Source: Methylobacterium gnaphalii
GTDB taxonomy: Bacteria; Pseudomonadota; Alphaproteobacteria; Rhizobiales; Beijerinckiaceae
Direction of reading: 5' to 3'
Length of the DNA stretch: 64,000 nt
Assembly (NCBI RefSeq): GCF_007992215.1
Contig: NZ_BJZV01000007.1
Span: 62,001 to 126,000, forward strand
The position numbers and the translations under genes are program-made. Positions 1 to 64,000 of the stretch are shown piece after piece. The notes under the pieces were generated by a model, which was not told the origin of the DNA, ran no database searches, and saw only the letters and a program-made list of their open reading frames with translations. Position 1 is the first letter of the stretch. Every line of letters begins with the position of its first letter.

Positions 1-651
1 CACGGTGCGACCTTGCTCGTAATACGGGAAGCGCTTCTGGTAGCTGACGCTCTTCACGAAGAGGAACATGGGCACAGCCCACTTCGCCTGCTTCAGGTAA
101 ATGCCATCAGGCGCCTTCTCGTGACCGCGCATCACGAAGTAGTCGAGGTTCCTCTTGCGGGTCGACCGCTTCGGGTAGTGCTTCGTGTTCTGGGCGTTGT
201 CAGCCTGGGCTCCAAGTGCCGACAGCATCCTGGTGATGACACTGCGCGAGACGTTGCCATAGCCGTCGACCGGGCATCGCTTGCTCGGGACGGCGAACTC
301 CGAGCTCAGCATGATCCCCTTCCGGATCAGCAGCATCTCGAAGCTCTTGTGGCGGCGTATGCCGCCGGCGACCTGCGGGCCGAGATATTTCCAGGCCGGC
401 ACGCTGCCGAAGCCTTCCTTGAAGCCGAGCTCGGCCGAGACGTTCGTCTTCGTCGCCGGCGTCACCTTCAGCGCGTTGAGCGTGAAGTTGGTCGGCCGGT
501 CGAATACCGAGCGCATCGTCTGCTGCTCGGCCGTCCGGGCGTCCTTCATCGCGTTGGTGAGCGCGAAGGCGGCGACGAACGGCACCTGCTTCGCAGTGCG
601 GCCGACGGCCTCGGCCCGGATGCCGAACTCGCTGGCGTCCAGCACCAGCAT
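1..651 (-). CDS. Phage virion-type hypothetical protein (3' end missing)
   Basis: An open frame of 217 codons starts with ATG at 651 and leaves the window at position 1 with no stop. Its N-terminus (MLVLDASEFG, then an alpha-helical stretch ending in VFDRPTNFTLNA) and the lysine/arginine-rich C-terminal part resemble a family of phage head-tail region proteins I have seen beside structural genes; no enzyme motif is visible. Codon use is strongly GC3-biased, as expected for a real gene, and the plus-strand ORFs over it are shadows. It is the last gene of a minus-strand run starting at 1447. A virion role is inferred from family resemblance and position only. Confidence 0.6.
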   Translation of the reverse strand, partial: MLVLDASEFGIRAEAVGRTAKQVPFVAAFALTNAMKDARTAEQQTMRSVFDRPTNFTLNALKVTPATKTNVSAELGFKEGFGSVPAWKYLGPQVAGGIRRHKSFEMLLIRKGIMLSSEFAVPSKRCPVDGYGNVSRSVITRMLSALGAQADNAQNTKHYPKRSTRKRNLDYFVMRGHEKAPDGIYLKQAKWAVPMFLFVKSVSYQKRFPYYEQGRTV

Positions 652-656
652 CGTGA

Positions 657-725
657 TCAGCGTCCTACGGTGATGGTGACGTATTCGCCCGAAATCGGGT
701 CGAGGATGGTGACTGTCGCGAGCAT
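657..725 (-). CDS. 22-residue phage peptide
   Basis: A 22-codon ORF (MLATVTILDP...) whose ATG overlaps the stop of the preceding gene as TGATG and which ends six bases before the ATG of the virion-type gene. The tight coupling on both sides is the only support. Function unknown. Confidence 0.4.
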   Translation of the reverse strand: MLATVTILDPISGEYVTITVGR

Positions 726-991
726 CAGCGTTGCTTCTTGAAGCGCCCGGCCCGGTCGCGTGGCGGGTTCACCCCACAGCCGCCGGCGCAGGCCGGCTGG
801 TGTCCGCCGCTGCACGGCTCCCGGCACGCTAGGATCAGAATGACGATCAGTGCCGCTGCTAGGGCGACCAAGATGATCGAATATGCCTCGGCAGGCTGCC
901 AGAGCTGGTCCTGGACACGCTCGCGGATCGGGACGATCGCAACTGCGCCGAAAGCCGCGCCCAGAGCGGCGGCGAAAGCACTACGCAGCAT
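725..991 (-). CDS. Small single-pass membrane protein, phage
   Basis: 88 aa from ATG 991. One hydrophobic stretch lies near the N-terminus and a second, stronger one in the middle (SIILVALAAALIVILILA), followed by a Cys-rich basic tail ending FKKQR. The ORF can be extended upstream, but 991 is favoured because it overlaps the end of the upstream gene by only 11 bases. The layout of several short coupled genes and a membrane segment could suit a lysis or entry accessory role, but no known lysis protein is recognised. Confidence 0.55.
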   Translation of the reverse strand: MLRSAFAAALGAAFGAVAIVPIRERVQDQLWQPAEAYSIILVALAAALIVILILACREPCSGGHQPACAGGCGVNPPRDRAGRFKKQR

Positions 992-1175
992 GGCTGAGAT
1001 GCCACTTGAGCGCGGGTACGCGCTGCGCGTCAGGCGCTTTACGAACGATGTGGATTCGGTCTGCACCAATCCGCCCGCGATGGTAGCCGGGGCCGCCCTG
1101 CGCCGTGACGTAGGTCTGGTAGCCGAGCGGCCACGCCAGACGGTCGATGATCGCTACGAAGAACCAAGGAAACAT
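981..1175 (-). CDS. Small phage hypothetical protein
   Basis: 64 aa from ATG 1175 (MFPWFFVAIIDRL...), with an AGGTAGG ribosome-binding site seven bases upstream. The hydrophobic aromatic N-terminus could be a membrane anchor. It lies 5 bp after the stop of the 88-aa gene upstream and overlaps the next start. Not recognised. Confidence 0.55.
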   Translation of the reverse strand: MFPWFFVAIIDRLAWPLGYQTYVTAQGGPGYHRGRIGADRIHIVRKAPDAQRVPALKWHLSHAA

Positions 1176-1180
1176 GAGGC

Positions 1181-1447
1181 CTACCTGGTGATGACGGGCG
1201 CAGTGCGCTCCGCCTGGCGCTGCATGGCCGGTAGCTTTGCCACCGGCTCGATCGAGAGGTCGCTGCAATCGTCGAGGACGACGACCGAGACCTGCCGGAA
1301 GCCGTGGGCGCGAGCGAGAGCCTGGACCTGGTCCTGGTACCGTTCGGCCGTCTCCGGAGAGAGCTTCGACCGCGAACGAACGACGATGATGTCGCCGTCC
1401 TCGAGGTCGAGCCGCGACACCTGCAGGTTGATATCGGTCATGGTCAT
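1181..1447 (-). CDS. Phage hypothetical protein, 88 aa
   Basis: Starts at ATG 1447 (a second in-frame ATG follows at 1441). Mixed alpha/beta composition: a beta-rich N-terminus (INLQVSRLDLEDGDIIVVRS), a helical middle and a central strand (QVSVVVLDDCS). It heads the short minus-strand operon that leads into the virion-type gene. No family recognised. Confidence 0.6.
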   Translation of the reverse strand: MTMTDINLQVSRLDLEDGDIIVVRSRSKLSPETAERYQDQVQALARAHGFRQVSVVVLDDCSDLSIEPVAKLPAMQRQAERTAPVITR

Positions 1448-1497
1448 TTGAGCTTGTTCGGTCGCGGCCAGATGGGCCGAAAACCGGCTCGTTTTGG

Positions 1498-1583
1498 TTC
1501 CGCTAAGGGGAATTATCGGAAGCGCGCTGCGCTACGAATTGGCGATCGAATTACGCTGCTTCCGTGAAACTTCGATGCACGAG
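1498..1583 (-). repeat. Copy A of an 86-bp repeat: decayed 3' end of a DNA methylase gene
   Basis: By eye about four-fifths identical to 2106-2191. The shared sequence spans the last codons of the methylase gene (copy B reads LAYRSFEEAA-stop, copy A reads LVHRSFTEAA-stop), the stop, and about 50 bp of 3' flank that includes an imperfect CTTCCG...TTATCGGAAG hairpin. No methylase coding sequence is recognisable beyond the tail of copy A, so it is a relic of a second methylase or of a duplication. Confidence 0.75.
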
Positions 1584-1831
1584 ATTGGCGGTTCGCGCTG
1601 ATCACGCGCATGGTCGGGACGTCGATGGGCTCGACCGGTTCGGTTAACAGCTTCAGCCGAGATCGGATTGGCGCCGACGCTCCGGCACCACGAAACAGAT
1701 CAAGTGTTCGGAGACGTATACGCTTGGCGGGTTCGCTGCGACCTTGCCTCCGCCGAATAGGCAATAGCGCGATCCTGCGAAACCGGCACAAAGTTTGCCG
1801 GTGCAACCAGCATCGGCAGAGGGGACATGCT
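1584..1831. other. Non-coding interval with an inverted repeat at 1782-1802
   Basis: No convincing gene lies between the methylase relic and the plus-strand gene at 1832. It holds a perfect inverted repeat, ACCGGCA (1782-1788), 7-bp loop, TGCCGGT (1796-1802), 30 bp ahead of that gene's start. The repeat could be an operator or an mRNA hairpin; no T-run follows it. Confidence 0.4.
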
Positions 1832-2104
1832 GTGGACTCAGGATCGCGAAGAGCTACGGCGGCGCTTCTGGCTCGACTGAAAGAGGGTTTAGCGGCCGGG
1901 TACGATCAGTTTGTCATCGGACCGGACGAGATGGCGGCGGCGTACGGCGTCGGGGCCCAGACAGAGATCCTCCAAGACCTCGGCCCGGGGTGGCATGTGC
2001 GTTACGACGAAGGGGACTTAATCGTCAGTCGCAACATCCCGAAGGAGGCGGCAATCGATCAGGTTGAGCAGAAACTTACCGAGATCGTGCTCAGCCTCGG
2101 ATAG
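1832..2104 (+). CDS. Small hypothetical protein, moron-like
   Basis: 90 aa from GTG 1832, with a GAGGGG ribosome-binding site seven bases upstream. Soluble, acidic, mixed alpha/beta. It lies on the plus strand amid minus-strand genes and is bracketed by two copies of an 86-bp repeat derived from a methylase 3' end; its stop (TAG 2102-2104) touches the hairpin of copy B. This arrangement suggests a cargo gene inserted as its own transcription unit. Function unknown. Confidence 0.6.
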   Translation: MDSGSRRATAALLARLKEGLAAGYDQFVIGPDEMAAAYGVGAQTEILQDLGPGWHVRYDEGDLIVSRNIPKEAAIDQVEQKLTEIVLSLG

Positions 2105-2105
2105 C

Positions 2106-2191
2106 TTCCGTCAAGGCAGATTATCGGAAGCGCGTTGCGCTACGGACTGGCGATCAGATCACGCGGCTTCTTCGAAACTTCGATAGGCGAG
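2106..2191 (-). repeat. Copy B of the 86-bp repeat: 3' end and flank of the methylase gene
   Basis: Covers the last codons and stop (2159-2161) of the methylase gene plus flank. The outer part contains GCTTCCG (2104-2110) and CGGAAGC (2125-2131), able to form a hairpin between the converging stops of the genes at 1832 and 2159. See copy A at 1498-1583. Confidence 0.75.
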
Positions 2192-2992
2192 TTCTGCGAC
2201 CCGACCGGTGTGCGATTCCCAGCGCCGTAAGGCCGTGTCGACGTAGGTCGGATCGAGCTCGATGGCGTGGCAGATTCGACCGAGTTCTTCGGCAGCGATC
2301 AGGGTCGTCCCTGACCCAAGGAAGGGGTCGTAGACGCGATCGCCCGGCACGGTGTGGTTCAGGATCGGGCGGCACATCGCCTCGAGTGGCTTCTGCGTGC
2401 CGTGCCCGGTCTCGGAACGACGATGCGGAATGAGCCAGACCGTCGTCTGTTTCCGGCCGCCTGCCCAGCTGGCGGTGCGGCCTTTACGGACCGCGTACCA
2501 GCAAGGCTCGTGGCGCCAATGGTAATGCCCGCGGCTGATGATCAGCCTGCCCTTGTCCCAGATAATCTGAGCACGAGGCAGAAATCCTACAGCACGAAGG
2601 CTGGTCTCGACTTCGCTGGCGTGCAGCGCCGAATGCCACACGTACGCAACGTCACCCGGGAACAGAGCCCAAGCGTTGCGCCAGTCAGCGCAGTCGTCGT
2701 TCGCAACAGCACCGAGAGCACGGTTGCTGCCATTCGGCAGCACCTTCGCTCGCCATCCCGGATCGTAACTGACGCCATAGGGCGGGTCAGTCACCAGCAG
2801 GTGCGGACACTCGCCATTCAACGCGAGAGCAACGTCTGATGGGTCGGTCGCGTCCCCGCAAACGAGGCGATGGTCGCCGAGGAGCCAGACATCCCCGCGC
2901 CGGGCCATTGCCGACGCGGGGAGCTGTTCGACACCGGGAGCTGGTGTCGACGTCGGCCGGTTTTTCACGGCCGGAGAATGGTTTTCGGGCAT
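2159..2992 (-). CDS. DNA methyltransferase, beta-class (N6-adenine/N4-cytosine), phage
   Basis: 277 aa. Motif IV DPPY is at residues 69-72 and the SAM-binding motif I FLGSGTT at 224-230. The order catalytic motif then SAM motif marks a beta-class enzyme (the CcrM/Mod fold class). The N-terminal lead (GDVWLLGDHRLVCGDAT) is typical of phage ParB-methylase fusions in which a ParB-like domain precedes the methylase; here that domain is missing, so this is either a stand-alone version or a truncated one. Start is ATG 2992; a later in-frame Met (residue 29) is possible. Likely role: methylation of phage DNA for anti-restriction or regulation. No cognate restriction gene is nearby. Confidence 0.85.
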   Translation of the reverse strand: MPENHSPAVKNRPTSTPAPGVEQLPASAMARRGDVWLLGDHRLVCGDATDPSDVALALNGECPHLLVTDPPYGVSYDPGWRAKVLPNGSNRALGAVANDDCADWRNAWALFPGDVAYVWHSALHASEVETSLRAVGFLPRAQIIWDKGRLIISRGHYHWRHEPCWYAVRKGRTASWAGGRKQTTVWLIPHRRSETGHGTQKPLEAMCRPILNHTVPGDRVYDPFLGSGTTLIAAEELGRICHAIELDPTYVDTALRRWESHTGRVAELAYRSFEEAA

Positions 2993-3145
2993 AACCTGAT
3001 GCAGGGTGCCCCGGCCCCTCGAGGGGTGGCGGGGTGGTCGCCGATCCGTTTCCGGAGCGGCTTTCTGCGGTCATGCGTGTCCTAACCACGCGGTTCAGGG
3101 TGTGTCCGCACCCTGGCTCCCGCCTCTTTTCAGAGCGAGATCAGT

Positions 3146-3283
3146 CTAGGCGCTTCCGCCGATCTTGGCGAGGCGCATGGTTTCGTCGGCCACCGCTAAG
3201 GGCAGCTGCAGGGTGGCTTCGAACAGGATCTCGAAGGTCAGTCGGTAGACCTCGAGCAGGTCGAACAGGTTGTGGCTTCTCAC
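3146..3283 (-). CDS. Small phage protein, 45 aa
   Basis: GTG start at 3283 overlaps the stop of the preceding gene as GTGA, which decides the start. The sequence is a single hydrophobic-amphipathic helix-rich segment (LFDLLEVYRLTFEILFEA...). It is the last member of a seven-gene coupled run beginning with the recombinase at 5476. About 150 bp without a clear gene separate it from the methylase. Unknown function. Confidence 0.5.
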   Translation of the reverse strand: MRSHNLFDLLEVYRLTFEILFEATLQLPLAVADETMRLAKIGGSA

Positions 3284-3495
3284 GACCGGCCGCGGGGTTC
3301 GCAGACGATTTTGAGATAACGGCCATCGCCACCAGGGAGGCCTGCCTTCGAGGCGGCGGCTTGCGCCTGCAGCATGCACTCGGGCAAGGAATGAGCCGGC
3401 CCGGCGATGAGATCCACGGCGGTCTCTCGAGAGCAGTCTTCGGTCGATGTGCCAGCCGCGCAGATCAGCGCGACGGCAAGCAGCTCGCCGAACAT
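3280..3495 (-). CDS. Small exported Cys-containing protein
   Basis: 71 aa. The N-terminus (MFGELLAVALICAAGTS) reads as a signal peptide; four further cysteines follow, two near the presumed mature N-terminal part and one close to the C-terminal KIVCEPRG, suggesting disulfides in the periplasm. Similar short exported proteins occur in rhizobial prophages. GTGA overlap with the next gene. Function unknown. Confidence 0.6.
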   Translation of the reverse strand: MFGELLAVALICAAGTSTEDCSRETAVDLIAGPAHSLPECMLQAQAAASKAGLPGGDGRYLKIVCEPRGRS

Positions 3496-3519
3496 GAGAC
3501 GCTCCGAGTGACGAGAAAT

Positions 3520-3717
3520 TCAGGCGAAGACGACGTCGGTGCGGGCCCGGGCACGCATGGCATCGTCGAAGTGCTGGCGCGCGATCGCGACGGCGGCCGC
3601 GGTCTCGACGCTATGGTTCTGATCGCGCGCAATGAGCGCCTCGCCTAAGGCGTGGCGGGCATCGATAACGCGCTGATCGAGGGCATCCTCGGCCGCGTTG
3701 ATCTCGCGCATCGTCAT
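3520..3717 (-). CDS. Small helical phage protein
   Basis: 65 aa from ATG 3717 (MTMREINAAEDALDQ...), predicted almost entirely alpha-helical. The ORF is open upstream but 3717 gives a 13-bp gap to the previous stop, in line with its neighbours. No family recognised. Confidence 0.55.
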   Translation of the reverse strand: MTMREINAAEDALDQRVIDARHALGEALIARDQNHSVETAAAVAIARQHFDDAMRARARTDVVFA

Positions 3718-3730
3718 GGCTGGCTGACGT

Positions 3731-3955
3731 TCAACAGGTCGCGGATCCGTCGCCGCCGAGGCGGTAGCCCCAGAGGTGGGCGGCGGCCTCGGTGAGCTCG
3801 CGGCGCGCATCGCGATGGCGTCGATACATTTTGGCGATCTCAAAGGAGACCACCGGCTTGGCCAAGCCACGGCGGAGGACCGAAAGAGTCCGATCCTTCA
3901 CGACAATATCCCGCAGAATTTCGGGTAGCTGATCCAGCTGCTCTGTCTTGAGCAT
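3731..3955 (-). CDS. Small phage hypothetical protein
   Basis: 74 aa from ATG 3955, which overlaps the preceding stop; an alternative ATG lies at 3967. Helical, basic in the middle (VLRRGLAKPVVSFEIAKMYRR). It belongs to the coupled run behind the recombinase at 4490. No function can be assigned. Confidence 0.55.
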   Translation of the reverse strand: MLKTEQLDQLPEILRDIVVKDRTLSVLRRGLAKPVVSFEIAKMYRRHRDARRELTEAAAHLWGYRLGGDGSATC

Positions 3956-4338
3956 TACAGGCGCCAAGCTTGAGCGAGCGCGCGGCGATGCTCGCGCTGC
4001 AGCTCGACGAACGAGTCGCGGAAAACGGGGAGGGCGGACAGGCCAGTCGTAGCCGCCCGCTCATCGATGAGCCTCGGGGCGACGATCACACGCGTCTCGG
4101 CGGCGACGAGGTCGCCTCGCAACTCGCGAACACAGCGGCGCCAGGCGTCGACGACCGACGGCGAGTGCACGATGATGACGCTACCGGATGCCGGCAACTT
4201 CGCGACCACGGAGGCGATGCGCTTGCATGCGCGGATCTCGGCCGGGGTGCGAGGCACGTCGTCCAAGGCCTCGGCATGTGGACGCGCGCTGGGGGCGCCG
4301 TTGCAGCCGAAGGCGAGCGGCGCGTCCGGAGCGAGCAT
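3955..4338 (-). CDS. Phage hypothetical protein, 127 aa
   Basis: ATG 4338 overlaps the preceding stop as TAATG. The central segment (ASGSVIIVHSPSVVDAWRRC, then LVAAETRVIVAP) alternates strand and helix like a small Rossmann-type domain, and the C-terminus is a charged helix. No catalytic motif can be named. Part of the coupled run with the recombinase. Confidence 0.6.
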   Translation of the reverse strand: MLAPDAPLAFGCNGAPSARPHAEALDDVPRTPAEIRACKRIASVVAKLPASGSVIIVHSPSVVDAWRRCVRELRGDLVAAETRVIVAPRLIDERAATTGLSALPVFRDSFVELQREHRRALAQAWRL

Positions 4339-4490
4339 TAGGCGAGACCGAGTTTGCGATAGAGGGCGTGAAGCGGGCTGAGCTTCATCTCGAGCGCATC
4401 GGCGCGCTCGCGAATATCGGGCAGGCAGCAGCTGCAGGCGCGGATCGCGTCGAGCATGCTGAGAAGCGCGGAGCGCTGTCCGGGTGTCAT
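4338..4490 (-). CDS. 50-aa phage protein downstream of recombinase
   Basis: ATG 4490 overlaps the recombinase stop (TAATG), and the stop overlaps the next ATG (TAATG). Sequence MTPGQRSALLSMLDAIRACS continues with a CC pair and a helical tail ending RKLGLA. The double overlap is strong support for translation. Function unknown. Confidence 0.6.
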   Translation of the reverse strand: MTPGQRSALLSMLDAIRACSCCLPDIRERADALEMKLSPLHALYRKLGLA

Positions 4491-5476
4491 TAGAGGAAGC
4501 CCTTGCCGGCGTGATCCTTGAAGGCCTGGGCACGCCGGTCGTAGCGCTTCAGCGTCTCGACCGAAGTGTGCCGGGTGACGTCCATAACCTTCAGGACGTC
4601 GGCGCCCGCGGCGAGCGCCGAAGTGACGAAGCCGGCTCTCAGCGAGTGACCAGCGAAGAATGCGGGATCGAGACCGGCCGCTTCCGCGCGGTCCTTCACG
4701 ATCTGGGCGACCGAGCGATCGGTGAGCGCTTCGGCGCCGACGCGGCCGCGCTTGGCGACTGGCCGGAAGATTGGGCCCGCGGTGATCCCGGCGGCCTGCA
4801 GCCAGGCGTCCAGCGCCTGGACCGCCTTGAGCTTGCCGCCCATCGGGATTGGGACGCTCTGCCCGGCGCCTTCCTGATCGGTCTTCGACTTCCCGATGTG
4901 GACGATGATCCCCTCGGGCGTGCGCTCAAGGTCGGCGACCGCGAGTGCGACCAGCTCGGAGCGCCGGAGCGCCGCGGCGAACCCGATCAGCAGGAGCGCG
5001 CGATCGCGCTGCCCGACGAGCGTGTCGGGGATTTTCTTCAAGATCTTCTTGAGCGCCTCAGCGGTCGCCGGCGCCTTACGGGTTGGTTTCGTGCCGATCG
5101 AGCGGCGAATGCCCTGGATCGTGGCGCGGACGAGTTCGCTACTCGTCGGCGGCTCGTGGCGAGCGGCGCGATGCGCGAAGGCGATCGCAGCCGCGTGTGA
5201 ATCGATGGTCGCTGCCTTGCGACCGCTGGTGGCCAGCGCGCTGAGATAGGCGGCCACGGTCTCTGGCGTCGCCGGCAGGTGCGCTTCCGCGACGCTCTCG
5301 CACCAGGTGGTGAAAGATCGGAAGGCGCTGCGGTAGGCTTGGACTGTGCGCTGTGCCTTCGAGGCGCGAGCGAAAGACTTAGCCGCGTCGAGGGCATCCT
5401 CGAAGGCAGGCGTGTGCACGACGAGGTCGCGAGCCACGTTTTCAGCCGGTGCGACCGGCACCGGCAGATGGCTCAT
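4490..5476 (-). CDS. Tyrosine recombinase (second recombinase of the prophage)
   Basis: 328 aa. A SAM-like core-binding domain (about residues 25-130, with TVQAYRSAFRSFTTWC) is followed by a complete catalytic domain: Arg171 in ALRRSEL, Lys198 in KSKTD, His277 and Arg280 in GHSLRAGF, His303 in TRHTS and nucleophile Tyr312 in LKRYD. All residues needed for strand exchange are present. It resembles XerC/D-like and plasmid resolvase-type recombinases more than the integrase at 33862. It lies inside the prophage, not beside an att site, which argues for dimer or circle resolution or a nested element rather than prophage integration. It heads a seven-gene coupled run and is divergent from the PadR gene, with a palindrome between them. 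Confidence 0.9.
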   Translation of the reverse strand: MSHLPVPVAPAENVARDLVVHTPAFEDALDAAKSFARASKAQRTVQAYRSAFRSFTTWCESVAEAHLPATPETVAAYLSALATSGRKAATIDSHAAAIAFAHRAARHEPPTSSELVRATIQGIRRSIGTKPTRKAPATAEALKKILKKIPDTLVGQRDRALLLIGFAAALRRSELVALAVADLERTPEGIIVHIGKSKTDQEGAGQSVPIPMGGKLKAVQALDAWLQAAGITAGPIFRPVAKRGRVGAEALTDRSVAQIVKDRAEAAGLDPAFFAGHSLRAGFVTSALAAGADVLKVMDVTRHTSVETLKRYDRRAQAFKDHAGKGFL

Positions 5477-5508
5477 TCGACCTAGCTCTAGACGCCTAAG
5501 TCCAAACT

Positions 5509-5538
5509 CGATATAGGGGTCACATAGGGGCTATATCG
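5509..5538. promoter_or_regulatory. 30-bp palindrome between recombinase and PadR gene (candidate operator)
   Basis: CGATATAG (5509-5516), 14 bp, then CTATATCG (5531-5538): perfect 8-bp arms. It lies in the only intergenic gap between the divergent recombinase (start 5476) and PadR-type gene (start 5554), where PadR proteins commonly bind their own promoter. The recombinase promoter must lie here too, so the palindrome could couple both. Binding is inferred. Confidence 0.6.
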
Positions 5539-5553
5539 GAATGCGATTTACCC

Positions 5554-5874
5554 ATGGAATATTCAGAACCGCGCCTGACGGCACCGACCCTCAAACTCCT
5601 ACGCTTCTTGCTGACCGATCGGTCAAACGAGAATTCTGGAGCGGCGATATCCAAGGCTACGAAGATCGGCGCTGGAACCCTGTATCCTTTGCTTGCTCGC
5701 CTCGAGAGCGCGGGCTGGGTCACCGGAACATGGGAGCAAGCCGATCCGCGTGAGATCGGTCGACCGAAGCGGCGCTTTTATCAGCTGACGGGGCTCGGGG
5801 CGACGCGCGCCCGCGGGGCACTGGCCGACTTCCAACTGCCTCTGAGCGGAGGAGTGCTCGCGTGGAATACCTGA
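5554..5874 (+). CDS. PadR-family transcriptional regulator
   Basis: 106 aa, the usual PadR length. Residues about 8-85 form the winged helix: TLKLLRFLL..., then the hallmark GAGTLYPLLARLESAGWVTG followed by GRPKRRFYQLTGLGATRAR. The start at ATG 5554 follows the palindromic candidate operator. The stop overlaps the next gene by 13 bp, so the two are co-translated. PadR partnered with a membrane protein of this type is a recurrent pair in actinobacteria and alphaproteobacteria. Base composition here is somewhat lower in GC than in neighbours, in line with acquisition as a cargo unit. Confidence 0.85.
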   Translation: MEYSEPRLTAPTLKLLRFLLTDRSNENSGAAISKATKIGAGTLYPLLARLESAGWVTGTWEQADPREIGRPKRRFYQLTGLGATRARGALADFQLPLSGGVLAWNT

Positions 5875-6332
5875 CCGCAATCATGCTGGCTTTTGCCGGC
5901 TTAGTCGCCGCTACCTTCACCGGTCTCCTCAGGGAGGAGGTTTCAGCTTGGCTTCCTAAACTGACCTCTCAGCTGATCAAGCTGGCCGTCTGGCGAGCAC
6001 CAAGTGCCAGCAGAGAACAGTACGCGCAGGAATGGGCTGCCGATGTATCCGAATACCCTGGCAAGCTAAGCCAATTGTTGCGGGCAACAGGCTGCGTTTT
6101 TGCTGCTGGCGGCTTACGGCCCTGGACCACCGCTCGCGTGTTCTTTTACCTTGATGCGGTCGGCGTTCTGTTCGGATCCACGGTATGTATACTTTCTCTT
6201 GTGCTGTTCGCGCGTGACGCAAACAACTTTTTACCAGCTTTGGCCTGGGGCCTTAACGCCGTGTCGATTTACGTCACGGTCGTGCATTCCTTCGCGGGCG
6301 CTGTGAGGTATCTAAGGACCAGCCGCGGATAG
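5862..6332 (+). CDS. Membrane protein paired with PadR regulator
   Basis: 156 aa from GTG 5862, inside the end of the PadR gene. N-terminal hydrophobic helix (LTAIMLAFAGLVAATFTGLL), a cytoplasmic part with the family-like signature REQYAQEWAADVSEYPG and KLSQLLRATGCVFAAGG, then two more membrane helices (about 95-117 and 123-145). The signature and PadR linkage match a widespread uncharacterised family; its role is unknown. Transcription ends at the hairpin at 6354-6381. Confidence 0.75.
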   Translation: MEYLTAIMLAFAGLVAATFTGLLREEVSAWLPKLTSQLIKLAVWRAPSASREQYAQEWAADVSEYPGKLSQLLRATGCVFAAGGLRPWTTARVFFYLDAVGVLFGSTVCILSLVLFARDANNFLPALAWGLNAVSIYVTVVHSFAGAVRYLRTSRG

Positions 6333-6353
6333 CTCTTTCATACACAGCACATT

Positions 6354-6381
6354 GCTTCCGATAAGGACGGTTATCGGAAGC
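6354..6381. terminator. Perfect 11-bp hairpin between converging genes
   Basis: GCTTCCGATAA (6354-6364), loop GGACGG, TTATCGGAAGC (6371-6381). It sits between the membrane gene ending at 6332 and the minus-strand gene whose stop codon TAA (6371-6373) is part of the right arm. There is no U-tract on either strand, so it may be a weak or Rho-assisted bidirectional terminator. The same motif recurs in degenerate form at 1498-1521 and 2104-2131. Confidence 0.65.
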
Positions 6382-6652
6382 TCTGGCGCTTCAGATCGGG
6401 TGCCGCCCGCCGACCGGGTCGGGCCTTCTCGATGACGACGACGCGCCGGCCGCCGATCGAGCGGCTGCCTGGCGCGAAGGTGAGGGCCTCCGGCACGCCG
6501 ATCGCGCGCATCAAGCTCGCGAGCTTGCGGTCCAGGTCAGCGCAGAAGGTGTCTTTGGTCTCGTGCTCGACGGCTTGGTCGCCATGGCGACGCTGGCGCC
6601 GATAGGTCCGTAGGTCGGACCGGATCTCGGCCACGATAGCATGCGCGCTCAC
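6371..6652 (-). CDS. Phage hypothetical protein, 93 aa
   Basis: GTG start at 6652 overlaps the stop of a 21-codon ORF (GTGA). Helical, highly charged N-terminal half (EIRSDLRTYRRQRR...) and a C-terminal half with SIGGRRVVVIEKARPGRR. Its stop lies in a hairpin. Not recognised. Confidence 0.6.
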   Translation of the reverse strand: MSAHAIVAEIRSDLRTYRRQRRHGDQAVEHETKDTFCADLDRKLASLMRAIGVPEALTFAPGSRSIGGRRVVVIEKARPGRRAAPDLKRQSFR

Positions 6653-6714
6653 GCGTGTGCGCCGGGCTGGATCATGGTGAGGTCCGAGGTAGCAACAAAG
6701 CGCAGCCGTGTCAT
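6649..6714 (-). CDS. 21-residue leader-like peptide
   Basis: ATG 6714, sequence MTRLRFVATSDLTMIQPGAHA, stop overlapping the GTG of the next gene. The overlap is the only support. The rest of 6715-6988 shows no gene apart from the terminator at 6914-6943. Confidence 0.35.
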   Translation of the reverse strand: MTRLRFVATSDLTMIQPGAHA

Positions 6715-6913
6715 CGGTTTAACGTCCGGACGGCTGTCGAGGTTCTGGTAGGTGCGGGCTGGGGCTACAGCAGGGCCGAACGCGAAAGGCGCTCCCCGGG
6801 TTTTGCGGGCGTCCTGGCCACCAGCGGTACTGAGATGCCTTTTTCCCCGCGAGGCGCCGCACCAGGGGGAGGGCCTGAGGAGCTACATGGCGACCTCCTG
6901 GCCGGAAACGAGA

Positions 6914-6943
6914 ACGGCCCCGGCGGATGTCCGCCGAGGCCGT
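6914..6943 (-). terminator. GC-rich terminator hairpin behind the protease gene
   Basis: Fourteen-base arms ACGGCCCCGGCGGA (6914-6927) and TCCGCCGAGGCCGT (6930-6943) with a 2-base loop and a single mismatch that is a G-U wobble in the minus-strand RNA. A modest T-rich stretch follows on the minus strand. Lies 45 bp after the protease stop. Confidence 0.7.
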
Positions 6944-6988
6944 CTACAAATTCGCAGGGTCGGGAATGCCACAAGCGAAGGTTGGCAG

Positions 6989-7633
6989 TCAAGCGCCATT
7001 CGGCAGCGGCTTCCTTCTCGACAGGGCGCTATCAATCACCATTCGTATTGCTTGGGACATGAGAGCCGTTCCGTGGCCATTGGAGCCCACGACCATTCCT
7101 AGAAGCTCGCCATGCTTCGAGATCATCGGTCCGCCAGAAAAACCGTGCGATGCAAGCGGCGCGAAGTGAATAGCGCCGCCGGGATTATATCCTATGATCG
7201 ATGCATCGATCTGCTTCTCCGGATCCGGCCAATTATCGACGGCCGTTGGATAGCCGCATACCGCGACTCGGTCTCCAACCTCCGCTTGCCAGTCCTCCAG
7301 TTCGAATACTTCAACGTCAACGTATTCGAGAATTGCCTCATCAACAGCGAATGCAATAATGTCGATGACGTGGCCACTTTCATCTTTGACGTGAGCGAAC
7401 CCTGGTTTCGGCTCAGGCGTCTCACGGATCATAGGAATTAAAATTTTTCCCTTGTCGGTCATCACCGCTAGATCTTTAGGCCACTCTGTCCAATTGCTGT
7501 GAATCGGTCGTTCAGTGACCGCGACATGGGCTACAGTGATCAGCCAAAGCTCGCCGCTATACTTCGCGAGTATGCCAGAGGCACCGTTTGAGCCTGCGGA
7601 AGTTTGTACAGAGACGGGAACGGATCGATTCAT
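6989..7633 (-). CDS. Trypsin-like serine protease, lower-GC cargo gene
   Basis: 214 aa from ATG 7633. Chymotrypsin-fold features are visible: oxyanion-side start NGASGILAKY, catalytic His in LITVAHVAV, a candidate catalytic Asp in DIIAFAVDE, and catalytic Ser in GFSGGPMI, followed by GELLGMVVGS. No signal peptide, so it is probably cytoplasmic. Its base composition and codon use are clearly more AT-rich than its neighbours. It has its own terminator (6914-6943), so it behaves as an independent moron. Trypsin-like domains occur alone or as effectors in bacterial defence genes, but no partner is present; a defence or superinfection role is speculation. Confidence 0.8.
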   Translation of the reverse strand: MNRSVPVSVQTSAGSNGASGILAKYSGELWLITVAHVAVTERPIHSNWTEWPKDLAVMTDKGKILIPMIRETPEPKPGFAHVKDESGHVIDIIAFAVDEAILEYVDVEVFELEDWQAEVGDRVAVCGYPTAVDNWPDPEKQIDASIIGYNPGGAIHFAPLASHGFSGGPMISKHGELLGMVVGSNGHGTALMSQAIRMVIDSALSRRKPLPNGA

Positions 7634-7740
7634 TGTTCGTGGCACTCGAATTCTGCAAGTGCCACGAGCCTTAACGAGCAATTGTCAGCCTACAAGGGAG
7701 AACACTCGATCCTCCCCGGTAGGTTAAGAAGGACGCCTTA

Positions 7741-8667
7741 TCAGGCTGTCTCCGCCGGAGCGTCCGTCCCGCGATGGTAGATGTGTCGGACCTCGGAGTT
7801 GCGCCGCGGGCGTTGGCGCCGGCCGGCAACGCGGCGATCCTTCAGGACCTCGGTTCGTGGCGCGAGGTTCGGCAGTGGCGGTACTGTCGCCTCCGGGGCC
7901 TCGTATGCCTCCGTCCAGGGGCTCCGTGGCGCTGACAGGCCTTCCAGCTCGATCGACGAAAGGCCCATGACCCGGAGGTGCTCGGCGACCTGCTGCAGCC
8001 CGGCCCACCAGCCGGCGTAGCGTAGGCGATCAAGGGCGACGGTCGCCGCGCTGGGGGCATACTGGATCTTGCAGAAGGCCCCCGTCGGATAGGTCCCCTT
8101 GCGCACTGGCTTCGTCGGCAGATCGTGCTCGACGATGATCGGCTTGCCCTGTGCGTCCTCGTACTCACGCGCCTCACGGACCCAGACCGTGATCTGGCCG
8201 GTCACCGAGCGGACCGCGACGACGGTGACTTGGTCGCTCGTGTCGGGCCGGGTGCGCGACGTCGCGCAATTCGTCATTACCGCGATCGTCTCGCGCCGCG
8301 CCTTCTCCATCAGGCCGGCCTGGTCGTAGTTCTCGCCGATCTTGTAGGGAACGTCGAAGCCCCACAGGTCGAGCTTGTCGACGTCGCAGCCCTTCACGGC
8401 ATTGCCGATGAGGACCGCGTCCGGATGGGGCTCGCCCATCGCGGCCGGGAAACCCGGGTCTACGTTGTTCCAGTTGTCGATGCGGGCGCCGAAGACGCCG
8501 GCGCGCCACATCGGATGGACCGACATGGTCGGGGCCGCGCTGATGCGGCGATCAGCTTGAGCTTTCGGCAGCTCTTCGCGAAATGCCCATGACAGAGCTT
8601 GCTCGATGTCGAGCTTGCGCTTCTTAGACTTGCTGGTGGTGGTGCTGGACGTTCCGACGACCGACAC
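7741..8667 (-). CDS. Phage hypothetical protein, about 308 aa
   Basis: Large soluble protein. The GTG start at 8667 is chosen for the AAAGG sequence nine bases upstream; GTG 8724 and TTG 8730 are in-frame alternatives. N-terminal basic linker (SKSKKRK) then LDIEQALSWAFREELPK, a motif I have seen in other alphaproteobacterial prophage proteins without a known function. The C-terminus is Pro/Arg-rich. It lies between the protease and a DUF6894 gene, all on the minus strand. No catalytic signature is visible. Confidence 0.7.
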   Translation of the reverse strand: MSVVGTSSTTTSKSKKRKLDIEQALSWAFREELPKAQADRRISAAPTMSVHPMWRAGVFGARIDNWNNVDPGFPAAMGEPHPDAVLIGNAVKGCDVDKLDLWGFDVPYKIGENYDQAGLMEKARRETIAVMTNCATSRTRPDTSDQVTVVAVRSVTGQITVWVREAREYEDAQGKPIIVEHDLPTKPVRKGTYPTGAFCKIQYAPSAATVALDRLRYAGWWAGLQQVAEHLRVMGLSSIELEGLSAPRSPWTEAYEAPEATVPPLPNLAPRTEVLKDRRVAGRRQRPRRNSEVRHIYHRGTDAPAETA

Positions 8668-8791
8668 GGGCTGATGCCTTTGGACGGAGTGCGATAATCG
8701 CCGATCCGGGGCTATCGCCGTCACCGTCAAGCAAAATCTGCAGCTGCGCTCGGCGCGACCGAGTGCGCGTCGCCCGTGCCCCCCCGCGGCC

Positions 8792-9004
8792 CTAGACTGG
8801 CAGTCGGTGCAGCTCGGTTCCTATCTGGTCTCGAATGACGAGCGTCCAACCCTCACCGTCGGCCAGCTCACCTGTATCGCGCAGCTCCTCGATGGTGAGT
8901 TCGGCTTGTTCGATTGCGATCGAGAGACTGCCCACCTCGACGCCATCCTCGTCACAAATCGTCTCGGCGCCACGTACTAGGTCGAAGTGAAACCGCGCAG
9001 CCAT
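8792..9004 (-). CDS. DUF6894-type small protein
   Basis: 70 aa from ATG 9004 with a GGGAGA ribosome-binding site. The pattern (M)AARFHFDLVRGAETICDEDG, a run of hydrophobic and acidic helix residues, and a C-terminal strand matches the DUF6894 family, which is very abundant in Methylobacteriaceae and rhizobia. Function unknown. Its promoter should lie in the AT-rich gap at 9005-9180. Confidence 0.75.
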   Translation of the reverse strand: MAARFHFDLVRGAETICDEDGVEVGSLSIAIEQAELTIEELRDTGELADGEGWTLVIRDQIGTELHRLPV

Positions 9005-9174
9005 AGCGTTCTCCCAGATTTAATTGCTGCGCCTTATGCGACCAAATAATTTAGTGGCGAAGCTTAACTCTTCGGCGGTTTGCTAAGAATTCGACCCACT
9101 CAGGACGCGTACGTAATCAATATCCGCTTGCTTTCGCGGAAAATAACGACTTACAACTAACGCCTACCAGCGGG

Positions 9175-9321
9175 GTGTATGTCGTGTTTCAGGCGGGCGA
9201 AGGCCACGTATTACCTCCTACGGAGGCAGTTCCCGAGCCCCCAAATCCCGTGCGCGACCATGTTCGCAAGGTTCTAAAGAGGCTCGGCACGCACCTCGAC
9301 GGGAAGCGCCGCGGCGACTGA
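9175..9321 (+). CDS. Possible small ORF in an otherwise empty 405-bp gap
   Basis: 48 codons from GTG 9175 (GTG 9184 also in frame), ending KRLGTHLDGKRRGD. The frame shows weak GC3 bias, and a second frame from ATG 9179 is open for 32 codons, so the coding frame is not certain. The flanking 9005-9174 is AT-rich and probably promoter DNA; 9322-9409 shows nothing. Confidence 0.3.
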   Translation: MYVVFQAGEGHVLPPTEAVPEPPNPVRDHVRKVLKRLGTHLDGKRRGD

Positions 9322-9409
9322 CCCTGATCTTTGGGTCTGAAAGTTACCAAATCGTAAAAATTTCAACGCCTGCAGCGGCGCGAAAGCAGTAGCCGTTATT
9401 CGCTAGTCG

Positions 9410-9823
9410 TTACCCTGGTCTGAATAGTTGGCCAGGGTAGCGGGTTGGTCGTCCACCTTCCACACCATCGTTGTTGAGCGCGAGCACCAAGGCCGTCAAC
9501 GACCTATCGACGTTGCGCTCGGCCGTCTTCTCCGACCAGCCGTTCCGCTTGCAGGCCTGGGCGAAGGAGAGATCCCGGTCGGCCGGGTTGGCCTTGGCCG
9601 TGCACCAAGCCCCGAGCTGCCGGCGGTGAACGGAGTCTGTGACGCAGGCCCGCAGCAACCTCCGGAACGCGACATCCGCCGCGGGCTCGCGCTGGGCCGC
9701 CATGATCGGCGAGGCCGGCAGCGCGGGCTTGTAGGCGTTGAGCAACGCGATCGCCCAGGCCGTGACGGCGCGAACCGTGTAGCGCGGAGGGTAAGCCCGG
9801 GCGATGTGTCGTTGGGCGTTCAT
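9410..9823 (-). CDS. Phage protein with C-terminal HTH-like segment
   Basis: 137 aa from ATG 9823. The last third (LSFAQACKRNGWSEKTAERNVDRSLTAL) reads like a sigma-70 region 4 or FIS-like helix-turn-helix, while the N-terminal part is helical. A late-gene activator or small terminase-like role would suit the shape and its position between replication and morphogenesis sides, but neither can be shown. Confidence 0.6.
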   Translation of the reverse strand: MNAQRHIARAYPPRYTVRAVTAWAIALLNAYKPALPASPIMAAQREPAADVAFRRLLRACVTDSVHRRQLGAWCTAKANPADRDLSFAQACKRNGWSEKTAERNVDRSLTALVLALNNDGVEGGRPTRYPGQLFRPG

Positions 9824-9906
9824 CGCCGTCAGGGCAGCTCATCCAAATACGCGGGGACAGGATTGATCGGGTTCGGGTATTTCCCCGCCGAAGAGAAAAC
9901 CGACTG

Positions 9907-10167
9907 GTGAGCAGGACGACCTTGGCCCCCGATCAAGTCTCGATCATCGAAGCTGCAACCTTCACCCTCGGCTGCCTCGGCATCCACGCCATGCGCGCGC
10001 AAGCCGCGAAGGTGACGATGGCACTCGGCGTCACGCTGATGCTGCTGGCTGGCATGGTGGCCGTCAGCTTCGTAGCGACCGAAGTCGCCTCCGCAGCCGG
10101 ACATGCCAAGCCTGGTACCGAGACGAAGGTGCAATGGGGCGACGACATCGTGATCGGATCCGACTGA
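9907..10167 (+). CDS. Small membrane protein, 86 aa
   Basis: GTG start at 9907. Very high GC3 on this strand marks it as real; the antisense ORF (9829-10134) is the shadow. Amphipathic N-terminus, then one long membrane helix (ALGVTLMLLAGMVAVSFVA) and a polar C-terminus ending VIGSD. It is on the plus strand between minus-strand genes, 86 bp from the iteron array. Function unknown. Confidence 0.55.
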   Translation: MSRTTLAPDQVSIIEAATFTLGCLGIHAMRAQAAKVTMALGVTLMLLAGMVAVSFVATEVASAAGHAKPGTETKVQWGDDIVIGSD

Positions 10168-10253
10168 CCGCTACCCGGACGGCGCATTCTCGTCACCTGC
10201 AGCACCGTCCTGTTTCTGAACTGACCCACGTCCGCCCCCCCGCTTTGCCACCC

Positions 10254-10500
10254 TGTCCTACCTGTCCCACCTCACTTTCAGAGGTAGGACACGATAAGCC
10301 GTTGATATTGTTGGTAGTGTCCTACCTGTCCTACCTGTCCTACCTTTTGGAGAAGTCACGACGAAAAAGTAGAAACTGCCTCACGCGCATGCGCGCGTAC
10401 GAGGGAGAAGGTAGGACAGGTAGGACAGGCCGGACACCTGCTGATTTTTCAATGGGTTAGAAGTGTCCTACCTCGGATTGCAGGTAGGACAGGTAGGACA
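10254..10500. repeat. Array of twelve 9-bp repeats, candidate replication origin
   Basis: Core TGTCCTACC. Forward copies: 10254, 10263 (TGTCCCACC), 10318, 10327, 10336, 10464. Reverse copies (GGTAGGACA): 10283, 10410, 10419, 10428 (GGCCGGACA), 10483, 10492. Units within a block abut with an exact 9-bp period; a forward triple faces a reverse triple across 65 bp, and a forward single faces a reverse double across 10 bp. AT-rich stretches lie at 10291-10317 and 10441-10460. The array ends three bases before the primase-helicase stop. Iterons beside a replication gene suggest an origin; an RNA hairpin/terminator system is the alternative. Confidence 0.75.
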
Positions 10501-10503
10501 CTT

Positions 10504-11952
10504 TCAATCATCACAGTCACTTAGCTCCGGTTTGTCCTCGTCGTCCTGCCACGACACGGCTTGGCCGAGGGCCTTCTCGAAAGCCGCACGGCACTCGCTG
10601 AGCGTCGGCAGCGCGTAGAACCACACCCGCCGTCGACCCATGTCGTAGTCTTCGTACCGACGGACGCGGTTTAGCCTAGGGATGAGCTTGCGCAGGCGAG
10701 CGCCCAGCACGGTCTCGGCGCTCTTTCGTCGGAGGCCTCGTCGCTCGGAGGCCGCGAAGTAGTCGTCGCGCATCTCGTCGACGCCAACCTCATGTGGCCA
10801 GTGATCGAGCTTGCTGGTCGGGGAGCCAGACATCAGCCGGTCGAGCCACCAGCCATCGACGCCGTCGAGCGAGAGGATCTTCTGCTCGAGCAGCGCGTCG
10901 GTGCGTGGCACCTTGCGAAGGTCGACCGTCGAAAGGTCGAAGGCCAGCAGGTCGTGGAGCAGGGCCTCGCGGCCGCCGTTGCGCAGCTCTGCATCGAGCT
11001 CGGCGAAGTAGGCGCTGTTCTGGGCGACGCGTGGATTGACGTCGAGGACGCAGTATCGCCGGCCGTCCTTGCCGACGGGCACCACGAAGTCCTCGTTCGA
11101 GGTCATCAGCACGCGGACGTAGTTTTTCAGCCGGATCGGATCGACGCCCTTCGACTCGATCATCTGCTCGCCGGCGCTGATCAGGCCCTTCAGACGGCCC
11201 TCGGCGTGCTTGTCGCCGGCCCAGACCGCCTCGTCGGCCTGCAGGAGGAGGCAGGACGCCATGTGGGCATTGAACTGGCCGGTCAGGTACCGGGGCGAGT
11301 CGATCAGGAAGTAGTGGCTCGGGATCAACGAACCGATCACCTCGCCGATCTTCGTCTTGCCCGAGCCCTCGCCGCCGCGGAGCACGATCGACACGCCCAT
11401 GCGCTCGCGCGGCCGCTGCAGGATGTGCGCGAAGAACGCGAACACCCAGCGGTAGATCTCCTCGTTGCCGTTGCAGATGTTGTTCAGCAGGTGGTCGCGG
11501 AAGGTGGCGTACGAGCCGCCACGCTTCGGAACGCAGCTCCAGCCGCGCCAGAGATTGTAGTAGCCCGGCGTGCCGCCGGCCTGGCTCGGATCGGGGTTAC
11601 GATCCGGATGGAATTCGACGCCGTCGTACTGCCGGCGCTGGCGATCGCCGAGCCAGCGCTTGGCCCAGGACATCTTCTTCACGTCCTTGGCCTCGGGGTC
11701 CCAGGCCTCGGTGAAGAGGTTCAGCGACCACTGCCGGAAGGCCTCGAGCGTCAGGAAGCGGATACGCTGGTCGACGGGCGCGTCCGCCTTCTCGCGGATG
11801 ACGACAGCCTTCGAGCCGACGAGGAGGAACGCGAACTCGTCGTTCATCAGGTCGAGGCTGTAGCCGCCGGCGTCGATGTCGACGTCCTCGGGTCGGCGCG
11901 CCTTCTTCTTCGACTTCTTGGCCTGGGAGAGGAGGGTGACCGCCGCCGTCAT
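10504..11952 (-). CDS. Phage primase-helicase, DUF5906-type (SF3-like helicase domain)
   Basis: 482 aa. Walker A GGEGSGKT at residues 193-200, Walker B LLLQADEAVW at about 236-245, a sensor-type MTSNEDFVVP (283-292) and an arginine-finger candidate in GKDGRRY (295-301): the layout of DUF5906/D5-type helicases that unwind phage replication forks. The N-terminal 150 residues hold no recognisable primase catalytic motif, so a separate primase or host primase may act with it. GTGA/ATGA-type overlap with the gene upstream at 11949, and its 3' end touches the iteron array. It is the end of the leftward early operon. Confidence 0.88.
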   Translation of the reverse strand: MTAAVTLLSQAKKSKKKARRPEDVDIDAGGYSLDLMNDEFAFLLVGSKAVVIREKADAPVDQRIRFLTLEAFRQWSLNLFTEAWDPEAKDVKKMSWAKRWLGDRQRRQYDGVEFHPDRNPDPSQAGGTPGYYNLWRGWSCVPKRGGSYATFRDHLLNNICNGNEEIYRWVFAFFAHILQRPRERMGVSIVLRGGEGSGKTKIGEVIGSLIPSHYFLIDSPRYLTGQFNAHMASCLLLQADEAVWAGDKHAEGRLKGLISAGEQMIESKGVDPIRLKNYVRVLMTSNEDFVVPVGKDGRRYCVLDVNPRVAQNSAYFAELDAELRNGGREALLHDLLAFDLSTVDLRKVPRTDALLEQKILSLDGVDGWWLDRLMSGSPTSKLDHWPHEVGVDEMRDDYFAASERRGLRRKSAETVLGARLRKLIPRLNRVRRYEDYDMGRRRVWFYALPTLSECRAAFEKALGQAVSWQDDEDKPELSDCDD

Positions 11953-12683
11953 GCCGCAGCCCTCGCTGCAGCGGCCTCGGGCACCAGGATCTTGGGCATA
12001 CGCACCTTGCGCAGCATGGCATCGAGCGCTTCGCCCTGCGCGACGTCGGCCGCCTGCAGGGCCGGCTCAGCCAGCAGAATGGGACGGGCTAGGGTTTCGT
12101 GGACGACGACGACCCCGACGCGGCCGCCGGCGAGCCAGGGCAGGGGATCGGCGTGGACCGGGAGGGCTGCCGACCCTTGGGGGCGGAAGCCGGTCAGGAG
12201 ACCGCTGAGGCCGAACAGGGTCGCGAGGCGGCTAGACTTCGGGTGCCAGGCGACGAGGTCCTCGACGGCGCCGTCGGGCGCGAGCGCCGGGAGGATCAGC
12301 GCCGGCACGGTCTCGTCGGGATCCACGCGGCGCTCGCCGTCGAAGTCGAAGCGGCCGCGTGCGCCGAAGACGACGCGGGCTCGACGGACCTCGAAGGCCA
12401 GCGTGATCGGCAGGCGCGCGGGATCGCGGCCGCCGTGCCAGACCCGGGCGTAGACTGCCCAGCCTTCGGCCGCGGGGTCGACCTCGTAGCCCGCCAGCAT
12501 GAACGGCGAGACGCCGCCCTGGGCGAACCAGTCGAGCTCGACCTGCCGCAGGCGGCCGCAGCCGCGGAAGTACTCCGCGGCGTCCGCGCGCGCTGAGCGC
12601 ACACGCGGCATCCTGGCCGGCCGGGCGGCAGCAACTTGCGCCTGCTCGATCCGCGCCGTGAACGTGTCGACGATCGCGCTCAT
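11949..12683 (-). CDS. Replication-operon hypothetical protein, 244 aa
   Basis: ATG 12683 overlaps the helicase stop (ATGA); upstream extension is open but would run through the helicase gene. Beta-rich middle (LPITLAFEVRRARVVFGARG) and a late segment with GGRVGVVVVHETLARPILL, which resembles a Toprim-like strand-loop but lacks a clear acidic DxD. Placed between helicase and primase-helicase, so a primase accessory or DNA-binding role is plausible; not demonstrated. Confidence 0.65.
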   Translation of the reverse strand: MSAIVDTFTARIEQAQVAAARPARMPRVRSARADAAEYFRGCGRLRQVELDWFAQGGVSPFMLAGYEVDPAAEGWAVYARVWHGGRDPARLPITLAFEVRRARVVFGARGRFDFDGERRVDPDETVPALILPALAPDGAVEDLVAWHPKSSRLATLFGLSGLLTGFRPQGSAALPVHADPLPWLAGGRVGVVVVHETLARPILLAEPALQAADVAQGEALDAMLRKVRMPKILVPEAAAARAAA

Positions 12684-13798
12684 GGCACCACCACCGTCAC
12701 GCGCTCGGCCGCCCGGGTCAGGCCGGTGTACAAATGGCGGGCCCGGTCCTCGCGGAACACGCTGCTCTCGTCGACGAGCAGCACGTCCTTCCACTGCGAG
12801 CCCTGCGCCTTGTGGACGGTGAGCGCGTAGCCAAACGTGAATTCGTCGCGATCCCGCTTCGCCTCGTAGGGCACGTCCTCCTCACGGCCGGAGAAGAACC
12901 CCTCCGGAACGCGGATATCGGCCTTGTGGCCGGGGACGTCGTTCGAGGAGACGCTCATCTTGAAGGTCGAACCGTCGGCATCGCCGAGCTTGTCGACCGT
13001 CCAGAGGCCGCCGTTGAGCAGCCCGAGCTCCTTGTTGTTCTTCAGGCAGACAAGCCGGTCACCGGTCTCCGGCACGCCGGGCCGGCGGCCCTGCAGGGCA
13101 CGCATCTTCGCGTTGAAGGTGCGCCGCGTATCGTTGCGGCCGACCAGGACCTGCTCGGCCTCCATCACCGCTCGCTGCCCGGGCCGGCCGGTGATGACGC
13201 GACTTTCACCGTAGCTGCCGACCTGCAGGTGCCGTCCCTGCCGGACTTCCATCGACATGCGGATGATCGGGTTGTCTGCGGCCTGTCGATGGATCTCGGT
13301 GAGCATGAAGTCGGGCTCGACCGAGGTGAAGAAGCCGGCGCCGCGAACCGGCGGCAGCTGAGCCGGGTCACCCAGGACGAGCAGCGGCGTGCCGAACGAG
13401 AGCAGGTCCTTGCCGAGGCGCTCGTCGACCATCGAACACTCGTCGATGACGACGAGATCGGCGCCGTCGACCTCGGACAGGGGGTTAAGCCCGAACTTCA
13501 TGACGGTGCGCACGACCTCGCCCGTCTTGTCGTCGAGGATCTCTTCCTCGAACGAGTTGTAGATCAGGGAGTGGATCGTGCGGGCGCCGGTGCAGCCCTT
13601 GCCCTGCAGGACGAGGGCTGCTTTGCCGGTGAAGGCCGCGAACAGCACCGTACCACTGATGCCCGAGGCGATCTCCTTGGCGAGGGTCGTCTTACCGGTG
13701 CCGGCATATCCGGCCAGGTAGAAAACCTGGTCGTCGGAATTCTGATGCCAGTCCGCGATCGCCTGCAGCGCTTGGTCCTGTTGCGGAGACCACGTCAT
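12680..13798 (-). CDS. RecD/Dda-like SF1 DNA helicase, phage
   Basis: 372 aa. Walker A GYAGTGKT (30-37), motif Ia AAFTGKAA (54-61), Walker [11 protein letters not shown] (117-126), motif [11 protein letters not shown] (143-150), and near the C-terminus the UvrD_C_2 signature [13 protein letters not shown] with a final LYTGLTRA. This is a complete small SF1B 5'-3' helicase of the Dda/RecD2 type. It overlaps both neighbours by four bases. It is closely similar throughout to the chromosomal helicase at 43878-44996. Likely role: fork or recombination helicase in phage replication. Confidence 0.9.
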   Translation of the reverse strand: MTWSPQQDQALQAIADWHQNSDDQVFYLAGYAGTGKTTLAKEIASGISGTVLFAAFTGKAALVLQGKGCTGARTIHSLIYNSFEEEILDDKTGEVVRTVMKFGLNPLSEVDGADLVVIDECSMVDERLGKDLLSFGTPLLVLGDPAQLPPVRGAGFFTSVEPDFMLTEIHRQAADNPIIRMSMEVRQGRHLQVGSYGESRVITGRPGQRAVMEAEQVLVGRNDTRRTFNAKMRALQGRRPGVPETGDRLVCLKNNKELGLLNGGLWTVDKLGDADGSTFKMSVSSNDVPGHKADIRVPEGFFSGREEDVPYEAKRDRDEFTFGYALTVHKAQGSQWKDVLLVDESSVFREDRARHLYTGLTRAAERVTVVVP

Positions 13799-14103
13799 CG
13801 CGAGATCCCCCGCCGCTGCGGGCCCGAACTGCGGTGCCGAGGCTCTTCGAGGAGATGGACGCGGTCGAGGTTGGCGAGGTGGACAGCCGCGATCTCGATG
13901 AGCTGACGCAGGTCGCGCGCCTCGAGCTCGCGCGCCTCCGGGTTGCCGGCCGGCATGACGGCGAGCGCGGCCGCGGCCGATTCCGCGCGGCGCATGTAGC
14001 CTTCGGCGCGCACGAGAACGGCGTCGAGACCGGCGAAGCGGTTCATCAGCGCCTGCTCGGCCACTTGCTGCGAGGCGATCCAGTCGGAGGATGGCTGGCC
14101 CAC
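13795..14103 (-). CDS. Phage hypothetical protein, 102 aa
   Basis: GTG 14103 is chosen, 4 bp after the upstream stop; the longer ORF would overlap that gene in another frame. Nearly all alpha-helical (SQQVAEQALMNRFAGLDAVL..., EARELEARDLRQLIEIAAVH) with a basic C-terminal tail. Four-base overlap with the helicase start. A helicase accessory role is possible but unsupported. Confidence 0.6.
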   Translation of the reverse strand: MGQPSSDWIASQQVAEQALMNRFAGLDAVLVRAEGYMRRAESAAAALAVMPAGNPEARELEARDLRQLIEIAAVHLANLDRVHLLEEPRHRSSGPQRRGISR

Positions 14104-14107
14104 GGCG

Positions 14108-14344
14108 CTACCTCGCAGACCAGGACTGCGGGGTGTCGGAGCCGAACAGACCATCAGCCCGGGGCACCATGTACGGGGACGCGATCGCGGCCTCGGCCGA
14201 GGCTGTCTCGACAGCGCGGCCCGACGGCGCGAGGGCATAGGATTTCCGGCGGCCGCGATCGTGCGACATGACCAGCGTCTGGCCGGCACGGCATCGGGCG
14301 ATGACCCGTTGCACGTTAGGGGGAAGGTCGTAGACGGAGGACAC
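14108..14344 (-). CDS. Small phage protein, 78 aa
   Basis: ATG 14344 (MSSVYDLPPNVQRVIARCRAG). Basic N-terminal helix with LVMSHDRGRRKSYALAPSGR, a helix-strand-strand shape seen in small wing-type DNA-binding proteins, and a conserved-looking end DGLFGSDTPQSW. It lies 4 bp before the next gene. Function unknown; possibly DNA-binding. Confidence 0.6.
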   Translation of the reverse strand: MSSVYDLPPNVQRVIARCRAGQTLVMSHDRGRRKSYALAPSGRAVETASAEAAIASPYMVPRADGLFGSDTPQSWSAR

Positions 14345-14348
14345 GGCG

Positions 14349-14936
14349 CTACCCCGCCGCCATGAGGGTGGGCGGGGTCGGATCGAACTTCGTCAGTTCA
14401 TTCCCGAAGGCCTCCCAGCCAGGTCGGGAGACGCGCGCGAACAGATCCGCGCGGCGGAACAGGTGTGGGCAACGATCGTCGACGAGCGCGTAGAACTCCT
14501 CGGGCTTGCGCGAATGCTCGCGTCGCACGCCCTGGAAGAGGCCCGGAAAGGCCTTGTGCTGCGGCTCGCCGAAGGTCGCCAACAGGACAGGCTCACACAT
14601 GGCCCGCACGCGGTAGCCCGTGCCGATCGCCGGCTTGCCGCTAGGATGCCGCTTATCCCAGACGATGAGCGACTTGTACGTGAAGCCCCAGGTGCGAATG
14701 CAGGCGAGCTGCAGCTCGAGCAGCGGCCAGGTCCCGAAGCACAGCAGCAGGCAGTTGCCGGCCGCGAGCATGTGCACCGGGAACTGCCGTGCGATCTCGG
14801 CGGGCGGCAGGCAAGTGTACTGCGCGCCGGCACCCTTCTTCTCGCCGTTGACCGAGTACGACTCGTACTTCCACGGTGGGTCCGCGACGATCAGATCGTA
14901 GGAGAGCGGGCGCAGGGCGCCGAAGGGCCACGTCAC
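14349..14936 (-). CDS. MT-A70-family adenine methyltransferase
   Basis: 195 aa from GTG 14936 (GTGA overlap with rusA). The catalytic DPPW is at residues 19-22 after IVADPPWKYESY; the family-typical LIVWDK and CEPVLLATFG follow, then HSRKPEEFYALVD near the C-terminus. This is the length and motif order of phage MT-A70 enzymes that methylate adenine N6 in DNA. It sits with replication genes, so modification of nascent phage DNA is the likely role. One of three methylases in the prophage. Confidence 0.9.
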   Translation of the reverse strand: MTWPFGALRPLSYDLIVADPPWKYESYSVNGEKKGAGAQYTCLPPAEIARQFPVHMLAAGNCLLLCFGTWPLLELQLACIRTWGFTYKSLIVWDKRHPSGKPAIGTGYRVRAMCEPVLLATFGEPQHKAFPGLFQGVRREHSRKPEEFYALVDDRCPHLFRRADLFARVSRPGWEAFGNELTKFDPTPPTLMAAG

Positions 14937-15487
14937 TCGGCCGGCCCTCCGAGCGAGCGAACGGTGATGTGCGTCTCGGCGCGATCGCCGTACCGCTTGC
15001 AGCAGCCGGGCCCGCGGCGAACGACCTGCGAGTCGTCGAGGAAGACGATCTCGTTCAGCGAGTCCTCAACGAGCTTCTCGATGTTCGAGAGGTCGGGGCG
15101 AGAAAGCTTCCAGGTGTGAGCGGCGCGCTTCTTGGTCGACCAGCCCTTTGGATAGAGGAACACGGCCTCGACGCAGAGCTCAACTGGGCCCTCCAGGGGA
15201 GGGCGGTTGCCCATGGCTTGGTGGGCGGCGAGCTTCGCCAGCGCCATGAAATCGCGCTGGCGCTTGGGCGTGAAGCGCATCGCGCCGCGCGCGCCGGCCC
15301 GGGCGAACGGCACGGGATCGCCAGGAACGACGAACGTGATGGCGCTGTCGCTGCCGGAACCTACACTCTGTACTGACGACGGTGTGTTTGAACCATGAGC
15401 ATTCTCTTGGTCGAAGAGAGTAGTGGCGCCTTGCGATAGATCTCGACTTGTGGTTTCCATAGCGTGTTCTTTCGCAAGAGAACTCAT
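14933..15487 (-). CDS. rusA: RusA-like Holliday junction resolvase
   Basis: 184 aa. From about residue 50: FVVPGDPVPFARAG (the RusA opening), FTPKRQRDFMALAKLAA, then the catalytic acidic cluster RPDLSNIEKLVEDSLNEI followed by FLDDSQVVRR. The Asp residues of the DxxN and DD segments are the metal ligands of this family. The first 45 residues are low-complexity Ser/Thr-rich; the true start may be later (ATG 15460 is one option). It resolves branched phage DNA before packaging. Confidence 0.88.
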   Translation of the reverse strand: MSSLAKEHAMETTSRDLSQGATTLFDQENAHGSNTPSSVQSVGSGSDSAITFVVPGDPVPFARAGARGAMRFTPKRQRDFMALAKLAAHQAMGNRPPLEGPVELCVEAVFLYPKGWSTKKRAAHTWKLSRPDLSNIEKLVEDSLNEIVFLDDSQVVRRGPGCCKRYGDRAETHITVRSLGGPAE

Positions 15488-15535
15488 GGCCGCCCGGTGC
15501 TCTCTGATCAGAGCCCGGGCGCTTTGCGTTGGTGG

Positions 15536-15856
15536 CTAGGCCGCGGGTTGGGCAGGCGCGGGATCGCCAGCGAGCGCCGCGAGCCTGGCGTCCGTCTCGG
15601 TGATCGAGGCATCGAGCGCGTCCAGCGTGGCCTCATCGACGGTGCCGCCCGAGCCGATCGCCTTCAGCGCGTCGCCCTGCGTCTTCTGTGTCGCCAGAAC
15701 CGTCACGAGGACGTCGACGATCTTGCTCGTCTGCGCTTCGATCCGCGCGACCGACTGTTCGATGCTCACGAGCTTCTCCATGTTGCCGCCGAGGAGGGAC
15801 CGCAGGGACGGGCGACGGCGTCCGCACGGGAAGAAGGGACCGAAGGGAAAGGGCAT
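15536..15856 (-). CDS. Phage hypothetical, proline-rich lead and coiled coil
   Basis: 106 aa from ATG 15856, overlapping the upstream stop as TGATG; a start at Met26 (15781) is possible. Aromatic/Pro-rich N-terminus (MPFPFGPFFPCGRRR), then a coiled-coil (KLVSIEQSVARIEAQTSKIV) and an Ala/Pro tail. Function unknown. Confidence 0.6.
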   Translation of the reverse strand: MPFPFGPFFPCGRRRPSLRSLLGGNMEKLVSIEQSVARIEAQTSKIVDVLVTVLATQKTQGDALKAIGSGGTVDEATLDALDASITETDARLAALAGDPAPAQPAA

Positions 15857-16230
15857 CACGGCCCGCCCGGGTGGTTGCGGCCGGGCGGCAGACGCGTGTC
15901 ACCGGAAGAGGAGGTCCGCGGGACCAGGCGCTCGCTGGCAGACGCCGGCGCTGGAGCCGTCGCGACCGGATCGCCGACGAAGCCGAAGCGATCGCGCAGC
16001 TCCTTGAGTTCTCCACGCAGAGCATTCAACTCGCCGAGGATGCGCTCCTCGCGAGCTGCCGCTGCATCGACGAGGCGGCTCTCGGCGCCCTTCAGGGCAT
16101 CCAACACGCGGCCTTCGACACCATGGAAAGCTGTGCGGACACCGGAGAGTGCGTCATGCAGCAGACAGCTCGAATAGTGAGCAGTCCAACGGCCGATCGC
16201 GGCGAGTGGATTGAGGGCGTCGAGACCCAT
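15856..16230 (-). CDS. Phage hypothetical coiled-coil protein
   Basis: 124 aa from ATG 16230 (MGLDALNPLAAIGRW). Residues about 35-92 form an amphipathic helix/coiled coil (RILGELNALRGELKELRDRF) and the last 30 residues are disordered, rich in Pro/Ser/Gly. Coupled to both neighbours. Function unknown. Confidence 0.6.
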   Translation of the reverse strand: MGLDALNPLAAIGRWTAHYSSCLLHDALSGVRTAFHGVEGRVLDALKGAESRLVDAAAAREERILGELNALRGELKELRDRFGFVGDPVATAPAPASASERLVPRTSSSGDTRLPPGRNHPGGP

Positions 16231-16232
16231 GA

Positions 16233-16427
16233 TCAGGCTCCAGGAGGCGGGTGAAGGTCGGTGTGCTCGCCGCGCTGCCAGAGGCGCGGATCCCACTCGC
16301 GGGCGCGGTCGAGGCACCAGCGCGAGGCGAAGAGCACGGGGACGGCGAGGCCGCCGATCCAGGTCAGGCCGTACGCGACGCCCCGAAGCGCCTTGCCGCT
16401 GAAATTGGCGACGTAGAAGCGGATCAC
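16233..16427 (-). CDS. Small phage membrane protein
   Basis: 64 aa from GTG 16427, overlapping the upstream stop as GTGA. One membrane segment (GVAYGLTWIGGLAVPVLFAS) between a basic N-terminus and a charged C-terminus (REWDPRLWQRGEHTD). Function unknown. Confidence 0.6.
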   Translation of the reverse strand: MIRFYVANFSGKALRGVAYGLTWIGGLAVPVLFASRWCLDRAREWDPRLWQRGEHTDLHPPPGA

Positions 16428-16786
16428 AGGCGGCCCTCCCGCATGTCTGTGAGCCGCTGAGTGATCTGTCGTGCCCGTGCCTCGAGCTGCTCCTGCTCCT
16501 GCAGCCGGGCGACGTGCGCGAACCAGGCGTCGCGGGTCTCCGGGTGCACGCTGCAGAGGAAGGGCGCGCCGTAGCGGCGCACGAGAGCGTCGTAAGCCGG
16601 TCCGCTCGGCGCGCTGCCCAGGTCGAACCACTTGCGCACCGTATGGGCCGACACGCCGGCCTCGGCCTCGACGCAGGACGCCGTCTTGACTGGGTGCTGT
16701 TCCCGCAGGAAGGCGCACACGCGTTCTGCTAACGTTCGGCCATCGACCTGACCGATCTTTCCGCGGATTTGCCCGCTCTTTCTCAT
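16424..16786 (-). CDS. HTH DNA-binding phage protein
   Basis: 120 aa from ATG 16786 with GGAG upstream; an in-frame ATG at 16861 would add 25 residues but would run through a palindrome. The middle reads as helix-turn-helix (ASCVEAEAGVSAHTVRKWFD), followed by a C-terminal coiled coil (LQEQEQLEARARQITQRLTD). Probably a transcriptional or replication regulator of the leftward operon; its target is unknown, though the palindrome at 16793-16815 just upstream is a candidate. Confidence 0.65.
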   Translation of the reverse strand: MRKSGQIRGKIGQVDGRTLAERVCAFLREQHPVKTASCVEAEAGVSAHTVRKWFDLGSAPSGPAYDALVRRYGAPFLCSVHPETRDAWFAHVARLQEQEQLEARARQITQRLTDMREGRL

Positions 16787-16792
16787 CGAACT

Positions 16793-16815
16793 CCCCGATG
16801 CTGTGTGCATCGGGG
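16793..16815. promoter_or_regulatory. Perfect 9-bp inverted repeat upstream of the HTH gene
   Basis: CCCCGATGC, TGTGT, GCATCGGGG. It lies 7 bp upstream of ATG 16786. It could be an operator for the HTH protein, or an RNA hairpin sequestering or terminating in front of it. No U-tract follows. Confidence 0.45.
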
Positions 16816-16862
16816 ATGATCGGTCGAGGAGGCCGGCGGCGGTGAAGGAGGCGCTGCTCATC

Positions 16863-17192
16863 TCAGAACACCCCGGTCGAGGCGATCGGGAAGGCAGGCA
16901 CCAGGACGCGATCGGAACAGCTGGCAGGCACACGCCGATTGCGCGAAAAGAGATCCCGGAAAGAGCCGGCCGCCCCGGGAAGGGCAGCCGGCAAGTCAAG
17001 GGAGGAAACCCCAGAGAGGGGCGGACCTCCAGCCGCGACGCCAATCATCGGCTGGAGCAGGGACGCGCGGATGTCGCGCGAAAGGGGACGCTCGGATCGG
17101 TCGGTAATGACCTCTGCGGGGGGCTCGCAGACGACCCGAGCGACCGGCCGGTTCATTCCGACCGATGGGTAAGACGATGAGCGCGCGGTCAT
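16863..17192 (-). CDS. Uncertain phage ORF, 109 aa
   Basis: ATG 17192 overlaps the lipoprotein stop as ATGA and the frame stays open to 16863. Ser/Pro/Arg-rich without a recognisable fold, and its codon bias is weaker than in its neighbours. The coupled start is the main argument; otherwise 16816-17188 is empty. Confidence 0.4.
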   Translation of the reverse strand: MTARSSSYPSVGMNRPVARVVCEPPAEVITDRSERPLSRDIRASLLQPMIGVAAGGPPLSGVSSLDLPAALPGAAGSFRDLFSRNRRVPASCSDRVLVPAFPIASTGVF

Positions 17193-17473
17193 GGCCGGAG
17201 CTCCGGCCAGGGCCGATGCACGTCGACCAGGCGTGCGTCCTCGGCGTTCTCGCCCGTGGCGCAGACCGTGCCGGTCACGAGCCGACCCTCGAACATCCCG
17301 ACGAAGCGAGCGACGTAAGGCTCGGTCCATCGGCAGTACCCGAGCAGCCAGCCGATTTCGGTCGACACGGTCGGACGGACGATGCCGCGGTCACGCAGCA
17401 CGGCCTCGGTCGGGACGCGACGCGTCGAGCAGGCGGCGAGAGCCAGTGGAAGGAGGAGGGCGGCGGTTTTCAT
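17189..17473 (-). CDS. Small lipoprotein (paralogue 1)
   Basis: 94 aa from ATG 17473: MKTAALLLPLALAACSTRRV is a classic type II signal peptide with lipobox LAAC. The mature part contains CRWTEPYVARFVG and GRLVTGTVCATG...VDVHRPWP, which parallels the next lipoprotein upstream (C-x-n-YATHFKAL...GVVCSTG...VHRP). Two conserved Cys could form a disulfide. Outer-membrane or inner-membrane anchored; a superinfection-exclusion role is common for prophage lipoproteins but is only inferred. Confidence 0.7.
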   Translation of the reverse strand: MKTAALLLPLALAACSTRRVPTEAVLRDRGIVRPTVSTEIGWLLGYCRWTEPYVARFVGMFEGRLVTGTVCATGENAEDARLVDVHRPWPELRP

Positions 17474-17847
17474 GGCCGAGCCCCTGATTGCGGAGCCGTC
17501 GGCCAATGCTCAGGACGATGAACGCCCGTGATCCGGATGGTGGAGCCCTTGCTCCAGCCGCCGGTCGAGCACACGACGCCGTCGACGGTCGCCCCTGTCG
17601 GACCGAGCGCCTTGAAGTGCGTCGCGTAGGTGTCCTTCTCACCGCAGTTCGAGATGAACCAGTTTGGCCGATCGACGATCTGAATATCGCGGTAGCCGGC
17701 GCCGTCGAGTGCATCGCGGGCGCCGTCGGGATCGTTGCAGCCGGCAAGCGAGAGCAACAAGGCGCCTGTGCAGACACGGGCGAGGCGTCGAGCTCGTTCC
17801 TCGACAGCCCCGCCCGGCCCGCTACCATGGACGGTGCGACCCACCAT
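17470..17847 (-). CDS. Small lipoprotein (paralogue 2)
   Basis: 125 aa if started at ATG 17847; the start is uncertain because the signal peptide (RVCTGALLLSLAGCNDPDG, lipobox LAGC) begins about 24 residues later and no strong ribosome-binding site is seen. Mature domain: GYRDIQIVDRPNWFISNCGE, YATHFKALGP, GVVCSTGGW, then VHRPE. Four-base overlap with paralogue 1. This family occurs widely in proteobacterial prophages, function unknown. Confidence 0.7.
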   Translation of the reverse strand: MVGRTVHGSGPGGAVEERARRLARVCTGALLLSLAGCNDPDGARDALDGAGYRDIQIVDRPNWFISNCGEKDTYATHFKALGPTGATVDGVVCSTGGWSKGSTIRITGVHRPEHWPTAPQSGARP

Positions 17848-17857
17848 GGAGCCGGAA

Positions 17858-18100
17858 ATGGACAACGACTTTGCGCCGATAGGATCGCCTGCCCGGCTGA
17901 CTGCCGAAGACATGGTCAGGCGAGCAATCCTCGACGTTTTGGACGAGATCCATCCTGGAGCTCGAACGAAGATCTTCGAACTGGCGCATGCTCGACTGTC
18001 AGGTGCCGGTCCCGGCAGCGACGCCGATGCAGGCGCGAAAGAATTCTTTCGCTCTGCGCATGCTGCGATCGATGCGATCGTGCAGGCTCCCAAGGTCTAG
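17858..18100 (+). CDS. Small hypothetical protein, 80 aa
   Basis: ATG 17858 with GGAG six bases upstream; ATG 17846 is also in frame. Acidic N-terminus then helices (MVRRAILDVLDEIHPGARTKIFELAHARL). It is divergent from the lipoprotein genes and converges with the gene ending at 18097, overlapping it by four bases. Function unknown. Confidence 0.55.
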   Translation: MDNDFAPIGSPARLTAEDMVRRAILDVLDEIHPGARTKIFELAHARLSGAGPGSDADAGAKEFFRSAHAAIDAIVQAPKV

Positions 18101-18345
18101 CCCTCCACTCTGCGGAGGATCGAATTGGCGAGCGAATAATCTGCGTCGAGCCGATCGGCGCGGGTCCGGACATCGAGCTCGACTGCAGATGTATCGTAAT
18201 CGGCTGGATAGCCCTGAGCTTTCTCGAGTTCAGCGCCGAACCGCTCGTTCTCGCGGCGGACCTCGACTTTAAGGGTGAGCCAGATGGACACAGCCGCCGT
18301 CGTGATTGCGAGTGCAGACAGCGCGATGGCGATCCAAACCGTCAT
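18097..18345 (-). CDS. Small membrane protein with periplasmic or cytoplasmic helical tail
   Basis: 82 aa from ATG 18345, overlapping the preceding stop. N-terminal membrane helix (VWIAIALSALAITTAAVSIWL) followed by a charged helix-rich domain. Reminiscent of phage inner-membrane spanins in outline, but no partner outer spanin is recognised nearby, so left unnamed. Confidence 0.6.
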   Translation of the reverse strand: MTVWIAIALSALAITTAAVSIWLTLKVEVRRENERFGAELEKAQGYPADYDTSAVELDVRTRADRLDADYSLANSILRRVEG

Positions 18346-18608
18346 CACGCGGCATCCTTCTCGGGAGCCCGAGCGTGAACGCGCGCTCGCTCGACCGTCG
18401 CCGTGACCTGGTCACCGGCATCCGGCCACACCCGCAGGAGCGCCTCGACGAACAGCTTCAGGAAGTAGAGCGACGCCTCGCGCCCGAGCGGCTGAGTGCC
18501 GTTGCGGACAATCAGGTCGGCGTAGCCGGCGTGCGGGCGGATGGCGACGAGCAGCGTGCCCGTGTCCTCGTCTTCGATGCCGCGGGTTTTCAGGGCGTGT
18601 TCCGACAT
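18345..18608 (-). CDS. Early phage hypothetical protein
   Basis: 87 aa from ATG 18608, overlapping the Cro-like stop. Beta-strand-rich N-terminal half (DTGTLLVAIRPHAGYADLIVRNG) and a helical C-terminal half. Second gene of the leftward early operon. No family recognised. Confidence 0.6.
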   Translation of the reverse strand: MSEHALKTRGIEDEDTGTLLVAIRPHAGYADLIVRNGTQPLGREASLYFLKLFVEALLRVWPDAGDQVTATVERARVHARAPEKDAA

Positions 18609-18844
18609 CACGCGGCCTCCGAAGTACGCCGCCGACGGGCATTCCGCGCGGCGATGTCAGCGAGCACCTGATGCGTGATGCCAGCGAGCCCTCGCTCTTC
18701 AGCCTCCCGCACGGTGACGGACCAATACTCAGGGGGAAGGACGTCCCGGCTCTGCCACGAGCTGACGGTTCCGACCGGCCGGCCCGTGAGGGTCGACAGG
18801 CGCACATAGCCGATCGCGGCGATGATCTGAGCGAACGTCTCCAT
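18608..18844 (-). CDS. Cro-like repressor, probably from a leaderless transcript
   Basis: 78 aa from ATG 18844 (METFAQIIAAIGYVRLSTLTG). The N-terminal 45 residues fit a Cro-type helix-turn-helix: IAAIGYVRLSTLTGRPVGTVSSWQSRD, followed by LPPEYW, the pattern of small phage Cro proteins. ATGs at 18853 and 18862 lie inside or upstream of the promoter -10 box, so 18844 must be the start; it sits exactly where transcription should begin, implying a leaderless mRNA. First gene of the leftward lytic operon, divergent from the CI-type gene. Confidence 0.8.
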   Translation of the reverse strand: METFAQIIAAIGYVRLSTLTGRPVGTVSSWQSRDVLPPEYWSVTVREAEERGLAGITHQVLADIAARNARRRRTSEAA

Positions 18845-18851
18845 AGCGCGC

Positions 18852-18881
18852 ATAATCTGCACAACGCAGATTTTAAGGCAA
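18852..18881 (-). promoter_or_regulatory. Leftward early promoter PL with operator OL1
   Basis: On the minus strand: -35 TTGCCT (18881-18876), 18-bp spacer, -10 GATTAT (18857-18852). The spacer is almost filled by the palindrome AATCTGC-N5-GCAGATT (18854-18872). Its sequence read on the minus strand is identical to the operator of the rightward promoter at 20074-20092. Confidence 0.8.
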
Positions 18882-18897
18882 GGGGGTCGTTCTCAGA

Positions 18898-18926
18898 TTT
18901 GCAGACTAACTTTCTGCAAAGTGCAG
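18898..18926. promoter_or_regulatory. Operator OL2 upstream of the CI-type gene
   Basis: TTTGCAGA (18898-18905), 7 bp, TCTGCAAA (18913-18920), running into a further CTGCA-N3-TGCAG (18914-18926). Related half-sites to OL1 with different spacing; it overlaps the region immediately before ATG 18929, so it probably mediates autoregulation. Confidence 0.6.
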
Positions 18927-18928
18927 GA

Positions 18929-19627
18929 ATGGGCGACGAAAAGACCAAGCACGATCGGCTGCGCGAGGCGCGCGAGAAACGCTATCCGACCGCGAAGGCA
19001 GCGGCGGAGGCCATGGATGTGCCCTATGGGACCTACTCGGGACACGAAGCCGGATCCCGTGGGTTCACCGATGAGGAGGCGCGCCGCTACGCGAAGTTCT
19101 TCCACATCAGCGCTGGTAGCCTTGTCTTCGGAGAACACGGCACGTTGCCGCCGATGCTCGTCCCGTTCGGCGGTAGGATCGGCGCCGGAGGATCAATTGA
19201 TACCTCGAGCTGGCAGTCCGAACCGGGGATCGAATACGAGATCGAGACCGTAGGTCGCTTTCCCGATGCGGTGATCGCCTACCAGGTCGTCGGCGAATCG
19301 ATGCTGCCGATCTACGAGCCAGACACCGTCATCCTCTGCCGGTCTCACACCCGCGATGTCTCGTCCTACATAGGCAAGCGCGTCGCACTCGGTACGGTCG
19401 AGCACGGACGGCAGCTCAAAGTGCTGCTCGAGGGTAGTGCCGATCGGCGCTACGATCTTGAAAGCATCAATCGCACGGTCGCGACCATGCGGAACGTCGA
19501 AGTAGAGTGGGCGGCTCGGATCTGCGGCATCATTCCCGCCGATGAGTGGCACCTAATCGAGCGACGCGTCCAGCATGAGGAGCGCCTGAGAAAGCCATCC
19601 CAAAGGAAGCGCTCGACCAGTTCGTAA
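18929..19627 (+). CDS. CI-type repressor with S24 autopeptidase domain
   Basis: 232 aa from ATG 18929 with AGGA upstream. N-terminal helix-turn-helix (about residues 8-65: LREAREKRYPTAKAAAEAMD, PYGTYSGHEAG) and a C-terminal LexA/CI-type S24 domain: cleavage site Ala86-Gly87 in RIGAGGS, nucleophile Ser124 in VVGESMLPIY and probable general base Lys164 in RQLKVLL. RecA-stimulated self-cleavage, so SOS induction of the prophage, is expected for this family. It should bind the AATCTGC-type operators on both sides. It maintains lysogeny by silencing PL and PR. Confidence 0.92.
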   Translation: MGDEKTKHDRLREAREKRYPTAKAAAEAMDVPYGTYSGHEAGSRGFTDEEARRYAKFFHISAGSLVFGEHGTLPPMLVPFGGRIGAGGSIDTSSWQSEPGIEYEIETVGRFPDAVIAYQVVGESMLPIYEPDTVILCRSHTRDVSSYIGKRVALGTVEHGRQLKVLLEGSADRRYDLESINRTVATMRNVEVEWAARICGIIPADEWHLIERRVQHEERLRKPSQRKRSTSS

Positions 19628-19645
19628 GGTCGAGCGCCTCAGTTT

Positions 19646-19912
19646 CTAGAACGGCAGAGCATCCGCGACCCCAGGCGGCACCCGCCCATAAGTCGCCAGC
19701 GTGATCGGCTCCGAGCCGTCATCGAACTCCTTGCTGAAGTCGCGCCGCAGGAAGGCGGCCGAGCCGACGACCGCGCCACGTTGCACCCGCTGCTCGGCCA
19801 TTCGGCGCGCCTCGTCGGCGTCGCGACACTCGAAGGTGCTGCCCTGGCACAAATGCCCCTTCCGGTCCTTCAAGAACGTCTGAACCCCGTACACATCGCT
19901 TCGATCGCTCAT
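19646..19912 (-). CDS. Immunity-region hypothetical protein, 88 aa
   Basis: ATG 19912 with GGAGG upstream; an upstream in-frame Met is less likely. A small alpha/beta protein: VYGVQTFLKDRKGHLCQGST then a helix DADEARRMAEQRV and GAVVGSAAFLR. It faces the repressor gene tail to tail between OL and OR, the position of modulators of lysogeny in other phages. Function unknown. Confidence 0.65.
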   Translation of the reverse strand: MSDRSDVYGVQTFLKDRKGHLCQGSTFECRDADEARRMAEQRVQRGAVVGSAAFLRRDFSKEFDDGSEPITLATYGRVPPGVADALPF

Positions 19913-19974
19913 CACTGCCTCCGAGTCGTGAGGCCTCAAGCTCACCGGGCAACAGGGAACACATCAAGAACAAA

Positions 19975-19993
19975 AATCTGCGTACTGTGGATG
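19975..19993. promoter_or_regulatory. Degenerate operator half-site pair
   Basis: AATCTGC-N5-GTGGATG: left half identical to the main operator, right half degenerate. It lies upstream of the 88-aa minus-strand gene and could be a weak third site. Confidence 0.35.
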
Positions 19994-20048
19994 CGTGTGG
20001 ACAATTCGGCTTGGCGCCGAAGGCCAACGGATCGAGCCCACCGATAAT

Positions 20049-20094
20049 AATCTGCAAAATGCAGTTGACCTGAAATCTGCGTTGTGCAGATTAT
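20049..20094 (+). promoter_or_regulatory. Rightward early promoter PR with operators OR1/OR2
   Basis: -35 TTGACC (20065-20070), 18-bp spacer, -10 GATTAT (20089-20094). The palindrome AATCTGC-GTTGT-GCAGATT (20074-20092) fills the spacer. A second, shorter palindrome AATCTGCA-N3-TGCAGTT (20049-20066) overlaps the -35. Repressor bound here would block polymerase. It drives the operon starting at 20126. Confidence 0.8.
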
Positions 20095-20125
20095 AGCCCA
20101 TCGCCTGCCAGCGATGGAGCCTGCC

Positions 20126-20218
20126 ATGTCCTTCCTTGCCAACCTGGCGCCCTTTGCGCCGATTCTGCTGCTATCCGTCGTCATCGGCGTCGGCCACCAC
20201 CGCTACGGTCGGGGCTGA
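20126..20218 (+). CDS. 30-residue membrane peptide, first gene of the rightward operon
   Basis: ATG 20126 with GGAG six bases upstream; a further in-frame ATG lies at 20114. Almost entirely one hydrophobic helix (LAPFAPILLLSVVIGVG) with a basic end HHRYGRG. It ends 3 bp before the next start. Being first after PR, it would be the earliest product made on induction. Confidence 0.55.
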   Translation: MSFLANLAPFAPILLLSVVIGVGHHRYGRG

Positions 20219-20221
20219 GCG

Positions 20222-20986
20222 GTGCGCGTCTCTCAGGACGTCCTGGCGGTCCTCGACCGCGCCACCTGCGAGGGCAACGCCCTCTCGCTCACCGATCTCG
20301 GTCAGCTCGACCGGAAGCTCTACACCGACACGAACAAGGTGCTCGAAGCCGCCGGCGGGAAGTGGAACCGCAAGGCCAAGGCTCACCTGTTCGACGGTGA
20401 CGCGGCCGAGGCCATCGAGCCGATCATTCTCACCGGCGAGATCGTCAGCATCCGCCAGGAGCTGCAGCAGTTCTACACGCCCGCGATCCTGGCCGAGCGT
20501 GTCATCTCCGAGGCCCGGATCGAGGCTGGCATGTCGGTGCTGGAACCGAGCGCCGGACGGGGCGCGCTTGCGGCTCCGGCATACCTGCTCGGTGCCTTGG
20601 TCGACTGCGTCGAGCTCGACCCGAAGAACGTCCATCTCCTCGCGTCGATCGCTTTCAACTCGGTTCTCGAAGGCGACTTCCTCGCTGTCGACTTCGATCC
20701 TGACTTCGATGACGGCTACGACCGCGTCGTGATGAACCCGCCCTTCACGCGGGGCCAAGACGTCCGGCACGTCACCCACGCCGTTCAGTTCCTGAAGCCC
20801 GGCGGCCGCCTCGTCGCGATCATGTCGGCGAGCATCCGGTTTCGGCAGGAGCCCCTGTTCGCCGGGTTCCGAGCCTTCCTCGACCAGCACAACGCGACGG
20901 TCGAAGACCTGCCCGTCGGATCGTTCAAGGCCTCCGGCACCGGCGTGAACGCCTGCCTCGTCTCCTTCGACGTCGGAGGCGAGTGA
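20222..20986 (+). CDS. SAM-dependent DNA methyltransferase (gamma-like), phage
   Basis: 254 aa from GTG 20222. Residues 80-100 (QELQQFYTPAILAERVI) are the typical lead of type I/N6-adenine methylases; motif I VLEPSAGRGALA is at 106-117, the acidic motif VELDP follows at 130-134, and the catalytic MNPPF is at 171-175, then LKPGGRLVAIMS. Order SAM motif before catalytic motif fits a gamma-class N6-adenine enzyme. Early in the rightward operon; likely modifies phage DNA. The N-terminal 75 residues are an extra domain of unknown role. Confidence 0.85.
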   Translation: MRVSQDVLAVLDRATCEGNALSLTDLGQLDRKLYTDTNKVLEAAGGKWNRKAKAHLFDGDAAEAIEPIILTGEIVSIRQELQQFYTPAILAERVISEARIEAGMSVLEPSAGRGALAAPAYLLGALVDCVELDPKNVHLLASIAFNSVLEGDFLAVDFDPDFDDGYDRVVMNPPFTRGQDVRHVTHAVQFLKPGGRLVAIMSASIRFRQEPLFAGFRAFLDQHNATVEDLPVGSFKASGTGVNACLVSFDVGGE

Positions 20987-20987
20987 C

Positions 20988-21245
20988 ATGGCCGCCTCCG
21001 CCGATCGCCTCGCAACGTTATTCACTGATCTGGACAAGGTGCTCGCCGTCCTGGCCACGCCCGAGTTCCAGATTGACGAGCTCAAGCTCCGCCTCGCCAA
21101 CAACGATCGGTGCAAGGCACAGCTGCACAAGCCGAACCGGAACTATACGGCGCTCGACCTGACCGCGATTGAGTGCGGCCTGCGCTCCCGGCTCTCCGAT
21201 GCCACTGCCCGCCTCGAGGCAGGGCAAGCGCGGGAGGCCGCATAG
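20988..21245 (+). CDS. Phage hypothetical protein, 85 aa
   Basis: ATG 20988 two bases after the methylase stop. Helical throughout (LATLFTDLDKVLAVLATPEF, LKLRLANNDRCKAQL). No recognisable domain. The stop abuts the next ATG. Confidence 0.65.
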   Translation: MAASADRLATLFTDLDKVLAVLATPEFQIDELKLRLANNDRCKAQLHKPNRNYTALDLTAIECGLRSRLSDATARLEAGQAREAA

Positions 21246-21653
21246 ATGGCCACCGCTCCTCAGATCCGCCTGGCCAGCGTCCTCGGTCGCCGTCCCGAAC
21301 CCGCTGTCCGCGAGGAACGCCTCCGGATCACGTCCCAGCTCTCTGGCACACCGGCGATCGCGCTCTCGGCATGGCGCGGCCGTTCGGGCTGCCGCTACGT
21401 TGTCGGCGTCCACGCCTGCAGCTGCCCGGACCTACGCGAGCACGATGATGCTGTGCTGCTCGCGGTGCACCGGAGCGAGGACGGCCGCGCCCGCCTCGTC
21501 GCCATGGCCGCCTACCCCGGATGCTCGGTCGCCGAGTGGATCGAGCGCTCGGTTCGCGCGGGCGCCACCGAGATCCACGTCCATCGCCTCGCGGCGGGCG
21601 AGGGCGAGCGCGCCGCCGTCACCCGCGATCTCACCAGCGCCGAGGTGGCATGA
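21246..21653 (+). CDS. Phage hypothetical protein, 135 aa
   Basis: Starts at ATG 21246, immediately after the preceding stop. Beta-rich (IALSAWRGRSGCRYVVGVHA, LLAVHRSEDGRARLVAMAAY) with a C-x-C pair (ACSCPD). Possibly a small metal- or DNA-binding fold; no family named. Overlaps the next start. Confidence 0.65.
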   Translation: MATAPQIRLASVLGRRPEPAVREERLRITSQLSGTPAIALSAWRGRSGCRYVVGVHACSCPDLREHDDAVLLAVHRSEDGRARLVAMAAYPGCSVAEWIERSVRAGATEIHVHRLAAGEGERAAVTRDLTSAEVA

Positions 21654-21982
21654 TGCGCATCCGCGTCTTCAAGACCACGCTCGGCTTCGACCTGGATCAT
21701 GGCGGCCAGCACGAGGTCCGCCTGATCCTCCTCTACACGTTCGAGGCCGGCCGCCCGGCCGACCGTGGCAATTCTGGCTGCGCCGACACGGTCGAGATCG
21801 TCAGCGCCAAGATCGCGGGCATCGTCGAGGCCGACGTGCCGGACTGGCTGATGAGCGTCATCGCGACAGACGCGACGCTGCTCACCACGCTCTGCGCCGT
21901 CGCTCGCGACAATGATCGTGCCGACGAGGCCGAGCCCGCACAGCGCGAGCAGGACGGGCATGAACTTCGGAGGGCGGCATGA
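21650..21982 (+). CDS. Phage hypothetical protein, about 110 aa
   Basis: ATGATG at 21650-21655 gives two adjacent start options overlapping the previous stop. N-terminal half beta-rich with HGGQHEVRLILLYTFEAG, C-terminal half acidic helical. Not recognised. Confidence 0.65.
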   Translation: MMRIRVFKTTLGFDLDHGGQHEVRLILLYTFEAGRPADRGNSGCADTVEIVSAKIAGIVEADVPDWLMSVIATDATLLTTLCAVARDNDRADEAEPAQREQDGHELRRAA

Positions 21983-22146
21983 ACCCGCTCGCCGCCTTCG
22001 CCATCGTGCTCATCGGCTTCATCGCCCTCGCTCTCGTCCTGATCCCAGTCCTTGACGACGAGCTTCGTCGCGCCGTCGCGCGCCTGCCGGCGAATGACAA
22101 GGCGACCGCCGAGGACATCGAGGAGGAGGCGCGTCGTGTCGGCTGA
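21979..22146 (+). CDS. Small membrane protein, 55 aa
   Basis: ATG 21979 overlaps the previous stop (ATGA). One membrane helix (LAAFAIVLIGFIALALVLIPV) then a charged cytoplasmic tail rich in Glu/Arg. Its stop lies within the next gene. Function unknown. Confidence 0.6.
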   Translation: MNPLAAFAIVLIGFIALALVLIPVLDDELRRAVARLPANDKATAEDIEEEARRVG

Positions 22147-22456
22147 GCGCGCGATCGCCAACATGCTGGGACAGGTCACGCCCGAGGCCGCGGCCGACAT
22201 GCTCCACAAGCACGGGGTCGGCTTGCTCAACATCGCCACCGAGACCGGCATGGTCGAGGTGTTGAACCACGTCCTGCGCGAACACCGCATCCGGCTTGCC
22301 CGCGCCCCAGAGGACTTCAAGGCGGTTCGCTCCGAACTCGCGAGGCTCATCGTCGGCGACGTTCGCGGCCAGCCCCATCCACCGCACTTCGCCAGCGTCT
22401 CCGCGCAGAGCCGCGCGCTCGCTGAAAAACTCAGTCTCACCCGGAAAGGGGAGTGA
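22136..22456 (+). CDS. Phage hypothetical protein, 106 aa
   Basis: GTG 22136, overlapping the membrane gene by 11 bp. Helical; contains LARLIVGDVRGQPHPPHFA. It ends 4 bp before the SMC-like ATPase. No family recognised. Confidence 0.6.
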   Translation: MSAERAIANMLGQVTPEAAADMLHKHGVGLLNIATETGMVEVLNHVLREHRIRLARAPEDFKAVRSELARLIVGDVRGQPHPPHFASVSAQSRALAEKLSLTRKGE

Positions 22457-22460
22457 TCCC

Positions 22461-23771
22461 ATGAAGATCATCCAGCTCGAAGCCGAGAACATCAAACGTC
22501 TGAAGGCGGTTTCGATCAGCCCCGACGGCAACTTGGTCGAGATCACTGGTCGGAACGGGCAGGGCAAGAGTTCCGTGCTCGATGCGATTTGGTGGGCTCT
22601 GTCGGGTACCGCGAACATCCAGTCGAAGCCGATCCGGAAAGGCGAGGACGAGGCCCGCATTCGGCTGGACCTTGGCGGGATCAAGGTGACGCGCACCTTC
22701 AAAGCTCGCGAGGACGGTGGCTTCACCACGAACGTCGTCATCGAGAGCGAGGAGGGCGCTCGGTTCCCCTCGCCGCAGAACATGCTCAACAGCCTGATCG
22801 GCTCCCTGAGCTTCGACCCGCTCGCCTTCACCCGCATGCAGCCGAACGACCAGCTCGAGGCGCTGAAACGCTTCGTGCCCGACGTCGATTTCGCGGCCAT
22901 CGAGAAGGCGAACAAGGATGACTTCGACAAGCGCACCGACGTGAACCGCACGGCACGCGCGCTGCGCTCGCAGGCCTCCGCCATCGAGATTCCGTCGAAC
23001 ACGCCGAAGGAACGCGTGCGCACCGCCGCCCTCGTAGAGGCGATGGAGCGGGCCGGCGAGCACAACACCGATATCGAGCGCCGGCGCGCCCGTCGCGAGG
23101 ACACCGCTCGAGAGCTGCGTGGGCTCGAAGAGCGCATCCGCATCGCCGAGACACGCGCCGCCGAGCTTCGCGCCCAGGCCGACCGGCTCGACCAGGACAT
23201 CATAGGGCTGAAGGACGAGGCCGCGCCGATCCGCGAGAAGATCGAGAAGGCCGAGCCGCTCCCGGAGCCGATCGATACGGCCATACTGCGTCAGCAGATC
23301 GCGGAAGCCGAGACCGTGAATGCGGCCGTCGTCAAGCGCGAGGAGAAGGCGCGCGTCGAGGCCCGCGCGAAGGAGTTCGAGGAGAAGTCGGCCGCGCTGA
23401 CCAAGGCTATGGAGGCGCGCGAGACCGAGAAGCGCGAGGCCATCGCCAGGGCCGAACTGCCGGTGCCCGGGATCAGCTTCGGCGACGACGAGATCCTGTT
23501 GAACGGCGTCCCGTTCGATCAGGCCTCTTCGGCCGAGCAACTCCGGACGTCAGTCGCCATCGCCATGGCGGCGAACCCGAAGCTCCGCGTCATCCGCGTT
23601 CAGGACGGCTCTCTCCTAGACGAGGAGGCCATGCGCATCCTCGCGGAGATGGCAGTCGAGGCTGACTGCCAAGTCTGGATCGAATGCGTCCAGTCCGGTC
23701 GCTCCACCGCCGTCGTCATCGAGGACGGCCAGGTCCTCGGCGCCGCCATCGTCGCCCAGGCTGCGGAGTGA
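22461..23771 (+). CDS. Rad50/SbcC-like AAA ATPase, phage recombination
   Basis: 436 aa from ATG 22461 (GGGGAG ribosome-binding site). Walker A GRNGQGKS at residues 30-37 follows the strand-forming start (KIIQLEAENIKRLKAVSISP); a charged coiled coil covers about 150-330; the C-terminal lobe has SSAEQLRTSVAIAMA, a degenerate ABC signature, and a Walker B-like stretch ending QDGSLLDEEAM. The protein is much shorter than SbcC, like phage gp46-type subunits. The next gene encodes a PD-(D/E)XK nuclease, suggesting a nuclease-ATPase pair for DNA end processing. Confidence 0.85.
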   Translation: MKIIQLEAENIKRLKAVSISPDGNLVEITGRNGQGKSSVLDAIWWALSGTANIQSKPIRKGEDEARIRLDLGGIKVTRTFKAREDGGFTTNVVIESEEGARFPSPQNMLNSLIGSLSFDPLAFTRMQPNDQLEALKRFVPDVDFAAIEKANKDDFDKRTDVNRTARALRSQASAIEIPSNTPKERVRTAALVEAMERAGEHNTDIERRRARREDTARELRGLEERIRIAETRAAELRAQADRLDQDIIGLKDEAAPIREKIEKAEPLPEPIDTAILRQQIAEAETVNAAVVKREEKARVEARAKEFEEKSAALTKAMEARETEKREAIARAELPVPGISFGDDEILLNGVPFDQASSAEQLRTSVAIAMAANPKLRVIRVQDGSLLDEEAMRILAEMAVEADCQVWIECVQSGRSTAVVIEDGQVLGAAIVAQAAE

Positions 23772-23776
23772 TCGCG

Positions 23777-24760
23777 ATGATCCAGATCGCAGAACACACG
23801 GAAGGCTTGGTGCCGGGCCCAGGCCTCTACCGGATGCCGGCGAAGGTCTACCACGCCGACCCTAGCCCCGAGCCGTCTCTGTCATCGTCGATCGCGAAGC
23901 TGATCATCGAGCAGAGCCCGGAGCACGCCGCGTGCGCCCACCCGCGCATTGCGAAGCCGAAAGACGCGGACGAGAGGGACCCGACCCGGCCGAAGGAGAT
24001 CGGCACGGCGGCGCACAAGCTCATCCTCGGCGCCGGCGAGCAGCTCGTGATCATCGAGGCCGACGACTACAAGACCGGCTTTGCCAAGTCAGAGCGTGCC
24101 CGCGCCTACATGGACGGCGCCTCGCCCATCCTTCGCCCGGACGCGCAGAAGGCCGAAACCCTCGCGGACCGCGTCTTGAGCGGCCTCGCCGGCATGGACG
24201 GCTGCGATGCCTTCGCCGCAGCAGAATCGGAGGTCGTTGCGATCTGCCGGGACCAATCCGGCGCGTGGCTGCGGATCATGATGGACCGCGTCGAGATCTA
24301 TCCGACGCACGCGATCATCTGGGACGTGAAGACCGGCGAACAATCGGCCGCCCCGCAGACGCTCGGCCGCCGCATCGACAACATGAATATGGAGATCCAG
24401 GCGGCTCTCTACGTTCACGTGCTCGGTCTGCTCTTCCCTAAGCTGCAGGGCCGCATCCGCTTTCGCTGGATCTTCGTCGAGAACGAATTCCCGCACGGCC
24501 TTTCGGTCGCCGAGGTCGACAACGTCGGCATGGGGATTGGCTCGCGGAAGGTCGCGGCTGCGATCCACCGCTGGAACCAGTGTCTGAAGACCGGGAACTG
24601 GCCGGGCTACCCGACCGACATCGTGCGCGCCGAGTTCCCGGAATGGGCATCGAAGCGCTGGGCCGAGCGCGAAGAACTCGATCCGCAGCTGCGCGGTGTC
24701 CCAAATTTCGACCTCGCCAACAGCCCCTGGCGCCCCCTCGACTATGGAGATGCCGCGTGA
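23777..24760 (+). CDS. PD-(D/E)XK exonuclease, RecE/DUF3799-like
   Basis: 327 aa from ATG 23777. The RecE-type order is visible: SLSSSIAKLI near the N-terminus, GTAAHKLIL, ESEVVAICRD (catalytic Glu region), the core RVEIYPTHAIIWDVKTGEQS with Asp...DxK, and finally NMEIQAALYVHVL (QxxxY). This is a complete lambda-exonuclease-like active site. It would resect double-stranded ends for annealing recombination; no Beta/RecT annealase is recognised nearby, so the ATPase that follows may stand in. GTGA overlap with the next gene. Confidence 0.87.
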   Translation: MIQIAEHTEGLVPGPGLYRMPAKVYHADPSPEPSLSSSIAKLIIEQSPEHAACAHPRIAKPKDADERDPTRPKEIGTAAHKLILGAGEQLVIIEADDYKTGFAKSERARAYMDGASPILRPDAQKAETLADRVLSGLAGMDGCDAFAAAESEVVAICRDQSGAWLRIMMDRVEIYPTHAIIWDVKTGEQSAAPQTLGRRIDNMNMEIQAALYVHVLGLLFPKLQGRIRFRWIFVENEFPHGLSVAEVDNVGMGIGSRKVAAAIHRWNQCLKTGNWPGYPTDIVRAEFPEWASKRWAEREELDPQLRGVPNFDLANSPWRPLDYGDAA

Positions 24761-25929
24761 GCTTCACCTTCGCGCCGGCCGTACGCGATCGCGTCGGCCT
24801 CCTCATCGGGATCGCTGGGGCGTCGGGCTCCGGCAAGACGCTTTCGGCCTTCAAGATCGGCCGCGGCCTCGCCGGTGGCGACGACAGCAAGATCGCTGTC
24901 GTCGACTCCGAGGGCGGCCGCGCCAAGCACTATGCGCCGGCCCCGGGCGAGCAGCCGGGCGAGAACACCTTCGGCTTCGCGCATGGCGACCTGCACCCGC
25001 CCTTCCAGCCCGAAGCGTATCTCGCCGCGATCACAGCCGCCGACCAGGCCGGCTTCGAGGTGATCATCGTCGACAGCTTCTCCCACAGCTGGGACGGGGT
25101 CGGCGGCCTGCAGGACATGCACGACGAGTTCGCTGCCGCCACGGTCGAGAAGAAACGTCTGCAGGCCGAGCAGAATGGCTGGCGGTTCGACGAGGCGGTC
25201 GAGTTCGACAAGGCGTCGATCGGCGCCTGGAAAGAGCCGAAGATGCGCAACAAGCGCCTCGTCGCTCGCCTCCTGCAGTGCCGGGCTCATCTGATCATCT
25301 GCATGCGTGCCGATGAGAAGATGCGCATGGAGACCGTCGAGGAGCAGAAGGCCAACGGGCGCGGCTCCTACAAGAAGACCGTCATCATCCCGGCGAAGGA
25401 CCTGCCTGTCGAAGAGCGCTGGGTCCCGATTGTGGAGAAGCGCTTCCCCTACGAGCTGACGACGTCGCTGCTCCTTACGCCGCTCAATCCCGGCGTGCCG
25501 ATCCCGATCAAGCTGCAGTCGCAGCACCGCTCGGCGGTACCGCTTGATCGGCAGCTCAGCGAGGAGACTGGCCGTGCTTTGGCCGCGTGGGCACGAGGTG
25601 AGCCCGCGGCGGCGGCCGAGCCACGCCGGCAGGCTCCCGCGCCAACGAAGGCAGCCCCACCCGCCGCTCGCTCCACCGATCTGCTCAAGCCACCCGAAGG
25701 CTCGCGTCTGTCAGCTGGCGGCTGGCAATTCCTCTGTCGTGACGCTCGCAAGGCCGCCGCAGCCGGAGCGGTCGCGCTGCGTCAGTTCCGGAACAACCTC
25801 AGCCCTGAGCATGACAAGGCGCTCGACGCGATCGGGACCGAGCTCGACGAGCTCGCCCACCGCACCAGCGGCAGCGACGGCTTCCCTGGGGACGAGGCGA
25901 TCGCGCGCCTGAAAAGCGAGGCAGCCTGA
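24757..25929 (+). CDS. RecA-like P-loop ATPase, phage recombination
   Basis: 390 aa from GTG 24757. Walker A GASGSGKT at residues 21-28; the Walker B strand EVIIVDSFSH follows, then a helical insert and LLQCRAHLIICMRADEKMR, with a Pro/Ala linker (about 285-315) and a C-terminal helical domain. The N-terminal half matches the phage AAA ATPase family found next to RecE-like nucleases and Erf/RecT proteins. Probably loads or drives a recombination partner; exact activity unknown. Confidence 0.82.
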   Translation: MSFTFAPAVRDRVGLLIGIAGASGSGKTLSAFKIGRGLAGGDDSKIAVVDSEGGRAKHYAPAPGEQPGENTFGFAHGDLHPPFQPEAYLAAITAADQAGFEVIIVDSFSHSWDGVGGLQDMHDEFAAATVEKKRLQAEQNGWRFDEAVEFDKASIGAWKEPKMRNKRLVARLLQCRAHLIICMRADEKMRMETVEEQKANGRGSYKKTVIIPAKDLPVEERWVPIVEKRFPYELTTSLLLTPLNPGVPIPIKLQSQHRSAVPLDRQLSEETGRALAAWARGEPAAAAEPRRQAPAPTKAAPPAARSTDLLKPPEGSRLSAGGWQFLCRDARKAAAAGAVALRQFRNNLSPEHDKALDAIGTELDELAHRTSGSDGFPGDEAIARLKSEAA

Positions 25930-25931
25930 TC

Positions 25932-26150
25932 ATGGCCGCCATCACTGCCACCCGATGCCCTTTCCCGCTCTGCACCTGCGGAAAGGTGGTCGTCGCCGTC
26001 ACGGACGACTTCGGCGAGCTTGTCGTCAAGGTCGTCCTGCCGCGCGCGGCGGCCGAGGCCTTTAGCGACGAATACGCCGCCGCCCTCGCCGGTCAGCAGC
26101 CTACCGAGAGCCAACACCTCCGCACCATCCGAACAGAAGGGACAGCCTGA
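25932..26150 (+). CDS. Small phage protein with CxxxxCxC motif
   Basis: 72 aa from ATG 25932, 2 bp after the ATPase stop. N-terminal CPFPLCTCGKVVVAV could bind metal, followed by strand-rich DDFGELVVKVVLP. It ends one base before the CtrA-like gene. Function unknown. Confidence 0.6.
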   Translation: MAAITATRCPFPLCTCGKVVVAVTDDFGELVVKVVLPRAAAEAFSDEYAAALAGQQPTESQHLRTIRTEGTA

Positions 26151-26151
26151 C

Positions 26152-26631
26152 ATGAACGCGCATGCGCATCACCTGACCCGCGACCAGGTCGTCGAACTCC
26201 TCGTAGAGCGGGACACCCTTCGAGAAACCGTGCGCCAGTACCAGGAGCTGCTGCGCCCTTCGCTGCCGATCCCGATGGCCTGGGGCATACGGGGCCAGTC
26301 GCTCGATCTCCTGCGTGCCCTGCGTGCGGCCAGCCCCAACGTGCTGCACCGGGAGCGCGGGATCATCGCCCTCTACGGCATGATCGACGGCGCCCCCGAT
26401 CAGAAGATCCTCGACGTCCTGATCTGCAAGCTTCGGCACAAGCTGAAATCCTCAGGAAGCGGCATCGAGATCCAGACGGTCTGGGGCCGGGGCTGGCTGA
26501 TGGACTCCGCAAGCGCAGCCCTATTCGACGAGGGCGCCGCCACCACCCAGGCGCGCCAGATCTCCATGGCCGAGGCAGTCGCGAACCATCGCGCGCGCAC
26601 CATGGGCATTCAGGCTGAGGCTCGGCCCTGA
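26152..26631 (+). CDS. Receiver-less CtrA-type winged-helix protein
   Basis: 159 aa from ATG 26152. The N-terminal 40 residues are a coiled coil (VELLVERDTLRETVRQYQEL), not a receiver: no phosphoacceptor Asp is present. Residues about 45-125 form an OmpR/PhoB-type winged helix that matches the DNA-binding end of host CtrA (49401-50102) in the recognition region: here LYGMIDGAPDQKILDVLICK with LRHKL and later TVWGRGW, against LYGGMD...[14 protein letters not shown] and TVWGRGY in CtrA. The C-terminus (last 35 residues) is unrelated. It should bind DNA without phosphorylation control. Overlaps the next gene by one base (TGATG). Confidence 0.85.
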   Translation: MNAHAHHLTRDQVVELLVERDTLRETVRQYQELLRPSLPIPMAWGIRGQSLDLLRALRAASPNVLHRERGIIALYGMIDGAPDQKILDVLICKLRHKLKSSGSGIEIQTVWGRGWLMDSASAALFDEGAATTQARQISMAEAVANHRARTMGIQAEARP

Positions 26632-27011
26632 TGAGCAAGCCCTGGCGCCTCACCGAAGCCGATCGCGAGCGTATCGCAACGATGCGCGAGGCCGGAAAGT
26701 CGTGCGGACAGATCGCAGCTGCGATTGGATGCTCGATCTCCGCCGTGTCGTGGCAGTGCCTCCGCCTCGGCGCCGAACCGCCGCACCCTCAGCGGCTGAA
26801 AGAAGTGCCGACCGTTCCCGGGTCCGTCCGTCGCGGCAACCACATAGTGCGCCGCTTTACGGCCGATGAGGATGCCAAGCTCGTCGAACTGGAGGCCGAA
26901 GGTCTCACCACCGCCGAGATTTCCCGTCGCCTCGGGCGGCCGCCCAACAGCGTGCTCGGCCGCATCATGACGCTCGCTCGGCGCGACGCCCGCATGGAGG
27001 CGAGCGCCTGA
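26631..27011 (+). CDS. Double helix-turn-helix protein with GcrA/Myb-like features
   Basis: 126 aa from ATG 26631. Two similar HTH units: residues about 4-50 (LTEADRERIATMREAGKSCG, then QIAAAIGCSISAVSWQCLRL) and about 75-120 (FTADEDAKLVELEAEGLTTA, then EISRRLGRPPNSVLGRIMTL). Each has the shape of the GcrA N-terminal domain, W/F-T-x-E/D, helix, EGL-S/T, QIA/EIS, LG, NAV, RLG. The resemblance to GcrA is by pattern only; homeodomain-like resolvase or Myb-type phage proteins are alternatives. It follows the CtrA-like gene and precedes the DnaA/ParB fusion in one operon. Confidence 0.72.
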   Translation: MSKPWRLTEADRERIATMREAGKSCGQIAAAIGCSISAVSWQCLRLGAEPPHPQRLKEVPTVPGSVRRGNHIVRRFTADEDAKLVELEAEGLTTAEISRRLGRPPNSVLGRIMTLARRDARMEASA

Positions 27012-27226
27012 TGTGCTGCCCCTGCGGATTCCTTTGCTGCGGCTCCGACGAGTTCGGCGGCTGCGGCTGTGACGACTGCCCGGACCCGCGCTGCCAGGAG
27101 CAGGCCGGAGAAGCCGCGCCGGTCGGGCTGCCCGTCAACGACGACGACGAGCTCGCCGACGACATGCCGCTCGCGGCGCTGCCGCGCGCGATCCGCCGCT
27201 TCCGCTGTGAGGAGGTACGCCCATGA
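27011..27226 (+). CDS. Small cysteine-rich protein
   Basis: 71 aa, ATG 27011 overlapping the previous stop (TGATG). The first 30 residues hold ten cysteines (MCCPCGFLCC, then CGCDDCPDPRC), able to bind one or two zinc ions; the rest is acidic then basic. Four-base overlap with the next gene. Function unknown. Confidence 0.6.
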   Translation: MCCPCGFLCCGSDEFGGCGCDDCPDPRCQEQAGEAAPVGLPVNDDDELADDMPLAALPRAIRRFRCEEVRP

Positions 27227-28596
27227 ATGTCCACGTCTCGGAGCCTAAGACGATCGAGGAAATGCACGCGCTGAAGAAGGCGGCCGACCAGCGCCAGGCG
27301 GAGCGTGCCAAAGAACGCGAGCGACAAGCTGCTGCAACGAAACTGCGTGTGGAACAGGAGCGGCAAGAGGCAGAAAAGGCCCTCGAGGACGAACAGGCAA
27401 AGCGCGCCGAGCGTGAAGCCCTTGCGGTCAGGCAGCGAGCGGCACGCAACGTTGCTCAGGACGGCCTACCGCGCGATCCCCGTGTGATCGTCAACGACGT
27501 CGCTGCGAAGCACGGTGTCGCTGCTGGAGACATCTTCAGCGATAGCCGCGTTGCCGTTGTCGTGGATGCGAGGCGGGCTGCCATTGGCGCGGTGCGGAAG
27601 GCTTGGCCGAATCGAAGCTTGCCGTGGCTCGCTGAGTTCTTCGGTCTCGATCACACCACTGTTCTCTTCCACTTGAGAAAGCTCGGTCTGCCGACCGGCG
27701 CCGCCAACAGAGCGCCGCCTCACACGCAGACCGGAGAGGCCGAAACCACGACCGTATCGGAGACGAGGACGCGCCGGATCGTGCCGCTTCAGGTCGTCGA
27801 CCTGGTGCCCGGCGGTGAGACCGACGCCGTGCCGCGCTTCGAGAATGTCGATCCTACCAAGCTACACGTCGACGGCGTCTATCAGCGCGATCTGTCCGAG
27901 AACTCGCGACGTCTCATTCGAAGGATCGTTGCGGAGTGGTCCTGGCGCGCGTTCAAGCCACCCGTCGTCGTCGAGGTCGACGGCACTCTGCACGTCATCG
28001 ATGGGCAACACACCGCAATCGCCGCTGCCACTCACCCCGAGGTCGATGAGATCCCGGTGATGATCGTCCGCGCCGATCGACGTGAGGACCGCGCGGATGC
28101 CTTCGTTCGGCACAATCGCGATCGTACGCAAATGACCGGCATGCAGATGCATTTCGGTCTGGTCGCTGCTGGCGATGAGGACTCGCTCACGCTGCAGCAG
28201 GTCTGCGAGCGCGCCGGTGCCCGGATCCTTCGCGGCAAACCGTCGAGGTACCAAGTCGGCGACACCACTGCCGTAGAGGTCCTGAAGGCACTTGTACGTC
28301 GCCGGCATGCCAAAGGAGCGCGAGAGGTTGTTCAGACCTGCGTGGAAGCAGGCCTCGCTCCGATCTCGGCCGCCGCGCTGAAGGCGGTCGAAACGCTGCT
28401 GTTCGAAGCAAAGCATGCCGGTCACTACAGCCGTGAAGCGCTGGCTACGACGCTGCGGAACCTCGGCGCGTCCGCCGAGCGACAGGCTGCGCTGGTAGCC
28501 GCCGAGCACCAGGTCCAGAAGTGGCGCGGCCTCGCCATCGTCCTGGTCCGAAACACCCGAAAAGCCCGGCGTCCCGCATCGTCGGCCGCGGCATAG
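27223..28596 (+). CDS. Coiled coil - DnaA domain IV - ParB-nuclease-like fusion
   Basis: 457 aa from ATG 27223. Residues about 10-75 are a highly charged coiled coil. Residues about 85-148 match DnaA domain IV: VIVNDVAAKHGVAAGDIFSD, ARRAAIGAVRKAWPNRS and the hallmark LAEFFGLDHTTVLFHLRKL (DHTTV is the DnaA-box recognition signature). Residues about 195-275 fit a ParB/Srx N-terminal domain: VYQRDLSENSRRLIRRIV, PPVVVEVDGTLHVIDGQHTA. The remainder is helical. No AAA+ domain is present, so it cannot act as an initiator like DnaA; it could occupy DnaA boxes. Such a domain combination is uncommon. Confidence 0.8.
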   Translation: MNVHVSEPKTIEEMHALKKAADQRQAERAKERERQAAATKLRVEQERQEAEKALEDEQAKRAEREALAVRQRAARNVAQDGLPRDPRVIVNDVAAKHGVAAGDIFSDSRVAVVVDARRAAIGAVRKAWPNRSLPWLAEFFGLDHTTVLFHLRKLGLPTGAANRAPPHTQTGEAETTTVSETRTRRIVPLQVVDLVPGGETDAVPRFENVDPTKLHVDGVYQRDLSENSRRLIRRIVAEWSWRAFKPPVVVEVDGTLHVIDGQHTAIAAATHPEVDEIPVMIVRADRREDRADAFVRHNRDRTQMTGMQMHFGLVAAGDEDSLTLQQVCERAGARILRGKPSRYQVGDTTAVEVLKALVRRRHAKGAREVVQTCVEAGLAPISAAALKAVETLLFEAKHAGHYSREALATTLRNLGASAERQAALVAAEHQVQKWRGLAIVLVRNTRKARRPASSAAA

Positions 28597-28599
28597 ACG

Positions 28600-29082
28600 A
28601 TGTCCGCGCCCTTCTGCACCGACTGCGGCACCGAGGCCGCCATGATGCTGGGCTGGGAGGCTGTCGTCTCCGATCCTAGCCTTGCCGACGCGCGGGTGTG
28701 GTCGTGTCCAGTCTGCAGGGAATCGTGGTGCCGGCACGATCCGATCTCGGATCGGCCCATTGGCACACCAGCCGGCGAGGAGACGCGGACCGCCCGTGCG
28801 TTGCTGGCTGAGCGCCAGATTGCGCGGATCATCGCCGAGGCGCTCGCTCAGAACCCGAACGCCAGTGCGCTCGCGGATGACAGGATCACAGGATTTACCG
28901 CCGCGCTGCTCGGCATCGAGCGCGGGCACGCGGCGATCGAGCAGCTCGACCTCGAGCAATGCCGGAAGCTTTGGCACGCGCTCCACCGCGCCTCCTACGC
29001 CGACATCGTCCGCCATGCGCAGACCTACCGTCCGGGCAAACCGACCCAGTCATCCCTCACCGAACAAGGAGCGGCAGCATGA
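28600..29082 (+). CDS. Zinc-finger-containing protein, DUF3268-like
   Basis: 160 aa from ATG 28600. N-terminal zinc knuckle CTDCG...CPVCRESWCRHD with two C-x2-C pairs, and a spacer LADARVWSCPVC that matches phage zinc-finger proteins of the DUF3268 type; C-terminal helical domain. Its stop overlaps the ParB start (ATGA). Likely nucleic acid binding. Confidence 0.72.
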   Translation: MSAPFCTDCGTEAAMMLGWEAVVSDPSLADARVWSCPVCRESWCRHDPISDRPIGTPAGEETRTARALLAERQIARIIAEALAQNPNASALADDRITGFTAALLGIERGHAAIEQLDLEQCRKLWHALHRASYADIVRHAQTYRPGKPTQSSLTEQGAAA

Positions 29083-30950
29083 AGCCCCAACCAGCCTCGT
29101 ATCTCTTTGCCGCGACCCAGGCGGTGCCGCTCGATCTCCTCGACTTCGGGCACGGCGAAACCGGCGTGAGCGTCAACGCCAGGACCATGGGTCAGGATGA
29201 GGCGATCGACGAACTGGCGGCGTCCATCCTCGCCCACGGTCTGATCCAGCCGCTCGTCGTCCGTCGCACCGAGGGTGATGAGCTTCGCTTCACGGTGATC
29301 GCCGGCAACCGCCGGCTCGCCGCCCTGCAGAAGCTGGCGGCTGCGGGAAAGCTGCCGGAGCCGAACCCGCTCATCGATGTGGTGGCGCGCGATCTCGCCG
29401 ACGGCGAGGCGCTTGAGGTGTCGCTCGCGGAAAACCTCAACCGGCTGCCGCTTCACCCGGTCGACCAATACGAGGTTTTCGCCCGACTCGGCACCGGCAA
29501 GAACGCGATCAGTGAGGCCGCGATCGCCACGCGTTTCGGCATGCCTCGCAAGGAGGTGAAACAGCGCCTGGCGCTCGGTCGCCTCGCTCCTGAGATCCTC
29601 GACGCCTGGCGCAAGGGGAAGATCCACGCCGAGACCGCCCAGGCCTTCACGCTGGCGCGCGACGTCGAGCACCAGCTCGAGGTGTTCAGGCGGCTTGGGA
29701 AGGAAGGCGGCGTCTATCCGTACCGCGTCCGGGAGGAGTTCTCGAAGACCTTCGCGAGCGCGAGCGGGAAGCTCGTCGAATTCGTCGGTCTCGATGCCTA
29801 CAAGGCCGCCGGCGGCACGGTGCGCACCGACCTGTTCAGCGACCGCAAGGATCTCGCCAACCCCGAGATCATTGCGCGGCTTGTCCAAGAGAAGACGGAA
29901 TCGCTCGTCGATGAGCTGAAGGCCGAAGGCTGGTCCTGGGTCGCGCTCGCTGACGACGTCAGCATGGACCATTACCTCTGGCCGAAGATCACGCCCGGCG
30001 AGATGCAGTTCACGAAGGGCGAGAAAGCCGACCTGGCTGAGAACGAGGCGCGCCTTCGCGAGAGCAGCTGCATCGGTGATGAGCGCCTCAGGATCACTGC
30101 CGAGTGTCGGGAGATCGAGCAGGCGGCGGAGGCCCGCGCCTACGCCGACGATGACCGGGCTCGCGCCGGCGCCATCATCGACATCGGCTGGGGCGGTAAG
30201 GTCACCATCAGGCGCGGTGTCCTCAAGCCAGGCGCCAAGGCGTCGGCCGGCGAACCAGCGCCGGCGGTAGAGGAGGGGCCGAAGCCTCTCAGCCAGACAC
30301 TCGCCCACACGCTGTCCTGCCAGCTGTCCGACGCGCTCGCCGGCAGCCTCGCGACCGATCCGGATCTCGCGCTGTCGGTCATGCTGGCCACGTTCCTGAC
30401 CCACTCGGGATCGCCGTGCATCGTCCGCCACTCGGGACGCGCGGCCGGCCCGCTCAAGGAACGCGTGGCCGAACTGCAGCTCGGCAAGTTCCCTGAGGTC
30501 CTGCAGACGGTACGGGACATGCCGCAGGACGATCGCCTCGAGCTGCTCGCGGCCGTCGCCGGCGCGGCGATCGACGCCTCGAGCACGGCGTTCGGCGCGA
30601 TGTCCAGTGTCGCGAAAGGCGTCGACGCGGCCTCGGTCTCAGCCGTGTTCGCCGCGATCGATCCGGACGAGGTTCGGCACCAGGTCGGAGAGCAGTTTGA
30701 TGCCGTAGCCTACTTCGCCGGCGCGTCGAAGGCGCACGCGATCGCAGCGCTCACCGAGATCCACGGACGCAACACCTGCACCTCGACGAAGAAGGGCGAC
30801 ATCGCTGCGCTCGCTGAGATCGAGGCGACGAAGCACGGCTGGCTGCCGACCGAGTTGCGCACCGTCCACTACACAGGCCCGGGCGCCGCGAAGCCGAAGG
30901 CGAAGCGTGGCTCGAAGCGGTCGGCAGCCGCACTGCAGGAAGCGGCGTGA
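29079..30950 (+). CDS. ParB/RepB-family partition-like protein, phage
   Basis: 623 aa from ATG 29079. ParB N-terminal domain at about residues 30-130 (HGLIQPLVVRR, FTVIAGNRRLAAL, LAENLNRLPLHPVDQYEVF) and a central HTH (ISEAAIATRFGMPRKEVKQR, LGRLAPEILDAWRKGKIHAE). The long C-terminal half is not part of canonical ParB; it resembles plasmid/phage ParB-like proteins of 600-700 aa whose role is debated. No ParA gene lies nearby, which argues against a classical partition system and for transcription or nuclease functions. Confidence 0.88.
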   Translation: MKPQPASYLFAATQAVPLDLLDFGHGETGVSVNARTMGQDEAIDELAASILAHGLIQPLVVRRTEGDELRFTVIAGNRRLAALQKLAAAGKLPEPNPLIDVVARDLADGEALEVSLAENLNRLPLHPVDQYEVFARLGTGKNAISEAAIATRFGMPRKEVKQRLALGRLAPEILDAWRKGKIHAETAQAFTLARDVEHQLEVFRRLGKEGGVYPYRVREEFSKTFASASGKLVEFVGLDAYKAAGGTVRTDLFSDRKDLANPEIIARLVQEKTESLVDELKAEGWSWVALADDVSMDHYLWPKITPGEMQFTKGEKADLAENEARLRESSCIGDERLRITAECREIEQAAEARAYADDDRARAGAIIDIGWGGKVTIRRGVLKPGAKASAGEPAPAVEEGPKPLSQTLAHTLSCQLSDALAGSLATDPDLALSVMLATFLTHSGSPCIVRHSGRAAGPLKERVAELQLGKFPEVLQTVRDMPQDDRLELLAAVAGAAIDASSTAFGAMSSVAKGVDAASVSAVFAAIDPDEVRHQVGEQFDAVAYFAGASKAHAIAALTEIHGRNTCTSTKKGDIAALAEIEATKHGWLPTELRTVHYTGPGAAKPKAKRGSKRSAAALQEAA

Positions 30951-31822
30951 TGGCCGAGAACACGAAAATCGAGTGGGCGCACCACACCTTCAATCCGTGG
31001 ACCGGCTGCACGCGCATCAGCCCGGCTTGCGATAACTGCTACGCGGCCGATTGGGCGAAGCGCACGGGTCAGCCCCACCTCTGGGAAGGCTCCCGCCGCC
31101 GCACGTCCGAGGAAAACTGGCGGAAACCATTGAAGTGGAACCGCAGCGCCGCGGCTGCCGGCATCCGCTACCGCGTGTTCTGCGCCTCCCTCGCCGACGT
31201 GTTCGACAACCAGGCGAAGGAGGTCTGGCGTTCTGACCTGTTCGAGTTGATCGAGGCGACACCGAGCCTCGACTGGATGCTGCTGACCAAGCGTCCTCAG
31301 AACATCGCCAAGATGGTCTGGCCGAGGTGGGACGCTGGCCTGCCTAGTAACGTCTGGCTCGGCGCCACTGTCGAGGACCGGAAGCGGCTCGCGAATATCG
31401 ACCACCTGCGCGCCGTGCCGGCGGCGGTCCGCTTCCTGTCGATCGAGCCGCTGCTCGAAGACCTCGGCGAGATCGACCTCACTGGCATCCATCTCGTCAT
31501 CGTCGGCGGCGAGAGCGGCCCGAACGCCCGGCCGATGCACCCGCACTGGGCGCGCAGCATCCGCGAGCAATGCGTCGCTGCCGGCGTCCCCTTCTTCTTC
31601 AAGCAATGGGGCGACTGGCTCGACGAGGGCCTGGCGACGGCACAGCACTGCGCACCGACCGACAGCATGTTCGACGTCTACGGACGTCCGACCGGACCCC
31701 GCTGGTACTTCTACGATCCTGATGACCGCCTCGGAGGCGCGATGATCCGGATCGGCAAGAAGGCCGCCGGCCGCCTCCTAGACGGCGTCGAGCACAACGG
31801 CATGCCGGAGGCTCGGGTCTGA
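30950..31822 (+). CDS. Phage Gp37/Gp68-family protein (DUF5131)
   Basis: 290 aa from ATG 30950 (GTG 30947 possible). Opening KIEWAHHTFNPWTGCTRISP continues with ACDNCYAADWAKR: a C-x6-C-x2-C cluster with CYA as in radical-SAM-like proteins, though it is not the canonical CX3CX2C. Later motifs LLTKRPQNIAKM, GGESGPNARPMHP and PFFFKQWGDW are hallmarks of DUF5131. The family is frequent in phages and mobile islands; its reaction is not established. Coupled to the ASCH-like and DUF1643 genes. Confidence 0.85.
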   Translation: MAENTKIEWAHHTFNPWTGCTRISPACDNCYAADWAKRTGQPHLWEGSRRRTSEENWRKPLKWNRSAAAAGIRYRVFCASLADVFDNQAKEVWRSDLFELIEATPSLDWMLLTKRPQNIAKMVWPRWDAGLPSNVWLGATVEDRKRLANIDHLRAVPAAVRFLSIEPLLEDLGEIDLTGIHLVIVGGESGPNARPMHPHWARSIREQCVAAGVPFFFKQWGDWLDEGLATAQHCAPTDSMFDVYGRPTGPRWYFYDPDDRLGGAMIRIGKKAAGRLLDGVEHNGMPEARV

Positions 31823-32214
31823 TGGTGGCTTACAGCTTTAAGAAGCGCTTCGCCGAGCCGATCCTCGCCGGCACCAAGGCGCAGACGATCCGGGCCAACC
31901 GGAAGCGGCATGCTCGGCCCGGCGAGCTGACGCATCTCTTCACCGGCATGCGCACGAAGTACTGCCGGCGGCTCGGCGTATCCGTCTGCATCGAGGCCAC
32001 GCCCATCCGCATGGATCTGCGCCAAGGTGTGGTGTTCTGCAACGACGGCTGGATCCGATCGCAGGAGGATCTGGACGCATTCGCCGTGCGCGATGGCTTC
32101 GGCTGCTGGGATGAACTCGTCGCCTTCTGGGCGGCGGAGCACCCCGGCATCGACGAGTTCGACGGCATGCTGATCCGCTGGCAGCCGCTCGACATCGCAG
32201 GAGCCGCAGCGTGA
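31822..32214 (+). CDS. ASCH-like phage protein
   Basis: 130 aa, ATG 31822 overlapping the previous stop. The first 60 residues (YSFKKRFAEPILAGTKAQTIR, then RHARPGELTHLFTGMRTKYC) have the K-x-T-I-R and RPGD-like pattern of ASCH/PUA-fold proteins, which bind RNA or modified nucleotides. The C-terminal DGMLIRWQP fits the closing strand. Function in the phage unknown. Confidence 0.75.
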   Translation: MVAYSFKKRFAEPILAGTKAQTIRANRKRHARPGELTHLFTGMRTKYCRRLGVSVCIEATPIRMDLRQGVVFCNDGWIRSQEDLDAFAVRDGFGCWDELVAFWAAEHPGIDEFDGMLIRWQPLDIAGAAA

Positions 32215-32765
32215 GTGCGATCATCTCTCCGTGCGGCGCATACCGCTATCGCCTCGAGCGTAGCATCGGCGGGTTGCTTGCGGGTCCGACCTTCGCCTGG
32301 ATCATGGTGAACCCGTCGACGGCCGACGCCGAGGCAAACGATCACACCATCCGCAAGGTGATCGGATTCTCCGAGCGGCTAGGTGCTGGTCACATCGTCG
32401 TCGGCAACCTGTTCGCCTATCGCGCGACCGACATCCGCGCGCTGCGCACGGCAGCCGACCCAATAGGTGTCGACGGTGGCGACCATCTGCGCGCGATCAT
32501 GCGCGAGGCCAAGAAGGTGATCGTCGCTTGGGGGCCGTGCGCGAAGCTGCCGCGCTGGCTCCGCAACCGATGGATGGAGGTCGCCGGCATCGCCGAGGCT
32601 AACGGCATCCCGCTCTGGTGTCTGGGGACCGCCCAGGATGGCCACCCGCTGCATCCGCTTACGCTCGGCTACGAACGAAGCCTGTCGATCTGGAAGCGCC
32701 CGGACCTTGAAGCGCTGGCCGAGCGCGGCGTGCGGCCGACCGAAGCAATGGGAGCAGCAGCATGA
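32211..32765 (+). CDS. DUF1643-family protein
   Basis: 184 aa from GTG 32211 (GTGA overlap). Matches DUF1643: YRYRLERSIGG, FAWIMVNPSTADAEANDHTI, GNLFAYRATDI, VIVAWGPCAKLP, then GHPLHPLTLGY. The conserved NPSTAD and HP motifs are intact. Usually about 160-190 aa and common in phages and plasmids; biochemical role unknown. Sits with DUF5131 and ASCH-like genes, suggesting a joint nucleotide-related function. Confidence 0.85.
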   Translation: MSAIISPCGAYRYRLERSIGGLLAGPTFAWIMVNPSTADAEANDHTIRKVIGFSERLGAGHIVVGNLFAYRATDIRALRTAADPIGVDGGDHLRAIMREAKKVIVAWGPCAKLPRWLRNRWMEVAGIAEANGIPLWCLGTAQDGHPLHPLTLGYERSLSIWKRPDLEALAERGVRPTEAMGAAA

Positions 32766-32783
32766 CACCGGAGGACCGCCACC

Positions 32784-33065
32784 ATGCCGACCAAGGCGCA
32801 GCTCCGGCAGTGGGAGCAGGAGAACCTCGAGGCGAACCGGAGGTGGCTCGCCGAGGAAAAACTGCGCATCGAGCGCCAACGCACGCTCTGGGAAATGACG
32901 TTTCCGAACGCCGCGAAGGACCGGCTGAAGGAGGCGATGCTCGCGCAGGCATGGCGGCTCCTGGATGCGGGACAGGGGGAAGCGGCGGACGCGATCCTGG
33001 AGTTTCTGCCGGAGGCGGAGACGGACAAGCTCCTGCGCGAGTTCTTCCCGGAGCTGCACGAGTGA
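32784..33065 (+). CDS. Phage hypothetical coiled-coil protein
   Basis: 93 aa from ATG 32784 with GGAGG upstream. Highly charged helices (QLRQWEQENLEANRRWLAEE) throughout. Its stop overlaps the next GTG start. Function unknown. Confidence 0.65.
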   Translation: MPTKAQLRQWEQENLEANRRWLAEEKLRIERQRTLWEMTFPNAAKDRLKEAMLAQAWRLLDAGQGEAADAILEFLPEAETDKLLREFFPELHE

Positions 33066-33529
33066 GCATGGAACCCGGCCGCACGGCCTACGAAGCCCGG
33101 TTTGCCGGCGAGAAGCAGGGTCCGCGCGGCACCGTCGACGAGTGGGAGATGCTGTGCCCGTCGGCGAAGGCGATCTGGCAGCGGATGGAGGACGAGGTCG
33201 CGAAGATGATCTTCGCCGAGATCCAGCGCTTCTACGACGCCGAAATCGGCATGCTGATGCACCAAGCCGAGTTCTGGCACGAAAACGGCGCGCCGGCGGC
33301 TGTCCACCACCGCGTGATGAACGCTGATTCCTACTTCCAGATCGTCTCGCTGATGCATGATCTGGCGGAAGCCAAGGAGCCGCTGAAGCTTCTCAGCAGG
33401 CGCATTACGACGATCCCAGCCGGCACCTATCCGCCGCTCGCCCACATCCATGCGTACCGCGACGTCACTTTCGCGGCGAAGGAGCTCGCGGCGGCCAATG
33501 CGAGAAAGAGAGGGCAGGGCAATGCCTAG
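33062..33529 (+). CDS. Phage hypothetical protein, 155 aa
   Basis: GTG 33062 overlaps the previous stop; ATG 33068 is an in-frame alternative. Helical, with AIWQRMEDEVAKMIFAEIQR and SYFQIVSLMHDLAEAKEPLK. No family recognised. Its end overlaps the excisionase-like gene by 8 bp. Confidence 0.65.
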   Translation: MSMEPGRTAYEARFAGEKQGPRGTVDEWEMLCPSAKAIWQRMEDEVAKMIFAEIQRFYDAEIGMLMHQAEFWHENGAPAAVHHRVMNADSYFQIVSLMHDLAEAKEPLKLLSRRITTIPAGTYPPLAHIHAYRDVTFAAKELAAANARKRGQGNA

Positions 33530-33869
33530 CACTCGGGTGCCTGCCGCCCCGGACATCCGATTCCGTGTCGAGCCTGGCGACGTGCCGGCCGAGAAGGTCG
33601 CGCGCCGGCTGCACATCAGCCTCGCCGCCTTCGAGGCCTGCAAGGTGCGGCTGTTCATGCGCGGCTTCCCTCGGCCCGATCCAGACACCGGGAACTACGA
33701 CCTTGAGGCGGTCGACCGTTGGCGGCATCGCCGGCACCCGAGCTTGTTCCCAGAATTGACGCCGGCTGAGTCGTCGGTGTCATCTGCGGCCCCAGCGAAG
33801 TCGCTCGGGGAGATGGCGCGTGACGCGTTTGAGCGGGGGAAGGCCCCGGAGCGGCGCCGGAATGGTTGA
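33522..33869 (+). CDS. Excisionase-like HTH protein
   Basis: 115 aa from ATG 33522. Residues about 20-65 fit an AlpA/MerR-type HTH: VPAEKVARRLHISLAAFEAC, MRGFPRPDPDTGNYDLEAVD, RWRHRR, the pattern of phage excisionases and regulators that bend DNA at att sites. The position directly before and overlapping the integrase is typical of xis or its regulator. The direction of its effect is inferred. Confidence 0.68.
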   Translation: MPSTRVPAAPDIRFRVEPGDVPAEKVARRLHISLAAFEACKVRLFMRGFPRPDPDTGNYDLEAVDRWRHRRHPSLFPELTPAESSVSSAAPAKSLGEMARDAFERGKAPERRRNG

Positions 33870-35145
33870 CCTGCCGCGCCACGTGCGCGGGCGCCCGAAC
33901 CCGTCCGGGCGCATGTATTTCAGCTACGAGCGGTTCCGCGGCACTCCCCGCGCTTGGCCGGTCGTGCCGCTGCTCGATTCCCCGCGCGACGATGCCTTCT
34001 GGCGTCGGTGTCAGCAGTGCGAGGCCCTGGTCGCCGAGCAAACCGACGCGGGCTGGTCATGGGCCTGGATCAGCCCTTCCGGACGGTCCTACCCGCTGCC
34101 GTCACCGCGCGGAGAGGGAGCGGCCGCCGCGTTCTGGTCGGCCGTCGATGCCGCCGAGATCCGCGACCGCGCCGACGACGGCAAGGCGCGCAAGACGTTC
34201 GACGCGCTGATCGAGGTCTACCAGGCGCATCCGGCCTACACGAAGCTCGCCGACCTGACGAAGCGCGACTACGACCGGCACCTCAAGGCGATCGCAGACG
34301 CGTGGGGCAGCCAGCCCGTCGAGACGCTCACGGCGGTCGACGCTCAGCAAGCGATCGACCTGCGATCGTCCACGCCGTCCGGTGCACGGTATTTCCGGGC
34401 CGTGCTGTCCAAGCTGCTCTCGTTCGGCGCCGCGCGGGGCTTCTGCACGAGCAATGTGGCCGCGATCACCGAGAAGGTCGATCACGACGTCGAGCCGCAC
34501 AAGCCCTGGTCGGAGCGCGCGTTCGAGACGTTCTTCGAGCACGTGCGCCCGGGGCTGCATCTTCCCGTCTTCTCGGCGCTCTACACCGGCCAGCGTTCGG
34601 TAGACGTGCTGCCGATGCTCCGGCCGGCGCCGGGCGCCAACGCGATCGAGCTCATCGCCAGGAAGACGGGCGCAGAGGTCTTCGTCCCCATCCATTCCGA
34701 GTACCGCGAGATCCTGACCCGCACCCACATCGATCACGCGGCGCTGCACCTGCGCGAGGATGGCGAGCCCTGGACGCTCGGCGGCTACCGCACGGCCTGG
34801 CAGCGCGAGGTGACGATGAAGGACAGCAAGGGCCGGCCGGTCGAGTGCTCGGCCGCCAAGGCTGCGGCAATGGAGCAGTTTCGCGACGACGGCTTCGTTT
34901 TCCACGGCCTGCGCAAGAACGCCGTCAACATGCTGCTCGAGACCGGCTGCACCGAGGCCGAGGTCTCGGCGATCGTCGAGATGTCGGAGCAGATGGTGCG
35001 GCACTACAGCCGCGACGTGAACAAGCGCCGGCTGGCGAAGAGTGCGATGCGCAAGCTCGAAGAAGGCTGGGCAGAGACCCGAAAGAACCTGTTCGGTGCC
35101 GGATCACAGCCCCATCGGAAGGGGGGTTTGGACACAGCACACTAG
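33862..35145 (+). CDS. int: Tyrosine integrase of the prophage
   Basis: 427 aa from ATG 33862, overlapping the excisionase-like gene. N-terminal arm-binding region (to about residue 105), core-binding domain (about 112-205), catalytic domain with Arg245 in YTGQRSVDVL, Lys268 in ARKTGAE, His348-x2-Arg351 in FHGLRKNA, His381 and nucleophile Tyr382 in VRHYSRD. All catalytic residues are present. The gene ends 70 bp from the 3' end of tRNA-Lys, the expected integration site. It inserts and excises the prophage. Confidence 0.93.
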   Translation: MVDLPRHVRGRPNPSGRMYFSYERFRGTPRAWPVVPLLDSPRDDAFWRRCQQCEALVAEQTDAGWSWAWISPSGRSYPLPSPRGEGAAAAFWSAVDAAEIRDRADDGKARKTFDALIEVYQAHPAYTKLADLTKRDYDRHLKAIADAWGSQPVETLTAVDAQQAIDLRSSTPSGARYFRAVLSKLLSFGAARGFCTSNVAAITEKVDHDVEPHKPWSERAFETFFEHVRPGLHLPVFSALYTGQRSVDVLPMLRPAPGANAIELIARKTGAEVFVPIHSEYREILTRTHIDHAALHLREDGEPWTLGGYRTAWQREVTMKDSKGRPVECSAAKAAAMEQFRDDGFVFHGLRKNAVNMLLETGCTEAEVSAIVEMSEQMVRHYSRDVNKRRLAKSAMRKLEEGWAETRKNLFGAGSQPHRKGGLDTAH

Positions 35146-35194
35146 TTCTTGGACACACCGCCGCGTTGGCCGCAGTGCCGTTCAAGTCTAAGTC

Positions 35195-35260
35195 GCTGTA
35201 GTTACTGGAAGATTTGGTGAGCGCGCTGGGACTCGAACCCAGGACCTACAGATTAAAAGT
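35195..35260. other. Presumed right attachment site overlapping tRNA-Lys 3' end
   Basis: Integrase gene stops at 35145 and the tRNA-Lys 3' end is at 35215, with no gene between. Phages that use a tRNA gene regenerate its 3' part, so the identity segment should begin close to 35215 and extend into the T-arm. The partner copy is off the left edge, so the limits are approximate. Confidence 0.5.
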
Positions 35261-35290
35261 CCGTTGCTCTACCAGCTGAGCTACGCGCTC
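35215..35290 (-). tRNA. tRNA-Lys (anticodon TTT)
   Basis: 76 nt. Acceptor GAGCGCG...CGCGCTC, D-arm AGCTCAGCTGGTAGAGC, anticodon loop CTTTTAA, T-arm GGTTCGAGTCC, and an encoded CCA at 35217-35215. The gene is intact although the prophage abuts its 3' end. Clearly the prophage target. Confidence 0.95.
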
Positions 35291-35337
35291 GCCTCCGAGG
35301 CCGGGAAATCCGCCTCGATCGTCGGAAGCGTCGATCA

Positions 35338-35366
35338 AGAAAAAGCACCAACCGTCAGGTTGGTGC
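35338..35366 (-). terminator. Rho-independent terminator fused to the tRNA-Leu 3' end
   Basis: On the minus strand GCACCAACC, loop TGAC, GGTTGGTGC followed by TTTTTCTTG. The first arm uses the last bases of the tRNA including its CCA, so the terminator stem overlaps the mature tRNA end. Confidence 0.85.
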
Positions 35367-35445
35367 GGCCAAGAGGACTCGAACCTCCACCCCTCGCGGG
35401 ACTAGCACCTCAAGCTAGCGCGTCTACCAATTCCGCCATGGCCGC
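35361..35445 (-). tRNA. tRNA-Leu (anticodon GAG)
   Basis: 85 nt, class II with a long variable arm. Acceptor GCGGCCA...TGGCCGC, anticodon loop TTGAGGT (GAG), T-arm GGTTCGAGTCC, encoded CCA at 35363-35361. Confidence 0.93.
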
Positions 35446-35569
35446 TCGCCACATGTTCCCGAGGCCAGCGCCGCGAGCGGGGCCGGTGAGCCCGTGTGAG
35501 CGGCGGAGCGGATAACAGATGGATTTAGCGGGCACAAGCGCGGTTTGCGGATTCGTGCGTCCGACGCCA

Positions 35570-35875
35570 TCAAAGCAGCGCTTCCGCGTGTTCGAGAACC
35601 GGCACCTCGCCCTCACCGATGGTCATGCCCGGTTCGCGGATGACGGCCGGCCTGCGGATCAGTTCGGTCACCTCAATGGCGATGCGGTTTCCCGTGACCA
35701 CGATCTGTCCGCGGGCGATCGGGTGGTCGTTCGCAAGAATCTCGACCATATCGGTCTCGGTGGATTCGAGTTCGATCACGGCGCCGCGGCCCATGCGCAG
35801 CAGCATGTGCAGCGGCATGTGGCTGCGCCCGAGCACTACCTTGAGGTCGACTTTAAGGTCTTCGAGAACGGCCAC
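35570..35875 (-). CDS. fliN: FliN-like flagellar motor switch protein
   Basis: 101 aa from GTG 35875 (AAGGA upstream); a TTG-initiated extension to 35917 is possible. The SpoA/FliN domain fills the protein: VDLKVVLGRSHMPLHMLLRM, GAVIELESTETDMVEILAND and ARGQIVVTGNRIAIEVTELI. It is the C-ring component that binds CheY-P-regulated FliM. No other flagellar gene adjoins it, although fliI/fliJ are 12 kb away. Confidence 0.8.
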   Translation of the reverse strand: MAVLEDLKVDLKVVLGRSHMPLHMLLRMGRGAVIELESTETDMVEILANDHPIARGQIVVTGNRIAIEVTELIRRPAVIREPGMTIGEGEVPVLEHAEALL

Positions 35876-35967
35876 GCCACGATCCTTGAGCCCACGGCCC
35901 GGCTGACGGCGCTGCAAGCGCCACCGATCGATGCCGTCATCGACCTTCCGCGCTTTATGGTGAAGCC

Positions 35968-36708
35968 TTGGTAAACGACGCCCCGATCACCTCACCACAA
36001 TCGGCACCTCGCCTGTCGGTGAGCCCGGTCTCGTTCCTGGCTGTGCCCGGCTCACCGGCGGTCGCATGGCAAGTGAGCGACGAGCTGATCGGCTACGACG
36101 ATGCCGTGGAGGCCATGGAGTCGCGGGCTGCCGCCATTGCGCGCTGTGAGGCACCGGAGCTCGTCTGGCTGCTGGAGCATCCACCGCTCTACACGGCGGG
36201 CACATCCGCGCAGGAGGCCGACTTGGTGCAGCCGGATCGCTTTCCGGTCCACCGGACAGGGCGGGGAGGGCAGTACACCTATCATGGACCTGGCCAGCGC
36301 GTGGCCTACGTGATGCTCGACCTCGGCCGCCGCCGGCAGGACCTGCGCGCCTACGTGGCGAGCCTGGAGGCTTGGCTGATCGCTGCCCTCGACACTTTCA
36401 ACGTCCGGGCGGAGCGCCGCGAGGACCGCGTCGGCGTCTGGGTGCGACGCCCCGAGAAGGGGGAGGGAGTCGAGGATAAGATCGCGGCGATCGGCATCCG
36501 CGTGCGCCGCTGGGTAAGCCTGCACGGCATCAGCCTCAACGTTGAGCCCGACCTCACACATTTCTCCGGCATCGTGCCCTGCGGGGTGCACCAGCACGGC
36601 GTGACAAGCCTCGCCGATCTCGGGCGGATCATCTCCATGCCGGAAGCCGACATGGCTCTGCGCGCGACCTTCGAGCCGATCTTCGGACCAACCGTGGACG
36701 CGGGCTGA
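35968..36708 (+). CDS. lipB: Lipoyl(octanoyl) transferase LipB
   Basis: Transfers octanoyl from ACP to lipoyl domains of 2-oxoacid dehydrogenases and GcvH. 246 aa. Family motifs: [14 protein letters not shown], the signature [33 protein letters not shown] with the catalytic Lys, and the active-site Cys in [14 protein letters not shown]. The start is uncertain: TTG 35968 gives full length, GTG 36019 a shorter N-terminus. It converges on the transporter gene, with stops adjacent. Confidence 0.93.
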
Positions 36709-37596
36709 TCAGATCACCGGCACGCCGCGCGCCTTGGCCATGTCTCCCGGCTCGACATGGATGGTGACGACGACCCCCTCGACGGCAGCTTCGATTCCGT
36801 TCTCGATCCGGTCGCAGATGGCGTGGCTGTCGGCGACGCTCATCTCGCCCGGCACGACCAAGTGGAAATCCACGAAGGTCGCGCTGCCGGCGTGGCGAGT
36901 ACGCACGTCATGCGCCTCTAGGGCGCCCTCGCCGTGACTGGAGATCAGCTCCCGGATCTTCTGGATCATCTCGGGGGAGGCAGCTTGGTCCATGAGGCCG
37001 TTGATCGAGTCCCGCATCATCGTCCAGCCCGACCACAGGATCTGCAGGGCAACGAGTCCGGCCACTAGGGGATCGAGCACCAACACGTCGGTGAGCAGCA
37101 CCAGCGCTACGCCAACGATGACGCCACCGGAGGTCACCACGTCGGCGATGACGTGGCGCGCATCGGCGACGAGCGCAGGCGAGCGCCAGGCGCGGCCACG
37201 GCGCAGGAGCACCCAGCCCCAGGCCGCGTTGATCACGGTGGCGAGCCCGTTCACGGCGAGGCCAATGACTGGCGCGTCGATGGCCTTGGGCGAGACGATG
37301 CCCAGATAGGCCTCGCGCAGGATCAGCAGGGCCGCGACGATGATCAGCGTGCCCTCGATCACCGCGGAAAAATACTCGGCCTTATGGTGGCCGTAGGGAT
37401 GATTGTCGTCGGCTGGCTGCGCGGCGACCCGCAGGGCCACAAGGGCGCAGACCGCTGCGACCACGTTAATGATGCTCTCCAGCGCATCCGAGTAGAGCGC
37501 GATGCTGCCCGTCAGCCAAAACGCCGCGAATTTTAGCGCCGTCACCAGAATGCCGATGGTCGCGCTCAGTAGGGCGGCTTTCTCGGTGCGGTTCAT
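36709..37596 (-). CDS. Cation diffusion facilitator (CDF) metal exporter
   Basis: 295 aa, ATG 37596. Five to six membrane helices; metal-site residues in YSDALESIINV, HPYGHHKAEYFS and DARHVIADVVTS, matching the site A pattern D-x3/4-S and H-x3-D of CDF antiporters. C-terminal cytoplasmic domain (HDVRTRHAGSATFVDFHLVV, ADSHAICDRIE) is the usual dimerising ferredoxin-like fold. Probably exports Zn, Co, Fe or Mn with proton exchange; substrate cannot be read from sequence. Confidence 0.9.
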   Translation of the reverse strand: MNRTEKAALLSATIGILVTALKFAAFWLTGSIALYSDALESIINVVAAVCALVALRVAAQPADDNHPYGHHKAEYFSAVIEGTLIIVAALLILREAYLGIVSPKAIDAPVIGLAVNGLATVINAAWGWVLLRRGRAWRSPALVADARHVIADVVTSGGVIVGVALVLLTDVLVLDPLVAGLVALQILWSGWTMMRDSINGLMDQAASPEMIQKIRELISSHGEGALEAHDVRTRHAGSATFVDFHLVVPGEMSVADSHAICDRIENGIEAAVEGVVVTIHVEPGDMAKARGVPVI

Positions 37597-37783
37597 GATG
37601 CGACCGGGCGCTCGCGCAATCGTCAGGAGGAGATGCCGCGCCCATAGCCGCCGGCCAGCCGGAAGACCACGGCAAAGGTTTTAGCCGCGGCTATGAGGCG
37701 TCCAGGCGAGGTGTGGTGCGGCCGCGTCGTGTTGATCACCCTAATGCTGCACAGCCTTTCAAGAGTATTATCTCAGATCAGGC

Positions 37784-37999
37784 CTAATCGGGATCCTGCT
37801 TGCGGCCCCTCGCAGCCTCCCGCGCCCGTCCTGCCATGGCGAGCGAACGCGCCCTCGCCGCCTTACGGGCGTAGCCGCGGGCAGCCCATTTGAACATCGC
37901 GCGGCTTGCGAGATCGTCGAGGCGAGCGGCCTCCCGCTCCCAATACTTCACGAGTTGCCCGTCGAGGGTGAGGCGCTTCGGGTCTGTTTCGTCCGTCAT
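37784..37999 (-). CDS. Small basic hypothetical protein
   Basis: 71 aa from ATG 37999; the long upstream extension is a shadow. Charged helical protein (GQLVKYWEREAARLDDLASR) with a very basic C-terminus. Probably a conserved Methylobacteriaceae protein of unknown function. The flanking 37600-37783 and 38000-38141 show no gene. Confidence 0.6.
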   Translation of the reverse strand: MTDETDPKRLTLDGQLVKYWEREAARLDDLASRAMFKWAARGYARKAARARSLAMAGRAREAARGRKQDPD

Positions 38000-38141
38000 A
38001 CAGTGATCCTCGGCCACGCCCGCCGCCCGATCAACGGGCAGCCGCGGTGGTAACGGCCTCTTGAACGCGAAAGCCCCACGCGATGCAGCATCCCGCACCC
38101 GCGAATTGATTCGTCGCGGTGATCCGTGCAGTTGGCGCAGC

Positions 38142-39230
38142 ATGCGCGTGGACCTATTCGATTTCGACCTGCCGGAGACGTCGATTGCCCTGCGCCCGGC
38201 AAGCCCTCGCGATGCCGGGCGGCTGCTCGTCGTGCGCCCCGGAGAGCCTTTCGTCGATCGCGCTGTGCGCGATCTTGCCGGCCAGCTTCGGCCGGGCGAT
38301 GCGCTGGTCTTCAACGACACCCGCGTAATCCCGGCCCGCCTGACCGGCGTGCGCCGGCGCCCCGGCGCCCCAGGCCAGCGCGTCGAGGCGATGCTGCACA
38401 TGCGCGAAGCGCCGGATTGCTGGCGCGCCTTCGCCCGCCCAGCCAAGCGCATCGCCCCTGGCGACAGGCTGAGCTTCGGCAGCGACGAGGGCGCGAGCAG
38501 CACCTGCGAGCTCGGCCGGCTCGACGCGACCCTGGAGAGCAAGGGAGAGGGCGGTGAGGTCACTCTGCGTTTCGACCTGTCCGGCCCTGCCCTTGATGAC
38601 GCCATCGCCGCGCAGGGCGCGCTGCCGCTGCCACCCTACATCGCGGGCAAGCGCCCGACCGACGCGCGCGATGCCACCGACTACCAGACGATCTATGCCC
38701 GCGAGCCCGGCGCCGTCGCTGCCCCTACGGCCGGCCTGCACTTTTCGGAAGCGATTCTGGCAAAACTCGATGCGGCCGGCATCGCCCGCCACACGGTCAC
38801 GCTGCATGTCGGTGCGGGCACCTTCCTGCCGGTCAAGGCCGACGACACGGCAGACCACCGCATGCATGCCGAGATCGGCACGCTCAGCGCGAACACCGCC
38901 GAGGCGCTGAACCGCACGCGTGCGGCGAGCGGCCGCGTCGTCGCCGTCGGCACCACGGCCCTGCGCCTCCTCGAAAGCGCGGCGGACGAGAACGGCCGGC
39001 TGCACGCCTTCGCGGGCGCAACGGACATCTTCATTACGCCGGGCTACCGGTTCCGCGCGGTCGATGCCCTGATGACGAACTTCCACCTGCCGCGCTCGAC
39101 GTTGTTCATGCTGGTGAGTGCCTTCAGCGGGCTCGACACCATGCGCGCGGCCTATGCCCATGCCATTGCAAGCGGCTACCGCTTTTACTCGTACGGCGAT
39201 TCCAGCCTGCTCTTTCCGGAAGCCCGATGA
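38142..39230 (+). CDS. queA: tRNA preQ1(34) S-adenosylmethionine ribosyltransferase-isomerase QueA
   Basis: 362 aa from ATG 38142 ([12 protein letters not shown]). Makes epoxyqueuosine by transferring the ribosyl part of SAM to preQ1 in tRNA. Family motifs: [73 protein letters not shown]. Four-base overlap with tgt (ATGA), so the two queuosine genes are co-translated. Confidence 0.96.
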
Positions 39231-40360
39231 CCGACAGCTTCAGCTTTCGCGTCGACGCCACCGATGGCGCCGCGCGCACCGGCGCGATCACAATGCCGCG
39301 CGGCACGATCCGGACACCGGCCTTCATGCCCGTCGGCACAGCCGCGACCGTCAAGGCGATGTATCCGGAGCAGGTCCGGGACCTCGGCGCGGATGTCGTC
39401 CTCGGCAATACCTATCACTTGATGCTGCGGCCTGGCGCGGAGCGAATGGCGCACCTGGGCGGGCTACACCGCTTCATGCGTTGGGACGGGCCGATCCTCA
39501 CCGATTCCGGCGGCTTCCAGGTGATGTCGCTGTCCGCGCTACGGAAACTCGACGAGCAGGGCGTGACCTTCCGCTCGCATATCGACGGAACGGCCCACCA
39601 TATGAGCCCGGAGCGCTCTATCGAGATCCAGAGCCTGCTCGGTTCCGACATCCAGATGCAGCTCGACGAATGCGTACGCCTGCCGGCCGAGCGCGACGAA
39701 ATCGAGAAGGCGATGCGGCTCTCCCTGCGCTGGGCCGAGCGCTGCCGCATGGCCTTTGGCGAGCAGCCGGGCAAGGCGATGTTCGGCATCGTGCAGGGCG
39801 GCGATATTCCAGAGCTGCGGGTCGAGAGCGCACGGGCGCTGACCGATCTCGATCTCAAGGGCTACGCCATCGGCGGCCTCGCGGTAGGCGAGCCACAAGC
39901 CGTGATGCTGGCGATGATTGAGACGGTGGAGCCGCATCTGCCGACGGCCAAGCCGCGCTACCTGATGGGCGTCGGCACGCCGGACGACCTGATGCAGTCG
40001 GTCTCGCGCGGTATCGATATGTTCGATTGCGTGATGCCGACACGTGCCGGCCGCCACGGCCTCGCCTATACGCGGCACGGCCGGATCAACCTGCGCAATG
40101 CGCGCCACGCCGAAGACACGGCACCCCTCGACGAGGCCTCAACCTGCCCGGCGACGCGCGACTACAGCCGCGCCTATCTCCACCACCTCGTCCGTTCGGA
40201 CGAGATCCTGGGGATGATGCTCCTGACCTGGAACAACCTCGCCTATTATCAGGAGCTGATGGCAGACATGCGCGCGGCCATCGCTGCCGGCCGTCTCGCC
40301 GACTTTATCGGCGAGACCAAGCAGGAATGGGCGCGTGCCGAGGCAGCGCGCGCGGCTTGA
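39227..40360 (+). CDS. tgt: tRNA-guanine transglycosylase Tgt
   Basis: 377 aa. Exchanges guanine 34 for preQ1. Motifs: [38 protein letters not shown] with catalytic Asp, [14 protein letters not shown], and nucleophile Asp in [13 protein letters not shown]. The zinc-site region reads [19 protein letters not shown]: of the usual C-x-C-x2-C only one Cys remains, although the downstream His is kept. Residual zinc binding is doubtful. Pairs with queA upstream. Confidence 0.95.
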
Positions 40361-40363
40361 GGC

Positions 40364-40600
40364 TCAGCCCCGCTTCTGCGCCTTGGTATAGCTGGCGATA
40401 GCGGCGCGGCAATTCGGCGTGAGCTTGGCCTTGTTCTGCTTGAAGCAGGCCTTCACCTCGGGAGTATCGGCGGCGAACTCGCTGCAGAAGCTCAGATAGT
40501 CGCCTGTGCAGTACTGACGCAGTGCCTCGCGATTGGCCTCGGGCGCAGCGAGCGCAGCGCTCGTGCCGAGAAGCAGGGCAACGGTTGTACGGACCAGCAT
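40364..40600 (-). CDS. Small periplasmic Cys-rich protein
   Basis: 78 aa from ATG 40600. Signal peptide MLVRTTVALLLGTSAALA, then a mature domain with four Cys (QYCTGDYLSFCSEF, VKACFKQ, LTPNCRAAI) in the spacing of a common rhizobial cysteine-rich repeat protein. Function unknown. Converges with tgt, stops 3 bp apart. Confidence 0.75.
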   Translation of the reverse strand: MLVRTTVALLLGTSAALAAPEANREALRQYCTGDYLSFCSEFAADTPEVKACFKQNKAKLTPNCRAAIASYTKAQKRG

Positions 40601-40694
40601 GAACACGTCTCTTAAACACCCCGGTCTGGCCGGGCGCCCGGCGTAAACCAAGCGATCTGGACGAGAGTGCGACGAAGACGTGGCCGGGACTCGG

Positions 40695-41747
40695 TTAACG
40701 CGCCGTCAGGACTTTGTAGAAGCCCCCTGGATCGTCGCCGCTGCCGGTTTGGACTGCCTTCAATGCATCGACGATCCGGTGTGCGACCGGAAGACGGTAG
40801 TGAAGGGCATCCCAATAATTGGCATCGTCCGTGGTCACGGGGGAGGGGATGCGGAAATCGACGACGATGGCGCCGCGCTTGGCGCCAATACGCGCGACCC
40901 GCTCCTTGCACAGGCGCTCGCGCTCGGCGCGGGGTGTGCCGTCCCGGGGTTGAAGGGCGACATGGGCCGGCATGAAGGCGACGATCTTCAGAGCCGATGG
41001 GGGCGCGTCAGAGAGCATCTCGTCGAGCCAGGCGAGCGCCGGCATCGGCCCCTTCGGGTCGGAGATGTCGATCCCCGCCGGCATAATATGATCCAGCGGG
41101 TTGTCATCGTTGTGGATATGGGCAGACGCCCGCTTCGCGTCGTAGCTCTGCTCGGGCGGGGTGAACACGGTGAAGCCGTTCGCCGCCATCTTCGGCTTTG
41201 CGAGACCGAAGCGGTTCAGCATCACCCCTTGCGCCATCGTCAGCGTCCGCCAGCTCATCTGCCGGAAATACGACTTGTAGGACACCGTCTCGTAGAGCCA
41301 GGCCGGAAACGGCATGCCGTGCCTGTACTGGTCCGCATCGGGCTCGCACCAGTTCGAGTCGAGCCCGAAGATCAGCGCCTTCGCCTTCACGTGACGCAGG
41401 AACAGCCGAGCCAGTTCGGCTTCCTCGTGCGGCGCCCCACGGTTGATCGCCAGATTGGCGAAGCGAGCTCCGAAGGCCGCGTCGAGGTCGCGCGGGTCGA
41501 GCAGCCGCGAAGTCGAGGTGCCGAACACGGCGGCGTCGTACAGGCCGGAGCGCACAATCTGTGGATAGAAGAAGCGCTGGCTCTTATCCATGATCGGACC
41601 GGGCGCGTGGCCGGGTCCGACGCGCAGCCCATAGGGGTCGAGCCACGCGACGAATCCTAGCGCCGCGACGCCGAGCAGGACGACAGTCGCGACGAAGCTC
41701 GTCGCGAAGCCGCGCCAGGCCCTCTCCCCGCCCACGAACCCGAACAC
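40695..41747 (-). CDS. Membrane-anchored protein, SGNH/AlgX-like outline
   Basis: 350 aa from GTG 41747. N-terminal membrane anchor (FATSFVATVVLLGVAALGFV) then an exported domain: DAAVFGTSTSRLLDPRDLD resembles the GxSxS block of SGNH-fold esterases/acyltransferases, and the C-terminal DALHYRLPVAHRI resembles the D-x2-H block. It fits the uncharacterised periplasmic SGNH-like proteins seen near polysaccharide genes, but here it follows NDH-2 by 6 bp. Substrate unknown. Confidence 0.7.
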   Translation of the reverse strand: MFGFVGGERAWRGFATSFVATVVLLGVAALGFVAWLDPYGLRVGPGHAPGPIMDKSQRFFYPQIVRSGLYDAAVFGTSTSRLLDPRDLDAAFGARFANLAINRGAPHEEAELARLFLRHVKAKALIFGLDSNWCEPDADQYRHGMPFPAWLYETVSYKSYFRQMSWRTLTMAQGVMLNRFGLAKPKMAANGFTVFTPPEQSYDAKRASAHIHNDDNPLDHIMPAGIDISDPKGPMPALAWLDEMLSDAPPSALKIVAFMPAHVALQPRDGTPRAERERLCKERVARIGAKRGAIVVDFRIPSPVTTDDANYWDALHYRLPVAHRIVDALKAVQTGSGDDPGGFYKVLTAR

Positions 41748-41753
41748 GGTGAC

Positions 41754-43082
41754 TCAGTGCAGCTTCACCCGCGCCGTACCGCGGCGGGTGAGCGCCCGCG
41801 CCAGCGCGTCGAGACCAGTCTTGATCATGCCGTTCACCGCCATCTCGTGCATCTTGTAGAGCGAGCGGTACATCACGCGGGCGAAGAGCCCGGCGATGAA
41901 CATGTTCTTTCCCTGGATGAAGCCCATCAGGTTGCCGACGGTCGTGTAGTGGCCAAGCGACACGAGCGAGCCGAAGTCGCGATACTTGAACGGCGTCAGC
42001 GGCTTGCCGTCGAGACGGGCAACGATCTGCTTGTAGAGGTGCGAGGCCTCTTGGTGCGCGGCCTGGGCGCGCGGCGGGATCGGCGTGTCCGAGCCCTGCT
42101 CGACGAGGTAGGCGCAATCGCCGACCGCGAAGATGTTCGGGTCGCGCGTCGTCTGCAGCATCGGCGTCACGACGAGCTGGTTGCTGCGCGTGGTCTCGAG
42201 CCCGCCGACGCCCTGCAGGAAGGGCGGTGCTTTCACGCCGGCTGCCCAGACCACAAGCTCGGAGGGGATGAAGCCGCCATCGGCGAGTTGCACACCGTCT
42301 GGCTTCACCTCGGTGACCCGCGCCTTCACGCGGACCTCGACGCCGATCTGCGAGAGCAGCGTCATCACCTCGCCCGAGAGACGCTCCGGCACGGCTGGCA
42401 GGATGCGGTCGGCCGCCTCGACCAGGGTGATTTTGAGATCCTTGGTCGGGTCGATCTTGTCGAGGCCGGTCTTGGCAACCTCGCGCGTCGTGCGATGGAG
42501 TTCGGCCGCAAGCTCGGTCCCCGTGGCACCGGCACCGATCACCGTGACATGGAGCTGGCCCGGCCGCACCGGGCCAACCTGGGTGTGGGCGCGCAGCATG
42601 CCGTTGATCAGACGCTGATGGAACCGCACCGCCTGGTCCGGCGTGTCCAGCGCGATGGCATTCTCGGCGACGCCCGGCGTACCGAAATCGTTGGTGGTGG
42701 AGCCGACGGCCATCACCAGCGTGTCATAGGCGACCTCGCGCACCGGCGTGATCTCGCGGCCCTCGGAATCATAGCTGGCGGCGAGATGGATGACCTTACG
42801 CTCCCGGTCGAGACCGGTCATCTCACCGATGCGGTAACGGAAATGGTGCGCGTGGGCGTGGTGCAGGTAGTCGACCGCGTGATGGCCGACATCGAGGCTG
42901 CCTGCAGCGACCTCGTGCAGCAGCGGCTTCCAGATATGGGTGCGCGCGCGGTCGACCAGGGTGACGTGCGCCCTGTCCTTGCCGAGCCGATCACCGAGCT
43001 TCGTCACCAGTTCGAGGCCAGCCGCACCGCCGCCCACCACCACGATCTTGTGGCGGTCCGTGACTGTTTCACCCGGAACCAT
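41754..43082 (-). CDS. ndh: Type II NADH dehydrogenase (NDH-2)
   Basis: 442 aa from ATG 43082; the ORF can be extended 16 codons. FAD-binding IVVVGGGAAGLELVTKLGD, LLHEVAAGSLD, NAD-binding VTVIGAGATGTELAAELH, VVWAAGVKAPP, the second FAD motif IFAVGDCAYL, and a C-terminal amphipathic membrane-anchoring region (RVMYRSLYKMHEMAVNG). Single-subunit, non-proton-pumping quinone reductase at the inner membrane. Followed by the SGNH-like gene in the same direction. Confidence 0.9.
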   Translation of the reverse strand: MVPGETVTDRHKIVVVGGGAAGLELVTKLGDRLGKDRAHVTLVDRARTHIWKPLLHEVAAGSLDVGHHAVDYLHHAHAHHFRYRIGEMTGLDRERKVIHLAASYDSEGREITPVREVAYDTLVMAVGSTTNDFGTPGVAENAIALDTPDQAVRFHQRLINGMLRAHTQVGPVRPGQLHVTVIGAGATGTELAAELHRTTREVAKTGLDKIDPTKDLKITLVEAADRILPAVPERLSGEVMTLLSQIGVEVRVKARVTEVKPDGVQLADGGFIPSELVVWAAGVKAPPFLQGVGGLETTRSNQLVVTPMLQTTRDPNIFAVGDCAYLVEQGSDTPIPPRAQAAHQEASHLYKQIVARLDGKPLTPFKYRDFGSLVSLGHYTTVGNLMGFIQGKNMFIAGLFARVMYRSLYKMHEMAVNGMIKTGLDALARALTRRGTARVKLH

Positions 43083-43219
43083 CCTATACTCCGTTCCCGA
43101 ACCGACGAGCCCGCTGCCGTCATAGCCCATGACGGCGCAACCGTACTTTGGAATATCTTTATCCCGCGGTTGCAGAAACCTTCTACAGCAACGCGCGAAA
43201 GATGGCCGTCGACGACAGG

Positions 43220-43867
43220 CTACTGGGTGGGCGCGCCCGGCTGCTTCAGGGGATGGGCTCGGGCAACCCCGTCGAGGGCGAGGCAGGCTTCGGCCACGCG
43301 CTTCACGGTCGGATAAGGTGCGGTATCGACACCGAAGATGCCGGTGCCGACCCAGAGGCTGGCGATGCAGAGATCGGCATGGCTAACCGCATCGCCCTGC
43401 GCGAAGCGCCCCGTGCCGGGCTCGCCCGAAAGCCGCGCCTCCAGCGTTTTCAGGCCGCCCTCGAAGGCGAAACGCAGGAATTCGAGCATGCGCTCGCGCG
43501 GCAGCTCATAAGCCTCCATCAGCCTGTTGCGCACCCGCGGCGTGTAGAGCGGATGGGTGTCGCAGGCCACGACCTGGGCCAGCGACCGGGCACGGGCGCG
43601 GGCGCGCGGATCGGCCGGCAGTAGCGGCGTCTGCGGATGGGTGTCCTCGATATAGTCGAGGATAGCGAGAGACTGCATCAGCGGCGGTCCGTCATCGACG
43701 AACACGGCTGGCACCGCGCCCTGCGGATTGATCTTGCGGAATTCAGGCTTGTGCTGGTCGCCGGCATCGAGATCGAGGAAGATTTCCTCGTAGGGGATAC
43801 CCTTAAGGTTGAGAGCGGCCCGCACCCGGAAGGCGGCGGCCGAGCGCCAGTTGCCGTACATCTTCAT
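43220..43867 (-). CDS. maiA: Maleylacetoacetate isomerase / zeta-class GST
   Basis: 215 aa. Thioredoxin-like N-terminal domain (MKMYGNWRSAAAFRVRAALN) with family-typical INPQGAVPAVFVDDG and QSLAILDYIEDTHP, then an all-helical C-terminal domain with SHADLCIASLW. The zeta-class SSC catalytic triplet is SAA here, so activity may differ. Isomerises maleylacetoacetate in tyrosine breakdown if the name holds. It lies 10 bp after the helicase, in an operon with hemF. Confidence 0.82.
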   Translation of the reverse strand: MKMYGNWRSAAAFRVRAALNLKGIPYEEIFLDLDAGDQHKPEFRKINPQGAVPAVFVDDGPPLMQSLAILDYIEDTHPQTPLLPADPRARARARSLAQVVACDTHPLYTPRVRNRLMEAYELPRERMLEFLRFAFEGGLKTLEARLSGEPGTGRFAQGDAVSHADLCIASLWVGTGIFGVDTAPYPTVKRVAEACLALDGVARAHPLKQPGAPTQ

Positions 43868-43877
43868 GGGTATGTCC

Positions 43878-44996
43878 TCACATCACCACCGTGATCGCCC
43901 GCGCCGCCCGCGTCAGCCCGGTATAGAGCCAGCGCGCCCGGTGCTCGCGGAACGCGTAGGATTCGTCGAACAACACAACCTTGTCCCACTGTGAGCCCTG
44001 CGCCTTGTGGACGGTCAACGCGTAGCCATAGGTGAACTCGTCGGTCTCGCGACGCATGTAGAGCGGGATCTCTTCCTCGCTGCCCTCGATGATCTGGCGC
44101 AGCACCTTGATGTCGACGGCACGTCGGCGGAGCGCCGGATCGTCCTCCGGCACTACGTCGAGGCGGATCGTGTCGGGGCGCGGAGGCGCGCGCAGCGCCT
44201 GCACCGTCCAAGTCGAGCCGTTGAGCAGGCCCTTGGTGCGGTCGTTGCGCAGGCAGACCAACTTCTCGCCGACCGAGGGCATCGGGTCGGTATGGCCGGC
44301 GAGCTCGCGCAGGCGGTTGTTGTAGAGTCGGCGAGTCTTGTTCATGCCGACCAGCACCTGATCGCAATCGAGGACCTCGGTGGGATCGAGCGCCCGGCGG
44401 GAGATGACGCGGCTCTCACCGAATTCGCCGAGGCTGAGCCGGCCGCCCTCGCGCACGGTCATGGCCATGCGCACGATTGGGTCGTCTGCCGCCTGGCGAT
44501 GCACCTCGGTGAGCATCATGTCGGGCTCGGCCTCGGTGAAGAAGCCGCCGCCCCGCACCGGCGGCAATTGCGCTGGATCACCAAGCACCAGAACCGGTTT
44601 GCCGAAGGCGAGGAGATCGTTACCGAGGTCGGAATCGACCATCGAGCACTCGTCGATGACGATGAGATCGGCCTTGGAGGCTGGCCCGGTGCGGTTCAGC
44701 GTGAAGGTCGGGCCGCCCTCGTCGCCTTCCTTGGTTCGATAGATCAGGCTGTGGATGGTCGCGGCGTCGTGGCAGCCCTTCTGGCGCATTACCGAGGCCG
44801 CCTTGCCGGTGAAGGCGCCGAACAGCACGAGGCCGTCGGCATCATCCGCGATACGGCGCGCCAGCGTGGTCTTGCCGGTGCCGGCATAGCCGAACAGGCG
44901 GAAGACCTGATCGCCGCCGCCTCTCATCCATTGCGCGATGGCCTTGAGCGCCGCCTCCTGCTGCGGCGCGTAGGCGCTCGGAAGATCGGCCGTCAC
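43878..44996 (-). CDS. RecD/Dda-like SF1 helicase, chromosomal paralogue
   Basis: 372 aa from GTG 44996, GTGA overlap with hemF. Walker [55 protein letters not shown] and LYTGLTRAA match the prophage helicase at 12680-13798 almost motif for motif and in total length. It lies between hemF and maiA in a housekeeping operon, well outside the prophage. Probably an old phage-derived helicase or the host source of the phage gene. Confidence 0.9.
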
Positions 44997-45919
44997 GGCC
45001 AGCGCACGGTCGGCGGCAGCGAGGACAGGATCGAGGCAACGTTGCCGCCGGTCTTCAGCCCGAAGATGGTGCCGCGGTCGTAGAGCAGGTTGAACTCGAC
45101 ATAGCGCCCGCGCCGGACCTGCTGCTCCAGCCGGTCGGCTTCCGTCCAGTCCTTCGACAGGTTGGTGAAGACGATCTCCGGATATGCCTTGAGGAAGGCC
45201 TGGCCCACGTCCCGCGTGAAAGCGAGATCGGCCTTCGGATCACCGGTCCAATGGTAATCGTAGAAAATGCCGCCGATGCCGCGGGGCTCGTTGCGGTGCT
45301 TCAAGTGGAAATACTCGTCGCACCACGCCTTGTACTTTTCGTAGTCGGCCGCCGGGGCATGGGCATCACAGGCCTCCTTAAGAGAGGCATGGAACAGCCG
45401 CGTGTCGGGATCGTCCTGAGTGCGGCGGCGATCGAGCATCGGGGTCAGGTCGGCCCCGCCACCGAACCACGCCTTCGTGGTGACCACGAAGCGTGTGTTC
45501 ATGTGGACAGTCGGCACGTTCGGGTTCCAGGGGTGGGCAATCAGCGAGATGCCAGTGGCGAAGAAGCGCGGGTCCTCCTGGGCACCCGGCATCTGCGCCC
45601 GGAATTCCGGGGCGAACTCGCCGTGCACGGTGGAGATGTGCACGCCAGCCTTTTCGAAGACGCGACCTTTCAGCATTGCCATGACGCCGCCGCCGCCGGG
45701 CTGCCCGGTATGGTCGGTGCGCTGCCACGGCATCTTTTCAAACTTGCCCGGCTCCTTGGGCGCGTCGGGATGGAACGGCCCGGCGACCTGGTCCTCCAGC
45801 GTCTCCAGAGCCGTCACGATCCGGTCGCGGAGTATGGCGAACCAGGTAGACGCCTCGCTCTTCAACGCGGCAAGGTCGCTCTCGCTCGGCAAAGGGAGGG
45901 TCATTTCGGGCTTTTGCAT
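44993..45919 (-). CDS. hemF: Oxygen-dependent coproporphyrinogen III oxidase HemF
   Basis: 308 aa from ATG 45919. Decarboxylates coproporphyrinogen III to protoporphyrinogen IX with O2. Signature blocks: [69 protein letters not shown], and [19 protein letters not shown]. Cytoplasmic dimer. Start at 45919 is preferred over 45937. First gene of the hemF-helicase-maiA run. Confidence 0.96.
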
Positions 45920-45965
45920 AGCCCAGCGATGTCCCATTCCGCGCAGGAGGCGTCAATTCGCCGGT

Positions 45966-47039
45966 TCAGACCGGCGTCTTCCCCAGACGGTGCTCGATCT
46001 TGCTCGGTTCGAGGCCCGGTGCGACGAGGGGCGGCTCCGGCACCTCCGCCGATCCTTTTCGAGAGGACAGCGCACCGGCGAGCCGGGAGCGCTCGAACAG
46101 CAGCACCACCACGATCGCCAAGGCGAAGGGCAGCAGTAGATAAAACAGCCGGAAGATCAACACAGCGGCGACCACAGCGGCCTTCTGCGCAGCGGCGCTC
46201 GGATCCTCCGCGTTGATCTGCATCGCGGCGAGGAAGACGAGCTCGAAGACACCGAGCCCGCCGGGCGCGTGGGAGGCCAGCGCCACCGAGAACGAGGCCA
46301 GGAAGATCGCCAGAACCGGGATGAAGCCCGGGTTCAGGCTGTCCGGCAGCGCGAAGTAGATGATGCCGGCCGCACCCAGCAGCTCCATCGGCGCGGCGAC
46401 GAGTTGCCGGAGCATGATGCTGGGGCGCGGATACTCGACCTTGAACGAGCGGATCGTCAGCGGCTTGAAGTGCAGAATCGAACCGAGGACGTAGAGACCC
46501 ACGAAGCCGAGCATCGCGATGCCGACGATGCGGGCGGTGGTCGGGTTGGTGAGCAGGCTCGGCAGCAGCGTGTCGAGGCGCGCCAGCAGGTAGGGGTCGT
46601 AGACGAGACAGAAGCCGCCGAGCAGCAGCGTTCCAAGCCCGAAGGTGAAGGAGCAGAGCGCCACCAGCACCGCGACCTGCGCGGCCGAGAGCCCCTTCGA
46701 GGTATAGGCTCGGTAACGAACCAGCGCGCCCGAGAAGACCGAAGCGCCAATATTGTGAGACAGCGCGTAGGTCGTGAAGGAGCAGAGGGAAACGAACAGC
46801 CAGCTGATATGGCGCACGCCCAGATGGATCAGAGCGATCCGGTCGTACCAGGCGAGGGCGGCATAGGCGACGAGGGTCGAGACGGCGGCGAGCAGAAAGT
46901 GGTGCAGTGGGATCGCTGCGAAAGCCGCCTGCAGCTGGACCCAAGAGAGGGTCTGCAGCTGTCCGTAGAGCAGATAGCAGGAGACGATGACAGCCCCGAG
47001 GCCGATGATCGGCCAGAGGATTTCACTGATCTTCTTCAT
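45966..47039 (-). CDS. Integral membrane protein, LPG-synthase TM/UPF0104-like
   Basis: 357 aa from ATG 47039. About eight to nine membrane helices; motifs ALSHNIGASVFSGALVRYRAY and SFSVALASHAPGGLGVFELV are the hallmarks of the lysylphosphatidylglycerol synthase membrane region (flippase-like) without the catalytic domain. May move a lipid across the inner membrane. It precedes hemF on the same strand, 46 bp apart. Confidence 0.82.
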   Translation of the reverse strand: MKKISEILWPIIGLGAVIVSCYLLYGQLQTLSWVQLQAAFAAIPLHHFLLAAVSTLVAYAALAWYDRIALIHLGVRHISWLFVSLCSFTTYALSHNIGASVFSGALVRYRAYTSKGLSAAQVAVLVALCSFTFGLGTLLLGGFCLVYDPYLLARLDTLLPSLLTNPTTARIVGIAMLGFVGLYVLGSILHFKPLTIRSFKVEYPRPSIMLRQLVAAPMELLGAAGIIYFALPDSLNPGFIPVLAIFLASFSVALASHAPGGLGVFELVFLAAMQINAEDPSAAAQKAAVVAAVLIFRLFYLLLPFALAIVVVLLFERSRLAGALSSRKGSAEVPEPPLVAPGLEPSKIEHRLGKTPV

Positions 47040-47190
47040 ACGATCCGGCCGCGCCCTCGGAGACCGGCTCCTGATGCGCCACCGCGTCGGGTATCGCAAG
47101 CGGGACCGGTCAGGTCTCTCGATGCATGCACCCTTGGGCCAGGATCATGACAATGTCGTGCCGCCGGCGATCACCCGCTGCGGAAATAGC

Positions 47191-47598
47191 TCAGGCGCGG
47201 GCGCGGCCGAGCCCGATCGCATCCATTTCGGCCTGCTCGCGGGCACCGGCAGCGGCGCGCTCGGCGGAACGCTCGCGATCCTCGAGGATCTCGACCTTCT
47301 TCAACTCCTCGAAGGCCTCGCCCAGCTCGGCCTTAGCCTCGGCGAGCTGACCTTCCAGCGCGAGCGCCGACTGGCGCATGTTGTCGCGACGGGTGGCGGC
47401 GGCGCGGGCATAGGTCGGGTAGGCGAAATGCGCCGGATCGGTGATGCCGGCGCGTGCCTCTTCATGGGCGACCTCGCGATCGAGCTCGACGACCATGCGG
47501 TTGAAGTCCGCCATCATCATCTCGATCTGGGCGACGCGGCGACGCTTCTCGTCGACCTGAAACCGGCGCAGCCGGATCAGCGTGTCACGCGACTTCAT
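47191..47598 (-). CDS. fliJ: Flagellar export chaperone FliJ
   Basis: 135 aa coiled-coil protein: RDTLIRLRRFQVDEKRRRVA at the N-terminus and long heptad helices after it, as in alphaproteobacterial FliJ. It forms the stalk of the export ATPase complex with FliI. 59 bp after fliI on the same strand. The interval 47040-47190 shows no gene. Confidence 0.87.
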   Translation of the reverse strand: MKSRDTLIRLRRFQVDEKRRRVAQIEMMMADFNRMVVELDREVAHEEARAGITDPAHFAYPTYARAAATRRDNMRQSALALEGQLAEAKAELGEAFEELKKVEILEDRERSAERAAAGAREQAEMDAIGLGRARA

Positions 47599-47657
47599 CT
47601 GAGGTGATCCCTCTCAACGCAACGCAGGCAACGGGCCCCTCTCGTGCGCCCGGCCTT

Positions 47658-49028
47658 TCAGTCGGCGCCGACGATCGCGGCCAATCTCGCGTAACCCTCG
47701 CTGATGGAGGTTGCTTCTTCCTTACTTTGCCCCAGAAAAGCCTCAAGATCTGGCATGAGCGCCACTGCTTCATCGACCTCGACGGAGGATCCCGCCCGGT
47801 AGGCGCCGAGCCGGATCAACTCCTCCATGTCGGCATAGGTCGACAGTACTCGCCGCGCTCGCTGCACGGTCGGCAGCCAGGCCGGATCACAGGCCTTCGG
47901 CATAGTGCGAGAGACGGAGCGCAGCACGTTGATCGCCGGGTAGCGACCGGATTCCGCGATGCGCCGTTCCATGACGATGTGACCGTCGAGGATGCCGCGC
48001 ACCGCATCCGCCACGGGCTCGTTGTGGTCGTCGCCCTCCACGAGCACGGTGAAGAGGCCAGAGATCGAGCCATCACCCGTTCCAGGACCCGCTCGCTCGA
48101 GCAGACGCGGCAATTCTGAAAAGACCGTCGGCGTATAGCCCTTCGCGGTCGGCGGCTCGCCGCTGGCAAGGCCGATGTCGCGTTGGGCCATCGCAAAGCG
48201 CGTGATCGAGTCGATCATGCACAGCACCTGCGCGCCCTGATCGCGAAAATATTCGGAGAGGGTGAGGGCGAGGTATGCCGCGTTGCGGCGCATCAGCACG
48301 GGCTCGTCCGAGGTCGCCACCACTACGACCGAGCGAGCGAGGCCAGCCGCGCCGAGATCCTCCTGCAGGAATTCCTGAACCTCGCGGCCGCGCTCGCCCA
48401 CGAGGCCGATCACCGCGACGTCTGCCGCGGTGTAGCGCGCGAGCATCGAGAGCAGTACCGACTTGCCGACACCAGAGCCGGCGAAGATGCCCATGCGCTG
48501 GCCCGAGCACATGGTCAGGAAGGTGTTGATGCAGCGCACGCCGAGATCGAGGGGGGCGCCAACGCGGCGGCGGGCATGAGCAGGAGGTGGATCGGCGCGC
48601 AGCGAGTAGACCGCCGGCCCCTGTGGGAGTTCGCCGAGCCCGTCGATGGGTCGGCCGAGCGCGTCGACCGTGCGGCCGAGCCAAGCCTGGGTCGGGCGGA
48701 CCGCGCCGGCAGCATCCTGTCGGACATAGGCCGGGCAGCCACGGCGCACACCGTCTAGGGAGCCGAACGGCATGGCGAGCGCCCTGTCGCCCTGGAAGCC
48801 GATCACCTCGCAGGGCACTAGGCCTGCGCTGTGGGCTCCAACCGCGATATCGATCCGGCCGCCGAGCCGCATTGCAGCGATCGGTCCCGCAACCTCGACG
48901 AGAAGCCCCCGAATCGCCGTGACGCGGCCAAAGACCTCGAGTGTTTCAACGCCCGCGAGCGCATCGATCGCCGCCGCGAAGCTTGGCCCAGCTCGCGAAG
49001 CAGCCGTTTCACGGCGATCCTCGCCCAT
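47658..49028 (-). CDS. fliI: Flagellum-specific ATPase FliI
   Basis: 456 aa. F1-beta-like export ATPase. Walker [21 protein letters not shown], Walker [41 protein letters not shown], and [20 protein letters not shown]: the complete FliI/YscN set. N-terminal beta-barrel with [15 protein letters not shown]. Operon fliI-fliJ, divergent from ctrA, the usual arrangement in Rhizobiales and relatives, where CtrA controls flagellar genes. Confidence 0.95.
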
Positions 49029-49400
49029 GCACTCAACCTCAACGGTTCATTTACCGACCTCTTTAACACTGCGGGGATCACTTCGTTAACGGGGACAGAG
49101 CCGACGTGTCTGGAAAGCCACACGGCGACGAGCGCGTTATCGTGGAACGGGTTAGCGGCAGGCTTTGCGGGTTGCGCAGCCTGGAATTGGGGTTGAGCGA
49201 GAACAGACCGACAACGATTCGGCAAAAACGCTCCCGCCCACTGAAAGAGCGCTCTTGCAACCGGGATTCGGGTTTTGTTAACGGTTAAAAGTTAGCGTTT
49301 CGAAAGATAAACGAAGCAGCGCCCGCCGAGGCCGTCGGCGAGCGGACGGCGGGGGTGTGCCCGCCCGCCTTGAGACGGCCGGCCGGGCTGGGGACCGACG
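49029..49400 (+). promoter_or_regulatory. ctrA/fliI divergent control region with GANTC and TTAA motifs
   Basis: 372 bp without a gene. GANTC sites (GATTC) at 49216-49220 and 49265-49269; TTAAC at 49278-49282 and TTAA at 49285-49288 followed by GTTAGC; further TTTAAC near 49063 and GTTAAC near 49085. In Caulobacter-type bacteria the ctrA promoters respond to CcrM methylation of GANTC, to GcrA and to CtrA itself at TTAA half-sites. The exact -35/-10 cannot be fixed by eye. Confidence 0.6.
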
Positions 49401-50102
49401 ATGCGCGTACTTCTGATCGAGGACGATGGCGCTACGGCGCAGAGCATCGAGTTGATGCTCAAGTCCGAGAACTTCAACACCTACACCACCGACCTCGGTG
49501 AAGAGGGCGTCGATCTCGGCAAGCTCTACGACTACGACATCATCCTCCTCGACCTGAACCTGCCCGATATGTCGGGCTACGAGGTCCTCCGCTCGTTGCG
49601 CGTCGCCAAGGTGAAGACGCCGATCCTGATCCTCTCCGGCATGGCCGGCATCGAGGACAAGGTGAAGGGCCTCGGCTTCGGCGCCGACGACTACCTCACT
49701 AAGCCATTCCACAAGGACGAGTTGGTCGCTCGCATTCATGCGATCGTGCGCCGCTCCAAGGGCCACGCGCAGTCGGTCATCACCACGGGCGACCTCATCG
49801 TCAATCTCGACCAGAAGACGGTCGAAGTCTCCGGCAGCCGCGTGCACCTCACGGGCAAGGAGTACCAGATGCTGGAGCTGCTCTCGCTCCGGAAGGGCAC
49901 CACGCTCACCAAGGAGATGTTCCTCAACCATCTCTATGGCGGCATGGACGAGCCCGAGCTCAAGATCATCGACGTGTTCATCTGCAAGCTGCGTAAGAAG
50001 CTCGCCAACGCCTCCCAAGGCAAGAACTACATCGAGACCGTCTGGGGCCGCGGCTACGTGCTGCGCGAGCCGATGGAAGGTGAGGACCGCATCGCGGTCT
50101 GA
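49401..50102 (+). CDS. ctrA: Cell-cycle master response regulator CtrA
   Basis: 233 aa from ATG 49401 (GGGGA upstream). Receiver domain: [20 protein letters not shown], phosphoacceptor Asp51 in [42 protein letters not shown]. OmpR-type winged helix: [47 protein letters not shown]. The divergence between CtrA orthologues is low and this sequence is unmistakable. It controls cell division, flagella and replication timing via TTAA-N7-TTAA sites. Confidence 0.98.
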
Positions 50103-50127
50103 GCGAACAGCCTACCCTCATTAGAAG

Positions 50128-50154
50128 AGCCCCGGTTTCCGGGGCTTTTTCTTT
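50128..50154 (+). terminator. Rho-independent terminator of ctrA
   Basis: AGCCCCGG, loop TTT, CCGGGGCT, then TTTTCTTT, 26 bp after the ctrA stop. Confidence 0.92.
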
Positions 50155-50166
50155 GTCTGACACCCT

Positions 50167-53100
50167 TCAATGGAAGTCCCGCGACTTCGGCAGGATGCGC
50201 ATATTGCGCGGATGCCCATGCGGCTCGCGCGGAAGCTGCGGATGGGTGAACTCGTCGGCGCGGGTCAGCTCGATCGGCACCTTGCGGTCACGTGAGAGCC
50301 GTCCCAGCTCGGCGCTGCGGTCGAAGGCACGTTCGGTCATCAGGTGCACCACACCCTCCGGACTCTTCTGGACTCGCCCCTCGATCAGCAGCAGCCGCGC
50401 GCCCATCACCTCGCGGCGGAAGCGCTCGAAGATGGTCGCCCACATCACGACGTTGGTGACGCCGGTCTCATCCTCGATGGTGATGAAGATGGCGTTGCCC
50501 GCGCCGGGGCGCTGACGCACCAGCACTACCCCCGCCGTCCGGCAGAAGGCGTGATCCGGTTTGGCGGCTGTCTCAGCGCAGGTCGAGATGCCCTGTGCCG
50601 CGAAGAGCGGCCGCAAGATCTGCATGGGGTGGCCTTTTAAGGACAGCCGGGTGGTCTGGTAATCGGCTGCGATCTGCGCGCCGAAGGACATTTTGGGCAG
50701 CGCGACCTCCGACTCGGAGCCGAGCTCTCGCGCATCAGCGGCCGCGAAGAGCGGAAGCGGCTTGTCGCCCGGCATACGACGCACGGCCCAGAGGGCAGCG
50801 CGCCGATCAAGGCCGAGGGAACGAAAAGTGTCGGCATCGGCGAGCAGGCGCAAGGCTCGCGCGGGCAGGCGGCTGCGCAGGGCGAGGTTTTCGATATCGG
50901 CGAAACCGTCGCCACGGGCCGTGACGAGGCGTGTCGAATCCGCCTCGGCGAAGCCGCTGACCTGCCGGAAGCCGATTCTCAGGGCGAGTTCGCCCTTCGC
51001 ATCGCGCTCCAGCGTGTTGTCGTGGTGGCTGTGGTTCACGTCGATCGCGCGGATCTCGACGCCATGCTCGTGGGCATCGCGCACGATCTGGGCCGGCGCG
51101 TAGAAGCCCATCGGCTGCGCGTTCAGCAGGGCGCAGGCGAAGACCGCCGGGTGGTGCCATTTGATCCAGGACGAGACGTAGACGAGCTTGGCGAAGGAGG
51201 CGGCATGGCTCTCGGGAAAGCCGTAGGAGCCGAAACCCTTGATCTGCTCGAAGCAGCGCTGCGCGAAATCCCGCTCGTAGCCCCGCGCCACCATCCGCTC
51301 GACCATTAGTTTTTCGAAGCTGCCGATGGTGCCGACGTGGCGGAACGTCGCCATGGCCCGGCGGAGCTGGTTGGCCTCCACGTCCGAAAACTTCGCGGCG
51401 ACCATGGCGAGGCGCATTGCCTGCTCCTGAAAGAGCGGCACGCCCTTGGTTCGATTGAGCACGTGATAGAGCTCGTCGTGATCCCCGTGCTTCGACCCAG
51501 GCGAGGGAAACTCCACCGGCTCGATCCCGGCCCGGCGGCGCAGATAGGGATGCACCATGTCGCCCTGGATCGGGCCAGGCCTGACGATCGCGACCTGGAT
51601 GACGAGGTCGTAAAATTTCCTCGGCTTCAGCCGTGGCAGCATGTTCATCTGCGCACGGCTCTCGACCTGAAACACGCCGAGCGAGTCCCCTCGCTGCAAC
51701 ATGGCGTAGACGGCATCGTCATGCCGGATGTCGGCGAGGCCGAGATCCTTGCCTTTGTGCTCGCGCAACAGGTCGAAGGCCTTGCGGATGCAGGTCAGCA
51801 TGCCGAGCGCCAGGACATCGACCTTCATGAGCTTGAGTTCGTCGATGTCGTCCTTGTCCCACTCAATGAAGGTGCGCTCCGGCATAGCCGCGTTGCCGAT
51901 CGGCACGATCTCGTCGAGCCGATCGCGGCTCAGCACGAAGCCGCCGACATGCTGCGAGAGGTGGCGCGGAAATCCGAGCAGCCGCCTTGCGAAGGCGATG
52001 GCACGGGCGATCGACGGGTTGTCCGGATCGAGCCCCGTCTGGCGGATATGCACGTCGCTGATGTCGCTGCCGAAGCTTCCCCACTGGGTCGAGGCGAGAC
52101 GAGTGGTGACATCCTCGGTGAGGCCGAGGACCTTGCCGACCTCGCGCATAGCGCTGCGTGGACGGTAGCGGATTACGGTCGCCGCGATCCCAGCCCGGTG
52201 GCGTCCGTAACGCTCGTAGATGTGCTGGATGATCTCCTCGCGCCGCTCGTGCTCGAAATCGACGTCGATGTCGGGCGGCTCGCATCGCTCTTCGGAGAGG
52301 AAGCGGGCGAAGAGCAGATCGTGCTCGTCCGGGTCGACCGCGGTGATGCCCAGCGCGTAGCAGACTGCAGAATTGGCCGCCGAGCCGCGGCCCTGGCAGA
52401 GGATGCCTTTGTCCTCGGCGACTCGTACGATGTCGAGGATCGTCAGGAAGTAGCGGGCGTAGTCGGCCTTGGCGATGAAGGCGAGTTCCTTACGCAGCTG
52501 CGTCTCGACCTTTCCCGGGACGCCCCTGGGATAGCGGATCGCGGCGCGCCGCCAGGTCTGCTCCTCAAGCCAAGCCTGCGCGGTCCAGCCCGGTGGTACC
52601 GGCTCGTCGGGATAATTGTATTGCAGCTGCACGAGCGAGAAATCGATCCAGTCGAGAACGGTCCTCGTCTCGGCGACTGCCTCAGGCGCAGTTCGAAACA
52701 GACGGGCCATCTCTGTTGGCGACTTGAGATGCCTCTCGGCATTGGCTTCGAGCCGGCGCCCTGCATGCTCGATGGTCACGCTCTCGCGGATGCAGGTGAG
52801 CACGTCCTGCAGATCGCGCGCGGCGGGCGTATCGTAGAGCGCGTCGTTGAGCGCCAGGATCGGAACCTGCGCCTGCCTGGCGATCCGCTGGAGGCGGGCC
52901 AGCCGGCGCAGGTCGTCACCACGCCGATGCATCACCACCCCAAGCCAGACGGCGCCCGGCGCCGCTTGCGCGATCCGCGCGACGGTCTCGGCGAGCCCAT
53001 CGAGCCGGCGCGGCGGCATGATGATGAGGAGGAGGCCAGCCGGATCAGCGAGGAGATCGTCGAGATGCAGGATGCACGCGCCCTTCACGGCGCGGCGGTT

Positions 53101-53550
53101 GCCGAGGGTGAGCAGGCGACAGAGACCGCCCCAGCCCGCTCTGTCGACGGGGTAGGCGATCACGTCCGGCGCGCCGTCGGCGAAGGCGAGGCGCGCGCCG
53201 ACGACCAGCTTGAACGCCGCAGCACGCTGCCTGAGCTCTTCCTGCGTGAAAGGGATCGCAGGTGCCAGCGGATGCTCGATGAAGACGAACTCGCCCGGCC
53301 CGGACCCCTCTCGCAGTTTATCGGGCAGCGGCAGGCCCTCTGCCTGCAGTTCCTTAAGGGCACGATGGGCGCGAACGACCCCAGCTACGGTATTGCGGTC
53401 GGCAATGCCGATGCCGCTCTGCCCAAGGAGGAGGGCCGCCAGCACCATGTCCTGCGGTGTCGAGGCGCCGCGTAGGAACGAGAAATTCGTCGCCGCCGCG
53501 AGCTCAGCATAGGCTGGCGGAGCGGGCGGCTCGTTATCCTGTCCGCTCAT
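50167..53550 (-). CDS. dnaE2: Error-prone DNA polymerase III alpha subunit DnaE2 (ImuC)
   Basis: 1127 aa from ATG 53550. PHP domain at the N-terminus (YAELAAATNFSFLRGAS), polymerase core with QGRGSAANSAVCYALGIT, CEPPDIDVDFEHERREEII and FIEWDKDDIDELKLMKVDVL (catalytic Asp residues), then HhH and OB-fold regions (NAIFITIEDETGVTNVVMWA). Shorter than replicative DnaE, and lacking its C-terminal extension, as expected for DnaE2. Works with ImuA and ImuB in SOS-induced translesion synthesis. Four-base overlap with imuB. Confidence 0.96.
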   Translation of the reverse strand: MSGQDNEPPAPPAYAELAAATNFSFLRGASTPQDMVLAALLLGQSGIGIADRNTVAGVVRAHRALKELQAEGLPLPDKLREGSGPGEFVFIEHPLAPAIPFTQEELRQRAAAFKLVVGARLAFADGAPDVIAYPVDRAGWGGLCRLLTLGNRRAVKGACILHLDDLLADPAGLLLIIMPPRRLDGLAETVARIAQAAPGAVWLGVVMHRRGDDLRRLARLQRIARQAQVPILALNDALYDTPAARDLQDVLTCIRESVTIEHAGRRLEANAERHLKSPTEMARLFRTAPEAVAETRTVLDWIDFSLVQLQYNYPDEPVPPGWTAQAWLEEQTWRRAAIRYPRGVPGKVETQLRKELAFIAKADYARYFLTILDIVRVAEDKGILCQGRGSAANSAVCYALGITAVDPDEHDLLFARFLSEERCEPPDIDVDFEHERREEIIQHIYERYGRHRAGIAATVIRYRPRSAMREVGKVLGLTEDVTTRLASTQWGSFGSDISDVHIRQTGLDPDNPSIARAIAFARRLLGFPRHLSQHVGGFVLSRDRLDEIVPIGNAAMPERTFIEWDKDDIDELKLMKVDVLALGMLTCIRKAFDLLREHKGKDLGLADIRHDDAVYAMLQRGDSLGVFQVESRAQMNMLPRLKPRKFYDLVIQVAIVRPGPIQGDMVHPYLRRRAGIEPVEFPSPGSKHGDHDELYHVLNRTKGVPLFQEQAMRLAMVAAKFSDVEANQLRRAMATFRHVGTIGSFEKLMVERMVARGYERDFAQRCFEQIKGFGSYGFPESHAASFAKLVYVSSWIKWHHPAVFACALLNAQPMGFYAPAQIVRDAHEHGVEIRAIDVNHSHHDNTLERDAKGELALRIGFRQVSGFAEADSTRLVTARGDGFADIENLALRSRLPARALRLLADADTFRSLGLDRRAALWAVRRMPGDKPLPLFAAADARELGSESEVALPKMSFGAQIAADYQTTRLSLKGHPMQILRPLFAAQGISTCAETAAKPDHAFCRTAGVVLVRQRPGAGNAIFITIEDETGVTNVVMWATIFERFRREVMGARLLLIEGRVQKSPEGVVHLMTERAFDRSAELGRLSRDRKVPIELTRADEFTHPQLPREPHGHPRNMRILPKSRDFH

Positions 53551-55103
53551 GCGAACAGGCCGTGCAGATACCAGCGCGGCGCGTCGGTCTCGCTGCCGTA
53601 GAGACCGGCGCGAAACAGCCAGAAGCGGCGGCCTTCCTCGTCCTCGACCCGGAAATAGTCGCGCGTCGGCACCTCGCGCCGGCGCCACCACTCGGCAGAG
53701 ATCCGCTCCGGCCCCTCCGCCCAAACGACACGATGCAGCACGTGCCGCCAGCGGAAGCGGATCGGCGGCCCGTCCGGCACTTCGGCTAGCGTCTCGATAG
53801 GCTGGGCTGGCTCAAAAAGCTGCAGGGGCCGAAGGGGCGGATCGCCCGGTTCGGCCAGCGGCCAAGCGATGACTGAGGCGGGAGGAGCCGAGGCCGGCAG
53901 GAGCCGAGCGGCACGCACGGGATGATGCGTATCGACGGGCGTGAAGCGCAGAACCCGCGCCGAGCCGAAGCGCGCGACCAACCGGTCGATGAGATCGGAG
54001 ACCTCGGCATCGGTCAGAATCTCGCCGTCGAGGCGGACCTGCACCGGCGCCAGAGGCTCGGCGACCAGCACTGCGAGGCGGATCAGGTCGAAGCCGTAGC
54101 CGGGGTCGAGGGGATCGGCGAGAGTATCGAGACGCTCGTGGAAGAGAAGCAGGATTGCGGAGGCATCCCGCGAGGGCCGGCTGGTCTCGACGGCGATCCG
54201 CCTGACATCTCCATCGGAACGAAAGAAGCTCGCCTCGAAGGCCCGGCCGCCACGTCCGGCCTTTTCGAGGGTGTCGGCAGCACGCTGGACCAGGTGCCGC
54301 AGGGTGGTCTCAATCACGTGCACCTGGGTGACGGGTTCGGTGAAACGCTCCTCCTCGCAGCAGGCAGGGAGAGGGCGCAGCGGCGTGATCCGCGCATCCT
54401 CTCGGCCAAGCAGGCGCCCCAACGCGCGGGGCAAGCCCGCGCCGAACCGGGCTGCGAGGGGTCCGCTCGGCAGATCGGCGAGATCGCCGATGCGCTTGAG
54501 ACCGGCGAGGGAGAGCGCTGCGCGGTCCGTCTCCGGCAGCCACAGGGCCGCCACGGGCAGGGGGCGCACCGCCTCCTCTTCCCAACCCGGCGCGACGACT
54601 TTAGCCGGACCGAAGCGGGCAAGGGCGCGGGCAGCTTCGGGCGTGCCGGCGAGGGCGCCCCGGGTCGAGATACCCCCGCGCCGGAACGCGGCGACGACCC
54701 GCTCGCGCAAGGCAGCCTCGCCACCGAAGAGATGCGTGCAGCCAGTCACGTCGAGGATCAGCCCGTCGGGCGAGGCGAGGGCGACGAGAGGCGTCCAGCG
54801 CTCGCAGGCCTCCGCCATGCGGCCGAGCAGGGCCGCGTCCTCGGCCGGGTCGTGCTCCAAAGCCGCAAGATCCGGAATGCGGGCGCGGGCATCGGCCAGC
54901 GTCATGCCCTGGCTCAGGCCGAGCGCCAGCGCCTCTCGGCTGACGGCCGAGAGCCGCAGGGCACCCTTGACGGATTGCGTGAAAACGAGGGGCTTAACCG
55001 GCCCGCCGCAAGAGTGCAGCGTCCTGCGCCGCCACCGGTCGATGGGCAGGAACGGAAACCACAGGGCAAGGTAGCGACGCGAGTGCGAAGGCGGCGCTGT
55101 CAC
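53547..55103 (-). CDS. imuB: ImuB, Y-family-like accessory protein
   Basis: 518 aa from GTG 55103. Y-polymerase-like fold: RYLALWFPFLPIDRWRRR, ALGLSQGMTLADARARIPDL, GLILDVTGCTHLFGGE, RGALAGTPEAARALARFG, but the catalytic acidic pair of true Y-family polymerases is not intact, as is known for ImuB. It acts as the beta-clamp adaptor recruiting DnaE2. It starts inside the 3' end of imuA and overlaps dnaE2, so the three are co-translated. Confidence 0.93.
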   Translation of the reverse strand: MTAPPSHSRRYLALWFPFLPIDRWRRRTLHSCGGPVKPLVFTQSVKGALRLSAVSREALALGLSQGMTLADARARIPDLAALEHDPAEDAALLGRMAEACERWTPLVALASPDGLILDVTGCTHLFGGEAALRERVVAAFRRGGISTRGALAGTPEAARALARFGPAKVVAPGWEEEAVRPLPVAALWLPETDRAALSLAGLKRIGDLADLPSGPLAARFGAGLPRALGRLLGREDARITPLRPLPACCEEERFTEPVTQVHVIETTLRHLVQRAADTLEKAGRGGRAFEASFFRSDGDVRRIAVETSRPSRDASAILLLFHERLDTLADPLDPGYGFDLIRLAVLVAEPLAPVQVRLDGEILTDAEVSDLIDRLVARFGSARVLRFTPVDTHHPVRAARLLPASAPPASVIAWPLAEPGDPPLRPLQLFEPAQPIETLAEVPDGPPIRFRWRHVLHRVVWAEGPERISAEWWRRREVPTRDYFRVEDEEGRRFWLFRAGLYGSETDAPRWYLHGLFA

Positions 55104-55788
55104 GATCCCACTCCACCCTCCAGCTGCGCCGGCTGAGCCCAGCCCGATGACGCAACAACGTGATTTTGAAAGCCGGTCGTCCCGGCGCATTCGCCTCCAG
55201 AGGCACGGAGGCCGTGGAGGCGACGCTCCAGCGGCTCGCTGCTGCGCTCGGGGCTGGTTCGGCTTGAAGCCGGATCATCACCAGAGTCACGCCCGAGGCG
55301 GAGGCCGCCAGTGCCAGTCGCCTGCTCGCCTTCAGATCGAGAACCTTCGGCTCACCCCAGATCTCCATGATGGCGGCGCCGATGGCGGCACAGCGCGCCG
55401 CTTCGGCCACGGCCCGCAGGGCAGCAGTCGGGTCTCGGGCACGCACCAGAATCAGGCAGGCCGGGTCGAGACCGAAGGCGGCAAGGCCGGCGCCGTGGAT
55501 CTGGCCCGTCTCTAAGCTGACGAGATCCTGCCGCGTCCAGACAAGGGGACGTTCGCCCGCAGCACGCCCTGCCATTCCAAGCCCGAACCCCGCCGCCGCA
55601 GCGGCATCCGCGACCCGCTCGGCATAGACCTCGTGCAGGGAGCCGCGTGCGAGACCGCCGCCAAGCCAGCCGTCGAGATCCGGTAGTCCGAAGCGAAAGC
55701 GATTCGTTGCTGCCAGCGCATCCCCAGGTTCGAGGGCCGAGACAGCACGACGCAGCTCAGACAGGGCAGGGGGGCGAGCCGGGGTCAT
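54994..55788 (-). CDS. imuA: ImuA, RecA/SulA-like mutagenesis protein
   Basis: 264 aa from ATG 55788. LPDLDGWLGGGLARGSLHEV is the ImuA start, equivalent to the RecA-fold core; PLVWTRQDLVSLETGQIHG and VRLQAEPAPSAAASRWSV follow. The 3' end overlaps imuB by 110 bp in another frame. First gene of the SOS cassette, with a LexA box four bases before its start codon. Confidence 0.92.
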   Translation of the reverse strand: MTPARPPALSELRRAVSALEPGDALAATNRFRFGLPDLDGWLGGGLARGSLHEVYAERVADAAAAAGFGLGMAGRAAGERPLVWTRQDLVSLETGQIHGAGLAAFGLDPACLILVRARDPTAALRAVAEAARCAAIGAAIMEIWGEPKVLDLKASRRLALAASASGVTLVMIRLQAEPAPSAAASRWSVASTASVPLEANAPGRPAFKITLLRHRAGLSRRSWRVEWDRDSAAFALASLPCPVVSVPAHRPVAAQDAALLRRAG

Positions 55789-55792
55789 AAAT

Positions 55793-55807
55793 GTTCCTGA
55801 TTTGTTC
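55793..55807. promoter_or_regulatory. LexA box of imuA-imuB-dnaE2
   Basis: GTTC-CTGATTT-GTTC, an exact match to the alphaproteobacterial GTTC-N7-GTTC SOS box, directly upstream of imuA ATG 55788. It makes the cassette damage-inducible. Confidence 0.92.
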
Positions 55808-55943
55808 CTTATAACGGCTCGGCTAATGAGCGAGAGTCAAGCTTCACCTACCTGTGGATCAGTGTGGATGAATCCGAAGCGCGCACCGTTTCCCACAGAG
55901 TGCGCTTAAGGCCGCACGGACAGTTATCGGCCTAGACGGCGAG

Positions 55944-56738
55944 CTACGCGAACGCCGTGGCGGCGCGCTTGCGCAGCAGCAGATGATAATCACCTTTCCG
56001 CACGTTCGTGCGGTGGGCCAGCGCAAGGTTCATAAGATTGGTGATGCCGTCGACGATCTTACCGAGCGTCGGCCGCCGGGTCCGCATCTCGGGAAAACGC
56101 GGGCTTTCGTAGACGCGCTCGTAGACCGTCTCGAAGCCGTGACGGGCCATGTAGGCCGCGAGCCGCTGCGGCAAAACGAGCGGGTGGTAGTGCACCCGGA
56201 ACGGCCCAACGCCCGGCGTCCCGGCCCGTTTCTCACCCATGACGGTTCGATAGAACCAGACGTGGAACCAGTGCGGCGAGTATTTGGTGACGAGGCCCGA
56301 GAGCGAGAATGGATGCGGCGCCCCGATCAGGAGCAGGCCGCCCGGCCGCACAGCTTCAGCGAACCGTTCGAGCGCGCCGGGAACGTCTGGCAGATGCTCG
56401 ATGACGTTGTAACAGGTGACGAGATCGATGCTGGCGGGCGGAAGGCGATGGCGCTGGATGTCGCCACAAATCTTGGTCCTGGCGTAGCGGTTGTTGGCGA
56501 TCTGGGTCGGATCGATATCGACGACAGTGATATGCGCACGCCGCAGCAAGTCTGGCGGCAAGAACGAGGCTGCACCACCGCCGGCCTCGTAGATCGCGAG
56601 ATCCCCTATGGGAAGAAGCGCCTGAAGCGTCTCATGAACCCGCGCCAAGCTCGCCCCAGCCTCACCCGGTGGACACACGACGTCGGGGCTCGCGTCGCTC
56701 ATCGTAGCCCGATCGCTTGTCGCATGTGCGAGTGTCAC
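55944..56738 (-). CDS. Class I SAM-dependent methyltransferase
   Basis: 264 aa from GTG 56738; ATG 56702 is an in-frame alternative. Methyltransf_11/25 outline: IYEAGGGAASFLPPDLLRRA (motif I), ITVVDIDPTQIANNRYA, DLVTCYNVIEHLPDVPGALE, RPGGLLLIGAPHPF. The C-terminal part (RVHYHPLVLPQRLAAYMARH) lacks a known specificity domain. Substrate unknown; a small-molecule or glycan methylase is likely. 55808-55943 shows no gene. Confidence 0.82.
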   Translation of the reverse strand: MTLAHATSDRATMSDASPDVVCPPGEAGASLARVHETLQALLPIGDLAIYEAGGGAASFLPPDLLRRAHITVVDIDPTQIANNRYARTKICGDIQRHRLPPASIDLVTCYNVIEHLPDVPGALERFAEAVRPGGLLLIGAPHPFSLSGLVTKYSPHWFHVWFYRTVMGEKRAGTPGVGPFRVHYHPLVLPQRLAAYMARHGFETVYERVYESPRFPEMRTRRPTLGKIVDGITNLMNLALAHRTNVRKGDYHLLLRKRAATAFA

Positions 56739-56985
56739 AGCCGATAACTCCGGGCCGACGTCTCAACGAGATACTGAACTTCCATCCGCCGACGATTTTC
56801 CATCTCTCGGCAATCGAAGGCAATCAAACCGGCGAAACACCTCGCATTAAGACTAATCGGCGCGCGATCCCGGCCGGCCCGTATCGCGCCGTCCGACAGA
56901 CAGAGCTTCCTCCGCATCCTCGACATCGCTAAACCCAAGAGACGCTCGTAAGGACCGGCCCCACTTCCCTGCACAGGCACGCCCG
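56739..56985. other. Intergenic, no feature recognised
   Basis: About 250 bp between two minus-strand genes. Open frames across it have poor codon bias. No hairpin with a T-run was noticed. Confidence 0.5.
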
Positions 56986-58248
56986 TCAGGCGGCGGCAGC
57001 CGCGTAACGGCGGCAATGGTCGAGGTAGCCGACCTCGTGCCGCCCAGCGAGCTCGACCACGCTCGACCAAAGCCAAGACGGCGCCTCCTCGCCACCGGAC
57101 CGCGTGACCTCGCTGCGCCAGCCGGAGAGGGTCAACTCATCCATCTGCCGGCCATGTGCCTTGCCGACCACATAGGCCAGGTAATGCGCCGCCCGCACCG
57201 CTTCCTCTCTGCTGAACTGCTCGATGTCGAGCTTCAGGTCCTGAGGCGCCAGCTCGCGCATCACTACTGGCAGGCCGAGGAGGTGCACTGCCAGCATGCG
57301 ATCCCCCAGATGCGGCGAGAGCGCCTGTGCCCCAGCCACCACGCGCTCGGCCGCATCCCGCGGCATCTCGGCGCCTGGAGCCGCTGGGGCGGCGGCCTCG
57401 ACCGCTTGCTTGAGATCGACGAGCGCAAGGCGGCGCTTGCCCTCTGGCTCTGCGATGCGGACGAGCGTGGCGTAGCGGAGGAAGCCGAGCGAGCTGCAGC
57501 CTTTCATCCAGTAGGCCGCGTCGATCAGCCGAACATCGGCTTCTTTGCTGCGGCCATTGAGCGCCAGTATCAGGCGGCGGACCTCATGGCGGCCGAACAG
57601 GTCGTCCAGCGCGGCGCGCTCCTCGGCGTCGAGCGCCCAGAACTTGCGGCCGAGCGGAATGGACGGATCCGCATCCTTCAGGCGTTCGCGCGCGAGGTGC
57701 TTCCAGTGGCGGCCCAAGGCGCGACGGCGTACCGTACGCACCACATCCGGCTCGGGCGGTGCCTCGTCGGCCTCCGGGGCGCCCAGTCCCAGCGCATAAC
57801 CCCGAACCATCTCCTGGAGCATCTGGGCCGTGACGACGCCGGGCAGGTCCGAGCCGCGGGCCGCGCTGGCCAGCGACAATCCGAGGCGCACGAGGTCATG
57901 GGTCGGATTGCCGATCACCGTCTGATCAAGGTCACGGACCTGAACCTCGACCCGACCATCCGCATCGGCGAGGGGGCCGAGGTTTCCAAGATGGCAATCC
58001 CCGCAGATCCAGACCGATGGACCTTCCGGCAAGGCCCCACGGCGGAGGCCGGCCAGCCACTCGTAAAACTGCAGGGTGTTGCCGCGGACATAGGCATGCG
58101 CCGACTTGGCCATCTTGAGACTGCGCTGCCGCTCCAACGCCACCGTGCGCTTCTCCGGACTGTAGCCCTCATCGTGACGCATCGAAGAACCTTCAACCAA
58201 CTGCCGCCCCAAGGCGCGCCACGGCCAAGACGCATCCTCGATGCCCAT
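56986..58248 (-). CDS. DUF2252-family protein
   Basis: 420 aa from ATG 58248 (a TTG two codons upstream is possible). Kinase-like fold family: RGNTLQFYEWLAG, VWICGDCHLGNLGPL, VRDLDQTVIGNPTHDLVRLG (catalytic-type Asp residues), LVDLKQAV, and YVVGKAHGRQMDE. DUF2252 proteins are predicted phosphotransferase-like enzymes of unknown substrate. Stands alone. Confidence 0.88.
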   Translation of the reverse strand: MGIEDASWPWRALGRQLVEGSSMRHDEGYSPEKRTVALERQRSLKMAKSAHAYVRGNTLQFYEWLAGLRRGALPEGPSVWICGDCHLGNLGPLADADGRVEVQVRDLDQTVIGNPTHDLVRLGLSLASAARGSDLPGVVTAQMLQEMVRGYALGLGAPEADEAPPEPDVVRTVRRRALGRHWKHLARERLKDADPSIPLGRKFWALDAEERAALDDLFGRHEVRRLILALNGRSKEADVRLIDAAYWMKGCSSLGFLRYATLVRIAEPEGKRRLALVDLKQAVEAAAPAAPGAEMPRDAAERVVAGAQALSPHLGDRMLAVHLLGLPVVMRELAPQDLKLDIEQFSREEAVRAAHYLAYVVGKAHGRQMDELTLSGWRSEVTRSGGEEAPSWLWSSVVELAGRHEVGYLDHCRRYAAAAA

Positions 58249-58402
58249 GGGCAAGGGAGCCGCGCGCGACGTAACGCCTCTGATGGGAATAATAGGTACT
58301 GCTCAGCCGTATCCGCCGCGGCAGACGCACAGCCTCTTACGAGCCGGGTTTGCCGCCCGGCAGCCTCAGGGCCACTATCCCGAGGACGATCGACGTGGCG
58401 AA

Positions 58403-58540
58403 CTACTTGCTCTTGCCGCCCTTTTTGCCGAGCTCGGCTTGTGCCGAGGACGACGTGCGTGGGTTCGACTTACCTTCCCGGCTCGCTTTGGCATTCGCCT
58501 TCCTAGCCGTCGCACTGCCGTGCCCCTTCTTCTCCGTCAT
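58403..58540 (-). CDS. 45-aa lysine-rich small protein
   Basis: ATG 58540, stop TAG 58405-58403. Sequence MTEKKGHGSATARKANAKAS, then a basic low-complexity stretch and the end ELGKKGGKSK. The composition (Lys/Gly/Ala/Ser, no aromatic residues) resembles small stress or histone-like peptides of the KGG type. The codons show GC3 bias. Function unknown. Confidence 0.55.
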   Translation of the reverse strand: MTEKKGHGSATARKANAKASREGKSNPRTSSSAQAELGKKGGKSK

Positions 58541-58758
58541 GCTGCCCTCCTTCGGGATGACCGGCAATGCCAGGCTTGCCGATCGGTTCCGGAACGAGTT
58601 CGGTCATACGGACGGCTAGCGAGACGGTGCCGCTGCGAGGCGGTATCGTAAAATTGGTCGTCGCAACCGTTCCGAGAACAGCTCACTGGGTGAGGAAGAA
58701 CAAGGAACGCCAAATCAACGAAGCCGCTGAATTCGCAAGGCCTACCGGAGATTTAGGA

Positions 58759-58832
58759 TGGAGCGGGTGAAGGGAATCGAACCCTCGTATTCAGCTTGGA
58801 AGGCTGCTGCTCTACCATTGAGCTACACCCGC
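58759..58832 (-). tRNA. tRNA-Gly (anticodon TCC)
   Basis: 74 nt with encoded CCA. Acceptor GCGGGTG...CACCCGC, D-arm AGCTCAATGGTAGAGC, anticodon loop CTTCCAA, T-arm GGTTCGATTCC. Confidence 0.94.
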
Positions 58833-58889
58833 ATGCAGCGCCGGATAGCATGGCGCCGAAGCGTTGAGAAGGCACTGGTCGGGCTGGTT

Positions 58890-58973
58890 TGGTGGGGGAA
58901 GTAGGACTCGAACCTACGAAGCTTACGCAGCGGATTTACAGTCCGCCCCCTTTGCCGCTCGGGACATTCCCCC
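58890..58973 (-). tRNA. tRNA-Tyr (anticodon GTA)
   Basis: 84 nt, class II with long variable arm. Acceptor GGGGGAA...TTCCCCC, anticodon loop CTGTAAA, T-arm GGTTCGAGTCC, encoded CCA. 57 bp upstream of tRNA-Gly on the same strand, so probably co-transcribed. Confidence 0.94.
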
Positions 58974-59092
58974 AAACCGCAGAACCGCCAGCCATGGAAT
59001 GGTCCGGCGGTCTCGACAGGGCGTCCTTATGGTGAGCGCTCCGACAGGTGTCAACAGGATCGAGCGTCCGCGCGGCGTTGCGGAAGACGGTG

Positions 59093-60892
59093 TCACTCCG
59101 GTGCCGCCAGATCGCAGATGCGCAATTGCGCGCGTTCCGCGCCCCGCCAGCGATCGACCGACAGCGTGCCGGCGACGTGGAACTCGGCGCCGACGCCGTT
59201 GAGCAGGGCTGCACCGAGCGGTCCCTGCGCGACACGGAACGCGATGGCACCGATGGTCTGGCCGTCGCGGCTGCGCAGGCGGGCACGAACATGGCCACTG
59301 CCGACGACGGCCGCGTCGACGAGACGGTGGCGGGGGAGGGCGAGCACAGGCTCCGGCGCTCCTTGGCCGAAGGGGCCGGCACGCTGGATGGTCTTCACGA
59401 GTTCGGCCGTCGCGCCGCCGGCGCTGACCGTGCCGTCGACGAGCAGCGCCTCCGCCTCGCGGGCTGCGGTGACCGCGGTAGCGAGCGCGGTGGCGAGATG
59501 GGCGGTGAAGGCGGAGAAGTCCGACGAGGGCAGGGTGACACCGGCCGCCATAGCGTGGCCGCCGCCTTTCAGTGCGATTCCGGCCTCCACTGCCGCATGG
59601 ACCGCGCGGCCGAGATCGGCCCCGAGGATCGAGCGGCCGGAGCCGGTCGCCGTGCCGTCGGGCTTCACCGCGAAGGCGAAAGCCGGGCGACCGAAGCGCT
59701 CCTTCAACCGGGCCGCGATCAGCCCGACAATGCCGGGATGCCAATCGGGCGAGCCGGTAACGAGCACGGGCCTGTCCGGATCGCCCGCAAGGTCGCGGTC
59801 CATGGCAGCCTCCGCCTCCTCGACGGCAAGCGCCTCGATGGTCTGGCGCTCACGGTTGAGCCTGTCGAGCTCGGCGGCGATGCGGGTGGCCTCCATAGCA
59901 TCTGCGGTACCCAGCAGCCGCGTACCGAGACCGGAATCACCGATGCGACCACCGGCATTGATGCGCGGGCCGACGAGGAAGCCGAGATGCCAAGCCTCCG
60001 GCGGCTCGCTCAACCCCGCCGCGTCGAGAAGGGCGGCCAGACCGGGGCGGCCGCGCCCGCGCATCACGGCGAGACCCTGCACCACGAAGGCGCGGTTCAA
60101 GCCGAGGAGAGGCACCACGTCGGCCACGGTGGCGAGCGCCACGAGGTCGAGAGCATCGGTGAGCGCGGGCTCGTCATGGTTCGCGAAGGCCCCAAGACCA
60201 CGCAATCGCCGATTCAAGGCGACGAGAGTGAGAAAGACCACGCCTGCCGCGCAGAGATGGCCAAGGCCCGACAGGTCGTCGAGACGGTTCGGGTTCACTA
60301 GGGCTACGGCCGGCGGCAGATGCTCGGTCGCCGCGTGGTGGTCGAGCACGATGGTGTCGAGGCCGAGCGTCTTCGCCGCTTCGAGCGGAGCGTGGCCAGC
60401 GGTGCCGCAATCGACGCAGACGAGGAGACGAGCACCGCCCTCAGCGAGGCTCGTTACCGCCGCGACGTTGGGGCCGTAACCCTCGGTGATGCGGTCGGGG
60501 ATCCAGATCTGAACCGGCACGTCGAGGTTGCGCAAATAGCCCGCGAGCAAGGCGGCGCTCGCCGCGCCATCGACGTCGTAGTCGCCGAAGATCGCGACCG
60601 ACTCGTGGGTGGTGACAGCGTGGGCGAGCCGGTCGGCGGCGGCCTCCATGTCGACCAATACGGCCGGGTCCGGCATCAGATCCCGGAGCTTCGGCGCCAG
60701 GAATTTATCGGCTTGATCTGGCCTGACGCCGCGCGAGGCGAGGATACGCGCGAGAAGATCCGGCAGTCCGTGCGCCTGTGTCATCGTCGCAGCGAGCGCG
60801 TGCAACGATGGATCGGTGCAGCGTTCGCGCCAGGGCCGGCCGAGGACCGAGCGCGAGACGTCGAGGAAGTTTCGGGGCTGAGCGGCGATCAC
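59093..60892 (-). CDS. recJ: Single-stranded DNA 5'-3' exonuclease RecJ
   Basis: 599 aa from GTG 60892. DHH phosphoesterase motifs: VAIFGDYDVDGAASAALLAG (motif I/II region), LLVCVDCGTAG, IVLDHHAAT (DHH), NPNRLDD, then DHHA1 with GSGRSILGADLG and GGGHAMAAGVTL, and an OB-fold C-terminus. Acts in recombinational and mismatch repair. 47 bp after the oxoamine synthase gene. Confidence 0.96.
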   Translation of the reverse strand: MIAAQPRNFLDVSRSVLGRPWRERCTDPSLHALAATMTQAHGLPDLLARILASRGVRPDQADKFLAPKLRDLMPDPAVLVDMEAAADRLAHAVTTHESVAIFGDYDVDGAASAALLAGYLRNLDVPVQIWIPDRITEGYGPNVAAVTSLAEGGARLLVCVDCGTAGHAPLEAAKTLGLDTIVLDHHAATEHLPPAVALVNPNRLDDLSGLGHLCAAGVVFLTLVALNRRLRGLGAFANHDEPALTDALDLVALATVADVVPLLGLNRAFVVQGLAVMRGRGRPGLAALLDAAGLSEPPEAWHLGFLVGPRINAGGRIGDSGLGTRLLGTADAMEATRIAAELDRLNRERQTIEALAVEEAEAAMDRDLAGDPDRPVLVTGSPDWHPGIVGLIAARLKERFGRPAFAFAVKPDGTATGSGRSILGADLGRAVHAAVEAGIALKGGGHAMAAGVTLPSSDFSAFTAHLATALATAVTAAREAEALLVDGTVSAGGATAELVKTIQRAGPFGQGAPEPVLALPRHRLVDAAVVGSGHVRARLRSRDGQTIGAIAFRVAQGPLGAALLNGVGAEFHVAGTLSVDRWRGAERAQLRICDLAAPE

Positions 60893-60939
60893 CAGCGCGG
60901 ATATAGCTGGAAATCGCGCCGGTCATCAGAGCCCTCGGC

Positions 60940-62280
60940 TCACGCCGCCATCGCCAGCATCTGCGAGCGCGATTCCTCGACAGCCGCCATGATCCGGGCC
61001 TCGTCGACCGCAAGCTTGATCGACTTCACCGCGTGGCGAATGTTCTCGTCCGAATGGCCGGCCATGACCTGGAGGCGGAAGCGGGCGGCGCCCTTGGCGA
61101 CCGCCGGGTATTCGACGAGATTGGCGAGCAGGCTCAGGCTGGGCAGCCGGCGGCTGACCATGCGGGCGATGCTCTCGCGGCCGACCCTGGCGCAGACAAT
61201 GGCCGAGGGGTCGCCGTAGACGTCGAGGCCAGCATCCGCGAATTGCGTGCGTAGGCTGACGATGTTGCGCATCAGCGCCTCGCGCAGAGCCTTGCCCTCG
61301 GCCGAGGCGACGATGTCGAAGGCCTTGCCGATGACGGCGGTTTGGACAGGCGACAGGGCGTTCGAGAAGGTCGTCGAGGGACTGTAGTAGCGCAGGTATT
61401 CCTTGATCGCGCGGCGGTTGGTGGCAACGAAGCCGCCATTCGAGGCGAAGGTCTTGGAGAAGGACCCCATCACCAGATCGACTTTGCCCAGCATGTTCTG
61501 GATGCCGATATGGCCGCGGCCGTCCTCGCCCATTGCGCCCAGATCGTGCGCGACGTCGACCATGAGCGTCGCGCCGAACTCGGTGCAGAGTGCCTGCATC
61601 GCAGCGAGGTCTGGCGTGTCCGAGTCCATCGAGAACAGGCCCTCGGTGATCACCATGATGCCGTTCTGCGTGTCGCGGGCTCGGATCCCCTCAAGCTTCG
61701 CGCGACAATGCTCGAGGTCGAGGTGGCGGAACAGCGAGATGTTCTGGGTGGAGGCGTTGGCGCCCTCCTGCAGGCAGGTATGGGCCAGCGCGTCCATGAC
61801 GATGTGGTCGGCCGAGCGCACGAGGCCGCGGATGACGCCGTAACCGGCGGCCCAGCCGGTCGGGTAGAGGACGAGCTCTTCCATCTGGAGGAAGTCGGCA
61901 ATCTTGCGCTCGAGGGCGACGGAGCTCGCGGTGTTGCCGACGAGCACGGCCGAGCCGGCACTGTGGACGCCGAAGCGCTGCACCGCGTCGGCAGCGACAG
62001 AAGCGATCTCCGGATGCGAGGCGAGGCTGAGATAGTCCTGCGAGGAAAAGTTGATGCCTTCGAGCGGGTTGCCGCGATCGTCGCGTGCCTTGCAGGCGGT
62101 GCCGGGGCGGGTCTCCGTCGAGCGCGAGTACGGCCAATAGCCGTTCTGCCGCCGGCCTTCCTGCCAAGCGAAGAAGCCGTCACCGCGCGCCAGCAGGTCA
62201 GGGCCCGACGGAACGCGGAAATCGCGCGCGCTGCCGGTGAGGCCCGATCCCGTCACGTAGGTCTTGCCGCTGATGCTCAT
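60940..62280 (-). CDS. Alpha-oxoamine synthase (KBL/BioF/SPT-like PLP enzyme)
   Basis: 446 aa from ATG 62280. Fold-type I AOS features: INFSSQDYLSLASHPEI, GVHSAGSAVLVGNTASSVAL, VMDALAHTCLQEGA, DVAHDLGAMGEDGRG, and the PLP lysine in VMGSFSKTFASNGGFV. These enzymes condense an amino acid with an acyl-CoA/ACP. The N-terminal extension and AHDLG (rather than EAHS) resemble serine palmitoyltransferase-like rather than BioF or ALAS members, but the substrate cannot be fixed. 62281-62531 upstream holds nothing recognisable. Confidence 0.85.
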   Translation of the reverse strand: MSISGKTYVTGSGLTGSARDFRVPSGPDLLARGDGFFAWQEGRRQNGYWPYSRSTETRPGTACKARDDRGNPLEGINFSSQDYLSLASHPEIASVAADAVQRFGVHSAGSAVLVGNTASSVALERKIADFLQMEELVLYPTGWAAGYGVIRGLVRSADHIVMDALAHTCLQEGANASTQNISLFRHLDLEHCRAKLEGIRARDTQNGIMVITEGLFSMDSDTPDLAAMQALCTEFGATLMVDVAHDLGAMGEDGRGHIGIQNMLGKVDLVMGSFSKTFASNGGFVATNRRAIKEYLRYYSPSTTFSNALSPVQTAVIGKAFDIVASAEGKALREALMRNIVSLRTQFADAGLDVYGDPSAIVCARVGRESIARMVSRRLPSLSLLANLVEYPAVAKGAARFRLQVMAGHSDENIRHAVKSIKLAVDEARIMAAVEESRSQMLAMAA

Positions 62281-62531
62281 GTCGTGCCCGCCTGTCGCGC
62301 TTGTTCTTGCGCGTGATGGAAAGAATTTTGCGGGAGCAGATTGATTTTGGCTTAATTCTCAAAGTGGTAGCCGCGGCGAGGTCGAACGCGATTAATGGAT
62401 GACTTCGGGAAATGGTTTCGACTTACGCAAATCGCCGAGGAAATATTCAGGGTTATCAGATCGTTTTAATCGCGTTGTTAGGTTGAATCTGGCCCAACCC
62501 TCTCCCTCTGTGGGAGAGAATTCTTCCCTCT

Positions 62532-64000
62532 TCACATCCCGACAGGTTCAACGGCCAACCAGGCCTTGCGCGTCGTGACCCTGAGCGGCGCCCTCACGCG
62601 GAACCAAAGCGCGTAGAGCGCCGGCAGGAACAACAGCGTCAGCACGGTGCCGACACCCACGCCGCCGATCAGCACGTAGGCCAGCGCCCCCCAGAACACG
62701 GAGTGGGTGAGGGGGATGAAGGCGAGCATCGCGGCAAGCGCCGTGAGGATCACGGGGCGGGCACGCCGCACCGTGGATTCCACGATGGCGTCGTAATCCG
62801 AGAGACCGGCGGCCTTCTCCCGGTCGATCTGGTCGACGAGGATCAGGGTGTTGCGCATCAGGATGCCGGAGAGCCCGATGAGGCCGAGGATCGCGTTGAA
62901 GCCGAAGGGCTGACCGAAGGCGAGGAGCGTGGGGACCGCGCCGCACAGGCCCAGCGGAGCGGTGGCGAGCACCATGAACATGGTCGAGAACGAGCGCACC
63001 TGGAACATGATCACGGCGAGCGTCACCACCAGCATCAGCGGAAATACCGCCGCCAATGCCTCCTGCGCCTTGGCGCTGTCCTCGACCGAGCCGCCGGTAT
63101 CGATGCGATATCCCGGCGGCAGGCCGGCTTTGATCGGGGCGAGCTTGGGCAGGATCGCTGCGGTGACGTCCGGCGGCTGGCGGCCGTCGCGGACATCGCC
63201 CTCGACGGCGATGCAGGGCTCGCGGTCGTAGCGTTTGAGGACTGCGTCCTCAGTGCTGCTGACGAGTCGGGCGACCTGGGAGAGTGGCACGGCCTTCCCG
63301 TCGCTCGTCACCAGGGTCATGCTGCCGATCGCGCCAAGCGTGCGGCGCTCGGCGGCGGGGCTGCGCACCACCACGTCGACGGGGCGCAGGTTCTCGCGGA
63401 CCTGCGTGGCGGGGGCGCCGTTCAGCATGGTCTGAAGCTGCGTGGCGGCGTCGCGCGGTGTCAGGCCGATCAGGCGCAGGCGCTCCTGGTCGAAGGCGAG
63501 GCGCAGAGTCGGCGTCTTGTCGCCCCAGTCGAGATGGGTGAGGCGCATATCGGGATTGGCGGCGACCACGTCGCGCACCTGCGCCGCGATCTTGCGCAGC
63601 TCGTCGAGATCGGGGCCGATCACGCGGAAGAGAACCGGGTAGCGCACCGGCGGCCCGAACACGAACTGCGTCACCCGCACCCGCGCCTCGGGGAACATCC
63701 CGTTCTCGACCATGCGCCGCGCCTTGAGCTTGAGCGCGTCGCGGGCGTGACTGTTCTCGGTGAGCACCACGATCTGCGCGAAGGCCGGATCGGGCAATTC
63801 GGGATCGAGCGGCAGGATGAAGCGCGGCAGGCCCTGGCCGACATAGGCCGTGACGATCTTCGCCTCCGGCTCAGCCCGGAGCGCGTCCTCGATCCGCTTC
63901 ACCGAGGCGTCGGTGACGTCGAAGGCCGTGCCCGGCGGCAGGTTGACCTCGACGATCAGCTCCGACCGATCCGAGTTCGGAAAGAACTGCTGCTCGACGA
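62532..64000 (-). CDS. RND efflux transporter permease (5' part outside window)
   Basis: The open frame continues off the right edge; 488 C-terminal codons (to the stop) are visible. Porter-domain segments (EQQFFPNSDRSELIVEVNLP, TPRDAATQLQTMLNGAPATQ), then the membrane block PLMLVVTLAVIMFQVRSFST, APLGLCGAVPTLLAFGQPFG, GILMRNTLILVDQIDREKAA and a final helix pair. The pattern is of AcrB/HAE-1-like pumps. It exports drugs, solvents or metals; substrate unknown. Confidence 0.93.
   Translation of the reverse strand, partial: VEQQFFPNSDRSELIVEVNLPPGTAFDVTDASVKRIEDALRAEPEAKIVTAYVGQGLPRFILPLDPELPDPAFAQIVVLTENSHARDALKLKARRMVENGMFPEARVRVTQFVFGPPVRYPVLFRVIGPDLDELRKIAAQVRDVVAANPDMRLTHLDWGDKTPTLRLAFDQERLRLIGLTPRDAATQLQTMLNGAPATQVRENLRPVDVVVRSPAAERRTLGAIGSMTLVTSDGKAVPLSQVARLVSSTEDAVLKRYDREPCIAVEGDVRDGRQPPDVTAAILPKLAPIKAGLPPGYRIDTGGSVEDSAKAQEALAAVFPLMLVVTLAVIMFQVRSFSTMFMVLATAPLGLCGAVPTLLAFGQPFGFNAILGLIGLSGILMRNTLILVDQIDREKAAGLSDYDAIVESTVRRARPVILTALAAMLAFIPLTHSVFWGALAYVLIGGVGVGTVLTLLFLPALYALWFRVRAPLRVTTRKAWLAVEPVGM

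Follow-up and report, generated by a model that had tools for sequence, protein, structure and literature searches.

Related systems

Regulators of the alphaproteobacterial cell cycle have already been published from phages. As described in PMC6363796 (2019), the Roseobacter phage RDJLPhi1 carries a receiver-less CtrA beside the DnaA-like activator GafA, and PMC3556154 (2012) describes phage GcrA homologs, one of them in the Caulobacter phage phiCbK. GafY, a DnaA-IV-like protein, binds promoters of gene transfer agents (GTAs) and is proposed in PMC9632790 not to act at oriC. Phage fusions of ParB-fold/DUF6551 proteins are described as binding CTP or ATP (PMC12704722), the main text of that report holding 0 occurrences of DnaA or CtrA. 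A pair like that of RDJLPhi1, gp32/gp33, was found in RDJL Phi 2 (KT266805), with gp32 matching Trans_reg_C at 1.8e-15 and gp33 combining DUF6456 with a helix-turn-helix (HTH) and matching Bac_DnaA_C only below the cut-off; we infer that gp33 is the GafA of PMC6363796.

The operon analysed here lies in a prophage that reaches into the window, the whole 64,000-nucleotide stretch of DNA under study. As in RDJLPhi1 (PMC6363796) and RDJL Phi 2, a CtrA DNA-binding domain without receiver adjoins a protein with a DnaA-like HTH; the difference is that the DnaA domain IV of this protein, P0003, scores above the cut-off and is fused to DUF6551, without DUF6456. GafA and GafY-GafZ are likewise phage-derived regulators whose DNA-binding domain is DnaA-IV-like (PMC6363796, PMC9632790, PMC11150451), but GafA as described pairs it with a sigma-like part, whereas P0003 pairs it with a ParB-like part and keeps the DHTTV motif. 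The DUF6551 family is common to P0003 and to the phage ParB-CTPase fold of PMC12704722. The GcrA homolog of phiCbK is a parallel, being a core cell-cycle regulator copied in a phage (PMC3556154), but P0002, the second protein of the operon, does not qualify as GcrA at the family level. No GafA-like gene was found in the prophage: a search with RDJL gp33 gave none and DUF6456/GafZ (PF20057) was absent from the prophage, the one match of the genome lying outside it on contig C1.

Organization of the prophage and operon

The prophage measures 68.9 kb and is integrated at tRNA-Lys (35215-35290); the part of it inside the window spans positions 1-35260. Its attR (35214..35260, no strand assigned) is a repeat of 47 bp that coincides with the 3' end of tRNA-Lys, with a second copy at C7:28331. 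The operon runs along the forward strand through P0001, a CtrA-type winged helix without receiver (26152..26631), P0002, a double HTH protein (26631..27011), a coupled Cys-rich open reading frame of 71 aa (27011..27226), and P0003 (27223..28596), in which DnaA domain IV (residues 88-153) is fused to a DUF6551/ParB-like domain (residues about 180-450). At the limits used, the 71-aa frame, recognized from its reading frame and overlaps, had neither a Pfam nor a PHROG match. The coordinates and the coupled operon given in an earlier, sequence-only reading of this DNA agree with the gene junctions: genes share TGATG at 26631 and again at 27011 and ATGA at 27223, and a 1-bp gap lies 5' of 26152. 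Downstream in the same operon and on the same strand follows a ParB-family protein (29076..30950; ParB_N 2.6e-13, TIGR00180 3.5e-22), and an S24 peptidase/HTH repressor-like protein lies elsewhere in the prophage (18671..19627, forward strand; Peptidase_S24 1.7e-5).

The CtrA-like protein P0001

P0001 matches Trans_reg_C of Pfam at 3.4e-10 and has no Response_reg match in Pfam, hence no receiver domain or phospho-acceptor Asp; because the receiver is unmatched, the protein is, by its domain content, CtrA-like rather than CtrA. Its top NCBIfam model is CtrA (1.2e-11; runner-up 1.7e-5), with all NCBIfam scores far under the whole-protein cut-offs, as expected for a single domain. Among the 11 host OmpR-type regulators compared, 4 more of the genome being left out, host CtrA (49401..50102, forward strand, 14 kb past the prophage end) is the best match (5e-12; next 0.003). 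The two share the winged helix, with about 40% identity over 73 aa, and a recognition helix, KILDVLICKLRHKL in P0001, that is identical in 11 of 14 residues. The sequence-only reading of P0001 as a CtrA-type winged helix without receiver is borne out by these comparisons. Matches to P0001 occur in 9 records of named phages, and it hits PHROG 31800.

In a tree, P0001 clusters with host CtrA, apart from most DUF6551-adjacent proteins (support 0.87), so that its pairing in this operon may be an independent assembly. The tree contained 35 rows labelled host CtrA, all of which entered the local CtrADBD profile; 12 of the 35 do not group with CtrA and probably represent different response regulators, and no split parts all 35 from paralogs. 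For 13 of 66 phage CtrA-like proteins, another host regulator is a better match than CtrA.

The DnaA-IV/DUF6551 protein P0003

Residues 88-153 of P0003 match Bac_DnaA_C (PF08299) at 5.6e-9, with 36.3 bits against a cut-off of 31.5, and residues 219-414 match DUF6551 (PF20188) at 2.5e-6, with 27.6 bits just over the cut-off of 26.8. Both halves being above cut-off, the proposed fusion of DnaA domain IV to a ParB-like domain is upheld. The best solved relative by sequence is a DnaA chain, 1j1v_A (E 0.0042). Domain IV alone was found, the AAA+ domain III and domain I of DnaA being unmatched in Pfam. Elsewhere in the order, the best relatives of the DUF6551 part share 40-56% identity with it, and matches in 5 records of named phages cover this part only. 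P0003 was rejected as a conserved fusion: among the matches listed for 297 genomes of the order, with up to 5 candidates scored per genome, both halves were matched in its own genome only, and the halves occur apart.

The double helix-turn-helix protein P0002

P0002 is a 126-aa protein with two HTHs and nothing beyond them. Generic Pfam models lead (HTH_38 5.8e-11, HTH_23 1.1e-9); GcrA (PF07750) stands at 7.7e-4, with 20.3 bits under the curated cut-off of 26.9, and resolvase HTH_7 is weaker than GcrA (0.02). A local host-GcrA profile gave no match at E up to 10, and the Cys-containing C-terminal domain of GcrA is absent. Each half gave 93-94% with the host GcrA HTH in hhalign and 0.1-6% with DnaA and CtrA, in a comparison without an unrelated trihelical HTH control. 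At the family level P0002 was rejected as GcrA, given the sub-cut-off PF07750 match, the higher scores of generic HTH models and the silent host-GcrA profile. Of the earlier description of a double HTH with a GcrA-like pattern, the two HTHs stand and the GcrA identity is not confirmed.

Relatives of P0002 with 53% and 48% identity come from two genomes, the first belonging to the same genus and the second to the same family, and a 42% identical relative occurs in a single phage record, MT835930.1. At E up to 1e-3, matches were found in 10 of 297 genomes of the order, its own included, with only two others below 1e-30, and a single-sequence search of viral contigs gave no match. Near CtrA genes, relatives were found in L313, whose CtrA has a receiver, and weakly in L330 (9e-5); the L313 relative scores 22.3 bits with GcrA, below the cut-off, and its resolvase HTH score is higher. 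With this distribution, there is little support for P0002 travelling with P0001 and P0003.

Co-occurrence and fusions in phage loci

The sample comprised 102 non-redundant clusters of DUF6551 loci and 80 control phage loci counted without de-duplication; the counts derive from two viral scans, with the best 80 of 105 and the best 80 of at least 579 loci, and many locus flanks in every set end at contig ends. With adjacency defined as same strand and within 600 bp, a CtrA-like gene adjoins DUF6551 in 54 of the 102 clusters (best 80 loci of each scan), one of the 54 being a fusion. On the same best-80 basis, a same-strand DnaA-IV no more than 5 kb away accompanies 11/54 CtrA-bearing clusters vs 0/48 others (Fisher 6.6e-4), and 0/80 controls have DnaA-IV anywhere in the locus (2.3e-5 against 11/54); all 11 cases exceed curated cut-offs. 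A non-random co-occurrence of CtrA-like, DUF6551 and DnaA-IV genes is supported by these counts; the expectation that all three operon genes keep company holds for these domains and has little support for P0002.

GcrA is only weakly enriched. With the best 80 loci of each scan, it was counted in 4/54 CtrA-bearing and 3/48 other DUF6551 clusters, leaving out L192 (opposite strand) and L214 (a 97-aa ORF), or in 6/54 vs 3/80 controls (p 0.16) when these two are included and matches are taken irrespective of strand and place in the locus; enrichment beside the CtrA-like/DUF6551 pair was rejected as not significant. In CtrA-focal loci the count is 10/71 clusters vs 3/80 controls (p 0.039), a weak result in which the 10 and the 3 were hand-read from tables post hoc and two of the CtrA genes (L327, L328) carry receivers. 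CtrA-like genes have a Pfam-level GcrA nearby in L213, L320, L292, L115, L296 and L130.

The domains also occur fused to one another. GcrA-HTH/DnaA-IV fusions are present in L099 and L325, both without DHTT, which is kept in P0003 and some relatives (L154, L241, L152, L138). L228 carries a DUF6551/CtrA fusion (local profiles; Pfam Trans_reg_C), and Paracoccus phage R3 a fusion of DUF6456, CtrA and an RDJL-gp33-type HTH. L325 combines its fusion with a CtrA-like gene and an N6_N4 methylase, and L213 has an N6_N4 methylase, DUF6551, a CtrA-like gene and a true GcrA; for both methylases the top NCBIfam model is CcrM, far under its cut-off. The DUF6551 relative in L096 matches the ParB-like PHROG 1033 at 1.4e-17.

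Candidate binding sites

Neither the consensus CtrA box TTAAN7TTAA nor the consensus DnaA boxes TTATNCACA and TGATCCACA occur anywhere in the prophage, and two one-mismatch DnaA boxes lie in its window part, with 0.4 expected. The 54 CtrA-bearing loci show no clear excess of host-type sites (2 vs 0.6 expected, with a similar ratio in the 48 others), and TTAAC reaches 0.55 of its expected count there, vs 0.69 and 0.74. No phage promoters carrying CtrA or DnaA boxes of the host type were found, and host-type targets are not visible on phage DNA. In the host genome, TTAAN7TTAAC has 33 exact matches at 24 distinct places, against 5 for the reversed control pattern, and TTATCCACA is not enriched (3 vs 14 control). 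GANTC depletion was rejected as a trait of the cassette since it is also seen in DUF6551 loci without CtrA-like genes.

Proposed role and alternatives

CtrA and DnaA-IV domains without receiver and AAA+ parts, recurring across phage loci and in fusions, suggest a viral control module built out of host cell-cycle machinery. Our tentative preference, held at somewhat less than even confidence, is that the operon is one case of a recurrent cassette of alphaproteobacterial phages, serving as the phage's own transcription switch and decoupling expression from the host cycle. In it, DNA-binding domains of host regulators (the CtrA winged helix, DnaA domain IV and, in certain other phages, GcrA) are separated from their control domains and either sit next to a DUF6551 protein of ParB-like type or form one chain with it. 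Neither CckA phosphorylation nor DnaA-ATP would be needed for the proteins of CtrA and DnaA-IV type to mark promoters of the phage, and perhaps some of the host; the ParB-like component would tie binding to an NTP or allow it to spread, uncoupling phage gene expression from the cell-cycle phase of the host. This role is modelled on GafA/GafYZ with CtrA in gene transfer agents and RDJLPhi1, and the related systems described in PMC6363796 and PMC9632790 point also to phage-gene activation.

The CtrA-like/DUF6551 adjacency, the DnaA-IV association, the fusions and the described GafA, GafY and ParB-CTPase parallels argue for a phage-owned switch. In the Mu-like prophages L099 and L101 (GemA, DUF3164), the CtrA-like gene closely precedes gemA. 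The Mu middle regulator mor sits near this position, a placement that also favours the switch. Against it stand the invisibility of host-type boxes on phage DNA, the DHTT kept in P0003 and relatives, which fits binding of host DnaA boxes, the lack of a DUF6456/GafZ protein, the grouping of P0001 with host CtrA, and the 13 of 66 phage proteins closer to another regulator.

A second reading, less likely yet a serious rival, was already proposed in the sequence-only reading: copies freed from control would occupy CtrA and DnaA sites of the host, for some phages GcrA sites too, and keep the cell in a phase suited to phage replication. The recognition helix of P0001, largely identical to that of host CtrA, the excess of TTAAN7TTAAC in the host, the retained DHTT, and the grouping of CtrA-like, GcrA-type and N6_N4 methylase genes in L325 and L213 are in its favour. 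The missing CtrA boxes in the prophage lend it weak support, because a density of 24 places per 4.78 Mb predicts only about 0.35 in 68.9 kb, and the neighbouring 57 kb of the host likewise contain none. It is further weakened by the loss of DHTT from both GcrA/DnaA-IV fusions, by P0002 not qualifying as GcrA, by the unenriched TTATCCACA, and by the proposal in PMC9632790 that GafY, the closest phage-derived DnaA-IV homolog to have been studied, does not act at oriC. A bolder form is distinctly unlikely: that phages carry a portable, signal-blind core circuit (DnaA domain IV, GcrA HTH, CtrA winged helix and, in L325 and L213, a CcrM-kind N6_N4 methylase) plus a ParB-fold NTP switch, reading host sites and overriding the cycle. 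Under this reading P0003 might act as a clamp of ParB-like type that loads at DnaA boxes in place of parS.

Improbable, too, is a replication module in which P0003 and stand-alone or complete DnaA recruit the replication machinery to a phage origin and the CtrA-like protein acts as a local regulator. Complete dnaA genes 1-1.3 kb downstream of the CtrA-DUF6551 pair in L127 (possibly the host's own dnaA) and L184, and a DnaB helicase downstream in L320, agree with it; yet P0003 lacks the AAA+ domain, the prophage has no consensus DnaA box, and the two carriers checked, L099 and L101, are Mu-like, Mu replicating by transposition. A chance neighbourhood of ordinary phage DNA-binders with common folds is highly improbable and, on the adjacency, the DnaA-IV counts and the same-domain fusions, hard to hold for CtrA, DUF6551 and DnaA-IV, but it stands for P0002, a generic double HTH, and fits the GcrA enrichment, weak alone.

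If the cassette acts on host sites, phages would have repeatedly rebuilt brake-free parts of the alphaproteobacterial cell-cycle circuit, offering tools with which the binding of CtrA, GcrA and DnaA to DNA could be uncoupled from their signalling. If the phage-owned switch acts on phage promoters, it bears on the origin of GafA/CtrA control in gene transfer agents. Either way, the CtrA-DUF6551 pair (54/102, best 80 loci of each viral scan), together with the GcrA/DnaA-IV fusions, offers a testable function for phage genes that have received little study.

DNA methylases

The sequence-only reading had also counted three DNA methylases in the prophage, and three methylase-like genes were recovered: an N6_N4-type methylase (2159..2992, reverse strand; PF01555, N6_N4_Mtase, 2.2e-19), an MT-A70-type methylase (14349..14936, reverse strand; PF05063, 3.7e-18), and a methyltransferase-like gene (20222..20986, forward strand) that matches PHROGs annotated as DNA methyltransferase (best 2.2e-39) and gives weak, RsmA/Erm-like NCBIfam matches. 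In L001, L101 and L104, DUF6551 genes have relatives of the MT-A70 methylase less than 2 kb away.

Organization of the prophage operon

The window spans C7:62001-126000 of the 4.78-Mb host genome. A 47-bp repeat at the tRNA-Lys 3' end occurs at window position 35214 and at C7:28331, so that window 1-35260 makes up the right-hand portion of a prophage 68.9 kb long. The operon is tightly coupled, with starts at 26631, 27011, and 27223 overlapping the preceding genes and the start at 26152 following a 1-bp gap. A 71-aa Cys-rich ORF (27011-27226), also coupled within the operon, has no family match in Pfam or PHROG.

Identity of the encoded proteins

Judged by sequence, P0001 (26152-26631, forward strand) is a CtrA-type winged helix without a receiver, as the sequence-only reading had proposed. 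Residues 50-116 match Trans_reg_C (Pfam, 3.4e-10), the top NCBIfam model is CtrA (1.2e-11; runner-up 1.7e-5), and a Pfam search for a receiver domain found none. The host genome holds 16 OmpR-type matches, P0001 among them; with four left out, comparison with 11 host regulators placed CtrA closest (5e-12; runner-up 0.003). The recognition helix is identical at 11 of 14 residues to that of host CtrA, whose gene (49401-50102) lies 14 kb beyond the prophage. In a DNA-binding-domain tree rooted on one host paralog, a single group (support 0.94) contains all 124 phage rows together with 23 host CtrA rows and leaves out 22 other rows; the subgroup of 48 tips that includes P0001 (support 0.87) contains these host CtrA rows as well. 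Among 66 phage CtrA-like proteins from loci encoding DUF6551, a ParB-like family, host CtrA was the best match for 53 and another host regulator for 13.

P0003 (27223-28596, forward strand) contains DnaA domain IV (Pfam, 5.6e-9, above cut-off) plus DUF6551, bearing out the proposed fusion to a ParB-like domain. Its closest solved relative by sequence is the DnaA chain 1j1v_A (0.0042), which we take to be the E. coli domain IV-DNA complex, and it retains DHTTV, presumably the base-contacting motif. Across 13 aligned phage relatives, DHTT is retained in L138, L152, L154, and L241 and varied in the others. The DUF6551 profile found no relative by sequence among proteins of known structure; a relative in locus L096 matches ParB-like PHROG 1033 (1.4e-17), and PMC12704722 reports phage fusions of a ParB-CTPase fold with DUF6551 as CTP or ATP binders. 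In 297 genomes of the order, both halves of P0003 matched only in its own genome, among the matches listed; other genomes do encode relatives of its DUF6551 half.

P0002 (26631-27011, forward strand) had been read as a double HTH with a GcrA-like pattern; the two HTHs stand, but the GcrA link is not supported at the family level, with the Pfam GcrA match below cut-off and outscored by generic HTH models, and the GcrA C-terminal domain absent. Aligning each half with the host GcrA HTH in hhalign gave 93-94%, a value lacking an unrelated trihelical HTH control, and for a relative in viral contig L313 a resolvase HTH model outscores GcrA. The L313 relative, likewise a double HTH, is separated by 606 bp from a complete CtrA that includes its receiver (L313:196-1853). 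In a syntenic same-genus prophage, the P0002 relative is followed by a large ORF (L106:6257-8458) that looks by eye like a cytosine methylase. The host genome carries a second GcrA-family gene on another contig (G000:C22:10183-10665, 48 bits).

Recurrence of the cassette

The DUF6551 set of 153 loci (61 genome loci, 80 viral, the best 80 of 105, and 12 others) collapsed to 103 clusters at 90%, or 102 excluding the window's own. A CtrA-like gene lies at most 600 bp from DUF6551 on the same strand in 54 of the 102, and it overlaps the end of the DUF6551 gene in genomes G097, G235 (twice), G017, G243, and G250. DnaA domain IV, at most 5 kb away on the same strand, occurs in 11/54 clusters with the CtrA-like gene versus 0/48 without (p 6.6e-4), and all 11 proteins passed curated cut-offs. 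Among 80 control phage loci picked by an unrelated gene, DUF5131 (the best 80 of at least 579), DnaA domain IV occurs in 0, GcrA in 3, and CtrA-like genes in 2, one adjoining DUF6551. GcrA enrichment is not significant (4/54 versus 3/48; 6/54 versus 3/80 controls). The expected joint travel of the three genes is seen for the CtrA-like, DUF6551, and DnaA domain IV components, but not for GcrA. Two tandem CtrA-like winged-helix genes follow DUF6551 in L121, L129, L137, L180, L183, L202, L205, and L215. A partly syntenic same-genus prophage encodes a stand-alone DnaA domain IV protein (7.9e-10) and, after it, a possible winged helix whose Trans_reg_C match (4.3e-4) falls below cut-off (L110:8581-9626).

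Across loci, a small set of domains recurs, joined in several orders, a pattern that is not accounted for by chance neighbourhood. L099 (genome G235) encodes a 189-aa fusion of a GcrA HTH (1.9e-7) with DnaA domain IV (7.4e-11), 1.2 kb before DUF6551 and CtrA-like genes. L325 carries another fusion of this kind (1.5e-10 and 1e-17), 1.4 kb ahead of a CtrA-like gene that is followed by an N6_N4 methylase (top NCBIfam model CcrM, 54.9 bits, cut-off 830); DUF6551 was not detected there, and both fusions have lost DHTT. L213 carries in succession an N6_N4 methylase (69.9 bits with the CcrM model, cut-off 830), DUF6551, a CtrA-like gene, and true GcrA (1.6e-36). L228 joins DUF6551 and CtrA-like domains in one protein, a single protein of Paracoccus phage R3 combines DUF6456 (barely above cut-off), a CtrA domain, and an RDJL gp33-family HTH, and complete DnaA adjoins the CtrA-like/DUF6551 pair in L184 and in bacterial contig L127, where it could be the resident dnaA.

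Earlier reports describe GcrA in phage (PMC3556154) and phages under host CtrA control (PMC9437464, PMC10589892), and two table lines for phiLM21-like prophages name GcrA and DnaA (PMC12429752). In the passages surveyed of the open literature, mostly main texts of freely available papers, neither the CtrA-DUF6551 pair nor the DnaA domain IV/DUF6551 fusion, the GcrA/DnaA domain IV fusion, or the trio is described; each component is already known, and the recurrent cassette and fusions look new.

Possible targets of the cassette

The sequence-only reading had the phage occupying host cell-cycle sites with DNA-binding mimics. Our analysis tentatively favours a phage transcription switch, given the gene transfer agent activators GafA and GafY: Fogg 2019 (PMC6363796) describes GafA with an adjoining receiver-less CtrA gene in RDJLPhi1, and PMC9632790 reports that Caulobacter GafY, a homolog of DnaA domain IV, binds promoters of the GTA and proposes that oriC is not one of its sites of action. 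Counts of CtrA and DnaA boxes speak against such a switch: the whole prophage has 0 sites for TTAAN7TTAA and 0 for TTATNCACA, and CtrA boxes show no clear excess in 54 CtrA-bearing loci. One-mismatch DnaA boxes number 2 versus 0.4 expected in the prophage's window part. At the host density of TTAAN7TTAAC (33 matches at 24 places; reversed pattern 5), about 0.35 would be expected in the prophage by chance, and a 57-kb stretch of host DNA next to it likewise lacks the site, so the absence of sites from the prophage decides nothing. Given the retained recognition helix of P0001, host sites are possible targets as well.

GANTC occurs 89 times in the prophage (window 1-35260 plus C7:28331-62000) versus 386 expected, a stronger depletion than in adjacent host DNA (97 versus 287), and stands at 0.23-0.26 of expectation in DUF6551 loci versus 0.56 in control phage loci.
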